Shown piece by piece: positions 1 through 38,384 of a stretch of DNA of 38,384 bases. The position numbers and the translations under genes are program-made. Numbering within the stretch: the first letter of the stretch is position 1; each line of letters begins with the position of its first letter. The stretch comes from Actinomycetes bacterium (GTDB lineage: Bacteria > Actinomycetota > Thermoleophilia > BMS3ABIN01). The stretch is from assembly GCA_021790115.1 (NCBI GenBank), contig JAJYIM010000020.1, positions 1 through 38,384 on the forward strand. Direction: 5' to 3'. The notes beneath the pieces were generated by a model. It did not search any database. It had not been told where the DNA came from and worked only from the letters and a program-made list of their open reading frames with translations.

Positions 1-2344
1 CGGTGAGCGTGCGCTGCGGCGAGCGGAACTCGAGGTTTAAAGCAACACTTTTCTTGCCGGCGCCAACCTGGCTGCCGGCAAAAATGTCAAATATCCGGGC
101 GCTGTGAAGCAGCGGCGCGCCTGCATCCCGGACCACGGCGATGATTTCCGCCGCCGCCGTATCTGCCTCCACTACCACGGCAATGTCTTGAAAGGAGGCC
201 GGATAGGTGATGAGATCTTCAAAAACGGCAATACCTCTGGAGCCTGCTATCAGCTCTTCCTGAAACAGCTCAAAAGCGACCACGGGCCGGTCGATGTCAA
301 AGGCCTTGAGCACCAGCGGATGCACTTCGCCCACATAGCCAATGCGGCTGCCGGCAACGGTTATATCCGCCGCCTTTCCGGGATGAAGGAACGGCTCCTT
401 TGTGCGGGCCACTCCGAAGCTGCCGGACACGGCTGCGAACATTGCTTCCACCAGGCCCTTGCCCGTGAAAAAATCAGGCCCAGAACCGCCGCCGCGCCAG
501 GACTGCCCCTGCAAGGAGCCGCACAGGCAGCCGGCGACCGCCTCCCTTTCATCACAAAGTTTTGACCCTGTCGCCGGCCAATAGACCCGGCCCAACTCAA
601 AAATGTTGACGTCAAAGTTGCGCTGCGCCAGGTTGGCAGAAACCGTCATCAGCAGGCTGGGCAACATAATCGTGCGCATCAGCGATTGCCCGCTGGAGAT
701 CGGGTTGGCCAGCCGGGCGGCGGTGCGGCGGGCGTCATCCCCGCCCAGCCGCAGCCGGCTGGCGAAATCCTGATCAATAAAACTGTAGGTGATAACTTCG
801 TTTAAGCCGCGCCCGGCCAGCGCCCGCGCCAGCGCCCGCGCGGCGGCCTGCTGATGGGAAAGCCCGCCCATTGCCCGCATGCCGCTTGGCAATGAAGGCG
901 GAATCAGCTCCAGGCCGAAAACGCGCGCAACTTCTTCCACCAAGTCAACTTCGCGCTCGACGTCGGCGCGAAAGCTTGGCGCTTTTACATGCAGGCCGGC
1001 TTCTTCTTTCCTGACTTTAAAGCCGAGATTTGCCAGAATGGCTTCGATCTCCGCGGCAGGCACCGCCACGCCCAGCAGCGCCGCCACGCGCTCCGGCCTC
1101 AGGTGGATCACGTTGGCTTTAAACGGCTCAACCTGAATGTCAACCTGGCCGGCAACCAGCCTGCCGCCGGCAATTTCCACCATCAGCCGCGAGGCCATCG
1201 CCAGCGCTTTGGGCACAAGCTCCCGGTCCAGCCCTTTTTCAAAACGGGTGCTGGACTCGCTGCGCAGGCCCAGCGACATTGAAGTCTCCATGATGCTGCG
1301 GCCGTCAAAGTTGGCTGCTTCCAGAAGAATGTCGGTCGTGCCGGCTGTAACTTCGCTACCCTCGCCACCCATGATGCCGGCAATGGCGGCGGGTTTCTCG
1401 GCGTCGGCGATCACCAGCATGCCGGCCGCCAGCCGGCGCTTGCCGCCATCGATGGTGGTGATCTGCTCCCCCTTGCCGGCGCGCCTGACGGCCAACTGCC
1501 TGCCGGCAATCCGGGCCAGGTCAAAGGCATGCATTGGTTCTCCCAGGGCCCACATCACATAATTGGTGATGTCAACGACGTTATTGACCGGCCTGAGGCC
1601 GGCGGCGGCAAGGCGCGCCTTCAGCCACGCCGGTGATTCGGCGATGCTGACACCAGCGATTAACCGGGCGCCGTAGCGCGGGCAAAGGCCAGGGTCGGCC
1701 ACGGATATGCTGACCAGCTCATTGATATTGTCGTCACCACGGGCCTTAACATCCTGCACCGGCGCGGACTTGAGCTCCGCTCCGGTGACTGCCGCCACTT
1801 CCCTGGCGACGCCGTAAACAGACAGGCAATCGGGCCGGTTCGGCGTCACTTCAATCTCAAGAACCTCGGCGCTTAAGGGCAGGTAGTCAGCAAGGCGGGC
1901 GCCCACCGGCGCGTCTCCGGCAAGAACCATGATGCCGGCAGATTTTGCTGCCAGCCCGAGCTCGCTTTCCGAGCACATCATGCCCTCCGACTTAACGCCC
2001 CGGATCTCCACCGCTGCCAGCCTGCGGCCGTCGGGAAGCATCCCGCCCGGCAGGCAGACGGCAGTTCTGTCGCCTGCCTGGAAATTTTTGGCGCCGCAGA
2101 CGATCTGTGCCATCTCGCCGCCGACATCGACCCGGCAGACAGTCAGTTTGTCAGCCTTGGGGTGAGGCTCAACGGACACGACCCGGCCGATAACGAAGCG
2201 GTCCAGGTTGCCCTTTCCGGCAGGCAGGCCGGCATGGCTGATCCGCTCCACTTCGGTGCCGGTCAGAGCCAGCCGGTCGGCCAGCTCCCGGGCCGGCATA
2301 TCAATATCCACGTATTCTTTTAGCCAGGAGACAGGGACTTTCAT
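1..2344 (-). CDS. pheT: Phenylalanyl-tRNA synthetase beta subunit (3' end outside window)
   Basis: Beta subunit of the alpha2-beta2 enzyme that charges tRNA-Phe. Reading the minus strand from the ATG at 2344 gives MKVPVSWLKEYVDIDMPARE, the standard PheT N-terminus. An EMAP-like tRNA-binding domain follows (GRVVSVEPHPKADKLTVCRVD), then the core with VEVTPNRPDCLS-like and AFDLARI segments, and the B5 and catalytic-like modules. About 781 codons are present and the frame is open to the window edge, so only the C-terminal end is missing. The ATG has no good ribosome binding site: a GGATGCTGGA-type repeat sits directly before it, and the nearest purine run (AAAAAGG) is about 25 bases away. The 303 bp gap to pheS is far wider than usual for this gene pair and is filled by repeats. 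Confidence 0.96.
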   Translation of the reverse strand, partial: MKVPVSWLKEYVDIDMPARELADRLALTGTEVERISHAGLPAGKGNLDRFVIGRVVSVEPHPKADKLTVCRVDVGGEMAQIVCGAKNFQAGDRTAVCLPGGMLPDGRRLAAVEIRGVKSEGMMCSESELGLAAKSAGIMVLAGDAPVGARLADYLPLSAEVLEIEVTPNRPDCLSVYGVAREVAAVTGAELKSAPVQDVKARGDDNINELVSISVADPGLCPRYGARLIAGVSIAESPAWLKARLAAAGLRPVNNVVDITNYVMWALGEPMHAFDLARIAGRQLAVRRAGKGEQITTIDGGKRRLAAGMLVIADAEKPAAIAGIMGGEGSEVTAGTTDILLEAANFDGRSIMETSMSLGLRSESSTRFEKGLDRELVPKALAMASRLMVEIAGGRLVAGQVDIQVEPFKANVIHLRPERVAALLGVAVPAAEIEAILANLGFKVRKEEAGLHVKAPSFRADVEREVDLVEEVARVFGLELIPPSLPSGMRAMGGLSHQQAAARALARALAGRGLNEVITYSFIDQDFASRLRLGGDDARRTAARLANPISSGQSLMRTIMLPSLLMTVSANLAQRNFDVNIFELGRVYWPATGSKLCDEREAVAGCLCGSLQGQSWRGGGSGPDFFTGKGLVEAMFAAVSGSFGVARTKEPFLHPGKAADITVAGSRIGYVGEVHPLVLKAFDIDRPVVAFELFQEELIAGSRGIAVFEDLITYPASFQDIAVVVEADTAAAEIIAVVRDAGAPLLHSARIFDIFAGSQVGAGKKSVALNLEFRSPQRTLT

Positions 2345-2431
2345 GATAAACCGGATGCTGGAAGAAACCTTTTTGGATCCAACGGGTTTGTGGCCATCAA
2401 GCTGCTCAATTCAGAAACATTCATGTTAAGC

Positions 2432-2607
2432 GCCTATTTCGATAGGTAATTCGTAGGGAGGCCGAGCGAAAAGGCGATGGGCAAGGACGCAGGAGGAAAA
2501 AGCCCGCAGTCGTACCCGCTGCGGTACGCCCTGGACTTTTTGCTCTTAAGGACGCAGCCCATGGACTTTGCAGTCGGCCGCAGCAGAATACGCCTATCGA
2601 AATAGGC
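2432..2607. repeat. Complete 176-bp palindromic intergenic element (family A, copy 1)
   Basis: The ends are a perfect 15-bp inverted repeat: GCCTATTTCGATAGG at 2432-2446 and its complement at 2593-2607. Inside, arms such as GATGGGC/GCCCAT, the AAAAAG/CTTTTT block and CGTACC/GGTACG pair in order, so the whole element can fold into one long imperfect hairpin. The core matches the copy at 38263-38384 over about 120 bp, although the outer ends of the two copies differ completely. It contains no open reading frame of note. It lies between pheS and pheT. Confidence 0.9.
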
Positions 2608-2647
2608 TCTCTGCGCCTTTTTCCGGCATCCATTATCCACAACTGCT

Positions 2648-3700
2648 TCAAAATTGCTTGATAAACCTGAGATCGTTGTCATAAAACATTCTCAGGTCAG
2701 TGACTCCGTGCTTGAGCATGGCAATCCGCTCAACGCCCATGCCGAAGGCAAATCCCGTCACCTCATCGGGCTCATAGTTGACAAAGCCGAAGACATTCGG
2801 ATCGACCAGCCCCGCGCCCAGAATCTCCAGCCAGCCGCTCTGCTTGCAGGAGCGGCAGCCTTCACCGCCGCAGATCATGCAGGAGACATCAACCTCGACG
2901 CTGGGCTCGGTGAAAGGAAAATAGTGCGGCCGCAGGCGGATCTGGCGCTCGGCGCCAAACATGGCCTTGGCGAAGGCCTCCAGCGTCCCTTTCAGGTCGG
3001 CCATGGTGATGCGCTCATCCACAGCCAGGCCCTCGACCTGGTGGAACATGGGCGTGTGGGTGGCGTCGGAGTCGCGCCGGTAGACGCGCCCCGGAATGAT
3101 GACATAAACGGGCGGATCCTCTTTCTCCATCACCCGGATCTGCACCGGAGACGTATGAGTGCGCAGCAGCGCCTCCGCCTCGCCCTCAATAAAAAAAGTG
3201 TCGTGGAGCGACCGGGCCGGATGACCTTCGGGTGTATTTAAGGCAGTGAAATTATAATAATCAGTCTCAATTTCCGGCCCCTCGGCAATGCGGTAGCCAA
3301 GCCCGGTAAAGATGTCCTCTATCTCCCAAAGCGTCTGGGTTATCAAGTGCAGGCGGCCGTTTGGAAACGGCTCGCCGGGCAAGGTGATGTCGACGCGTTC
3401 TTCGGCCAGGCGGCGATCCAGCGCTTCCGACTCCAGCGCCTGCCTGCGCCCGGCCAGCGCCTGCTCCACGGCAGCGCGCGCCTGATTGCCAAGCTTGCCG
3501 GCGAGCGGGCGCTCCGATGGCGACATCCCGGGAATGGCGCGCAGCATCCGGGACAGCTCGCTCTTGCGCCCCAGGTGCCGGACGCGGGCAGCCTCCAGCG
3601 CCGCTTCTGTTTCCGCGGCGGCAATGTCGGCCGCCGCCTTCTCATAAATTGCCGCCAGGCCGGGATGCCGCTGCAATTGTTTTTTGAGGTCAAAGTCCAT
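2648..3700 (-). CDS. pheS: Phenylalanyl-tRNA synthetase alpha subunit
   Basis: Catalytic class II subunit of PheRS, 350 residues, a normal length. An N-terminal coiled coil (about 1-90) precedes the class II core: GPEIETDYYNFTALN, motif 2 RVYRRDSDATHTPMFHQVEG, the family cysteine cluster CMICGGEGCRSCKQSGW, and motif 3 GFAFGMGVERIAML near the C-terminus. It is downstream of the methyltransferase gene and upstream of pheT. The ATG at 3700 has no recognisable Shine-Dalgarno sequence; the bases before it are the degenerate end of a family A repeat (copy 2). Translation may therefore be weak or rely on another signal. Confidence 0.97.
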   Translation of the reverse strand: MDFDLKKQLQRHPGLAAIYEKAAADIAAAETEAALEAARVRHLGRKSELSRMLRAIPGMSPSERPLAGKLGNQARAAVEQALAGRRQALESEALDRRLAEERVDITLPGEPFPNGRLHLITQTLWEIEDIFTGLGYRIAEGPEIETDYYNFTALNTPEGHPARSLHDTFFIEGEAEALLRTHTSPVQIRVMEKEDPPVYVIIPGRVYRRDSDATHTPMFHQVEGLAVDERITMADLKGTLEAFAKAMFGAERQIRLRPHYFPFTEPSVEVDVSCMICGGEGCRSCKQSGWLEILGAGLVDPNVFGFVNYEPDEVTGFAFGMGVERIAMLKHGVTDLRMFYDNDLRFIKQF

Positions 3701-3716
3701 ACATGTTAATTGGTTC

Positions 3717-3792
3717 AGGATCTATCTCAAAAGGCCGGTCGTTGCCAAGCCGGGCGAAAAGGCCATCGGCCAGGACGCTGCTGCGAACCATC
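3717..3792. repeat. Degenerate half of a family A element (copy 2)
   Basis: Begins GGATCTATCTCAAAAGGC, the same end as the copies at 33241 and 38263. It continues as a diverged version of the left half of the core: CGGGCGAAAAGGCCATCGGCCAGGACGC compares with CGAGCGAAAAGGCGATGGGCAAGGACGC in copy 1. The right half is not recognisable. It lies immediately before the pheS start codon in the 179-bp gap between the methyltransferase gene and pheS. Confidence 0.7.
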
Positions 3793-3879
3793 GAGCTGTT
3801 GGCGCGGCCCACCTGCACAAACTCTAACATTTACGTTCAGGCGGTTCTACAATTCGCAGCGCATAAAGCTTCTGTCCGG

Positions 3880-4734
3880 TCATTGCTTTCCGGGCGCCCG
3901 GTTGCGCTCATCCCGTTGCCTTGATGCTTCATAAAGCAGAACCGACCCGGCCATGGCGACGTTTAAAGATTCCGCCCCTGTTTTTTGAGGAATTTTCACA
4001 GTTATGCCCGCGGCCGCCAAAGCCCGCCTGGAAAGGCCGCCGCGCTCCGTGCCCAGGACCAGGACGCCGCCGTTTGCCAAGCCGGCTTTCCACACCGGCC
4101 CACCCTTGTGAGGATCGGCGGCAATAATGCCAAGGCCTGCTTCGGATGCCCAGGAGATCATCTCCGGCAATTTGACGTTCAGGCAGACAGGGACCTGGAA
4201 GATTGAACCCATGGTGGCGCGCAGGGCCTTGGAGCTGTAAGGATCGGCGCTGCCGGGACCCAAAATGATGCCGCCCGCTCCAAATGCGGCCGCCGCCCGG
4301 ACGAGCGTCCCTACGTTCCCCGGATCCGCAACTCCGGCCAGATAAAGGAAAATACCTGTGGCCGGCGCTGGTCGCAAATTCTGCAGGGGCTGATCGACAA
4401 AACTAAAGACGGAAATAACCCGGCTGCCGCTGCCGAGGCCCGATAGCCTGGTCAGCACCGGATTCGGGCAAGAAAAAAGCTCCGTGCCCGCAAGCGAAGT
4501 GCGGCCCGGCCCGGCCTGCGCCCGCATCAGGCGCTCCGCTGCTTTTTCCTCAAACTCCGCCAGCGAAAAAACGCGCCGAGGAATCACGCCGCGTTCCAAC
4601 GCCGCGTCCAGCAGGTCTTCGCCCTCGGTCAAAAAAAGCCTGCCTGCATAACGGTTCCGTTTCCGTTTCAGCCGGGCAGTTTCCTTAACCGCCTGATTAT
4701 TGCTGCTGGCGATCCGCTTGGGCTTCACCTTCAT
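3880..4734 (-). CDS. SpoU/TrmH-family RNA 2'-O-ribose methyltransferase
   Basis: A SAM-dependent ribose methyltransferase of the SPOUT class, 284 residues. The N-terminal substrate-binding domain (IASSNNQAVKETARLKRKRNRYAGRLFLTEGEDLL) is typical of 23S rRNA methyltransferases found beside pheS. The knot domain carries all three motifs: NVGTLVRAAAAFGAGGIILG, VLVLGTERGGLS and IPQKTGAESLNVAMAGSVLLYE. Its place between rplT and pheS matches a common bacterial order. The exact target nucleotide cannot be read from the sequence. The ATG at 4734 has only a weak ribosome binding site. Confidence 0.93.
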   Translation of the reverse strand: MKVKPKRIASSNNQAVKETARLKRKRNRYAGRLFLTEGEDLLDAALERGVIPRRVFSLAEFEEKAAERLMRAQAGPGRTSLAGTELFSCPNPVLTRLSGLGSGSRVISVFSFVDQPLQNLRPAPATGIFLYLAGVADPGNVGTLVRAAAAFGAGGIILGPGSADPYSSKALRATMGSIFQVPVCLNVKLPEMISWASEAGLGIIAADPHKGGPVWKAGLANGGVLVLGTERGGLSRRALAAAGITVKIPQKTGAESLNVAMAGSVLLYEASRQRDERNRAPGKQ

Positions 4735-4814
4735 CTAAGGTTCAATCAGGGATAGGGTTGCAGCCGCGATTGGGATTAAAATACCCGGCAACAAGAAACC
4801 TGAGCCGCGCCGGG

Positions 4815-5174
4815 TCAGGCCGACAGCGCCGATTTGGCCTGCTGAGCTAAAGTGGAAAACGTTTCCGGGTCGCTCACCGCCAGGTCAGCAAGCGTGCGCC
4901 GGTTCAGATTGATCTCTGCCTGCTTCAGTCCATGGATGAGCTGGTTGTAGGAAAGGCCATTCTGGCGGGCGGCGGCGTTGATCCTGGTGATCCACAACCG
5001 TCGGAAATCGCGCTTGCGCGCCCGCCGGTCACGGAAAGCATACATCAGCGAACGGCTGACCTGCTCCTTGGCGCGCTTGTAACTGGAATTCTTGCTGCCC
5101 CGGTATCCTCTCGCTTCAGCCAGGACCTTGCGCCTTTTTTTACGGGCGTGCACGCCCCTTTTTACTCGCGGCAT
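4815..5174 (-). CDS. rplT: 50S ribosomal protein L20
   Basis: 119 residues with the invariant [19 protein letters not shown] start, the [17 protein letters not shown] segment, [22 protein letters not shown] and [12 protein letters not shown]20 binds 23S rRNA early in large-subunit assembly and in known systems also represses its own operon through the mRNA leader. Third gene of infC-rpmI-rplT, with a GAGGAG ribosome binding site just before the ATG. Confidence 0.98.
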
Positions 5175-5263
5175 TTTCTGTCAACTCCTCTATCTCTCAC
5201 CCGGCAGCCTCTTGGCCTGCCAAAAAAAGCAGCGCCCAGGGGGGCACTTCGCGCCCGGCCCGG

Positions 5264-5461
5264 CTATCTCTTGCCCAGCAATCTTCTGGCTCCGCCCACA
5301 TCGCCCGGGCTCACATCAACATTTTTGCGAAAGCTCCTTTTCCGCTTCGGGCTTTTCTTTTCCAGAATATGGCTCTTGAAACCGCGGCGGCGCAACAGCT
5401 TTCCTCCGGACGTAAACCGGAACCGTTTCGCGGCGCCGCGGTGCGTTTTCATCTTTGGCAC
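5264..5461 (-). CDS. rpmI: 50S ribosomal protein L35
   Basis: 65 residues, [42 protein letters not shown], highly basic and diagnostic for L35. It starts with GTG at 5461, five bases after an AGGAA ribosome binding site. It sits between infC and rplT in the standard order. An 89-bp GC-rich spacer separates it from rplT. Confidence 0.98.
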
Positions 5462-5495
5462 AGGCGTTCCTTTCGCTTAGCTTGGCGCTGACTTT

Positions 5496-6032
5496 CTATT
5501 TGACAGGTGCTAGCACCATGACCATGTTCCTGCCGTCAAGATTTGGCTCTGATTCGATCACGCCCAGCCCGGCTACATCATCAGCCAGACGCCGGAGCAG
5601 CTCCTCTCCCTTCCGGGGATGGACCACCTCGCGGCCGCGAAACATGATCGTCACCTTGACCTTGTCTTTGCTACGCAGAAACCGCGCCACATGCCCCTTC
5701 TTGGTCTGATAATCATGGGCGCCGATCTTGGGGCGCAGCTTTATCTCCTTGACAACGATTGTGGACTGATGCTTGCGCGCCTGCTTGGCCTTCTGCTCCA
5801 GCTCGTACTTGTACTTGCCGTAATCAAGGATCCGGCACACCGGCGGGTCTGCATTCGGGGCCACCTCGACAAGGTCCAGGTTGTGCGAGCCGGCGAAGTC
5901 AAGCGCTTCCTGGCGGCTCTTGATGCCAATCTGCTCGCCGCTGGGACCAATCAGCCTCACCTGGTCCGCCCTGACGGCTTCATTTATCCGGGTAAAGTCC
6001 CTCACCCGGGCCTTATACTGTGCGACCGGCAA
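5496..6032 (-). CDS. infC: Translation initiation factor IF-3
   Basis: 178 residues. The N-terminal domain carries [23 protein letters not shown] and the linker [19 protein letters not shown]. The C-terminal domain holds [27 protein letters not shown] and [15 protein letters not shown]-3 binds the 30S subunit and checks start codons, and infC itself is known for rare start codons. Here the only standard start after the in-frame TAA at 6047 is TTG at 6032, and it lies just 3 bases after a strong GGAGG (6036-6040). The true start could therefore be a non-standard codon a few triplets on. First gene of its transcription unit, behind a leader of about 250 bases with an attenuator. Confidence 0.97.
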
Positions 6033-6117
6033 ACACCTCCCTTCTTAACAATTTGATCTTCATCTTTTCTGCGATGCTTTCTTTGACGTCTTCAGCCTGA
6101 CGCTGGGAATCAGCACG

Positions 6118-6142
6118 AAAAAAGGGTACCCGCAAGCACCCT
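6118..6142 (-). terminator. Intrinsic terminator / attenuator in the infC leader
   Basis: On the minus strand AGGGTGC pairs with GTACCCT (seven pairs with one G-U) around the loop TTGCGG, followed directly by six U. It lies after the infC promoter and about 85 bases before the start codon, so it ends transcription before the genes rather than after them. Eight bases of its left arm (GGGTGCTT) are exactly complementary to AAGCACCC in an upstream hairpin (6261-6268). This gives a possible alternative pairing. Confidence 0.6.
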
Positions 6143-6254
6143 GTTGTAATCAGCTTCAAGCATAGGCGCACCGCCCAGCTGAACTCGGATATAGCGGACC
6201 TGCAAGCTCTCATTCAGGGCACGGCCATCATGGCCGCGACATTGCCGGCAGGTG

Positions 6255-6270
6255 AGAAGCGGGTGCTTCT
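6255..6270 (-). promoter_or_regulatory. Leader hairpin able to compete with the infC attenuator
   Basis: The minus-strand sequence AGAAGC-ACCC-GCTTCT is a perfect 6-bp stem with a 4-base loop, close to the predicted 5' end of the infC transcript. Its AAGCACCC segment is complementary to the left arm of the attenuator at 6118-6142. Known L20-controlled leaders use long-range pairing or pseudoknots; whether this one binds L20 is inference. Confidence 0.45.
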
Positions 6271-6288
6271 ACTTTATTCACGAAAGAG

Positions 6289-6297
6289 AGTATAACA
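6289..6297 (-). promoter_or_regulatory. Extended -10 promoter of the infC operon
   Basis: The minus strand reads TGTTATACT, an extended -10 (TGnTATACT), about 250 bases before infC and just downstream of nadE. No convincing -35 hexamer is present, which extended -10 promoters tolerate. The same TGnTATACT form occurs before rpsF. Confidence 0.5.
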
Positions 6298-6326
6298 TAA
6301 AGCGGATGGCGGATGCTGGATTAAAG
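6297..6326 (+). repeat. Short GGATGCTGGA repeat (family B)
   Basis: CATAAAGCGGATGGCGGATGCTGGATT. Related sequences occur at 2345-2361, 10142-10187 and 29824-29856, all with an ATAAA-n-CGGATGCTGG core. It lies between the nadE stop and the infC promoter. Confidence 0.6.
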
Positions 6327-6331
6327 TCCGT

Positions 6332-8074
6332 TTATGGCGCCCAGAAGCGGTTTGTGATCGGGAAGCGGCGGTCCTTGCCAAAAGCCCTGGCGGTGATCTT
6401 GATGCCTGGCGGCGCCTGGCGGCGCTTGTACTCGTTGCGGTCAATCATGCGGATCACCCGGCGGACGGTCTCCTCGTCTAGCCCGGCCGCGACCATGTCC
6501 TTGATACTGCGGTCGTACTCGACGTACTCCGCGATGATGCGGTCAAGCACCTCGTAGGGCGGCAATGTATCCTGATCCTTCTGGTTCTCGGCCAGCTCGG
6601 CGCTGGGCTCGCGGTCGATAACGCTTTGGGGGATAATTTCGGCGCCCAGGGAATTGCGGTAACGGCACAGGTCGTACACCATCGTCTTGGGCACATCCTT
6701 GATGACAGCAAAGCCGCCGGCCATGTCGCCGTAAAGCGTCGAGTAGCCGACGCTGGTCTCACTTTTATTCCCAGTAGTCAATACAAGCCAGCCGAACTTG
6801 TTGGAGAGCGCCATCAGGATGTTGCCGCGGATGCGCGCCTGCAGGTTTTCCTCGGTGATGTCCGGCCCGCGGCCGGCAAATTGCGGCTTCAGATCGTCCA
6901 GATATGCGGAAAAAATAGTCTCGATGCGGGCAATCCTCAGCTCGATTCCCAGCCTCTCGGCCAGAACCCGGGCGTCCCGGCGCGTTCCTTCCGAGGTGTA
7001 ACGGGAAGGCATGGAAATGCCGATTACGTTCTCCTTGCCGAGCGCGTCCACCGCCACGACTGCGGTGAGGGAGGAATCGACCCCGCCGGAAAGCCCGATC
7101 AGCACTTTCTCAAAGCCGTTCTTGCGCACATAATCTTGCACTCCCAGCACCAGTGCCTGATAAATTTCGGCCGCGCCATCAAGAGGAACCGGCAGGTGCG
7201 GCTGCAGTTGCCCGTTTTTTCGCCCGCTCTTGCTGCACGTTTTGGGAAAACCGGCAACCAGCCGCTCCACCGGCCCGGGATGCCTTTCCTCGATCCCGCG
7301 GCGGCGGCCGCTGGTGTCACGCTGGCGGGAGGCAAGCACTTCCTCGAGATCGACATCGGCAACCACCATATCTTCCTCGAAGCTTTTGCCGCGCGCCAGC
7401 AGGTTTCCATGCTCGTCGTAAATGAGGCTGTTGCCATCGAAAACCAGTTCGTCCTGGCCGCCCACCATGTTGACATACGCGACGGGCGTGAGGTAATCGC
7501 GCGCGCGCGTCTCCAGCATCTCCTCCCTGGTCTTGGTGCGGCGGACGCGGTAGGGAGATGAAGATATATTTAGAATCAGGTTGGCGCCGGCGGCGACCTG
7601 GGCGCCGATCGGCTCATCTGGATACCAGATATCCTCACAAATGTTAAGGCCGATGCTGGCGCCTCCCATCTCGAAGAGCAGCGGTTTTTCGCCGGCATTG
7701 AAGTAGCGGAACTCGTCAAAGACGCCGTAGTTGGGAAGGCGGATTTTGTGGCAGACGCCGGCAACTTCGCCGGCGCTGATGACGGCCGCGGCATTGTAGA
7801 TCTCTCCCGGCGCATCGAGGAAGCCGACGACGGCAATAATGTCTTCCACGGCCCCGGCCACCTCGCCCAGCGCCTTCATGTTCGCCCTCAAGAAATCAGG
7901 ATTAAAGGTGAGGTCTTCGGGGGGGTAGCCGGTTAGCGCCAGCTCCGGGAACGCCACCAGGTCGGCGCCCAGCTCAGCGGCCAGCTCTATGCCCGCGATG
8001 ATTTTGACAACGTTGCCCTTAAAATCGCCGACAGTGGAGTTGATCTGGGCCAATGCTATGCGAATGAGGTGCAT
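6332..8074 (-). CDS. nadE: Glutamine-dependent NAD+ synthetase
   Basis: Last step of NAD+ synthesis, amidating nicotinate adenine dinucleotide with ammonia released from glutamine. 580 residues from the ATG at 8074 (MHLIRIALAQINSTVGDF). Codons further upstream in the same frame run through a palindrome and are not protein-like. The N-terminal nitrilase-type glutaminase has its triad in FPELALTGYPPEDL (Glu44), CHKIRLPNYGVFDE (Lys110) and GLNICEDIWYP (Cys146). The C-terminal synthetase has the PP-loop LSGGVDSSLTAVVAVDALG and NKSETSVGYSTLYGDMAGGFAVIKDVPKT. The enzyme is complete. It lies between thrS and infC, an uncommon insertion into that cluster. Confidence 0.97.
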   Translation of the reverse strand: MHLIRIALAQINSTVGDFKGNVVKIIAGIELAAELGADLVAFPELALTGYPPEDLTFNPDFLRANMKALGEVAGAVEDIIAVVGFLDAPGEIYNAAAVISAGEVAGVCHKIRLPNYGVFDEFRYFNAGEKPLLFEMGGASIGLNICEDIWYPDEPIGAQVAAGANLILNISSSPYRVRRTKTREEMLETRARDYLTPVAYVNMVGGQDELVFDGNSLIYDEHGNLLARGKSFEEDMVVADVDLEEVLASRQRDTSGRRRGIEERHPGPVERLVAGFPKTCSKSGRKNGQLQPHLPVPLDGAAEIYQALVLGVQDYVRKNGFEKVLIGLSGGVDSSLTAVVAVDALGKENVIGISMPSRYTSEGTRRDARVLAERLGIELRIARIETIFSAYLDDLKPQFAGRGPDITEENLQARIRGNILMALSNKFGWLVLTTGNKSETSVGYSTLYGDMAGGFAVIKDVPKTMVYDLCRYRNSLGAEIIPQSVIDREPSAELAENQKDQDTLPPYEVLDRIIAEYVEYDRSIKDMVAAGLDEETVRRVIRMIDRNEYKRRQAPPGIKITARAFGKDRRFPITNRFWAP

Positions 8075-8092
8075 CGGCCGCCTCACTGATTC

Positions 8093-8185
8093 AGGGACGT
8101 ACGTTTCCAATGTTTCCAAATTTGGAAAGTGTCTGTTGCTGCACGCGATTTCTTGAATTTGGAAACATTGGAAACGTACGTCCCT
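8093..8185. repeat. Long perfect palindrome between thrS and nadE
   Basis: A perfect 30-bp inverted repeat, 8093-8122 and 8156-8185, encloses a 33-base loop. Each arm starts AGGGACGTACGTTTCCAATG. The right arm overlaps the thrS stop codon, whose last two bases are the first two of the arm. The GGGACGT-tipped form resembles repeats mobilised by REP-associated (Y1) transposases, but no such gene is in the window, so that link is inference. In RNA the arms would form a very stable hairpin between the two genes. Confidence 0.9.
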
Positions 8186-10130
8186 AAGTTTTTGTCTCCA
8201 CCCGCCGCGCCAGGTCCGCCACCAGCTCTTCCAGCGGCCGGGACCCCAGGTCCCCCCCGGCGTAGGAGCGCACCGACACCATGCCGGCGTCTTCCTCCCT
8301 GTCGCCAATAACGAGCATATAAGGCACCTTGTCAACTTCGGCGTTGCGGATTTTCTTGCCCACCGACTCTTTGCTGTAATCCAGCTGCACCCGGATCCGT
8401 TCCTGATTCAACCGCGCCGCCACCTGCCCGGCGTAGTCCAGATGCCGGTCGGCAACCGGCAGTATGACAACCTGCACCGGCGCCAGCCACAAGGGAAAAG
8501 CGCCGGCGTAGTGCTCGATCAGGCAGCCCATGAACCGTTCCAGCGAGCCCAGCAGGGCGCGATGAATCATGATCGGCCGGTGCACCTCGTTGTCTTCCCC
8601 CACATATGTAACATCAAAACGTTCCGGCAGGTTAAAATCAACCTGGATGGTTGTGCACTGCCACGCCCGCCCCAGGGCGTCGCGGATTTTGAGATCAATC
8701 TTGGGTCCGTAGAAGACGCCCTCGCCGGGATCAACCGCAAACTTCAAGCCGGCCTTTTCCAGGGCTGCTTTCAGCGCCCCGGTCGCCTTCTCCCAGTTCT
8801 CGTCGCTGCCCACTGACTTTTCCGGCCGCGTGGACAAATAGACATCATACTGGTCAAAACCGAAGGTGCCCAGCATAAACAGCACAAACCTGATTACGGA
8901 CAGGATCTCCTCTTCCAGCTGGTCGGGACGGCAAAAAATGTGGGCGTCGTCCTGGGTAAACCCGCGCACCCGCAAAAGACCGTGCAGGACGCCGCTGCGC
9001 TCATAGCGGTAAACTGTGCCCAGCTCCGCCCAGCGGATGGGCAGTTCGCGGTAGGAATGGATGCGACTCTTGTAGATCTTGATGTGGCCCGGGCAGTTCA
9101 TCGGCTTGACGATGTACTCCTGCCCCTCAATGTCCATCGGCGAATACATGTTCTCGCGGTAAAAGTCCCAGTGGCCGGACGTCTTCCACAGGTCGGCGCT
9201 GGCGATATGCGGTATCATCACCATCTCGTAGTCGTTGTCCAAATGGGCGTCGCGCCAGAAATCCTCGATAACCTTGCGCACCAGCGCCCCCTTTGGATGC
9301 CAGAGCGGCAGGCCGGCGCCAACTTCATCATCTATATGGAAAAGGTCAAGCTGCTTGCCCAGCAGGCGGTGGTCGCGGCGCTCGGCCTCCTTTAGATTCA
9401 GCAAGTACTGTTCCAGCTCTTTCCGGGTGGGGAAGGCAGTGCCGTAAATGCGGGTAAGCATGGGGTTTTTCTCACTGCCGCGCCAGTAAGCCCCGGCAAC
9501 GGATACCAGTTTGAAAGCCTTCAGTCGGCCGGTATCAGGGATATGCGGACCGCGGCAGAGATCGGTGAACTCATCGTTGGTGTAAGTGCTGGCCGGCTCC
9601 TCCGGCGGCAACTCCCCAAGCAGCTCCAGCTTGAACGGCTGGCCGGCGAACTCGCGGGCGGCGTCTTCCCGGCTAAGCTCACGCCGCTGAAACCGAGCCG
9701 CCGCTTTTACAATCTCAGCCATTTTCGCCTCAATTGCCGGCAGATCGGCTTCGCTTGCCGGCCGCGGCAGCTGAAAATCGTAATAAAAGCCATCCCGGGT
9801 GGCGGGGCCGATGCCCAGCTTGGCGCCCGGGTAAAGCTGCATCACGGCAGCGGCGAGCACGTGAGCAGCGCTATGCCTAAGCACCCCCAGGCCTTCTGGA
9901 GAATCAACTGTAATAATGTCAACCCTGTCTCCCTCATCAAGGTGATAGCTGAGATCAACCGTGATGTCATTGACTTTGGCGGCAACTGCTGCGCCAGCCA
10001 GACGCGGGCCGACGCCCGCCGCCACATCAAGGGCCGTCGCCCCTTCTGTCAAGTCAAAGTGGGAGTTGTCAGGTAGGGTTATTTTCAAAGCCGTGCTTAT
10101 TTTCCCCGTGATTCGGCTGGCGTCGGGCAA
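8184..10130 (-). CDS. thrS: Threonyl-tRNA synthetase
   Basis: Class II synthetase charging tRNA-Thr, 648 residues as given. In order: the TGS domain (LKITLPDNSHFDLTEGATALDVA), the editing domain with HSAAHVLAAAVMQLYPGAKLGIGPATRDGFYYDF, the catalytic core with MNCPGHIKIYK, RYERSGVLHGLLRVRGFTQDDAHIFC and DVTYVGEDNEVHRPIMIHRALLGSLERF, and the anticodon-binding domain. The first possible start is TTG at 10130. Most family members begin at the KITLPD segment, so a second TTG at 10088 is an alternative; neither has a good ribosome binding site. The stop codon lies on the tip of the palindrome at 8093-8185. I saw no T-box upstream. Confidence 0.97.
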   Translation of the reverse strand: MPDASRITGKISTALKITLPDNSHFDLTEGATALDVAAGVGPRLAGAAVAAKVNDITVDLSYHLDEGDRVDIITVDSPEGLGVLRHSAAHVLAAAVMQLYPGAKLGIGPATRDGFYYDFQLPRPASEADLPAIEAKMAEIVKAAARFQRRELSREDAAREFAGQPFKLELLGELPPEEPASTYTNDEFTDLCRGPHIPDTGRLKAFKLVSVAGAYWRGSEKNPMLTRIYGTAFPTRKELEQYLLNLKEAERRDHRLLGKQLDLFHIDDEVGAGLPLWHPKGALVRKVIEDFWRDAHLDNDYEMVMIPHIASADLWKTSGHWDFYRENMYSPMDIEGQEYIVKPMNCPGHIKIYKSRIHSYRELPIRWAELGTVYRYERSGVLHGLLRVRGFTQDDAHIFCRPDQLEEEILSVIRFVLFMLGTFGFDQYDVYLSTRPEKSVGSDENWEKATGALKAALEKAGLKFAVDPGEGVFYGPKIDLKIRDALGRAWQCTTIQVDFNLPERFDVTYVGEDNEVHRPIMIHRALLGSLERFMGCLIEHYAGAFPLWLAPVQVVILPVADRHLDYAGQVAARLNQERIRVQLDYSKESVGKKIRNAEVDKVPYMLVIGDREEDAGMVSVRSYAGGDLGSRPLEELVADLARRVETKT

Positions 10131-10141
10131 AGTTTAACACA

Positions 10142-10187
10142 ATAAAACGGATGCTGGATTCGGATGCTGGACGCTGGATAAAAGCCG
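10142..10187 (+). repeat. GGATGCTGGA repeats (family B)
   Basis: Two head-to-tail units (CGGATGCTGGATT, CGGATGCTGGACG) followed by CTGGATAAAAGCC, next to the thrS start. Same family as 2345-2361, 6297-6326 and 29824-29856. Confidence 0.6.
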
Positions 10188-10263
10188 ATGTCGCAGTTTC
10201 ATCATCTTCATAAAATCAGGCACCCCGGGCCGCCTGACACGGAAGAGTCCAATTATGACGCTA

Positions 10264-10334
10264 AGATTCTATCTCAAAAAGCATATTCTGCTGCGGCCGG
10301 CCTCGCGACGAACAGCCTTGCGAGAAAGATTCCA
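10264..10334. repeat. Short family A element (copy 3)
   Basis: Starts AAGATTCTATCTCAAAAAGC and ends GCCTTGCGAGAAAGATTCC, with CATATTCTGCTGCGGCCGGCC at the centre. It corresponds to the family A element with the long inner hairpin removed, about 70 bp, like the copy at 33241-33312. It lies in the divergent thrS/rdgB gap. A separate small hairpin, TCAGGC/GCCTGA, stands at 10216-10237. Confidence 0.75.
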
Positions 10335-10373
10335 AATATTTTCTTTGGCCAAATCGGGTAAAATCAAACTGCC

Positions 10374-10991
10374 ATGCTGCCGCCAGCGATAACTCTTGCT
10401 TCCGCCAACGCCAATAAATCCCGGGAATTTGAGACCCTGCTCAGCGGCGTGCGCGTGGAGCCGATGCCTGCCGGCTTCAAGCTGCCGGAGGAAACCGGCC
10501 ACAGCTTTTACGAGAATGCGCGCCTGAAGGCGATGGCGGTGCGGGAGCAGTTTATTGCCCGGGCAAGTGCTTTCGACGGCAAGGTTCCCTGGGTGATGGC
10601 CGACGACTCCGGCATCGAGGTGACGGCGCTGGCGGGCGCGCCCGGGATCTACTCATCGCGCTACGCCGGCGAGAATGCCACCGATGTGGACAATGTCAAC
10701 AAGCTGCTGAAAGCCCTGGCGGGCAAGGAAGACCGGCACGCCCGCTTCGTCTGCGAGATCGTGGCCATCTCCCCCGGGGGGGAGCAACTGCATGCCACCG
10801 GCGCCTTGGAGGGCAGCATAGCCGCAGAGCCGCGGGGCGGGTTTGGCTTTGGCTACGATCCGGTATTTGTACCCGAGGGTTATTCGCTAACGGTTTCACA
10901 GCTTTCTGCCGATGAAAAGAACCGTATCAGCCACCGCGCCCGGGCGGCCCTGGACCTGCTTGAACAGTTGCGGGGAGGCAAAAGCTCCTAG
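10374..10991 (+). CDS. rdgB: XTP/dITP diphosphatase (RdgB/HAM1 family)
   Basis: Cleaves non-canonical purine nucleoside triphosphates (ITP, dITP, XTP) to monophosphates, keeping them out of DNA and RNA. 205 residues, a normal length. Family motifs are LASANANKSREFE near the N-terminus, the catalytic VMADDSGIEVTALAGAPGIYSSRYAGENATD, and GFGFGYDPVFVPEG followed by SADEKNRISHRARA. It diverges from thrS across a 243-bp gap. A TAAAAT hexamer about 12 bases before the ATG may belong to a promoter, but no -35 is clear. Confidence 0.95.
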   Translation: MLPPAITLASANANKSREFETLLSGVRVEPMPAGFKLPEETGHSFYENARLKAMAVREQFIARASAFDGKVPWVMADDSGIEVTALAGAPGIYSSRYAGENATDVDNVNKLLKALAGKEDRHARFVCEIVAISPGGEQLHATGALEGSIAAEPRGGFGFGYDPVFVPEGYSLTVSQLSADEKNRISHRARAALDLLEQLRGGKSS

Positions 10992-11269
10992 GATGGGGCT
11001 TTCCAAGGGGGGATCGGACTTTTAGGGCGGGCGGAGCCTGTTGAGACGGGCTCTGGGCAGACCTAAAATCAAGGATTCCTTCAGGCAGGCTTCTGGGGCC
11101 GCCCGGACCGGACTAGCGCGGACTAACGAATGCGGTCCCGCGCCCGCCAAATTTAGGGCATCCCAAAGTCCGCAGCCCGTATTCACTTTCATTCCTGTTT
11201 TTTCACTCGGTGCAGGCTCCGGTCCCGCGGAGGGTTTGAATCAACGCCCCCAGCGGGTATTTAAGCCAC

Positions 11270-12415
11270 ATGAAGTGGTCTTTTAAAGTCGGCAGCGTTT
11301 TCGGCATCGAGCTGCGCGTTCATATCACTTTTTTCCTGATCCTGGTCTACGCTGCCTACCTCTGGGGAAGCCTCTACGGCGAGGGAACAGCCGGGGCCAT
11401 TTACGGCAGCGTCGTCATTCTGGCCCTGTTTGTCTGCGTGGTCATCCACGAGCTGAGCCACTCGCGGATGGCGCAGTACTTTGGCGGCGAAGTCTCCAGC
11501 ATTACCCTGCTTCCCATCGGCGGCGTCTCCTTGATGAAGAAGATGCCGGAAGAGCCCACCAGGGAGCTGCTGGTGTCGCTGGTGGGGCCGCTGAGCAACG
11601 TCATCATCGCCGTCCTGCTTATCCCGCTGCTTTATCTGGTCCCCAATCCTGTCGACGGCGCCTTCGGCGCCTTTAGCCGGCTGGCGGCAGGCAACGGCGA
11701 TGTGCTGATCGGCATTTCCGCCCAGGGGTTTATCAGTTACATGTTTTTTATCAACCTGTTGCTGGCCGCTTTCAACCTGCTGCCCGCTTTCCCGCTCGAT
11801 GGCGGCCGCGTCTTCAGGAGCATCCTTGCTGAGCGCATGTCATACATGAAGGCAACGCGCACCGCCGTCGTCGTCGGCCAGGCATTCGCCTTTATCCTGG
11901 GCATAATCGGCATCTTTACGCTGAACATCATCTTTATCATTATCGCCGTTTTTATCTATATGGGCGCCGAGCAGGAGGGCGCCGGCGCCGAGATGAAAAG
12001 CACGCTGGCGCAGCTGAAGGTGGGGCAGGCGCTGGCCCGCGACACGAAAACAGTGGCCCCGGATGACCGGCTGGGCGCGGTGGTAAACATGGTCATGCAC
12101 GAATATCAGGAGGATTTCCCGGTTGTCTCAGGCGGGGAGCTTGCCGGCGTTCTGACCCGGGCCAACCTGATTAACGGCCTGCACTCCATTGGCCCGGACG
12201 GGCCGGTGAGCCAGGTGATGGAAAAAGACTTTCCCGTCGTCTCCGCCGACGCCCCCTTCTCCGATGTTTACGAAAAAATGAACGAGCGGCGGATCAAGGC
12301 AGTGCCGGTGCTGGAGGACGGCCACCTGCTGGGCATGGTGACGCTGGAACACCTGAGCGAGGTCTTCATGTTGCTTGCCTCGACCGACCAGCCGCTAATA
12401 CCCGCCGCCAAATAG
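11270..12415 (+). CDS. Site-2-type (M50) membrane metalloprotease with CBS domains
   Basis: Intramembrane zinc protease, 381 residues. The first half is membrane-embedded. It holds the zinc motif HELSH (His60, Glu61, His64) inside a hydrophobic segment and the second zinc ligand in NLLPAFPLDGGRVFRSIL. The C-terminal half (about 245-375) is a pair of CBS domains (VAPDDRLGAVVNMVMHEYQEDFPVV ... VSADAPFSDVYEKMNERRIKAVPVLEDGHLLGMVTLEHL). Such CBS pairs usually sense adenine nucleotides. The natural substrate cannot be told. The ATG lacks a clear ribosome binding site. The 278 bp upstream of it hold no gene I can support. Confidence 0.92.
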   Translation: MKWSFKVGSVFGIELRVHITFFLILVYAAYLWGSLYGEGTAGAIYGSVVILALFVCVVIHELSHSRMAQYFGGEVSSITLLPIGGVSLMKKMPEEPTRELLVSLVGPLSNVIIAVLLIPLLYLVPNPVDGAFGAFSRLAAGNGDVLIGISAQGFISYMFFINLLLAAFNLLPAFPLDGGRVFRSILAERMSYMKATRTAVVVGQAFAFILGIIGIFTLNIIFIIIAVFIYMGAEQEGAGAEMKSTLAQLKVGQALARDTKTVAPDDRLGAVVNMVMHEYQEDFPVVSGGELAGVLTRANLINGLHSIGPDGPVSQVMEKDFPVVSADAPFSDVYEKMNERRIKAVPVLEDGHLLGMVTLEHLSEVFMLLASTDQPLIPAAK

Positions 12416-12438
12416 GCAGGCACGAGATTCTCATGAAG

Positions 12439-12461
12439 AAGGGCGCGAAACTCGCGCCCTT
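12439..12461 (+). terminator. Hairpin between convergent M50 protease and hsp20 genes
   Basis: Perfect 10-bp stem AAGGGCGCGA/TCGCGCCCTT with a 3-base loop, just after the protease stop. The T-run is short on either strand, so it may work together with the next hairpin. Confidence 0.55.
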
Positions 12462-12473
12462 TCAAGTAGCCTC

Positions 12474-12495
12474 AAAACCGTTGGTTTCGGTTTTT
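12474..12495 (+). terminator. Intrinsic terminator after the M50 protease gene
   Basis: AAAACCG pairs with CGGTTTT around a 7-base loop, and the stem ends in a run of five T on the plus strand. It forms a tandem terminator with the hairpin at 12439-12461. Confidence 0.6.
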
Positions 12496-12515
12496 CCCGA
12501 GGCGACACAGCCAGC

Positions 12516-13046
12516 TTACCTGCCCTCGCCACGCGGCGGAGGCGGCAGTCCCTCTCCGGGCGGCGGAGGCGGCGGGCCCTTCGGCTCGATGCGGGCTGCC
12601 TCGCCCTTGCCGGTCTTGATCTCGATCTTTTTTGTGGGAACCTCCTCGATGGCTCCCTTCACCTTGACCTCCAGCACGCCATCGGTGTAGGTGGCGTCAA
12701 TGTCCTTCTCCGTTACCTTCTCCGGCACCGGCAGCGACCTCTCAAAGCGGCCATAAGAGCGCTCGCGGCGGTAATAGTCATCTTCCTTGATCTCCTTGTC
12801 AGAGCGCCGCTCGCCCGAGATATTGAGCATGTGCTCGCTCAGCGAAATGTCAAGGTCATCGACCCCGATGCCGGGCAACTCAATCCTGACGATCATGTCG
12901 CTTCCCTTGCCATAGACATCCATGGGTGGAAACTGCATCACGTCAAGGCCGGGCTCCGACAACGATAACGGCCTTCCGAACGCCCGCCTCATCTCGCGCG
13001 GCATATCCAGAAGCTCCCTAAACGGTGTCCATCTTACCAGCGGCAT
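12516..13046 (-). CDS. Small heat-shock protein (Hsp20/alpha-crystallin family)
   Basis: ATP-independent chaperone that holds unfolding proteins. 176 residues from the ATG at 13046, which lies 8 bases after a strong AAGGAGG (13055-13059); the GTG at 13055 falls inside that site and is not a likely start. The alpha-crystallin domain covers about 40-140 (PPMDVYGKGSDMIVRIELPGIGVDDLDISLSEHMLNISGER ... DATYTDGVLEVKVKG). The C-terminal tail is unusual, a proline-glycine-rich stretch (GPPPPPPGEGLPPPPRGEGR) in place of the common short I-x-I tail. An AT-rich region upstream is shared with the divergent AbrB-like gene; I found no CIRCE or HspR site there. Confidence 0.95.
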   Translation of the reverse strand: MPLVRWTPFRELLDMPREMRRAFGRPLSLSEPGLDVMQFPPMDVYGKGSDMIVRIELPGIGVDDLDISLSEHMLNISGERRSDKEIKEDDYYRRERSYGRFERSLPVPEKVTEKDIDATYTDGVLEVKVKGAIEEVPTKKIEIKTGKGEAARIEPKGPPPPPPGEGLPPPPRGEGR

Positions 13047-13284
13047 CACTTTCACCTCCTTTTAAACAGTAAAAAGGCCCCGACAGCCAATTTCAGTTAC
13101 AACTATTAATTTGCCGATCGGCGCAGTTTTAAACTAGTGAAGTTTGCTTTATTTTTTGCGCGGCCCCTCAGCAAACAATTTCAGGCATCGAAGAAATAAA
13201 TCTTTCATACTTGTTTTTTCCATAAAACGTTATTAAGATGAATTATCATATTAATCGTGAAATGAACATAATAAAGAAAGCACG

Positions 13285-13536
13285 ATGGCTAAAAAACAAG
13301 AGCATGATGTCGAGTTCTTTGGCTCCGCCACAGTCGGCGAGCGGGGGCAAGTTGTGATTCCCTCTGACGCCAGGCAAAAGCTGGAGATCAGGCCTGGCGA
13401 CAAGCTGCTCATTTTTTCCGGATTTCACGGAAGGGCCCTGTCAGTGATGAAGGCGGAGCAGGTGACGGAATTTGTCTCCGGCGCCATGGCCAGGCTGGCC
13501 AAAATGGAACAGATCGCGCGCGGGAAGGGCAAATGA
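13285..13536 (+). CDS. AbrB/SpoVT-type transcriptional regulator
   Basis: 83 residues with the swapped-hairpin DNA-binding fold: FFGSATVGERGQVVIPSDARQKLEIRPGDKLLIFSG. The C-terminal part (KAEQVTEFVSGAMARLAKMEQIARGKGK) is helical and basic. Its last codons overlap the ABC ATPase gene start (ATGA), so the two are translationally coupled. It probably regulates its own exporter operon, which is inference from position. Confidence 0.9.
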   Translation: MAKKQEHDVEFFGSATVGERGQVVIPSDARQKLEIRPGDKLLIFSGFHGRALSVMKAEQVTEFVSGAMARLAKMEQIARGKGK

Positions 13537-14555
13537 GCGGCGCGGCAGACCTGGGCGCCGCCATCGAAGTCGAGCGGCTGTCGCGGCATTTCAATGGCCT
13601 CAAGGCTGTGGATGAGATCAGCTTTAGCGTCGGCCACAAGGAGATTTTTGGTTTTCTGGGTCCTAACGGCGCCGGCAAAACGACCACGATCAGCATGCTC
13701 TGCACGCTGCTTAAGCCAACTTCCGGCCGTGCTTCCCTAAGCGGCTTTGACATTGTCTCCCAGCAGGACGAGGTGCGCCAGTCAATCGGCATTGTCTTTC
13801 AGGATCCGACACTTGATGACCAGCTCACGGCCAGGGAGAACCTTCAGTTTCACTCCATGCTCTACAACGTCCCCAAGGGCGAACGGGAGCAGCGCACCGC
13901 CAGCGTTCTGGACATGGTTGGCCTTGGCCCCCGGTCCGCAGACAAAGTGGAGACTTTCTCCGGGGGAATGAAGCGGCGGCTGGAGATCGCCCGCGGACTG
14001 ATGCACTACCCGCACGTGTTGTTTCTGGACGAGCCGACCCTGGGGCTGGACCCGCAGACGCGCAGCTCCATCTGGGAGCACGTGCACGAGCTGAGGCAGC
14101 AGTATGACATCACTGTATTTTTGACAACGCATTACATGGACGAGGCGGAGAACTGCGACCGCATCGCCATCATTGACCATGGCCGCATAGTGGCGCTGGA
14201 TACCCCGGGGAACCTCAAACACAGTGTTGGCGGCGACATAATCACCCTGAAAGCGGAGGATGTTCAGGCTGCCCAAAAGGAGATCCAGGAAAAGTTTAGC
14301 ATTGAGGCGGGAATTACGGACGTGTCCGAAGCAGACGGCTCTGCCGGCAAACGCATCCGCTTGGAGGTGCCCAGCGGCAGGACGATGCTGCCGCATTTGC
14401 TGAAAGGCCTTTCAGTTGAGATTCAGTCGGTGTCTGTGCGCGAGCCCACGCTCGACGATGTCTTCCTTAATTTGACAGGCCGCCAGATTCGCGAGGAAAG
14501 CGCCGACAAAATGGAGTTTATGCGCACGCGCATCAGGCGGCGGCGGATGCGGTAA
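13533..14555 (+). CDS. ABC transporter ATP-binding protein (DrrA-like exporter)
   Basis: ATPase of an ABC-2 exporter, 340 residues. Walker A GPNGAGKTT (about 43-51), Q-loop FQDPTLDDQLTARENL, signature FSGGMKRRLEIARGL, Walker B VLFLDEPTLGLDPQ and switch His in LTTHYMDEAE. The C-terminal extension (about 230-320, ending EPTLDDVFLNLTGRQIREE) is the DrrA-family domain, common in drug and lipid exporters. The last residues are strikingly basic (RTRIRRRRMR). Its stop shares one base with the permease start. Confidence 0.95.
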   Translation: MSGAADLGAAIEVERLSRHFNGLKAVDEISFSVGHKEIFGFLGPNGAGKTTTISMLCTLLKPTSGRASLSGFDIVSQQDEVRQSIGIVFQDPTLDDQLTARENLQFHSMLYNVPKGEREQRTASVLDMVGLGPRSADKVETFSGGMKRRLEIARGLMHYPHVLFLDEPTLGLDPQTRSSIWEHVHELRQQYDITVFLTTHYMDEAENCDRIAIIDHGRIVALDTPGNLKHSVGGDIITLKAEDVQAAQKEIQEKFSIEAGITDVSEADGSAGKRIRLEVPSGRTMLPHLLKGLSVEIQSVSVREPTLDDVFLNLTGRQIREESADKMEFMRTRIRRRRMR

Positions 14556-15319
14556 TGAGAAGGTTCCGCGCCATCTACATCATCTGGCTGCGCGACCTGA
14601 AGCGTCATTTCCGCGACAGGGCCCGCATCTTCGGCTCGCTGGGAAGCCCCATTATTTTCATCTTCATTCTCGGTCAGGGCTTAAGCGCCTCGATTGCCGC
14701 GGGCGGCCTCACCGGCGGCCTCGACTACAAGCAGTTCATGTTTCCCGGAATCCTTGGTATGACGGTGCTGTTCGCGGGCGTGTTTGCCTCGGTGTCGATT
14801 GTCTGGGACCGGGAGTTTGGTTTCCTCAAGGAGATGCTGGTGGCGCCGGTGCCCACCTGGACCATTGCCCTTGGAAAGGTGATCAGCGGCGCCACGATCG
14901 CCGCCTTTCAGGGAACATTGATGCTGTTACTGGCGCCTTTTGCGGGCGTGCATCTCACGCCGCTGCTGATCTTGGAGCTGCTGCCGATGATGTTCCTGGT
15001 GGCTTTTTCCATGACCGGCATGGGTATCCTGGTGGCAACGCGGCTGAAAAGCATGCAGGGGTTTCAGATGGTGATGAACTTTTTCATGATGCCGATGTTT
15101 TTCATCTCCGGCGCCATGTTCCCGCTTAAGAATGCACCCCGGTGGCTGGACGGCATCTCCCGTGTCGATCCCCTTACTTACGGTGTGGACGCCATGCGGG
15201 CGATCATGCTGCCCAATTTTCCGAACCGTTATCCGCTGCCGCTTGACATCCTGGTGGTTGGCCTGCTGTCCGCGGCAATGATCACGATTTCGGTCACCGC
15301 TTTCAGCCGGCAAGCGTAG
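14555..15319 (+). CDS. ABC-2 type transporter permease
   Basis: Membrane partner of the preceding ATPase, 254 residues with about six hydrophobic segments. Family features are IIWLRDLKRHFRDRARIFGSLGSPIIFIFILGQGL at the start, WDREFGFLKEMLVAPVPTWTIALGKVISG in the centre and NFFMMPMFFISGAMFPLKNAPRWLDGISRVDPLTYGVDAMRAIML near the end. It is related to DrrB/NodJ permeases. The exported substrate is unknown. Confidence 0.94.
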   Translation: MRRFRAIYIIWLRDLKRHFRDRARIFGSLGSPIIFIFILGQGLSASIAAGGLTGGLDYKQFMFPGILGMTVLFAGVFASVSIVWDREFGFLKEMLVAPVPTWTIALGKVISGATIAAFQGTLMLLLAPFAGVHLTPLLILELLPMMFLVAFSMTGMGILVATRLKSMQGFQMVMNFFMMPMFFISGAMFPLKNAPRWLDGISRVDPLTYGVDAMRAIMLPNFPNRYPLPLDILVVGLLSAAMITISVTAFSRQA

Positions 15320-15338
15320 CCGGTCGGCGTGACCGGCT
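15318..15338. terminator. Hairpin at convergent gene ends
   Basis: Perfect 8-bp stem AGCCGGTC/GACCGGCT with a 5-base loop. It overlaps the permease stop on one side and the stop of the small minus-strand gene on the other. A CTTTTT run follows 14 bases later on the plus strand, so it is at best a weak terminator by itself. Confidence 0.45.
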
Positions 15339-15492
15339 AACCGGCCCGGCTTTTTAGCTCGGCGATCTCGTCCTCGATCTCCATCATCATGAAGTCGATC
15401 TTGTGGCCGCCGTGGTTTGAGCGGACTTTTCTTAAGTCGCCCAACTCCTTTTTCAGCTCCTCGATGCGCTGCCTAAGCTCTTCGGCGTTCAT
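15337..15492 (-). CDS. Small coiled-coil protein of unknown function
   Basis: 51 residues, MNAEELRQRIEELKKELGDL then RKVRSNHGGHKIDFMMMEIEDEIAELKSRAG. It is charged and almost wholly helical, with heptad-like leucines on both sides of a central HGGHKIDF turn, so a helical hairpin is likely. The start at 15492 is fixed by AAAGGAGG six bases upstream. It lies 104 bp downstream of the Nramp-like gene on the same strand and might share its transcript. I do not recognise the family. Confidence 0.7.
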   Translation of the reverse strand: MNAEELRQRIEELKKELGDLRKVRSNHGGHKIDFMMMEIEDEIAELKSRAG

Positions 15493-15596
15493 GGCCCCTC
15501 CTTTCCAAAATCCCCTTCTTGCGGAATGAAAATATAGATGCCGGATGCCGGCAAAAAGATGCAAAGGAACTTTGAACCGAAATTGCCGCGGCCGGC

Positions 15597-16847
15597 TCAG
15601 GAGAAAAAGCTGGTCGCAACAAGCATCAGGCTAAGCAGGATTAGCGCCGCTGTGGTCACGCCCGCTACGAGGTTGTAGCGCCTGGTGTTTGCGTACTTGC
15701 CCATGATGGCGCGATCGTTAACGATTACCATGACAAAAATGAGGATGAAGGGAAGCAGAATGCCGTTCACATCCTGAGCCAGGTACATAATTTTCAGCAG
15801 TGGCAGGTCGGGGATCATGGCTACCAGGGCTCCAAAAATAACGGAGAAGGTAAACAGCCCGTGGAACCAGGGGGCTTCACGGAACCTGCGGTTGACGCCG
15901 GCCTCAAAGCCAAGGGCTTCGCAGATGGCATAGGCTGTCGCCAGCGGCAGGATGCCGGCCGCCAGCACCGATGCATTCAGCAGGCCGAAGGCAAACAGGG
16001 TGGAAGCAAAACGCCCCGCCAGCGGCGCCAGGGCCTGCGCCGCCTGGTCCGCGGTGTCAATGCTGCCACCTGTGTGAAATATGGTTGCCGCGCAGGCGAG
16101 GATAATAAAGAGCGCCACGACATCGGTAATAATCGCGCCGATGATGACCTCGGTCTTGGTGTAACGGAAATGCCTGATGGAGATGCCTTTGTCGACAACG
16201 TAGGCCTGAATAAAAAACTGGCCCCAGGGAGTGATGGTGGTGCCGATCACGGCGATAAACAGAAGGATATAGCCGCTGTTTAGCTGAAAGGATGGCACCA
16301 CTGTATCGTGAAGCGCCAGGCCCCAGTCGGGATGGGCAAGAAGTCCTGACAACACATAGGTCAGGTAAAAAGCGGAAAAAATCAGGAAGGCCCGCTCCGC
16401 AATCTTGTAAGAGCCGCGCACGACCAGCAGCCAGATGAAAACGGCGGCCAGGGGAACCGTGTAATATTTCGACGCCCCCAACAACTGGAAACCGGAGGCG
16501 ATGCCGGAATATTCGGAGATCGTCGTCGCCAGGTTGGCGACGAGCATGGCGCCCATGGCCAGCAGGGTCAGCTTCAGCCGGAAGCGCTCCCGGATAAGCG
16601 CCGCCAGGCCCTGGCCGGAGACAACCCCCATGCGCGCCCCCATTTCCTGAGTCACGGCCAGGCTGATGGTAATCAGGAGCAGCATCCAGAGCATGCTGTA
16701 GCCAAAGCGCGCCCCGGCCACCGAATAGGTGGCGATGCCTCCGGCGTCATTGTCAGCGTTTGCCGTTATCAGGCCGGGGCCGATGATGGCCAGGAATAGC
16801 AGCAGGCGTGTCTTGCCGATGCGGGGAATGACCTTCGGACGTTTCAC
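15597..16847 (-). CDS. Nramp-related (SLC11) divalent metal transporter, probably Mg2+ (NRMT type)
   Basis: 416 residues with about 11 membrane segments. Helix 1 reads GPGLITANADNDAGGIATYS. The canonical DPGN metal motif becomes DAGG with its Asp (Asp34) kept. In helix 6 the MPH motif is replaced by GTTITPWGQF. Classical Mn/Fe Nramp transporters use the Met of that motif to choose transition metals, and its loss is the hallmark of the Nramp-related Mg2+ transporters. The GTG start at 16847 is 7 bases after AGGAG, which overlaps the stop of the upstream sensor gene, so the two are coupled. Control by an M-box supports Mg2+ as the substrate. Confidence 0.93.
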   Translation of the reverse strand: MKRPKVIPRIGKTRLLLFLAIIGPGLITANADNDAGGIATYSVAGARFGYSMLWMLLLITISLAVTQEMGARMGVVSGQGLAALIRERFRLKLTLLAMGAMLVANLATTISEYSGIASGFQLLGASKYYTVPLAAVFIWLLVVRGSYKIAERAFLIFSAFYLTYVLSGLLAHPDWGLALHDTVVPSFQLNSGYILLFIAVIGTTITPWGQFFIQAYVVDKGISIRHFRYTKTEVIIGAIITDVVALFIILACAATIFHTGGSIDTADQAAQALAPLAGRFASTLFAFGLLNASVLAAGILPLATAYAICEALGFEAGVNRRFREAPWFHGLFTFSVIFGALVAMIPDLPLLKIMYLAQDVNGILLPFILIFVMVIVNDRAIMGKYANTRRYNLVAGVTTAALILLSLMLVATSFFS

Positions 16848-16856
16848 GGCAGGCTC

Positions 16857-18098
16857 CTAGCCGAAGATCTTCGGCAGTCGCTTTTTCCACTTCAGGGGCA
16901 AGATGAGGTCGATGGCGTCGTCGACCGTGATAATGCCACGCAGCTTGTTTTCCTCGTTGATCACCGGCACCGCCAACAGGTTGTACTTGGCTACCACCTG
17001 GGCAACCTCGTCCTGCGTGGCGTCGGTGTGGACGCTGATCAGGTGGTGCTCCATGAATTCTTCCACCTTCTGATCCCGGCGGGCAAGGATCAGGTCGCGC
17101 AGGGAAAATACCCCCACAAGGTGCCCGTCTTCGTCAACGACATACATGTAATAAATAGTCTCGGCGCCCGGCTCCAGCTCGCGCAGCCTGCCGATGGCCG
17201 CGCCGGCGGTCATGCCGGGCGGCAGCGCCACATACTCGGTAGTCATGATGCCGCCGGCCGTGTCTTCCTCGTAACGGAGCAGCTGCTTGACGTCGCGCGC
17301 TTCCTTGCGCCGCATGCTGGCCAGCAGTTTCGCTGCTTTTTCTTCCGGCAGGTCGGCCAGCAGGTCGGCGGCGTCGTCAGGATCCATGTTGGAGAGGATG
17401 ATCGCCGCCTTGCGCTCGTCCATATCGTTGAGCAGGGCGGCCTGAAAGTGGGGATGCATCTCCTCGACAGTGTCGGCGGCCACTTCTGCCGCCAGCGATT
17501 CCACGACCGCCACGCGTTCCTCCGGCGAAAGCTCGTTGGCGATGTCGGCAATGTCGGCGGGATGAAGCAGCGCCAGCTTGTCATGCGTGACCTGCAGTTT
17601 CATGCCGGAGGCCTCGCCGCTGACCGGCTCCACTGTTTTCCAGTCCAGTAGGGTCGGCTGCACCCGGCGCGACAGCCGTTGCGCCAGCTTCGACAACCCC
17701 AGGCGGCGGAGAATGGCGCCGCTGCCGATGTCCACGCCCACAACCCGCAGGCTGCCGTTGGCGCGGGCCAGCTGCAGGTCATTAACCCGGATCAGTTTGT
17801 GGCCCTGTGTATCGACAATCTGCTTGTCAAGGATGTCGCCTGCGAGGAAGATCTCGTTTTCCGCCGGCTCAACTTCTTCCAGCTTGTCAAGCGGAAGCCG
17901 CAGCAGGGTCTGGGACTCCTCGAAGCTGCGCACCAGCTCCCAGGGAAGCAGCATTTTTTTGCGGCCGCTTTTGACGACCAGCTTGGTTGCGGATGGATAT
18001 TTGCGCTTCAGCGACACGACGATGTCGTCCAGCGAGCCCACCGGCTGGGACCGGGAGTCATTTACCTGCTGACCCAGAAGCTTGCTTAAAAAGAACAC
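16857..18098 (-). CDS. Soluble MgtE-like magnesium sensor (PRC barrels, MgtE-N, CBS pair)
   Basis: 413 residues with no membrane segment. Domains in order: a PRC-barrel (about 1-70, FFLSKLLGQQVNDSRSQPVG), a second PRC-like unit (about 85-160, DILDKQIVDTQGHKLIRVNDLQLAR), the MgtE N-terminal superhelix (about 185-290, LHPADIADIANELSPEERVAVVESL ... ILSNMDPDDAADLLADLPEEKAAKLLASM), and two CBS domains (about 295-405, starting DTAGGIMTTEYVALPPGMT). In MgtE the N and CBS domains bind Mg2+ and close the channel. Here the channel domain is absent and the next gene encodes a permease. The start is GTG 18098, 5 bases after AGGAGG; the longer frame to 18173 is not protein-like. Confidence 0.94.
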   Translation of the reverse strand: MFFLSKLLGQQVNDSRSQPVGSLDDIVVSLKRKYPSATKLVVKSGRKKMLLPWELVRSFEESQTLLRLPLDKLEEVEPAENEIFLAGDILDKQIVDTQGHKLIRVNDLQLARANGSLRVVGVDIGSGAILRRLGLSKLAQRLSRRVQPTLLDWKTVEPVSGEASGMKLQVTHDKLALLHPADIADIANELSPEERVAVVESLAAEVAADTVEEMHPHFQAALLNDMDERKAAIILSNMDPDDAADLLADLPEEKAAKLLASMRRKEARDVKQLLRYEEDTAGGIMTTEYVALPPGMTAGAAIGRLRELEPGAETIYYMYVVDEDGHLVGVFSLRDLILARRDQKVEEFMEHHLISVHTDATQDEVAQVVAKYNLLAVPVINEENKLRGIITVDDAIDLILPLKWKKRLPKIFG

Positions 18099-18178
18099 CT
18101 TTTCCTCCTGCTGCGGGCAGCCCGCATTTCCACCGCCAAGGCAGTGCGGGCTCAGACGCCTTACCCGCATCATTCAAT

Positions 18179-18203
18179 AAAAAAACCTTCCCGGGGGAAG
18201 GTT
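18179..18203 (-). terminator. Intrinsic terminator, expression platform of the M-box
   Basis: On the minus strand AACCTTCCC pairs with GGGAAGGTT, followed by seven U. It stands between the M-box aptamer and the sensor gene, about 80 bases before the start codon, as expected when Mg2+ binding to the aptamer causes early termination. Confidence 0.85.
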
Positions 18204-18330
18204 GTGGCGGGCGGCGCCATGAGACGGCATTGATCTTTGATCTGAAGCCGAACAAGCTCCGGATTCATGCCCGGGATGGGCCCGGTCAAAATCTGCAGGA
18301 GCGCCGCACTGGCATCATCAGCCTTCCCCA

Positions 18331-18485
18331 GCTCGTCCAAGCTTTGGCACAGCGCACCGTAGAGATTATTCTCAGCCGTCTCGGGCAGAACCTTACGCCG
18401 GTAATGCCTGTTCTACCCGTTGGGGTCTTTGGACCTTTCCGGGCAACGGCCTGTATCTGCGCTGGAGCCTCACCTAACGAGGATT
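18331..18485 (-). ncRNA. M-box (ykoK) magnesium riboswitch aptamer
   Basis: The minus strand carries the ykoK-leader hallmarks in order: CTCGTTAGGTGAGGCTCC, AGATACAGGCC, TGCCCGGAAAGGTCCAAAGA followed by CCCCAACGGGTAGAACAGG, then GCGTAAGGT, and finally GCCAAAGCTTGGACGAG. CTCGT at the 5' end pairs with ACGAG at the 3' end as P1. M-box RNAs bind several Mg2+ ions and lower expression of Mg2+ importers when Mg2+ is plentiful. The aptamer is followed by a terminator and then by the sensor and the Nramp-like permease. I matched the motifs by eye; a covariance search was not run. Confidence 0.9.
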
Positions 18486-18500
18486 GGCTGCTAACTGTTA

Positions 18501-18529
18501 AAACTAGTCCTGCAGCGGTGGAAAGTCAA
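18501..18529 (-). promoter_or_regulatory. Promoter of the magnesium unit
   Basis: The minus strand reads TTGACT (18524-18529), 17 bases, then TAGTTT (18501-18506), about 15 bases before the M-box begins. The -35 is good and the -10 is weak. Confidence 0.5.
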
Positions 18530-18575
18530 GGTAGCCCCGCCCAAAAGTTTACAAAAATAGCGAGGAGGCAGAACT

Positions 18576-18636
18576 TGCGCCGCCCATGGCCTTTGCAGCC
18601 GGCCGCAGCAGAATATGCTTTTTGAGATAGATTCTA
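18576..18636. repeat. Right half of a family A element (copy 4)
   Basis: Matches the right half of copy 1 (CGCCCATGG, CTTTGCAG, CGGCCGCAGCAGAATA) but ends TGCTTTTTGAGATAGATTCTA, the other type of outer end. Its last bases form the TAG stop codon of yjbQ (18634-18636). Confidence 0.8.
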
Positions 18637-19053
18637 CGTGGCGGGATTGTCAGGGGCCGGCGCCGGGAATATCCGGATTGCCACTCTGCGGGAACGGGGG
18701 CCGTCAAACTCGCAAAAGTATACCGACTGCCATGTTCCCAGCACAGGCCGGCCTTTCTCGATCATGATGACAACTGAGCTGCCGGTCAGTGTCGCCTTGA
18801 TATGCGCGGCTGCATTGCCCTCCAGATGCCCGTAATCGTTGTCCCAGGGAACCAGCCTGTCGAGCTGTGCGGCGATGTCCAGCCGGACAGCCGGGTCGGC
18901 GCCCTCGTTGATGGTGACGCCGGCAGTTGTATGGGGGACGTAAACGACGCACAGCCCTGACGAAGCCCCGCCGGCCGCGACAGCGTCCTGCACCCGGCCG
19001 GTGATGTCAATCAGCTCAGTGCGCCTGCCGGTTGAGAGTCTTATCTCTTTCAT
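18634..19053 (-). CDS. yjbQ: YjbQ/UPF0047 family protein
   Basis: 139 residues with the family signature CVVYVPHTTAGVTINEGADPAVRLDI and the second motif DYGHLEGNAAAHIKATLTGSSVVIMIEKGRPVLGTWQSVYFCEFDGPRSRRV. The conserved His and Glu cluster forms a metal site. Some members have weak thiamine-phosphate synthase activity, but the cellular role is unsettled. Last gene of the SAM-hydrolase group, separated from the PAP2 gene by an inverted repeat. Its stop codon is formed by the tip of a family A repeat. Confidence 0.93.
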   Translation of the reverse strand: MKEIRLSTGRRTELIDITGRVQDAVAAGGASSGLCVVYVPHTTAGVTINEGADPAVRLDIAAQLDRLVPWDNDYGHLEGNAAAHIKATLTGSSVVIMIEKGRPVLGTWQSVYFCEFDGPRSRRVAIRIFPAPAPDNPAT

Positions 19054-19065
19054 TCAAACCCCGGG

Positions 19066-19200
19066 TCCGGGTTCAATGGTTCAAAGTTAGCCGACCGCTG
19101 GTAAAGCTCCTGCTGGTTGTGCACGGCTGCGGAAAATCTTTATCTCCCATCTTCCCGGTATTTTAACCAGCAACTTGGAACTTTGAACTTGGAGCCCGGA
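19066..19200. repeat. Imperfect inverted repeat filling the yjbQ/PAP2 gap
   Basis: TCCGGGTTCAATGGTTCAAAGTT (19066-19088 region) is complementary to the stretch AACTTTGAACTTGGAGCCCGGA (19179-19200) with a few mismatches and one gap. The arms occupy the two edges of the 148-bp intergenic space. It is a different sequence from the family A element and from the thrS palindrome. Confidence 0.6.
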
Positions 19201-19201
19201 A

Positions 19202-19786
19202 CTATTTCAATATCAGCGCCGCCGCTCCCCCGGCCGCCAGCCCTACCAGCATGCCGGCCAGGGCATCGGAAGGATAATGGACCCCTACGTAGACTCTTGA
19301 CAACGACATCAACAGCGCCAGGCCATAGAAAAACGGGAACAACGGCGGAAAGTAAAGGCTAAAAACACCGGCGGCGGCAAACGACATGGCTGCGTGGGAA
19401 GATGGAAAGGACCTGCTTGAGGGAACCCGCACCAGCGGTTTGAGCGCCCGGCTGGGATTAACCGGCCGATTGCGCCGCAGAACCAGTTTTATGGCAAAAT
19501 TCAGAAGCAATGTCAAATAAACAAGTGCCGTGACAGCGGCAATCAGCCCTCTTCCCCGGCCGGCGCCCGCCAGCCAGAATACAACCGCCAATTCGATCCA
19601 GAAAAGCCCCCAGTTTCCGGCGAGCGTAAACACGATCAGCGCAGCCTGCAAAGGACGCCAGTGGCCCCTGGTGCGCAGGGCAACGAACAGGCGCCGGTCA
19701 AGGTTGCCCCGTTGCCCATTTACCGGCGCTGCGCCGGCTAGGGCATCCTGGTGTGTTTCACTTTTCCCGGGATTTGTGCTCATCAT
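19202..19786 (-). CDS. PAP2-family membrane phosphatase
   Basis: 194 residues with five or six hydrophobic segments. All three acid-phosphatase motifs are present: KLVLRRNRP, PSSRSFPSSHAAMSFA and SRVYVGVHYPSDALAG, the last two giving the catalytic His residues. Relatives dephosphorylate undecaprenyl pyrophosphate or phosphatidic acid at the membrane. The lipid substrate here is not known. Its ATG overlaps the stop of the DUF3343 gene (ATGATGA), so the pair is coupled. Confidence 0.93.
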   Translation of the reverse strand: MMSTNPGKSETHQDALAGAAPVNGQRGNLDRRLFVALRTRGHWRPLQAALIVFTLAGNWGLFWIELAVVFWLAGAGRGRGLIAAVTALVYLTLLLNFAIKLVLRRNRPVNPSRALKPLVRVPSSRSFPSSHAAMSFAAAGVFSLYFPPLFPFFYGLALLMSLSRVYVGVHYPSDALAGMLVGLAAGGAAALILK

Positions 19787-20034
19787 AAGTCAGGCGCAAA
19801 CGTTTCGAAGTCAAGCCCGGCTTTCTCCAGCAGCAGAGAAATTTCCTGCTCATCGGCACGGAGCGCCTCAATGGCCAGGCCGCACAGCGTGGCTGCCGCC
19901 TGCGGGGGCCGCGGAACCACATCGCACCAGAAGCCGGCGTCAATAATCGCCTCCTCCGCCTCCATGGCGGCATGAGTGGTATCAAACAAAAATATCACTG
20001 CAGCGCCTGGATCGATGTTTTCCCGGCCCGCCAA
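19783..20034 (-). CDS. DUF3343 family small protein
   Basis: 83 residues: AAVIFLFDTTHAAMEAEEAIIDAGFWCDVVPRPPQAAATLCGLAIEAL. This matches the pattern of DUF3343, a small family suggested elsewhere to carry sulfur or selenium: an FxxxHxAMxAE-type opening, then VPxP, and a Cys in place of the usual conserved cysteine segment (TLCGLAIEA). It starts at TTG 20034, 8 bases after the SAM hydrolase stop. The family assignment is by eye and the function is unproven. Confidence 0.75.
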   Translation of the reverse strand: MAGRENIDPGAAVIFLFDTTHAAMEAEEAIIDAGFWCDVVPRPPQAAATLCGLAIEALRADEQEISLLLEKAGLDFETFAPDL

Positions 20035-20042
20035 ATCCGGAG

Positions 20043-20855
20043 TCAGGCCGGCAGGGAAAATTTCATTTCGTCGCCAACCTGAATCTGAAAGATGTGGGCG
20101 GCGTTTCCCTGGTTGACGGAAAAGGAAATATTGTGGTATGAATCCTCAAAAATGAGCAAATGCTCCGGCTCCACGTCGCCATAAGCGTAAACAAAGGGAA
20201 CGAGCCAGCTTTCCTGGTCGTGGCTGACAAGAAGCGCCGAGCCGGCTTTGGCGCCGGCCTCCTCCAGCTGGTTGCGTTTCAGGTTAAGCTGCACATTGCC
20301 GAACCGGTCGATGTAAATAACTGAGGCCGTGACGGCGCCTTTTTCCACGACGGGAACCGGAAGCTCGATTTGCTGGAGGCTTTCCAGCGCCACGGGCGCT
20401 CCCAGGGAGGCGAGCCCCACTCCCAGGTAAATATGGGCAGCCACCGGCGCGAACAGGTCTCGCCCCTCGAAGGTTTTGCATACTTCCGGCAGGCTATAGG
20501 ACGAGCAGGCAAGCTCGACTGCTTCTGCGGGCCCGCCCAGTTCTTTTGTCGCCAGCGACAACAGGCCATTGTCAGGTCCGACGAGAAAACGGCCGCTCGC
20601 GGTGCGCAGGGCCAGGGGCCTGCGGCCGGAGCCAACCCCTGGATCGACCACTGCCAGGATGACGCTTTCCGGCATGTATGGCAGCGTGTTGGCAAGAATT
20701 AGCGCGCCGCCTTGTACATCGTGCCGGCGGACGCCATGCGTGATGTCGATGATTTCCACATCTGGAGCAATAGTTTTAATGACGCCATGGCAGGTGCCGA
20801 CAAAATCGTCGGTGTAGCCAAAATCGCTGAGAAATGTGATGAAGTTAACCGGCAT
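20043..20855 (-). CDS. SAM hydroxide adenosyltransferase (DUF62/fluorinase-like)
   Basis: Splits S-adenosylmethionine with water into adenosine and methionine; a close relative of fluorinase and chlorinase. 270 residues, a normal length. Motifs: FITFLSDFGYTDDFVGTCHGVI, IDITHGVRRHDVQGGALIL, ILAVVDPGVGSGRRPLAL, FLVGPDNGLLSLA and, in the C-terminal domain, VIYIDRFGNVQLNL. The Asp/Arg/His set in the second and third motifs is that of the hydrolases rather than halogenases. First gene of a four-gene group with DUF3343, PAP2 and yjbQ. Confidence 0.94.
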   Translation of the reverse strand: MPVNFITFLSDFGYTDDFVGTCHGVIKTIAPDVEIIDITHGVRRHDVQGGALILANTLPYMPESVILAVVDPGVGSGRRPLALRTASGRFLVGPDNGLLSLATKELGGPAEAVELACSSYSLPEVCKTFEGRDLFAPVAAHIYLGVGLASLGAPVALESLQQIELPVPVVEKGAVTASVIYIDRFGNVQLNLKRNQLEEAGAKAGSALLVSHDQESWLVPFVYAYGDVEPEHLLIFEDSYHNISFSVNQGNAAHIFQIQVGDEMKFSLPA

Positions 20856-20967
20856 GTCAAAATGTCATTTCTGTCCCTTGCCGCCCGCTCACCCAAAGCT
20901 GATGGCCATTCTGAGGCGCAGCACGACGGCAGGCTTTTTAAAATGTCGGCGGCCCGCCAACGCCGCT

Positions 20968-20973
20968 AGTATA
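20968..20973 (-). promoter_or_regulatory. -10 box of the SAM hydrolase group
   Basis: Minus-strand TATACT about 110 bases before the SAM hydrolase start, in the 301-bp divergent region shared with rpsF. No clear -35. Apart from this and the rpsF promoter and leader, I see nothing else in that region. Confidence 0.35.
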
Positions 20974-21043
20974 TAACAATACCCGCCAGGAACGCCTTTT
21001 TTCATTTGTCTGCCGGAGATTAATTTATTCCGTCCGCTGCTTC

Positions 21044-21052
21044 TGATATACT
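21044..21052 (+). promoter_or_regulatory. Extended -10 promoter of the rpsF operon
   Basis: TGATATACT (TGnTATACT), about 105 bases before rpsF. The -35 position is poor (TTTATT). The leader that follows can pair GGCGCCCCA (21085-21093) with TGGGGCC (21133-21139). It also holds a CCG triplet near that stem, loosely like the S6:S18-binding rpsF leaders. Confidence 0.45.
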
Positions 21053-21156
21053 GGCCCCTGTTACAGCAAGGACGCCATGGAAGCGGCGCCCCACATCTGA
21101 ATATCTCCCACTCCTGCTCCCTGCCTCCGGCATGGGGCCGTTTTAGACCGAAGGAG

Positions 21157-21471
21157 GTGATTGCCACGAGCAACTACGAAATCATGCTGCTGCTCAGCCC
21201 GGATTGCGAGCCGGAGCGCCGCACTGACATTATTGAGCGCATCAGGCAAACGGCCACGGCTGGCAAGGGCTCAGTCGACAATGTCGACGAATGGGGCAAA
21301 AAGCGGCTTTCTTACGAGATTAACCACACCCGCGACGCCCATTACTTTGTCATCACTCTCACCGCGTCGCCGGATGTGCTTGATGAGATCACGCGAGTCT
21401 TGAAGATAACCGATGAGGTCGTCCGGTTTATGCCGGTAAACCTCGGTGAAAAAGTAGCCAGTGAGAGCTAA
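21157..21471 (+). CDS. rpsF: 30S ribosomal protein S6
   Basis: SNYEIMLLLSPDCEPERRTDIIERI is the usual S6 opening, and WGKKRLSYEINHTRDAHYFVITL and VVRFMPVNLGEKV follow. About 100 residues. The only standard in-frame start is GTG at 21157, but it lies inside the AAGGAGGTGA ribosome binding site and cannot be read from it. The codon at the right distance (8 bases after GGAGG) and at the right place in the protein is ACG at 21166. I list the longer form and consider ACG the likelier start. First gene of rpsF-ssb-rpsR-DUF2232-rplI-dnaB. Confidence 0.96.
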   Translation: MIATSNYEIMLLLSPDCEPERRTDIIERIRQTATAGKGSVDNVDEWGKKRLSYEINHTRDAHYFVITLTASPDVLDEITRVLKITDEVVRFMPVNLGEKVASES

Positions 21472-21483
21472 AGGAGGCCAAAG

Positions 21484-21930
21484 ATGGCCAGCATTAACAG
21501 GGTGGTTTTGGTTGGCAATCTGACCCGCGACCCGGAGCTGAGGCAAACGCCCAGCGGCAAGTCCGTTTGCACCATGGGCCTGGCGGTCAATGACCGTTAC
21601 AAGAATGATGCCGGGGAATGGGTGGAGAAACCTAATTTCTTTGACATTGTCGCCTGGGGCGCCCAGGCGGAGAATTGCAGCCGTTATTTGAGCAAGGGGC
21701 GGCCGGTTGCCGTGGATGGCCGTCTAAGCTTCCGCTCCTGGGAGGCGCAGGACGGCAGCAAGCGCTCGAAGGTGGAGGTTGTCGCCACCTCCGTCCAGTT
21801 CCTGGGCTCGCGGGACGCTGCCCAGGCGGGGACGCCGGTGGCGGCCGGCGCGCCTTCAGGGCTGAACCCTGACACGTCGGACTTTGAGCCGCCGGCAGCC
21901 GCCGAAGGCGATGATGAAATACCGTTTTAA
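21484..21930 (+). CDS. ssb: Single-stranded DNA-binding protein
   Basis: 148 residues. The OB-fold covers about 1-110 (MASINRVVLVGNLTRDPELRQTPSGKSVCTMGLAVND ... FFDIVAWGAQAENCSRYLSKGRPVAVDGRLSFRSWEAQDGSKRSKVEVVA). A flexible linker leads to the acidic tip DEIPF, which docks partner proteins of replication and repair. It has an ideal AAAGGAGG site and lies 12 bases after rpsF. Confidence 0.97.
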   Translation: MASINRVVLVGNLTRDPELRQTPSGKSVCTMGLAVNDRYKNDAGEWVEKPNFFDIVAWGAQAENCSRYLSKGRPVAVDGRLSFRSWEAQDGSKRSKVEVVATSVQFLGSRDAAQAGTPVAAGAPSGLNPDTSDFEPPAAAEGDDEIPF

Positions 21931-22003
21931 AATGGCGAATGCTCCTGACGTGGAATGAGGGGATCAAGACGGACACAGGCCGGATGTTCGCCAATGCAGA
22001 ATA

Positions 22004-22033
22004 AAAATGTAATCAGGGAAAATGTAATCAGGG
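22004..22033 (+). repeat. Perfect tandem 15-mer before rpsR
   Basis: AAAATGTAATCAGGG occurs twice head to tail, directly upstream of the rpsR ribosome binding site. It may be a recent slippage duplication; each unit carries a CAGGG that faintly resembles a ribosome binding site. Confidence 0.7.
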
Positions 22034-22049
22034 AAAGGAATCTTCAATT

Positions 22050-22334
22050 ATGCCTGCATCATCAAGAGGAGGGCCCCGCAAGAACAGCGGCAAACGCCCG
22101 TCCTGGCGGAGCGGGGTCCAAGGCTCGCAGAGGCGCCGGTACTGCTACTTTTGCAAAGAAAAGATCGAGCAGATCGATTATAAGAATTACAATCAGTTAA
22201 GGCGTTTTGTCTCGGATCGCGGCAAGATCCGCGCGCGCCGGGTGACTGGCACATGCCGGCGCCACCAGCGCCAGCTTGCGATCGCCATCAAGCGCGCCCG
22301 CGAAATGGCGTTGCTGCCTTACGTGGCTCATTAG
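22050..22334 (+). CDS. rpsR: 30S ribosomal protein S18 (zinc-binding type)
   Basis: 94 residues with the S18 core [49 protein letters not shown]. The residues Cys-x-x-Cys ([10 protein letters not shown]), Cys and His (TGTCRRHQ) make this the zinc-binding C+ form. S18 pairs with S6 on the 30S platform. The N-terminal arm is long and basic. Intact. Confidence 0.97.
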
Positions 22335-22357
22335 GCGCAGCCGGGTTCGGAGCTGTT

Positions 22358-23320
22358 TTGACCAGCCGTTCAAAGTCAGCGTTCACGGAGTCAGTCAAGG
22401 CAGTTGCCTTGTCTGCTGCTTTCGGTTTGTCGCTTATATTTATGCCCTTGCTGGCCGTTTTGGCAGTGCCGCTGATACCGGTCCCTGTTGCGCATCTTGC
22501 TTCGAGGCGGGGGCCGTCGGCCGGTGTTTTGGCCGCCCTTGCTGTTGGCGGCATCTGTTTTGTGCTGGCAGGGCCGGCAGGCGCGCTGTTGGCGTTTCTG
22601 CTGACAGCGTTTGTTGGCGCCGGCGCCGGTCTGGCGCTCAGGCGCGGAGTTAGCCTGCCGATGCTTTTTTTGCTGCTGGCGGGCCTGTTCCTGGCGGCCC
22701 AGCTGATCTGGGCGGCAGCAGTTTTGATCACAATCAGGATGGGTCCGGTGGAGGCGGTTCACAGCCTCACGGATCAGGCTTTGCAAATTAGCCGCCAGGC
22801 GCCGTCGCTGCTGGCGGGGGGAAACAGTCTTAACCAGTTGCGCGAGTTCTTTGATTTGCTCCCCTATCTGTTGCCGTCCCTGGTGCTGCTGGCGTCCCTG
22901 GCATTCTCTGCTTTGTCTGTGTTTTTCGCTGCGCGCGTGTTTGACCGTCTGAAGCAGCCGTTCCCCCGCGATTTCAGCTTTCGGGATTTGCGGCTGCATT
23001 TTTCGCTTGCCTACGTGATGATTATCGGACTGGTCTGTTTTCTTGTCTCGCCGTATTTGGCGGTGGACCTGGCCGCGCCTGTGCGCCTGGCTGGACTTAA
23101 TCTTCTGATTGTATCCGAGACGCTCTTTTTTGTGCAGGCGTTGGCAATTACAATCTTTTTCCTGGCCAAGTTAAAGGTTTCTAAGGCAAAGCAGGCGATC
23201 GTGTATGTTTGCCTGGTGGTGTTGCAGTTGGCGTTATCTTTGCCAAGTTGGCTGGGATTGTTTGACATCTGGATTGATTACCGCCGCCGCTTTGACAAAC
23301 GGATTAAAAAGTCGGCTTGA
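22358..23320 (+). CDS. DUF2232 multi-spanning membrane protein
   Basis: 320 residues from a TTG at 22358, which follows GGAG by 5 bases and comes 24 bases after the rpsR stop. The longer frame to 22253 overlaps rpsR and begins with a non-protein-like proline run. About eight hydrophobic segments. The C-terminal half (LRLHFSLAYVMIIGLVCFLVSPY ... FFVQALAITIFFLAKLKVSKAKQAIVYVCLVVL) matches the DUF2232 layout of YybS-type proteins, which are found between rpsR and rplI in many Gram-positive bacteria. The function is unknown. Confidence 0.88.
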   Translation: MTSRSKSAFTESVKAVALSAAFGLSLIFMPLLAVLAVPLIPVPVAHLASRRGPSAGVLAALAVGGICFVLAGPAGALLAFLLTAFVGAGAGLALRRGVSLPMLFLLLAGLFLAAQLIWAAAVLITIRMGPVEAVHSLTDQALQISRQAPSLLAGGNSLNQLREFFDLLPYLLPSLVLLASLAFSALSVFFAARVFDRLKQPFPRDFSFRDLRLHFSLAYVMIIGLVCFLVSPYLAVDLAAPVRLAGLNLLIVSETLFFVQALAITIFFLAKLKVSKAKQAIVYVCLVVLQLALSLPSWLGLFDIWIDYRRRFDKRIKKSA

Positions 23321-23366
23321 TTGTGATGATCGCACCCGGAGAATAATACGGAGAGGAGATTTTCGG

Positions 23367-23816
23367 ATGGACGTGATATTGTTGCAGGACGTGAGTGGCC
23401 TGGGCTCAAGGGGGGAAATAGTATCTGCCGCCGACGGTTACGCCAGGAATTTCCTGCTGCCGCGGAAGTTGGCAGAAACCGCCACGCCAGGCCGGGTGGA
23501 GGAAATCCGCCGTCATCAGAAAGAAGCAGCAGCCAAGCTGAGGCGGGACGCCGAACGGGCTGACGAGCTGGCCGAAACTCTGGGCAAGACCGTCTTGACG
23601 ATCCCCGCCCAGGCCGGAGAGGACGGCAAGCTGTTCGGCTCCATAACAGCCGCGGATGTTTCTGACGCCATCTTCGAGGCGCGCAAGGTGCGGATTGACA
23701 AGAAGAAGATTAACCTGGCGGAGCCGATCAAGGAAACCGGCGATTATATGGTTGAGATCGAGGTGCATGCCGGTGTGAGCGCCACGACGAAGGTGATCGT
23801 CGCCGGCGCAAAGTAG
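23367..23816 (+). CDS. rplI: 50S ribosomal protein L9
   Basis: 149 residues: MDVILLQDVSGLGSRGEIVSAADGYARNFLLPRKLAETAT, then a long central helix and the C-terminal domain (KLFGSITAADVSDAI ... IKETGDYMVEIEVHAGVSATTKVIV). The start at 23367 follows GGAG by 8 bases; the open frame extends further upstream into DUF2232 but is not coding there. Confidence 0.97.
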   Translation: MDVILLQDVSGLGSRGEIVSAADGYARNFLLPRKLAETATPGRVEEIRRHQKEAAAKLRRDAERADELAETLGKTVLTIPAQAGEDGKLFGSITAADVSDAIFEARKVRIDKKKINLAEPIKETGDYMVEIEVHAGVSATTKVIVAGAK

Positions 23817-23826
23817 CGAAAGTAAA

Positions 23827-25179
23827 ATGGCCCAAGAGCTAAAGTCTGCCCCTGTTTCTGTTCCACCTCAGAATCTTGAGGCGGAGGAGTCAGTGCTGGG
23901 AGCGATGATGTTCCAGCCCGGCGCTATTGTCTCCGTGCTCGATGCCCGGCTTCGGGCCGGTGATTTTTACCGCGACTCTCACCGCGAGATTTTTGGCGCC
24001 ATCATGGACCTTTACTCACAGGGCGAGCCCGCCGATCCCATCACCGTCACCGAGCAGCTGACGCTTAAGGGCGTGCTTGAGCAGGTCGGCGGCAAAGCCT
24101 ACATCCATACGCTTGTGTCAACGGTGCCTGCTGCGGCCAATGCCGCCCAGTACGCGCGCATCGTCAGAGAGAACGCCATCCTCCGGTCGCTGATCGAGGT
24201 CGGCAACCAGATCGCTGCCCTTGGCTACGAGCGCCCGGGAGAGGTGCGGGAGTTGCTTGACCTTGCGGAAAGCCGCGTGTTCGACATCTCACAGGAACAG
24301 ATTAAGGGGGAGTTCAGGTCTTTGAAAGACCTGGTTTCAGAACAGTTTGAGCGGATCGAGAAACTGGCGGCGGCCGGCAAGACAATTACAGGCGTTCCCA
24401 CCGGCTTTCCCGACCTTGATGACAAGATTTCCGGCTTGCAGCCATCGAATCTGATTGTACTGGCGGCGCGGCCGGCGATGGGCAAGACGGCGCTGGCGCT
24501 TGACCTGGCGCAAAACGTAGCCCTGAAGGAAAAGACGCCGGTCGCCATTTTTAGCTTTGAGATGAGCGCCTCGGAGCTGGTGCAGCGAATGATGTGCACC
24601 CAGGGCAGGGTCGACAGCAACCGCCTGCGGACAGGCAAGGTTGGGGCTGATGATTGGCCAAAGATAACCGAGGCCTGCACAAGGCTGCAGCAGGCAGCTC
24701 CCATTTACGTCGACGACACGCCCAATATGAACATGCTGGAGATCAGGGCCAAGACTCGCCGCCTGAAAAGCAAGCATCCCGGCCTTGGTCTTGTGATAGT
24801 CGATTACCTGCAGCTGATGATGCCTGACAGCCGTGCGGAAAACAGGGTGCAAGAGGTGTCCAAAATGTCGCGCTCGCTGAAAATTTTAGCCAGGGAGCTG
24901 GAAGTGCCGGTGATCGCGATCTCCCAGCTCTCCCGCCAAGTTGAATCACGCCAGCCGCCTCGCCCCATATTGCCGGATCTGCGTGAATCAGGCTCAATTG
25001 AACAGGACGCCGACCTTGTGTTGTTTATCTACCGCCCCCGGGATGAGGCCGGACATCTTCAGACCAGCACCGAGCTGATCGTAGCCAAGCACCGTAACGG
25101 GCCGACCGCTACCATTCATCTGGAGTTTCAGGATACATACACATCTTTTAGGTCACAGGCGCCAAAGTTCAGGCAATAG
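23827..25179 (+). CDS. dnaB: Replicative DNA helicase
   Basis: Hexameric helicase that unwinds DNA ahead of the replisome. 450 residues. The N-terminal domain (PPQNLEAEESVLGAMMFQP, about 13-115) is linked to the RecA-like motor. The motor has Walker A ARPAMGKTALALDLAQ (about 216-230), VAIFSFEMSASELVQRMM, Walker B LVIVDYLQLM, VPVIAISQLSRQVESR and the final LRESGSIEQDADLVLFIYRP plus RNGPT. No intein is present. It ends the ribosomal group, 10 bases after rplI. Confidence 0.98.
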   Translation: MAQELKSAPVSVPPQNLEAEESVLGAMMFQPGAIVSVLDARLRAGDFYRDSHREIFGAIMDLYSQGEPADPITVTEQLTLKGVLEQVGGKAYIHTLVSTVPAAANAAQYARIVRENAILRSLIEVGNQIAALGYERPGEVRELLDLAESRVFDISQEQIKGEFRSLKDLVSEQFERIEKLAAAGKTITGVPTGFPDLDDKISGLQPSNLIVLAARPAMGKTALALDLAQNVALKEKTPVAIFSFEMSASELVQRMMCTQGRVDSNRLRTGKVGADDWPKITEACTRLQQAAPIYVDDTPNMNMLEIRAKTRRLKSKHPGLGLVIVDYLQLMMPDSRAENRVQEVSKMSRSLKILARELEVPVIAISQLSRQVESRQPPRPILPDLRESGSIEQDADLVLFIYRPRDEAGHLQTSTELIVAKHRNGPTATIHLEFQDTYTSFRSQAPKFRQ

Positions 25180-25190
25180 GAGGGGCTCCA

Positions 25191-25203
25191 GCCCGCATCG
25201 GGC
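25191..25203 (+). promoter_or_regulatory. Hairpin between the ribosome binding site and start codon of pabB
   Basis: GCCCG-CAT-CGGGC, a 5-bp stem that ends on the base before the ATG. The strong AGGAGGGG site at 25178-25185 is 18 bases from the start, too far by itself. With the hairpin folded out, about 5 bases remain, a workable distance. Confidence 0.5.
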
Positions 25204-26685
25204 ATGCATATTCTTGATGAAATCGCCACGGGCGCCCGCTTGGTTGTCCATCAAAAAATCAAGGCGCCGCTCACTTCACCCGCATTATTGATCCGGGAAC
25301 TGGATCTCGCCGGCAAAGGGCCTCTCGCGCTTCTGGATAGCGCCGGCGGCGCCCCGGCGCTCTGCCGTTTTTCTTTTCTGGCTTGGGATCCACGCCTTGT
25401 GCTAACTATCAGGGATGGAGCTGCCACCGTCCGCACTGAGGCTGGCATTTTTTCAGGCGTTCCTGCCGGCGATCCTTTTTTGCTTCTCAGGGTTTTGCTG
25501 GCGCGGCTGGCGCCGGGCGAAGCTCCGGAGGCGGCCGAACTGGGGTTGCCGCTCAGCGGCGGCGCCTTTGGCCTGATTGGCTATGACGCCTGCCGTTACA
25601 TTGAAAAGCTGCCGCGGCAGGCTGCCGATGATCTTGGCTTTCCAGAGCTGTGCTTTATTTTCCCCCGCCGCCTGATTTGCTATGATCACCTTGAGGGCGC
25701 CGCGCATCTCTTTTTTGAAGATCCAAGCCGCGGCGACATGGAGCGCGCAACCGCTGCCCTGTTGGGCTGCGCCGGCTTGGAGCCGGAGCCCGCCGCTCAA
25801 GTTGACAGGCGTGGCTTTGGCCTGAGCGCCAGAGCCCGGTCCAATGTGAGCCGCGGTAGTTACAAAAATATGGTGCGGCGGGCAAAGGAATATATTTTCG
25901 CCGGCGACATTTTCCAGGCAAACCTGTCACAGCGGCTGGAGATTCCTTATGGCGGCGACAGCCTTGAGCTCTACAGCGCCCTGCGCGCAGTAAACCCGTC
26001 CCCATTTGCTGGCTACCTTGACCTGGACGGCTTCCAACTGGTTTCATCTTCGCCGGAACGGCTGGTCCAGCTTAATGCCGGCACGGCGCAGACGCGGCCC
26101 ATTGCAGGCACCCGCGGCCGCGGCGGCGACGGGATCGAGGACGATCTTTTGACTGAAGAATTAAACCTTGACCAAAAGGAGCGCGCCGAGCACATCATGC
26201 TGGTTGACCTTGAGCGGAATGACCTGGGCAAGGTGTGCAGTTACGGCTCGGTCCGGGTTAACGAGCTGATGGTTAACGAGGCATACTCGCACGTCATCCA
26301 CATTGTCTCCAATGTCAAGGGAGAGCTGCATGAAGGGAAAGACGCGCTTGACCTGCTGAAAGCAATGTTTCCCGGCGGCACCATCACGGGCTGCCCCAAG
26401 GTGAGGTGTATGCAGATCATCGATGAGCTGGAGCCCGTCCGCCGGGGTCCTTATACAGGAAGCTTCGGTTACATCGGCTACAACGGCAACATGGATATGA
26501 ATATCATCATCCGCACGCTGGTGCGGCGGGGCGGCATGGTTTATGCTCAGGCAGGCGCCGGCATCGTTGTCGATTCCGATCCTGAGCGCGAATACCGTGA
26601 GACTTTGCGCAAGGCGGAGGCAATGGTAAATGCCGTGCGGCTGGCGGGCAAAAGGGAAAGGCGCCTAGACCAGGCGTTAACTTGA
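25204..26685 (+). CDS. pabB: Chorismate-binding aminodeoxychorismate/anthranilate synthase component I
   Basis: 493 residues. The N-terminal TrpE/PabB domain (GAFGLIGYDACRYIEKLP) is followed by the chorismate-binding domain: YKNMVRRAKEYIFAGDIFQANLSQR, LVSSSPERLV, DLERNDLGKVC, MFPGGTITGCPKVRCMQIIDELEP and GSFGYIGYNGNMDMNIIIRT. At residues 299-303 the sequence is PIAGT. Classical PabB has a Lys in place of that Ala (301), as in E. coli, while TrpE and a second PabB group have Ala. The adjoining pabC favours folate synthesis, but TrpE activity is not excluded. No glutaminase (pabA/trpG) gene is present in the window. Confidence 0.92.
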   Translation: MHILDEIATGARLVVHQKIKAPLTSPALLIRELDLAGKGPLALLDSAGGAPALCRFSFLAWDPRLVLTIRDGAATVRTEAGIFSGVPAGDPFLLLRVLLARLAPGEAPEAAELGLPLSGGAFGLIGYDACRYIEKLPRQAADDLGFPELCFIFPRRLICYDHLEGAAHLFFEDPSRGDMERATAALLGCAGLEPEPAAQVDRRGFGLSARARSNVSRGSYKNMVRRAKEYIFAGDIFQANLSQRLEIPYGGDSLELYSALRAVNPSPFAGYLDLDGFQLVSSSPERLVQLNAGTAQTRPIAGTRGRGGDGIEDDLLTEELNLDQKERAEHIMLVDLERNDLGKVCSYGSVRVNELMVNEAYSHVIHIVSNVKGELHEGKDALDLLKAMFPGGTITGCPKVRCMQIIDELEPVRRGPYTGSFGYIGYNGNMDMNIIIRTLVRRGGMVYAQAGAGIVVDSDPEREYRETLRKAEAMVNAVRLAGKRERRLDQALT

Positions 26686-26698
26686 CACAGGAAAGTAA

Positions 26699-27547
26699 AT
26701 GTATGTGTATCTGAACAGCCGCCTCGTTCCCGCGCAAGCGGCGCTGGTATCCGTCTTTGACCGGGGTTTTGCCTATGGCGACGCTTTATTTGAAACCGGC
26801 AAGATTCTGTCTGGGCGGCCGGCCTTCTTCGCAGAGCACTTCCAGCGGCTGACGCTGGGGATGGAGGCGGCAGGCATCACCGGCGCTCTTGATTTTGAGG
26901 GGTTGAAAAACCAGGCGCTGTCTCTGGCCGAGGCCAACTCCGTGATCAGCGGCCGCCTTCGCGTTCAGGTTACCCGCGGCACGCCGCCGGCACCGGGAGG
27001 ACCCGATCCGGACCAGTCAGGATCGCCGACGCTGCTTGTCACCGCCCAGTCTTTTGCTTATCCCGGTGAAATTTACCGGCGGGGGATTTGCTGCCGCACC
27101 GTGCCGTTCAACCGTGGCCACTTTGCCTCGATAAAGTCAACGAACCTGCTTGGCTCCGTGCTGGCCAGGGAGGCCGCCCGCCAAAGCGGCGCCCGGGAGG
27201 CAATCTTCACCACAGCCGCGGGCAGGATGCTGGAAGGCTCTTACAGCAATATCTTTTTCATCCGGGCCGGCACCCTGCTTACCGCCGGCGAGGAAGAAAA
27301 CATTCTTGCCGGCGTGACCAGGGCAAAGTTGCTTAAGCTGGCGGCAAAACTCGGTTTTGAAACCAGGTTTGAGGCCCCCAGCTTGAGGGAGCTTAACCCG
27401 CAAGAAACGGCTGCCTTTCTTACGGGCAGTGTGCTTGGCGTCTGTCCGGTGTGTGAAATCGATGGCACCGCTTTTGACCGGGATACTGATTTGGTGCCGG
27501 AGCTCTCCAGCCGCCTGGCGGCGCTTGAAGAGGAATCGATCCGCTAG
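26699..27547 (+). CDS. pabC: Class IV aminotransferase, probably 4-amino-4-deoxychorismate lyase
   Basis: PLP enzyme of fold type IV, 282 residues. Features: VSVFDRGFAYGDALFETGKI near the start, the catalytic Lys146 in FASIKSTNLLGSVLAREAAR, EAIFTTAAGRMLEGSYSNIFFI and ILAGVTRAKLL. Aminodeoxychorismate lyases make p-aminobenzoate and pyruvate for folate. Branched-chain or D-amino-acid aminotransferases share the fold, and the choice here rests on the pabB gene 13 bases upstream. AGGAAAG precedes the ATG. Confidence 0.88.
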   Translation: MYVYLNSRLVPAQAALVSVFDRGFAYGDALFETGKILSGRPAFFAEHFQRLTLGMEAAGITGALDFEGLKNQALSLAEANSVISGRLRVQVTRGTPPAPGGPDPDQSGSPTLLVTAQSFAYPGEIYRRGICCRTVPFNRGHFASIKSTNLLGSVLAREAARQSGAREAIFTTAAGRMLEGSYSNIFFIRAGTLLTAGEEENILAGVTRAKLLKLAAKLGFETRFEAPSLRELNPQETAAFLTGSVLGVCPVCEIDGTAFDRDTDLVPELSSRLAALEEESIR

Positions 27548-27570
27548 CTGCGCCTGCTCCCGATGAAAGA

Positions 27571-27599
27571 CCTCACCGCCGCAGCTGCTAGCGGTGGGG
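27571..27599. terminator. Hairpin between convergent pabC and gmd
   Basis: CCTCACCGC pairs with GCGGTGGGG (nine pairs, one wobble) around an 11-base loop. It covers the gmd stop codon. There is no T-run on either strand, so it may be a weak two-way terminator. Confidence 0.4.
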
Positions 27600-28598
27600 A
27601 AGCCGGCGCTCCGGATCTGCTGCGCCGGCGTTGATCTGTCTCTGTACTAGATCCAGATCGCTGTCAACCATCAATTCTATCAGCTCTTTAAAAGAAACCT
27701 GTGGTTTCCAGCCCAGCTTTTCCTTGGCCTTGGCAGGGTTCCCGATCAGCATGTCAACCTCGGCCGGCCGCACCAGCCGGGGATCGGTTTTTACATAGTC
27801 TTCCCAGTTGAGGCCAATATGGCTGAAGGCTGCCTCCACAAGTTCCTGGACCGAGTGGCTTTCGCCCGAAGCGATGACATAATCGTCCGGCTCGTCCTGC
27901 TGCAGCATCATCCACATCATTTTGACGTAGTCAAGGGCGTAGCCCCAATCCCGCTCGGCCTCGAGATTGCCCAGCGCCAGCTCATCCTGCACGCCCAGCT
28001 TTATCCGCGCCACGGCGTAAGTTACTTTGCGGGTGACGAACTCCAGGCCGCGCCGGGGCGACTCGTGGTTAAACAGAATTCCGGAGCAGGCAAACAGGTT
28101 GTAACTCTCCCGGTAATTAACAGTAATGAAATGGCCGTAGGCCTTGGCGACTCCATACGGGCTGCGGGGATGGAAAGGAGTGTCCTCGCTTTGTGGAATT
28201 TCTTTGACTTTGCCAAACATCTCCGAAGAGGAAGCCTGGTAAAATTTGGCGTCTTTTTTCGCCAGCCGCAGGGCCTCAAGCATGCGCGTTACCCCCAGTG
28301 CCGTAAACTCTGCCGTCAAGACTGGCTTGGTCCAGGAAGTCGGCACGAAACTCTGCGCGGCCAGGTTGTAAATCTCATCCGGCTGCGACTCGCTTATAGC
28401 AGCAATTAATGACATCTGGTCAAGCAAGTCTGCCTGAATCAGGGTGACGCGGTTGCGAATGTGCTCGATGCGCTCGAAATTCTCGGTGCTGGAGCGCCGC
28501 ACCATGCCAAAGACCTCATAGTCCTTTTCCAGGAGGAACTCGGCCAGGTAGGAACCATCCTGTCCGGTTATACCCGTTATCAACGCAGTTTTTTGCAT
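27588..28598 (-). CDS. gmd: GDP-mannose 4,6-dehydratase
   Basis: Converts GDP-D-mannose to GDP-4-keto-6-deoxy-D-mannose. 336 residues of the short-chain dehydrogenase fold: [20 protein letters not shown] (NADP-binding), [27 protein letters not shown], the catalytic SSSEMFGK and [12 protein letters not shown] (Tyr-x-x-x-Lys), [16 protein letters not shown] and [17 protein letters not shown]. It follows rmd on the same strand across a 96-bp gap with a palindrome. Together the two make GDP-D-rhamnose for surface glycans. GGAAAGG precedes the ATG. Confidence 0.96.
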
Positions 28599-28616
28599 CT
28601 GCTGCCTTTCCTTAGG

Positions 28617-28665
28617 GCCTGTCCCAGCAGGCTTATTCTACTGCGAGCAGCCTGCCGGGACAGGC
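28617..28665. repeat. 49-bp palindrome between rmd and gmd
   Basis: GCCTGTCCCAGCAGGCT (28617-28633) and AGCCTGCCGGGACAGGC (28649-28665) are complementary at 16 of 17 positions, with a 15-base loop. The loop TATTCTACTGCGAGC resembles the centre of the short family A elements (TATTCTGCTGCGGCC), though the arms differ. Confidence 0.8.
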
Positions 28666-28694
28666 TTCTGAAGTTCTGCGCCGCGTCCGAAACG

Positions 28695-29651
28695 CTACAG
28701 CCCAACGGCGCGACGCCAATAATCAAGCGCATCTCTGAGGCTGGTTTCGATCGGAATCTGGGGCCGCCAGTCATCCAGCGTCCGCAGCCGGGAGGAGTCG
28801 CCAATCACTACCGGCGTGTCAGACGGCCTCATCAGCTCCCTGGGGTGCTCGACGCTTGGCCTGATTTCGCTTAGCTTAAGAAGTGTATCAAGTATCTCCT
28901 TGATTTTGTGGCGCGTCCCCGAGGCGATGTTATATGCCAGGCCGGGCTCGCCCTTTTGAATCAGCAGCCAGTAAGCGCGCACGATGTCCCGCACGTCGGT
29001 GAAGTCCCGCTCTGAATCCAGCCGGCCGACTTTAAGCACAGGTTCTTTCAGTCCTGCTTCGATTTCGGCAATTTGCGACGCCAGCGCCGGCACGACAAAG
29101 TTTCCTCTCTGGCCGGGGCCGATGTGATTAAAGGGACGGGCGATAATGACCGCTGCCCCGAAAGCGTAAAAATACTCAAGGCCAATGAATTCTACGGCCG
29201 CCTTGCTGGCCGAGTAAGGGTTGTTTGGCTTCATCGGGCTGTCTTCCCTGATGGGCATCTGCTCCGGCGGCACCTTGCCGTAAACCTCGCTGGAGCTGAC
29301 AAGCAGAACGCGCGCTGCAGGCGCTGCCTGGTGCAGCGCCTGCAGCAGCGATTGGGTGCAGACAACGTTGGTTTCCATAATGGCGACGGCATCTTCCCAG
29401 GCGCCCGCCACCTGAGCCCGCGCCGCCAGGTGAACCACAGCATCCGGCCGCTCCTGCCCGATTACCTTTTGAACGCGGCCGGCGTCGGCAAGATCGCAAC
29501 AGTGGATAGTGGCATGTTTGAGTCCGGCCGCGACCTTCTTGGCCGGGGCCTGCAGGTCCAGCCCCGCCACTTCCACGCCACCCACTTTTGCCAGATATGT
29601 GGCCAGATGGGTGCCGGCAAAGCCGGTAATTCCTGTGATTAAAACCTTCAA
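28695..29651 (-). CDS. rmd: GDP-6-deoxy-D-lyxo-4-hexulose (GDP-4-keto-6-deoxymannose) reductase
   Basis: 318 residues of the NAD-dependent epimerase/dehydratase fold: KVLITGITGFAGTHLATYLA, VVHLAARAQVAGAWEDA, the catalytic VSSSEVYGK and NPYSASKAAVEFIG (Tyr-x-x-x-Lys), ARPFNHIGPGQRGNFVVPAL, SERDFTDVRDIVRAYWLL and YNIASGTRHKIKEIL. Paired with gmd it would give GDP-D-rhamnose. A GDP-L-fucose synthase is less likely because the pattern is RMD-like. It starts with TTG at 29651, 6 bases after GGAG. Confidence 0.9.
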   Translation of the reverse strand: MKVLITGITGFAGTHLATYLAKVGGVEVAGLDLQAPAKKVAAGLKHATIHCCDLADAGRVQKVIGQERPDAVVHLAARAQVAGAWEDAVAIMETNVVCTQSLLQALHQAAPAARVLLVSSSEVYGKVPPEQMPIREDSPMKPNNPYSASKAAVEFIGLEYFYAFGAAVIIARPFNHIGPGQRGNFVVPALASQIAEIEAGLKEPVLKVGRLDSERDFTDVRDIVRAYWLLIQKGEPGLAYNIASGTRHKIKEILDTLLKLSEIRPSVEHPRELMRPSDTPVVIGDSSRLRTLDDWRPQIPIETSLRDALDYWRRAVGL

Positions 29652-29777
29652 GATAAACTCCGCCAGATAAAGAGCAGCTTAACTTATTTTATAACCGCGC
29701 AATTATACAGAAAAGCAAATAAATTTCCCAACCGGAAAGGTAGCCTTGATTCGGGTCCGCAGCAGGAGCTACAAAAG

Positions 29778-29806
29778 AAAAAAGCCGGGACTTTCACCCC
29801 GGCTTT
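29778..29806 (-). terminator. Intrinsic terminator downstream of the membrane protease gene
   Basis: Perfect 9-bp stem AAAGCCGGG/CCCGGCTTT with an 8-base loop, followed on the minus strand by six U, one C and four more U. It lies about 50 bases after the protease stop codon. It separates this gene from the rhamnose pair. Confidence 0.85.
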
Positions 29807-29823
29807 CTCGGTTTTAATCCAGT

Positions 29824-29856
29824 ATCCGGAATCCGGCACCCAGCATCCGTTTTATC
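29824..29856 (-). repeat. GGATGCTGGG repeat (family B)
   Basis: On the minus strand: TAAAACGGATGCTGGGTGCCGGATTCCGGATACTGG. It begins immediately at the TGA stop codon of the membrane protease gene. Same family as 10142-10187. Confidence 0.6.
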
Positions 29857-30556
29857 AACTTTCCCGGCTGAGGATTAGCATGCGCACGAGCATCAGGATT
29901 GACATCAGGGCTGCTGCTATATAGGTAAGCGCGGCTGCCCTTAACACCTGGCGGGCGCCATCGGCCTCGCCGGCGACGACGATGCCGTCCGACTGCAGCA
30001 TTTTCATGGCCCGCGATGAGGCGTCCAGCTCCACCGGCAGCGTAATGATTTGAAAGATCACGGCGGCAGTGAAAATGACAATGCCCACCGTCATCAGCGG
30101 CCGGAAACTGCTGATAATCATTCCCATGATGAAAATGATCCAGCCGAAGTTGGAGCCAAACTGGGCCGCCGGCACCAGCGTTGACCTGATCCGCATGGGC
30201 GCGTAACCGCCGGCATCCTGCAGCGCGTGTCCGGTTTCATGAGCGGCCACGCCCAGAGCCGCCAGCGACCGGCCGCGGGCAACCCCCTGGCTCAGCCGCA
30301 GCACCCGGGTGCGAGGATCATAGTTGTCTGTCAAAGATCCCGGGATTTCCTCGACTGTTACGTCGGAAAGCCCGGCTCTGTCCAGCAACTGCCGGCCGGC
30401 CTGGGCGCCGGTAAGGCCGCTGGCGGCCTCGACTTTTGCATACTTGGCGTACGTGCTTTTGACTTTGTGCTGCGCGTAGACGCCGGCGATGATACCCGGC
30501 ACCAGAATAATCAGGCTTCCCAAAAAGAGGGGATTATAAAAAGGGAAAAAGTACAT
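29855..30556 (-). CDS. YugP-type zinc-dependent membrane peptidase
   Basis: 233 residues from the ATG at 30556, which follows GGAGG by 9 bases. The zinc motif is His106-Glu-Thr-Gly-His110 in LGVAAHETGHALQDAGGYAPMRIR. Hydrophobic segments lie at about 10-27, 125-145, 150-170 and the C-terminus, and LPVELDASSRAMKML is conserved in the family (peptidase_M membrane, DUF2265-like). It is a putative membrane quality-control protease; its substrates are unknown. Confidence 0.92.
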   Translation of the reverse strand: MYFFPFYNPLFLGSLIILVPGIIAGVYAQHKVKSTYAKYAKVEAASGLTGAQAGRQLLDRAGLSDVTVEEIPGSLTDNYDPRTRVLRLSQGVARGRSLAALGVAAHETGHALQDAGGYAPMRIRSTLVPAAQFGSNFGWIIFIMGMIISSFRPLMTVGIVIFTAAVIFQIITLPVELDASSRAMKMLQSDGIVVAGEADGARQVLRAAALTYIAAALMSILMLVRMLILSRES

Positions 30557-30691
30557 GCTCGGTTTCCTCCAAATAGTGATGCAAAATCCTAAGTTCACAC
30601 ACGACTGAATTATAGCACAGCGCCTGATGCAATAGCCCAGGCCCAGGCAGACGGTTGCAAAGCAAGGCGCCGCCAGCGAGGGCTGATTTCA

Positions 30692-31789
30692 TCAGCTCTT
30701 TTGGCGGCGATGAAACTTCCTGACCAGCAGCATAACCGTGAGCGCAAAGAAAACCTCGATCATTGTCTGCCAGAATCTGGCCAGGATGGCGAACGCAGAC
30801 GCCACACCTGATTCGTGGTTAAAAGCAAAGGCAAGGGTGAAGGTGTAAACGCCCTCCCTGACGCCAAGGCCGCTCGGCGAGATAAAGACAAACAGCGCCA
30901 GCAGCCAGGCCAGGGGCGCACTTGCTATGACAACGGGCAAATTGCTGAAGCTGATTACGGTGACGGCCCTTACCAGGGAAAAAAGGCCCAGGCCGGACAA
31001 GGTCAGGGTGAGGCCGTAGTATCCGATAAAGGCGATTACGGTTTTGAAGGGCAGGAATTCTTCGATCGGTTGCCGGCGCCCTTTTTTCAACAGGAAGTTG
31101 GCCACCGCGCCGAAGACCTTTGGATGCAGGCCCATAATCGCAGCCGGCGGGATGAGCAGTATCAGCCAGATGAGCGGCGAGACTCCCCGCAGCGCCGGCC
31201 AGAGCGGCAGAGCGATCGAGACAACAGAGGCGGACGCAGCCGCCAGCAGCGACTGCTCGTAAATCACACTGGTGAAAGAGATCCGCTTGGGAACTCCATA
31301 GGGCTCGATCATCACGACCCGCCCCACGACCATGAGCACGTTTCCGGGAACGTAGCGGGCCAACAATGATTTTGACCAGACAAAGATGCCCGGCAGGAAC
31401 GGCACCCGGTGTCCGAAGCGCTTCAGGATCAGCAGCCAGCCATTGGCCTGGGACAAGTACAGGCTGCTCATAAGGACGAGAGAAGCTGTCATCCAGGGAA
31501 GCTTGAATTGCCAGGAGCGCCCGGTGATTTCTCCCCAGTCCTCGTGGATGGCGCGGCCCAGAAAAAGAAAGACCGCCCCCACCAGAATGGCCTGCGCCGC
31601 CAGGCGCAGGCCATTCTTGCCGTAAGTAAAACCCAGCAGGGTGGCAACGACCACGAGGGGCAGCAGGTCCCACCGGCCGTTGCTGATATTGAAGATGTTG
31701 GCCCAGCCCTGGTCGATCTCGCGCCTGAGCAGCATGCCCAGAAATAGCAAGATTAGGCCGCCCAGCACAACGCGCGCCGTGTGCCGCAA
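30692..31789 (-). CDS. Flippase-like / lysylphosphatidylglycerol synthase TM-type membrane protein
   Basis: 365 residues, about ten hydrophobic segments. The C-terminal half has the LPG_synthase_TM pattern: RYVPGNVLMVVGRVVMIEPYGVPKR, SVIYEQSLLAAASASV and the diagnostic ISPSGLGVREGVYTFTLAF. Members move lipid-linked sugars or aminoacyl lipids across membranes. The catalytic synthase domain of MprF is absent. The N-terminal third (about 1-90) is an extra set of membrane helices. The TTG at 31789 has no ribosome binding site. An AGGAG further upstream (31819-31823) would suit an in-frame ATC at 31810. Confidence 0.85.
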   Translation of the reverse strand: MRHTARVVLGGLILLFLGMLLRREIDQGWANIFNISNGRWDLLPLVVVATLLGFTYGKNGLRLAAQAILVGAVFLFLGRAIHEDWGEITGRSWQFKLPWMTASLVLMSSLYLSQANGWLLILKRFGHRVPFLPGIFVWSKSLLARYVPGNVLMVVGRVVMIEPYGVPKRISFTSVIYEQSLLAAASASVVSIALPLWPALRGVSPLIWLILLIPPAAIMGLHPKVFGAVANFLLKKGRRQPIEEFLPFKTVIAFIGYYGLTLTLSGLGLFSLVRAVTVISFSNLPVVIASAPLAWLLALFVFISPSGLGVREGVYTFTLAFAFNHESGVASAFAILARFWQTMIEVFFALTVMLLVRKFHRRQKS

Positions 31790-31846
31790 CCAGTTCTTGT
31801 TTGTTAGGATTATATCTGCTCCTGAAAGTGGGGTTGCCGGCCGCAG

Positions 31847-31854
31847 AGTATAAT
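31847..31854. promoter_or_regulatory. Overlapping divergent -10 boxes (flippase gene / ddl)
   Basis: The palindrome AGTATAATACT holds TATAAT on the plus strand (31849-31854, toward ddl) and TATACT on the minus strand (31847-31852, toward the flippase gene). The two promoters cannot easily be occupied at once. No good -35 on either side. Confidence 0.4.
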
Positions 31855-31868
31855 ACTAAATTAACCTG

Positions 31869-31891
31869 AAAAAAGCCGCCGTCCGGCGGCT
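31869..31891 (-). terminator. Minus-strand terminator-like hairpin in the ddl leader
   Basis: AGCCGCCG/CGGCGGCT, an 8-bp stem with a 2-base loop, followed on the minus strand by six U. No minus-strand gene ends here, so it would stop antisense transcription leaving ddl, or shape the ddl 5' end, since it sits 7 bases before the ddl start. Confidence 0.6.
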
Positions 31892-31898
31892 GGGCAAT

Positions 31899-32846
31899 TT
31901 GGACGAGACAGATTTAAAAGCAAAACGCGTGGGCGTGCTGATGGGAGGCCTGTCCCGGGAGCGGGAGATCTCGCTCAGGTCCGGCGCCGGCTGTTTGCAG
32001 GCGCTAAAGGCGCTGGGATACGACGCGGCCGGGATTGACGTTGGCCGCGAGGCTGCCGCGCAGCTTGAAAGCGAGCGCATCGAGGTTGCTTTCCTGGCCT
32101 TGCATGGCAGATTTGGCGAGGACGGTGTCATGCAGGGTCTTCTGGAACTGATGGGCATTCCCTATACAGGCTCGCGGGTGCTGGCCAGCGCCCTTTGCAT
32201 GAACAAGGTGCGCACGAAACAGATTGCCGCCTGGCACGGGATACCCACGCCTCATTTTGCGGTTTTTGATTGCAGCGTCGATCCCGGCGCTGCCGCCGCT
32301 GAAGCGGCGGGGCGGCTTGGTTTTCCCGTGATGGTCAAGCCATGCGATGAGGGATCCAGCCTGGGGGTAGCCAAGGTGGATGATCCTGCCTCGCTGGAGG
32401 AAGCTGTTGCCGTTACCTGCCGTGATTACAATGCTGCCCTGGTGGAGGAATTTGTTGCGGGCGATGAGATAACGGTGGGTTTGCTCGAATCGGCCGGCGG
32501 CCTCGATGCGCTGCCGGTGCTGCAACTGAAACCCAAAGCTGATTTTTACGATTTTAACGCAAAATATCACGAGGGAATGACGGAGTTTATCCTGCCGGCA
32601 AGGCTGCCGGACGGGATTACCAGCCGCGCCCAGCAGCTGGCCAAACAGGTTCACCGGGCCATGGGATGCCGCGGCTTTAGCAGGGTTGACTTTATGATCG
32701 GGCCCGGCGGAGCGCCGCAGCTGACTGAGATAAATACCATTCCCGGCATGACCGATACTTCTGACCTGCCGGCCGCCGCCGCCGCCGCCGGCATCGGTTA
32801 TGAAGAGTTGGTGAGACGGATGCTGCTGACGGCGCTGTTGCCGTAG
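31899..32846 (+). CDS. ddl: D-alanine--D-alanine ligase
   Basis: ATP-grasp enzyme that makes the D-Ala-D-Ala end of peptidoglycan. 315 residues: RVGVLMGGLSREREISLRSG, FLALHGRFGEDGVMQGLLELMGIPYTGS, VMVKPCDEGSSLGVAKV, DFYDFNAKYHEGMTEFILPA, SRVDFMIGPGGAPQLTEINTIPGMTDTSDLPAAA. The catalytic Glu, Ser and Arg positions are in place. The Tyr of NAKYHEGMTEF suggests the D-Ala-D-Ala rather than D-Ala-D-lactate type. The TTG start at 31899 has only a weak ribosome binding site and lies just after the terminator-like hairpin. Confidence 0.95.
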   Translation: MDETDLKAKRVGVLMGGLSREREISLRSGAGCLQALKALGYDAAGIDVGREAAAQLESERIEVAFLALHGRFGEDGVMQGLLELMGIPYTGSRVLASALCMNKVRTKQIAAWHGIPTPHFAVFDCSVDPGAAAAEAAGRLGFPVMVKPCDEGSSLGVAKVDDPASLEEAVAVTCRDYNAALVEEFVAGDEITVGLLESAGGLDALPVLQLKPKADFYDFNAKYHEGMTEFILPARLPDGITSRAQQLAKQVHRAMGCRGFSRVDFMIGPGGAPQLTEINTIPGMTDTSDLPAAAAAAGIGYEELVRRMLLTALLP

Positions 32847-32877
32847 CCCTTTGCGTTTGCGGCTTTCACCTCTTGAG

Positions 32878-32914
32878 CCGTAGCAGAATGAGCCTTTTTG
32901 AGAAAGATTCTTAG
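32878..32914. repeat. Right-end fragment of a family A element (copy 5)
   Basis: GTAGCAGAATGAGCC then TTTTTGAGAAAGATTCTTA, the outer right end of the family. The final TTA is, on the minus strand, the TAA stop codon of the FlgM-like gene. Confidence 0.65.
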
Positions 32915-33099
32915 GATTGGCCCTTAAGCAAGGCCGCGTCCAGGCGGGCTTCCTCCAGAATTTCTGCCGCCACCAGCTTTGAGTTAACGAGGTAGCGTTG
33001 ATTTTCGATTGATTTTCTCAGCTGCCGCAATCTCTGCTCCCGCAGCCGGCGGCCCTGCGGCGCCAGTTCTTGCATGTGGATGGTAGGCATCAGATTCAC
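32911..33099 (-). CDS. FlgM-like (anti-sigma-28 type) small protein
   Basis: 62 residues: MNLMPTIHMQELAPQGRRLREQRLRQLRKSIENQRYLVNSKLVAAEILEEARLDAALLKGQS. The segment RQLRKSIENQRYLVNSKLVAAEILEEARL fits the C-terminal FlgM pattern, in which a basic helix is followed by I-x-n-x-x-Y-x-V-x-s-x-x-V-A-x-x-I-L. FlgM binds and blocks the flagellar sigma factor. No flagellar gene is nearby, so a different sigma partner or a remnant is possible. Start GTG at 33099 or ATG at 33090; neither has a clear ribosome binding site. The stop codon is supplied by a repeat end. Confidence 0.6.
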   Translation of the reverse strand: MNLMPTIHMQELAPQGRRLREQRLRQLRKSIENQRYLVNSKLVAAEILEEARLDAALLKGQS

Positions 33100-33240
33100 T
33101 TTGAAGTCAAGGAGCCCGATCCGTTGTTGGCTATTTCCGCTGGCTCTCTTATTAACATTATCGGATGCTCCAGGTCACAAGTTGAGCCGGCAGGCGAACC
33201 CTTGAGTCCCTTGGCGCTATACCTGAATACAGATACAATT

Positions 33241-33312
33241 AAGAATCTATCTCAAAAGGCATCTTCTGCTGCGGCCGGCCTCGCTGCGAACAGCCTTTTG
33301 AGATAGATTTAA
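33241..33312. repeat. Short family A element with matched ends (copy 6)
   Basis: TAAGAATCTATCTCAAAAGGC at the left and GCCTTTTGAGATAGATTTA at the right pair over about 19 bases. The centre is CATCTTCTGCTGCGGCCGGCC. This is the cleanest short form. It lies 30 bases before the TIM-barrel isomerase start. Confidence 0.9.
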
Positions 33313-33341
33313 ACTAATTTTACAAAAGTGAGTGGATACAA

Positions 33342-34073
33342 ATGGGAAAACTTAATTTTGGCGGCCAGGCAGCCGGCCTCGATGGCGTGGCCTTCCTGGC
33401 CGGGCATGGGTTTGATTTCGCCGACCTGAACCTGAACGAGATTGACAAGGTTAGGCGCGAGCAGCGCCAGATTTTAAAAGCGGCCCGGAAAGCCGGCATG
33501 TTTTTTGTTGCTCACGGGCCGGATCTTCGCGTTGATGATCCGGAAGGGCTTGCCAGAATTGCGGCGGCGGTCAGGTACGCAGCCGTCTTTAAGCCGCGGA
33601 CGATCACCATCCACCCCATTCTGGTGCCAGAGTCGAATACTCCTGAATCAATTGAGGTAAAGCTGCGGGAAATTGGCCGCCTGCAGGAGCTGGCAGGCAG
33701 TTATGGCTCCCGGATTGCCTGCGAAAACACGGCGGAAGAGGCTGCCGACATGCAGGTGCTGCTGAGGGCGCTGCCGGAGGTGATGCTCACCGTGGACATC
33801 GGCCACAGTGAGCTCCTCAGTGTGAAAAACAAGTCGCTGGATTTTATCAACAGCTACCCGGACAGGATCGGTCACGTTCACATTCATGACAACGTTGGCG
33901 GCGACACGTATTATGAGGATCTGCACCTGCCGCTGGGAGAAGGCAGGATCGACTTTGCTCCCATCATCAAGGTTTTAAAAGCGCTATCCCAGGAAGTGAC
34001 AATTACGTTTGAGATGCCGCGGCAGAAGGCTTATGAGGGCCTTCTCTGGCTTCGCGACCGCGGACTGACCTGA
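33342..34073 (+). CDS. Xylose isomerase-like TIM-barrel protein (sugar phosphate isomerase/epimerase family)
   Basis: 243 residues. Metal-binding elements of the AP-endonuclease 2 / sugar isomerase superfamily appear in order: FFVAHGPDLRVDDPEG, RTITIHPILVPES, SRIACENTAEE, VMLTVDIGHSELL, IGHVHIHDNVGGDTYYEDLHLPLGEGRIDF and EVTITFEMPRQKAYEGLLWLRD. The Glu/Asp/His/His/Glu metal ligands are present. The substrate cannot be assigned; DNA endonuclease IV activity is unlikely because the lengths and loops differ. No operon partner is seen. Confidence 0.85.
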   Translation: MGKLNFGGQAAGLDGVAFLAGHGFDFADLNLNEIDKVRREQRQILKAARKAGMFFVAHGPDLRVDDPEGLARIAAAVRYAAVFKPRTITIHPILVPESNTPESIEVKLREIGRLQELAGSYGSRIACENTAEEAADMQVLLRALPEVMLTVDIGHSELLSVKNKSLDFINSYPDRIGHVHIHDNVGGDTYYEDLHLPLGEGRIDFAPIIKVLKALSQEVTITFEMPRQKAYEGLLWLRDRGLT

Positions 34074-34109
34074 CGTGCGCAGTGTGGCGGTGATCACCCC
34101 GGTTTTTCC

Positions 34110-34144
34110 TTGCCGCAGCAGAATATGCCTTTGGGAACAGGCAT
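34110..34144. repeat. Degenerate right-end fragment of family A (copy 7)
   Basis: GCCGCAGCAGAATATGCCTTT then GGGAACAGGCAT. The inner part matches the family, while the outer end has been replaced by a new small hairpin, GCCT-ttgggaac-AGGC. Confidence 0.55.
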
Positions 34145-34150
34145 CAAGCC

Positions 34151-34179
34151 TTGTAGCGTCCAATTCCGAGGTCTACAAT
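34151..34179 (+). promoter_or_regulatory. Probable promoter of the two-component genes
   Basis: TTGTAG (34151-34156), 17 bases, TACAAT (34174-34179). The two boxes are also an inverted repeat (TTGTAG/CTACAA). About 75 bases before the response regulator start. Confidence 0.45.
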
Positions 34180-34252
34180 CTAAATATAAATATGCAGGCT
34201 TGTTTTTATAGGGCCCAGCGTTGGTCATGGCTGGCTCACAGGAGGTAATCAT

Positions 34253-34963
34253 TTGAGCGAAAGCAGTGTTTCCAGGATTCTTCTGGTTGACGACGAGGAA
34301 GCGATCCAGAAATTGCTTACGTATCCAATGGAGAAAGAGGGGTATCAAATTGTCCAGGCCCGCGACGGCGAGGAAGCGCTGGAGAAATTTCATCAGCAGC
34401 AGTTTGATCTGGTCGTGCTCGATATCATGCTTCCAGGCATCAGCGGCATCGATGTCTGCCGGGTGATCAGAGCAGAGAGCACCGTTCCGATAATCATGCT
34501 CACTGCCAAGTCCGATGAATTTGACAAAGTGCTGGGGCTTGAGATTGGCGCCGATGATTACATCACCAAGCCTTTTAGCATCAGGGAGTTCCGCAGCCGG
34601 GTAAAGGCGCAGTTGCGCCGGGCCCAGATGGTGGGAAAGCCTGCCGAGCTGGCGAAGGAGATTGTCGACCTGGATAAGCTGCGCATCGATTTTCCCAAGC
34701 GGAATGTTTATGTCGGCGATGAGAAAATTGACTTGACTTACAAGGAGTTTGAGCTGCTTAAGACACTGGTTGGTCATCCCGGGCGGGTGTTTGGCAGGGA
34801 GGTATTGCTTCAGCTGGTCTGGGGAGATGCCGATTTTAGAGACCCGCGGACTGTGGACGTGCACATCCGGCACCTGCGGGAGAAGATCGAACCTGACCCG
34901 CACGATCCCGAGTATATTTTTACCGTCAGGGGTGCGGGCTACAAGTTCAGGGATATTCAGTAA
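34253..34963 (+). CDS. OmpR/PhoB-family response regulator
   Basis: 236 residues. The receiver domain (1-120) has the acidic pair Asp13-Asp14 (LLVDDEE), phospho-acceptor Asp57 (FDLVVLDIMLPG), the conserved Thr in MLTAKSDEFDK and the Lys in DYITKPFS. The winged-helix effector domain (about 135-235) shows KRNVYVGDEKIDLTYKEFELLKTLVGHPGRVFGREVLLQLVW and RTVDVHIRHLREKIEPDPHDPEYIFTVRGAGYKF. It starts with TTG at 34253 after ACAGGAGGT. The cognate kinase follows after 44 bases. The likely output is phosphate or envelope-stress genes, including htrA. Confidence 0.96.
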   Translation: MSESSVSRILLVDDEEAIQKLLTYPMEKEGYQIVQARDGEEALEKFHQQQFDLVVLDIMLPGISGIDVCRVIRAESTVPIIMLTAKSDEFDKVLGLEIGADDYITKPFSIREFRSRVKAQLRRAQMVGKPAELAKEIVDLDKLRIDFPKRNVYVGDEKIDLTYKEFELLKTLVGHPGRVFGREVLLQLVWGDADFRDPRTVDVHIRHLREKIEPDPHDPEYIFTVRGAGYKFRDIQ

Positions 34964-35007
34964 GCAGGGGCGCAGCACGCCGCGCCCCAGTTCCTCCGGA
35001 AATAAAT

Positions 35008-36786
35008 ATGTTTCTTTTAAACAAAATCCGGCTCAGCATCGCCGTCCGTCTCAGTCTCATCTTTTCGCTTGTGTTTGTGATGGTTGTAGTGATTATTTAC
35101 CTGTCCGTGGTTCCTCAGCTCCAGAACAACCTCACCAATCAGAAAAAGACGGACGTGGGCAAGTACGCCAGCCTGTTTTCAGAGAGCTTCCTGGCGGCTC
35201 AGAACCAGGGCGCTTCGCCGGTTTACCTGGACCTGCTGACGCAGGAATATGCGGAAAAGGCCGACGCCCGCATCCTTTTCATGGACGGCGCCGGCAATCT
35301 GCTGGCGGACTCGCTTAAGGGGCAGGCGTATAATCCTACCGACTATTCCATTGCCAAGAGCGCTATCTACGAGCGCAGCCCCCTGACTAACGTCGTCAAC
35401 TTAAGCGACGGCAGACAGTACGCCATGTCGGCGGTGCCGGTGGCCAGCGGCACCCGCGTCGTCGGCGTTATTGTTGTCTCGCAGTCTATGAGCGGAGTGG
35501 AATCGGCCGTCTCGCTGGTGCAGCGGCTGCTGGCGGTGGCGGCCGGGCTGGCGCTGGTGCTGGCGCTGATGGCTGTTTACCTCGTCTCCCATTTCCTGGC
35601 GCGGCGGGTCCGGGGCATAGAAGCCGGCGCGCTGCAGATAGCCCAGGGTGATTTTGCCACCAAGGTGCCGGTCAAGTCGCAGGATGAGCTGGGGCAGCTG
35701 GCGGGCGCTTTCAATGAAATGGGCGACAAGCTGGGCTCGGCTTTCGGGCGGATAGATGTGGAGAAACGGCGGGCCAAGCTGTTGCTCGATGATCTTAGCG
35801 AGGGTGTCATTGGCATTGATACGGCCGGCTCGGTGATCGTTGCCAACCCGGCCGCGGAGCAGCTTCTGGGCAAGGAGATCAGGCCGCCGGCGCCGCTCGG
35901 CGAGTGCGTTCCCAAAGAAATCTTCGATCTCTGGGACTCGATGAGCGTCTCGAGCCCGCAACGGGAAGATACATTCATGCTGGGGGGGGAGCAGGCGCTG
36001 GCGGTGCGCAGCTCCTTCCTCTCTGATCAGGCAGAGCTGTCCTCGCTGCTGGTAATCAGGGATGTAAGTCAGGAAGTGAAGCTGGAGCGCTCGCGCCGCG
36101 ACTTCATTGCCAATGCCTCGCATGAGTTAAAGACCCCGCTGTTCTCATTGGGTGGATTCCTTGAGATCCTTCAGGATGAAGAGGTCGAAGAGCGCACCAA
36201 GAAAGAATTTGTCGCCACCATGCGGGAGCAGGTTGACAGGCTCGCCGGCCTGGCTCGTGATTTGCTGGACCTCTCCCGGATGGATTCAGGAGCGATGAGC
36301 GTTCAGGCCAGCCGGGTGGAGATTAAGGAAGTCATCGATTCCGTGGCGAGAGAATTTGCCGCCCAGCAGGTAAATAGCGATTCCCGCGTCGATACGGAAG
36401 ACCTGCCTGCGGATCTGGCGGCAATCTGCGACCGGGACCGGACGGCTCAGCTTGTCCGGATTCTGCTGGACAATGCGCTTAAATATTCTCCGCCGCATTC
36501 AACGGTGATGGTGCGGGGCGACGGTAACGGGGATGCGGTCAGCTTCACGGTCGCCAACCAGGGTCCCGGGATTCCCAGGGAGGAATTGCCCCGTGTTTTC
36601 GAGCGGTTTTACCGCGGCCGCAGCGCCGGGCGCGTGAGGGGAACCGGGCTCGGCCTCTCCATTGCCTACGAGATTACCAAGTTGATGAATGGTAACATCG
36701 TGGCAGAATGCGCAGACGACGGCACTGCTTTTACGGTTACCCTGCCGGCCAATGGCTCCGCGGCGCGGCCTGGCGCCCCACGATAG
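35008..36786 (+). CDS. Membrane sensor histidine kinase (PhoR/ResE-like)
   Basis: 592 residues. Membrane helix at about 12-35; an outer sensor domain (about 36-165) of the single-Cache-like type (YASLFSESFLAAQNQGASPVYLDLLTQEYAEKADARILFMDGAGNLLADSL); a second helix at about 172-195; HAMP (about 195-248); PAS-like domain (about 258-355, LLLDDLSEGVIGIDTAGSVIVANPAAEQLLG). The HisKA box RRDFIANASHELKTPLFSLGGFLEIL has phospho-acceptor His372. The ATPase domain has DNALKYSPP, VANQGPGIPREELPRVFERFYRG and RGTGLGLSIAYEITKLM. Partner of the upstream regulator. The physical signal is unknown. Confidence 0.95.
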   Translation: MFLLNKIRLSIAVRLSLIFSLVFVMVVVIIYLSVVPQLQNNLTNQKKTDVGKYASLFSESFLAAQNQGASPVYLDLLTQEYAEKADARILFMDGAGNLLADSLKGQAYNPTDYSIAKSAIYERSPLTNVVNLSDGRQYAMSAVPVASGTRVVGVIVVSQSMSGVESAVSLVQRLLAVAAGLALVLALMAVYLVSHFLARRVRGIEAGALQIAQGDFATKVPVKSQDELGQLAGAFNEMGDKLGSAFGRIDVEKRRAKLLLDDLSEGVIGIDTAGSVIVANPAAEQLLGKEIRPPAPLGECVPKEIFDLWDSMSVSSPQREDTFMLGGEQALAVRSSFLSDQAELSSLLVIRDVSQEVKLERSRRDFIANASHELKTPLFSLGGFLEILQDEEVEERTKKEFVATMREQVDRLAGLARDLLDLSRMDSGAMSVQASRVEIKEVIDSVAREFAAQQVNSDSRVDTEDLPADLAAICDRDRTAQLVRILLDNALKYSPPHSTVMVRGDGNGDAVSFTVANQGPGIPREELPRVFERFYRGRSAGRVRGTGLGLSIAYEITKLMNGNIVAECADDGTAFTVTLPANGSAARPGAPR

Positions 36787-36854
36787 ATATCACGCGTTAA
36801 AGCCCGGCTTACCAGCACTCTTCCTCTTGTTGACAAGCCTTAAAGCCATGTCAA

Positions 36855-36880
36855 CTTAACATTTCTTAACTTCTCTTAAC
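36855..36880 (+). promoter_or_regulatory. Three direct repeats, probable response-regulator site before htrA
   Basis: CTTAAC occurs at 36855, 36865 and 36875, exactly 10 bp apart on one face of the helix, and ends 10 bp before the htrA -35 box. OmpR/PhoB-family regulators bind such tandem half-sites as dimers. The upstream genes encode one. Confidence 0.6.
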
Positions 36881-36890
36881 CGGTTCTATA

Positions 36891-36918
36891 TTGGACTTTA
36901 TCCTGAAGCGGGTATAAT
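36891..36918 (+). promoter_or_regulatory. htrA promoter
   Basis: TTGGAC (36891-36896), 16 bases, TATAAT (36913-36918), about 20 bases before the htrA ATG. The leader is very short and has no ribosome binding site. Confidence 0.7.
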
Positions 36919-36939
36919 GGTTACAGTCAAGCTTCAGCG

Positions 36940-38184
36940 ATGAACAAAAAGGAGCCCTCTGGCGCTCCGGTTTTTGATATAAATACCATTTATGAAAGTA
37001 TGAAAGACAAGCTTCTCAGTTTGATAAATAATACGGCAGCCGGGGTTGCCGGAGCGGCAATATTATTGCTGCTTGCTTTTGCCCTTCACATTGGTGGCCT
37101 CGGCAACGAGCCGGCCAGTCAGCCCCAGGCGACGCAGGCGACGGCCACGGCGCCACAAGAGTTTACTCAGGCCCCGGCTCCTGCCGGAGCGGCCATGACT
37201 CCGGAGCAAATTTTCCAGAAGTATGGCGACTCTGCTGTGGAGATCGATTCCACCTTCCAGAGCCAGGGCGGCGGTTTCTTCAACATGGGCCAGCAGCCGG
37301 CAGAGCAGGGAATCGGCTCCGGTTTTGTGGTGTCGAAAGATGGTTACATCCTTACTGATGCCCACGTGGTGGCAAATAGTGGTTCCCAGACAGGCGGGCC
37401 GGCGGGAAAGGCCGCCAAGGTTCAGATCAAGTTTCGTGACGGCAAGACGGTCCAGGCGCAGGTTGTCGGTTATGACCTGACAAGCAGCGATGTCGCCCTG
37501 CTCAAGGTTGATCCCAAGGGGCTCAACCTGGTCCCCGCAGTTTTGGGTGATTCAGACAAGGTGCAGGTGGGCGAGCCGGTGGTTGCCATCGGCAGTCCCT
37601 TTGGTGTTTACTCAAGCTCATTGACGGCCGGGGTGGTGAGTGCCGTTAACCGCACGGTTGAGTCGCCCGAGCAGGGTTTTACCATCAATAACGCCATCCA
37701 GACCGACGCCGCTATCAACCGTGGCAACAGCGGCGGGCCGCTGTTTAATTCCCAGGGACAGGTTATCGGCTTAAACGAGCAGATCGCCACCACCAGCGGC
37801 GGCTCTGAAGGCGTAGGCTTTGCCGTACCCATCAACATCGCCAAAAAGGTCGAGGCTCAGATTATCAAGACGGGCCAGGTGCAGTACGCATTCATGGGAG
37901 TTGTGGGCCAGACAGTGGATTCGGATCTGGCCAAGACGCAGAGGCTTTCCGTGGACCATGGGGCGCTGCTTACCGAGGTGCAATCGGGAAGCCCTGCTGA
38001 AAAAGCAGGCCTCAAGCAAGGCGACGTCATTACGGCAATTGATGGCCAGAATATGAACACCATGGAGGATGTCACCGCATACCTGGTGCAGAAGAAGCCC
38101 GGCGACAAAATCAAGGTGACTTATACGCGCGGCAAGGATTCGCATGATGCAAACCTCCAGCTTGGCCAAAGGCCAACTAGTTAA
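36940..38184 (+). CDS. htrA: HtrA/DegP-type membrane-anchored serine protease with PDZ domain
   Basis: 414 residues. A cytosolic start is followed by one membrane anchor (about 34-52, AAGVAGAAILLLLAFALHIGG), a Pro/Ala/Thr-rich linker, and a trypsin-like domain with triad His142 (ILTDAHVV), Asp184 (SSDVALLKVD) and Ser264 (NRGNSGGPLFN). One PDZ domain (about 315-410) carries VQSGSPAEKAGLKQGDVITAIDGQNM. It degrades or refolds damaged envelope proteins. It lies 153 bp after the histidine kinase gene and has its own promoter with likely regulator sites. Complete. Confidence 0.96.
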   Translation: MNKKEPSGAPVFDINTIYESMKDKLLSLINNTAAGVAGAAILLLLAFALHIGGLGNEPASQPQATQATATAPQEFTQAPAPAGAAMTPEQIFQKYGDSAVEIDSTFQSQGGGFFNMGQQPAEQGIGSGFVVSKDGYILTDAHVVANSGSQTGGPAGKAAKVQIKFRDGKTVQAQVVGYDLTSSDVALLKVDPKGLNLVPAVLGDSDKVQVGEPVVAIGSPFGVYSSSLTAGVVSAVNRTVESPEQGFTINNAIQTDAAINRGNSGGPLFNSQGQVIGLNEQIATTSGGSEGVGFAVPINIAKKVEAQIIKTGQVQYAFMGVVGQTVDSDLAKTQRLSVDHGALLTEVQSGSPAEKAGLKQGDVITAIDGQNMNTMEDVTAYLVQKKPGDKIKVTYTRGKDSHDANLQLGQRPTS

Positions 38185-38262
38185 TCAGCACATAACAGAA
38201 GGAAGCCAAAGCAGAGCCTATCCAGAAAATTCTTAGAGCCTGCCCCCATTGGCTCTTAGAAT

Positions 38263-38384
38263 CTATCTCAAAAGGCAGTTCGTAGCGAGGCCGAGCGAAA
38301 AGGCGATGGGCAAGGACGCAGGAGTAAAAAGCCCGCAGTCGTACCCGCTGCGGTACGTCGAGGACTTTTTGCTCCGAGGACGCC
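38263..38384. repeat. Left part of a long family A element (copy 8, cut by window edge)
   Basis: Starts AGAATCTATCTCAAAAGGC. It then matches the core of copy 1 almost base for base (GAGGCCGAGCGAAAAGGCGA, then TGGGCAAGGACGCAGGAG, CCCGCAGTCGTACCCGCTGC, GGACTTTTTGCTC) to the end of the window. Downstream of htrA; I see no gene between 38185 and the edge. Confidence 0.9.

Follow-up and report, generated by a model that had tools for sequence, protein, structure and literature searches.

A pore-less MgtE-like protein encoded beside an NRMT-clade permease behind an M-box riboswitch: a candidate cytosolic regulator of Mg2+ import in an uncultured actinomycete lineage

A predicted Mg2+ unit on the minus strand of the 38,384-nucleotide stretch of DNA analysed here (the window) comprises, in this order, an M-box, a terminator, a sensor gene and a permease gene (Table 1). 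With a probability of roughly 70%, we consider it a Mg2+-import operon in which the M-box acts on transcription and the sensor would act as a cytosolic brake on a permease of the NRMT clade. The two genes are separated by a gap of 9 nucleotides between the sensor stop codon (16857) and the permease start (16847), as a first-pass annotation of the sequence had also described. PADLOC returned no match. Chance or artefact as the origin of these features is excluded, given the match to the M-box model, the Pfam matches of both proteins and the match of the permease to EleNRMT.

Table 1. Features of the predicted Mg2+ unit in window coordinates
Feature	Position	Strand	Details	Basis
M-box (ykoK leader) Mg2+ riboswitch aptamer	18320..18488	-	RF00380	cmscan
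Antiterminator strand	18320..18332	-	3' strand of aptamer P1 (GCUGGGGAAGGCU), complementary to terminator 5' arm	
Intrinsic terminator	18179..18205	-	AACCUUCCCCCGGGAAGGUUUUUUU	fold and conservation
Shine-Dalgarno of sensor gene	18104..18109	-	AGGAGG	sequence
Sensor gene	16857..18098	-	413 aa, soluble PRC-MgtE_N-CBS-CBS protein	Pfam, alignment of relatives, AF2
Tandem PRC-barrel module	17595..18098	-	about residues 1-168	Pfam PRC, AF2, Foldseek
MgtE_N domain	17262..17567	-	PF03448	E 2e-29
CBS domain pair	16902..17249	-	PF00571	Pfam, Foldseek
Basic C-terminal tail	16860..16901	-	PLKWKKRLPKIFG	comparison of tails of soluble sensors
NRMT-clade SLC11 permease	15597..16847	-	416 aa	Pfam Nramp, EleNRMT, tree
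TM1 DAGG (canonical DPGN)	16737..16748	-	residues 34-37	alignments
TM6 TPW (canonical MPH; usual NRMT APW)	16224..16232	-	residues 206-208	alignments

The aptamer, which is the sole M-box of the genome, is matched over the complete Rfam model (1-169) at 143.2 bits (E 1.3e-32), where the gathering threshold is 44. An expression platform consisting of a terminator and a competing antiterminator is present, in agreement with the M-box and terminator that had been proposed from the sequence. The terminator stem (AACCUUCCCCCGGGAAGGUU-U, 18205..18179) is conserved in relatives, where its changes are compensating, and P1 (-17.1 kcal/mol), the antiterminator (-17.6 kcal/mol) and the terminator hairpin (-10.1 kcal/mol) are mutually exclusive. 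The minimum-free-energy fold of the whole leader is without clear excess stability (z -1.13), so that the argument for a switch relies instead on the Rfam match and the competing helices. When Mg2+ is plentiful, the M-box would fold and P1 would conceal the strand GGGGAAGG, upon which the terminator would halt transcription; when Mg2+ is scarce, this strand would pair with the 5' arm of the terminator and both genes would be expressed. Among 80 NRMT genomes, an M-box precedes the sensor/NRMT operon in 13 and NRMT in two more, and lies between the two genes in one.

Translation of the sensor most likely starts at GTG 18098 and not at ATG 18173, since AGGAGG lies 5 nucleotides upstream of the former and the alignment of relatives begins there. 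The open reading frame matches PRC (6.4e-09), MgtE_N (2e-29) and CBS (5.9e-22) in Pfam, and its AF2 model has a mean pLDDT of 85; the MgtE_N domain is the only one of the genome. Neither the MgtE pore (PF01769) nor a membrane helix was found in the protein, which is therefore not an MgtE channel, just as the first-pass annotation had read it. MgtE channels are defined by a five-helix pore carrying an Asp (D432 in TtMgtE), which is missing here with MgtE_N and CBS present, and with 217.5 bits the sensor also falls short of the 232.75 bits required of an MgtE equivalog. The CBS pair resembles the cytosolic domain of MgtE (2zy9/2yvy, Foldseek E about 1e-22), and the N and CBS domains of Thermus thermophilus MgtE (2zy9) are 40% identical to those of the sensor (Foldseek E 1e-22). 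Both proteins share the ligands of Mg4 (D91, D247) and Mg6 (D95), whereas E59 is replaced by D, D226 (Mg5) by N and D214 by T in the sensor (site positions from PMC5882242). Unlike MgtE, the sensor carries PRC barrels, and its basic tail occupies the place of the acidic plug helix and the pore, with loss of the plug-helix acids of Mg2/Mg3. Given the substitution at Mg5 and the lost plug-helix acids, sensing must differ from that of MgtE. Among 100 soluble or one-helix sensors, D91 is conserved in 86, D247 in 88 and D95 in 98.

The N-terminal module was modelled as a barrel fold (pLDDT 89, pTM 0.84), matched PF05239 and retrieved archaeal CdpB1/CdpB2 (8qzo, E 2e-7) as well as reaction-centre H subunits in Foldseek. 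The fold is shared with these proteins, whereas the sequence relation is only that of the PRC family and the partners are unrelated. PRC barrels are docking modules in both RC-H and CdpB.

The permease (Pfam Nramp, 1.4e-95) has its best solved relative in EleNRMT (7qia, E 3.4e-115; Ramanadane et al., 2022, eLife, PMC8806188), a whole-length homologue that likewise keeps the Asp of TM1 and has lost the Met ligand and the TM6 histidines. In the alignment to 7qia, the proton-path histidines of TM6 are replaced by W and I. At the Met ligand position the permease has Thr, which is found in a minority of 38 among 185 NRMT-like proteins, where EleNRMT has the usual Ala. Comparison with canonical MntH from this phylum bore out the replacement of DPGN by DAGG and of MPH by TPW that had been noticed in the first reading. 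In a quick tree search with 10 MntH and five VPY proteins for comparison, and with SH-aLRT as the only support measure, the permease groups with NRMT, outside MntH and the VPY outgroup and not with the Mn/Fe transporters (SH-aLRT 99.8). Its substrate here would be expected to be Mg2+. In the genome, which is 97.6% complete, no PF01769 MgtE pore, CorA or MgtA was found above cut-off, nor a second clear Nramp; the operon is therefore probably the main Mg2+ importer of the organism. That the sensor might gate a separately encoded MgtE pore was rejected, as PF01769 is absent genome-wide.

Adjacency of sensor and permease, which a survey of genomes had been suggested to examine, proved to be the rule: a PRC-MgtE_N-CBS-type sensor adjoins NRMT in 140 of 185 loci, and 133 of these genes lie upstream on the same strand with a median gap of 11 nt. 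A PRC-only gene takes this place in 19 loci and a degenerate MgtE_N in two, while a partner is absent nearby in 24 (four at contig edges), which are scattered across the tree. Direct fusions of sensor and NRMT were sought in the 185 loci, and none were found. The tandem PRC module is a regular part of the sensor, and a one-off gain in the lineage of the window was discarded as PRC is the rule among relatives. Sensor and NRMT subclades match in Coriobacteriia-like genomes, and the sensor is found across phyla, Actinomycetota and Omnitrophota among them, and in archaea, with D91, D95, D247 and the PRC motif (DKQxVDxxGxKxxRVND) conserved. An exclusive bond to NRMT was likewise discarded: members of the family occur without NRMT beside a DUF1003 membrane protein, and in two genomes the PRC-MgtE_N-CBS module and the Mg2+-ATPase MgtA form a single chain (87% identical over 1317 aa).

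Sensors beside NRMT also display a graded loss of the pore, from a five-helix pore without the essential Asp through a single helix to none. The Asp is kept by all eight true MgtEs and by none of 47 pseudopore sensors. These comparisons support the view that the sensor arose from an MgtE with a pore that decayed and was then lost, in line with the earlier idea of an MgtE sensor detached from its pore. Unlinked pseudopore genes have DacA, UPRT and MerR as neighbours, which give no functional hint.

The arrangement as such is not new. Operons of an M-box, an MgtE fragment and NrmT were described by Shin et al. (2014, PLoS Genet, PMC4072509), who also proposed feedback regulation; here too the fragment adjoins nrmT behind an M-box, and the same RNA switch, a homologue of the MgtE cytoplasmic domain and an Nramp-related Mg2+ transporter recur. 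The interpretation in the first-pass annotation is partly supported, namely in the M-box control, the clade, the missing channel and the adjacency. The window differs in lying within an uncultured actinomycete lineage, whose nearest named relatives are labelled Actinomycetes and Thermoleophilia. New with respect to the 2014 account, the text of which contains 'PRC' zero times, are the regular tandem PRC module, the pore-loss series, the PRC-only partners, the DUF1003 pairing and the MgtA fusion. In the same study, the single co-expression test published so far, with the Acidobacterium capsulatum pair, gave no better rescue with the fragment, and the permease behaved as a Mn2+ transporter that rescued a Mn2+-transport mutant (PMC4072509). 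A brake, however, would not be expected to enhance rescue. The NrmT of Clostridium acetobutylicum is functional without the fragment. An EleNRMT-like operon has a PRC-MgtE_N-CBS partner gene 4 nt upstream, the product of which keeps one C-terminal helix where the sensor of the window has none; no mention of operon, CBS or genomic context was found in Ramanadane et al. (2022, PMC8806188).

On this basis, we suggest that the NRMT permease imports Mg2+, probably without proton coupling, as in EleNRMT, and that Mg2+ would therefore be driven inward by the membrane potential. The sensor, whose ancestor was probably a PRC-bearing MgtE with a pore that died and was later lost, would serve as a cytosolic regulatory subunit with an MgtE-derived half that binds Mg2+ and perhaps ATP. 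At high Mg2+ this half would change its shape as in MgtE, and the PRC barrels would most likely dock the sensor against the permease from the cytoplasmic side, slowing transport. It is plausible that Mg2+ would thereby be measured twice, in RNA and in protein.

This proposal draws on the M-box with its mutually exclusive P1, antiterminator and terminator, on M-boxes at other such operons, the NRMT clade with the replaced Met ligand and TM6 histidines, the lack of other known Mg2+ importers in the genome, the tight adjacency, the pore-loss series, the conserved Mg4/Mg6 ligands, the MgtA fusion, the EleNRMT partner and PRC docking elsewhere. Against it weigh the A. capsulatum results (PMC4072509), the fragment-free NrmT of C. 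acetobutylicum, the 24 partnerless loci, the sensors without NRMT, the changes at Mg5 and the plug helix, and Thr at the Met position. Several of these would also suit an unlikely alternative, in which the sensor works on its own as a Mg2+ buffer, as a chaperone or as a regulator of another target (such as a DUF1003 protein or, via PRC, a ribosome-linked process) and shares only the M-box control with the permease: members of the family are found away from NRMT and next to DUF1003, rescue was unchanged by co-expression, and chaperone activity was itself listed as an alternative (PMC4072509). Yet a transporter-attached regulator is favoured by the tight adjacency to NRMT in most loci of many phyla, by the matching subclades in Coriobacteriia-like genomes and by the covalent fusion to MgtA.

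More doubtful still is a permease that mainly transports Mn2+, or a mixture, with a sensor responding to Mn2+. The Mn2+ phenotype of A. capsulatum NrmT (PMC4072509) and the minority Thr would fit such a protein, but the M-box control, the NRMT clade, the lost Met ligand and TM6 histidines, and the lack of another importer of a known Mg2+ family in the nearly complete genome speak for Mg2+. That the MgtE-like gene is a roleless vestige, retained only through the shared operon, appears highly improbable: its absence from some NRMT loci and the existence of degenerate versions are opposed by its retention across bacterial phyla and archaea, with the metal ligands and the PRC motif conserved, and by the deep divergence of some pore-less lineages.

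Altogether, the regulatory brake on the NRMT permease remains our preferred reading, and it touches on a role of the MgtE-like fragment that Shin et al. (2014) left open. With the pore-loss series, the fusion to MgtA and the EleNRMT partner, this role becomes directly testable: the EleNRMT protein, a structure and a proteoliposome assay are already available, and the neighbouring gene is all that needs adding. We are evenly divided on the broader idea that PRC-MgtE_N-CBS is a transferable Mg2+-sensing subunit, which would have arisen from an MgtE that gained PRC, lost its ion path, retained the inactive pore for a time as an anchor and then shed it, and which would regulate unrelated Mg2+ importers, acting in trans on NRMT and in cis on MgtA, with PRC for docking. 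Should the module slow EleNRMT, an uncoupled carrier would gain the cytosolic feedback known from MgtE channels, and the gating domain of a channel would have been reused by unrelated transporters.

The leader, the soluble sensor and the permease form one operon (see the table), and we put at roughly 70% the probability that the sensor is a regulatory subunit of the window's Mg2+ permease; the exact direction of its control and its contact with the permease are proposed with less assurance. The layout read in the first-pass annotation stood as to M-box, terminator, sensor and permease, with two revisions: the M-box edge shifted by a few bases, and the sensor most likely starts at a GTG preceded by AGGAGG. 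The permease gene begins 9 nt past the sensor stop codon. No MgtE pore domain was found in the sensor by Pfam and no membrane helix was predicted.

Features of the window operon, its surroundings and related loci (L-numbers, loci of relatives; G:C codes, genome and contig)
Feature	Location	Strand	Details
M-box aptamer RF00380	window, begins 18488	-	143.2 bits, full length
Final aptamer strand	window 18332-18320	-	GCUGGGGAAGGCU
Intrinsic terminator	window 18205-18179	-	
Sensor gene	window, most likely from 18098	-	413 aa; Pfam PRC, MgtE_N, two CBS domains
Permease gene	window, ends 15597	-	416 aa; Nramp by Pfam
Short ORF	window 15337-15564	-	good Shine-Dalgarno (MNAEELRQRIEELKKELGDLRK...); directly 3' of permease gene
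Putative Se/S carrier-like gene	window 19786-20034	-	PF11823
SAM hydroxide adenosyltransferase gene	window 20046-20855	-	PF01887/PF20257; adjoins PF11823 gene, the pair lying upstream of UPF0047 and PAP2 genes
EleNRMT-like operon	L066:5024-7739	-	4-nt gap between one-helix PRC-MgtE_N-CBS gene and the NRMT downstream of it
MgtA-type fusion P0001	L279:1093-5043	-	PRC-MgtE_N-CBS-CBS + Mg2+ P-type ATPase, 1317 aa
MgtA-type fusion	L288, G241:C8:6780-10730	-	PRC-MgtE_N-CBS-CBS + Mg2+ P-type ATPase
M-box	L121:3274-3442	+	between sensor and NRMT genes, not ahead of both
M-box	L216 (G307:C71), contig 4050-4217		ahead of unlinked dead-pore PRC-MgtE; NRMT on another contig, with PRC-only partner
M-box	L277:5015-5188	+	directly after second PRC-MgtE_N-CBS gene, ahead of gene truncated by contig end
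M-box	L202:3629-3794	+	Clostridium pascui; ahead of NRMT, sensor undetected
Two fluoride riboswitches	L202:531-589 and 1308-1367	+	upstream
Canonical MntH-type (MPH) gene	L171:1-1188	-	near NRMT with sensor, one myxococcal genome

The leader is a usual M-box OFF switch, and the M-box proposed at first pass was borne out by a match to the whole Rfam model. Two alternative pairings are possible for the final aptamer strand GCUGGGGAAGGCU, which forms helix P1 with the first aptamer strand (-17.1 kcal/mol) or pairs with the terminator 5' arm CCUUCCCC (-17.6 kcal/mol); the terminator hairpin alone amounts to -10.1 kcal/mol. Compensating changes keep the terminator in relatives (CCUUCCC/GGGAAGG, CCUCCCC/GGGAGG). 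By its membership of the M-box family this switch, the only M-box of the source genome, is expected to depend on Mg2+.

The closest solved structure to the permease is the Mg2+ transporter EleNRMT (7qia, E 3.4e-115). As the first reading had suggested, it falls within the clade of Nramp-related Mg2+ transporters (NRMT; support 99.8) and apart from the canonical relatives in a tree of 72 proteins, including ten MntH and five VPY outgroup proteins (here and below, SH-aLRT support from quick searches). Canonical MntH proteins of the phylum carry DPGN and MPH motifs; most of the 185 NRMT-like proteins have DAGG and APW, and the window permease has DAGG and TPW, with threonine at that position in 38 of the 185. 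Its proton-path TM6 histidines are replaced by W and I, and proton coupling is absent in EleNRMT (PMC8806188). The source genome (1.81 Mb, 97.6% complete) contains no MgtE pore domain, no CorA, no clear second Nramp and no MgtA over the cut-off, with P-type ATPases scoring below it; since no other Mg2+ importer was found, the NRMT is probably the main one.

The pairing itself is an already known arrangement. M-boxes precede nrmT genes, most of which adjoin a homologue of the MgtE cytosolic domain when M-box-linked, and feedback regulation or chaperone activity was suggested for this fragment (Shin et al., 2014; PMC4072509). The Clostridium acetobutylicum NrmT was functional without it, and rescue by the A. 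capsulatum permease, which acted as a Mn2+ transporter, was no better with the fragment added (PMC4072509). The latter test weighs little against feedback, because a brake would be invisible in rescue at low Mg2+. The term PRC is absent from that study, and among the open papers searched none mentions PRC barrel and MgtE together.

The survey covered 185 NRMT loci, 105 from within the phylum and 80 from named genomes across many phyla, all picked by the permease and not by the sensor. A PRC-MgtE_N-CBS gene adjoins NRMT in 140 of the 185, in keeping with the pairing expected at first pass; four of these sensors, mostly truncated by contig edges, lack a PRC match, and the median gap is 11 nt (133 sensors upstream on the same strand). 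Elsewhere the partner is a gene for a PRC-only protein of roughly 190 aa (19 loci), PRC with a degenerate MgtE_N (2) or missing (24, four at contig edges). Partner losses occur at scattered points of the tree, which indicates that NRMT can do without a partner. Of 80 genomes of the phylum with an NRMT, 13 have an M-box ahead of a sensor-first operon, two more have it directly ahead of NRMT and one has it between both genes. The PRC-only gene lies directly 3' of NRMT, at loci devoid of an MgtE_N gene, in L041, L043, L044, L046, L051, L053, L055, L068-L070, L072, L073, L075 and L077-L081; the genomes with such partners that were checked carry a dead-pore PRC-MgtE elsewhere.

Among NRMT-linked sensors, 91 have no C-terminal extension and no TM, 11 have one C-terminal helix and 36 a C-terminal region of 160-190 aa with four or five helices. 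This long region matches the MgtE pore by Pfam in L034 (E 1e-16), partially in L045 and L048, and not in L049, L071 and L090. When 47 PRC-bearing long forms and eight true MgtEs of the same phylum were aligned, the pore aspartate (TtMgtE D432) occurred in 0/47 versus 8/8, and the GNxGxQ-like motif was gone from the long forms. As a mutation at this Mg1 site abolishes MgtE conductance (PMC5882242), these regions are, judging from sequence, most likely dead pores retained as anchors. The one-helix form branches from within the dead-pore clade (support 98), and the window sensor belongs to a distinct, fully soluble clade (97), which implies helix loss at least twice. Degenerate-pore PRC-MgtEs without the essential aspartate include L034, L045, L048, L049, L071, L083, L090 and L216-L226, among others; some of the genes are unlinked to NRMT and stand beside DacA and phosphoribosyltransferase genes.

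At site positions taken from TtMgtE (PMC5882242), 100 soluble or one-helix sensors largely keep the Mg4/Mg6 ligands (D91 in 86, D247 in 88, D95 in 98), and D226 of Mg5 is N in 60. The window sensor lacks D226 and the plug-helix acids, its tail being basic. It does have the residues at the MgtE ATP-contact positions Y170, R187 and D188 (PMC5529423). Its full AlphaFold2 model (pLDDT 85) resembles MgtE cytosolic domains at 40% identity. Modelled alone (pLDDT 89), the N-terminal module is a tandem PRC barrel, a fold also seen in archaeal CdpB1/CdpB2 and in the reaction-centre H subunit, which are known to dock onto their partners. The motif (D/N)KQxVDxxGxKxxRVND is common to sensors and PRC-only proteins.

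Further membrane proteins carry or adjoin the same module. L279 and L288, from two genomes of the phylum, join it in a single uninterrupted ORF to a P-type ATPase (87% identity between the two over 1317 aa); the ATPase half scores 1077 bits against the Mg2+-ATPase (MgtA) cut-off of 611, and MgtA structures match it at E 5e-254. A soluble sensor gene also lies immediately upstream of a gene for a DUF1003 membrane protein in large actinomycete genomes that gave no NRMT match, and in a few that have an NRMT elsewhere; this was verified in L266, L268, L274, L276 and L278, five loci that hold no NRMT and may offer a lead to a DUF1003 role in Mg2+ balance. In the tree, all of these sensors group into a single family distinct from true MgtE (support 87), with the MgtA fusion near dead-pore forms and the DUF1003 type inside the soluble clade.

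We propose as most likely that the M-box would fix the amount of transporter made, and that the sensor, docked through PRC, would set its activity, much as the MgtE cytosolic domain acts on the pore of MgtE itself. Such a brake would presumably be needed by a carrier that is uncoupled and runs on the membrane potential. In a literature search that took in few subscription papers, we found no earlier account of the decay series, of the near-universal presence of the PRC module, of PRC-only partners, of the pairing with DUF1003 or of the fusion to MgtA. In L066 (3,632,260-bp genome) the NRMT is about 97% identical to EleNRMT over all 438 residues, and the pair is thus a ready test case for a sensor with a structurally solved transporter. 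Since the PRC-MgtE_N-CBS module adjoins NRMT and DUF1003 genes and is covalently joined to MgtA, the best reading is that it serves membrane transport proteins as a regulatory subunit.
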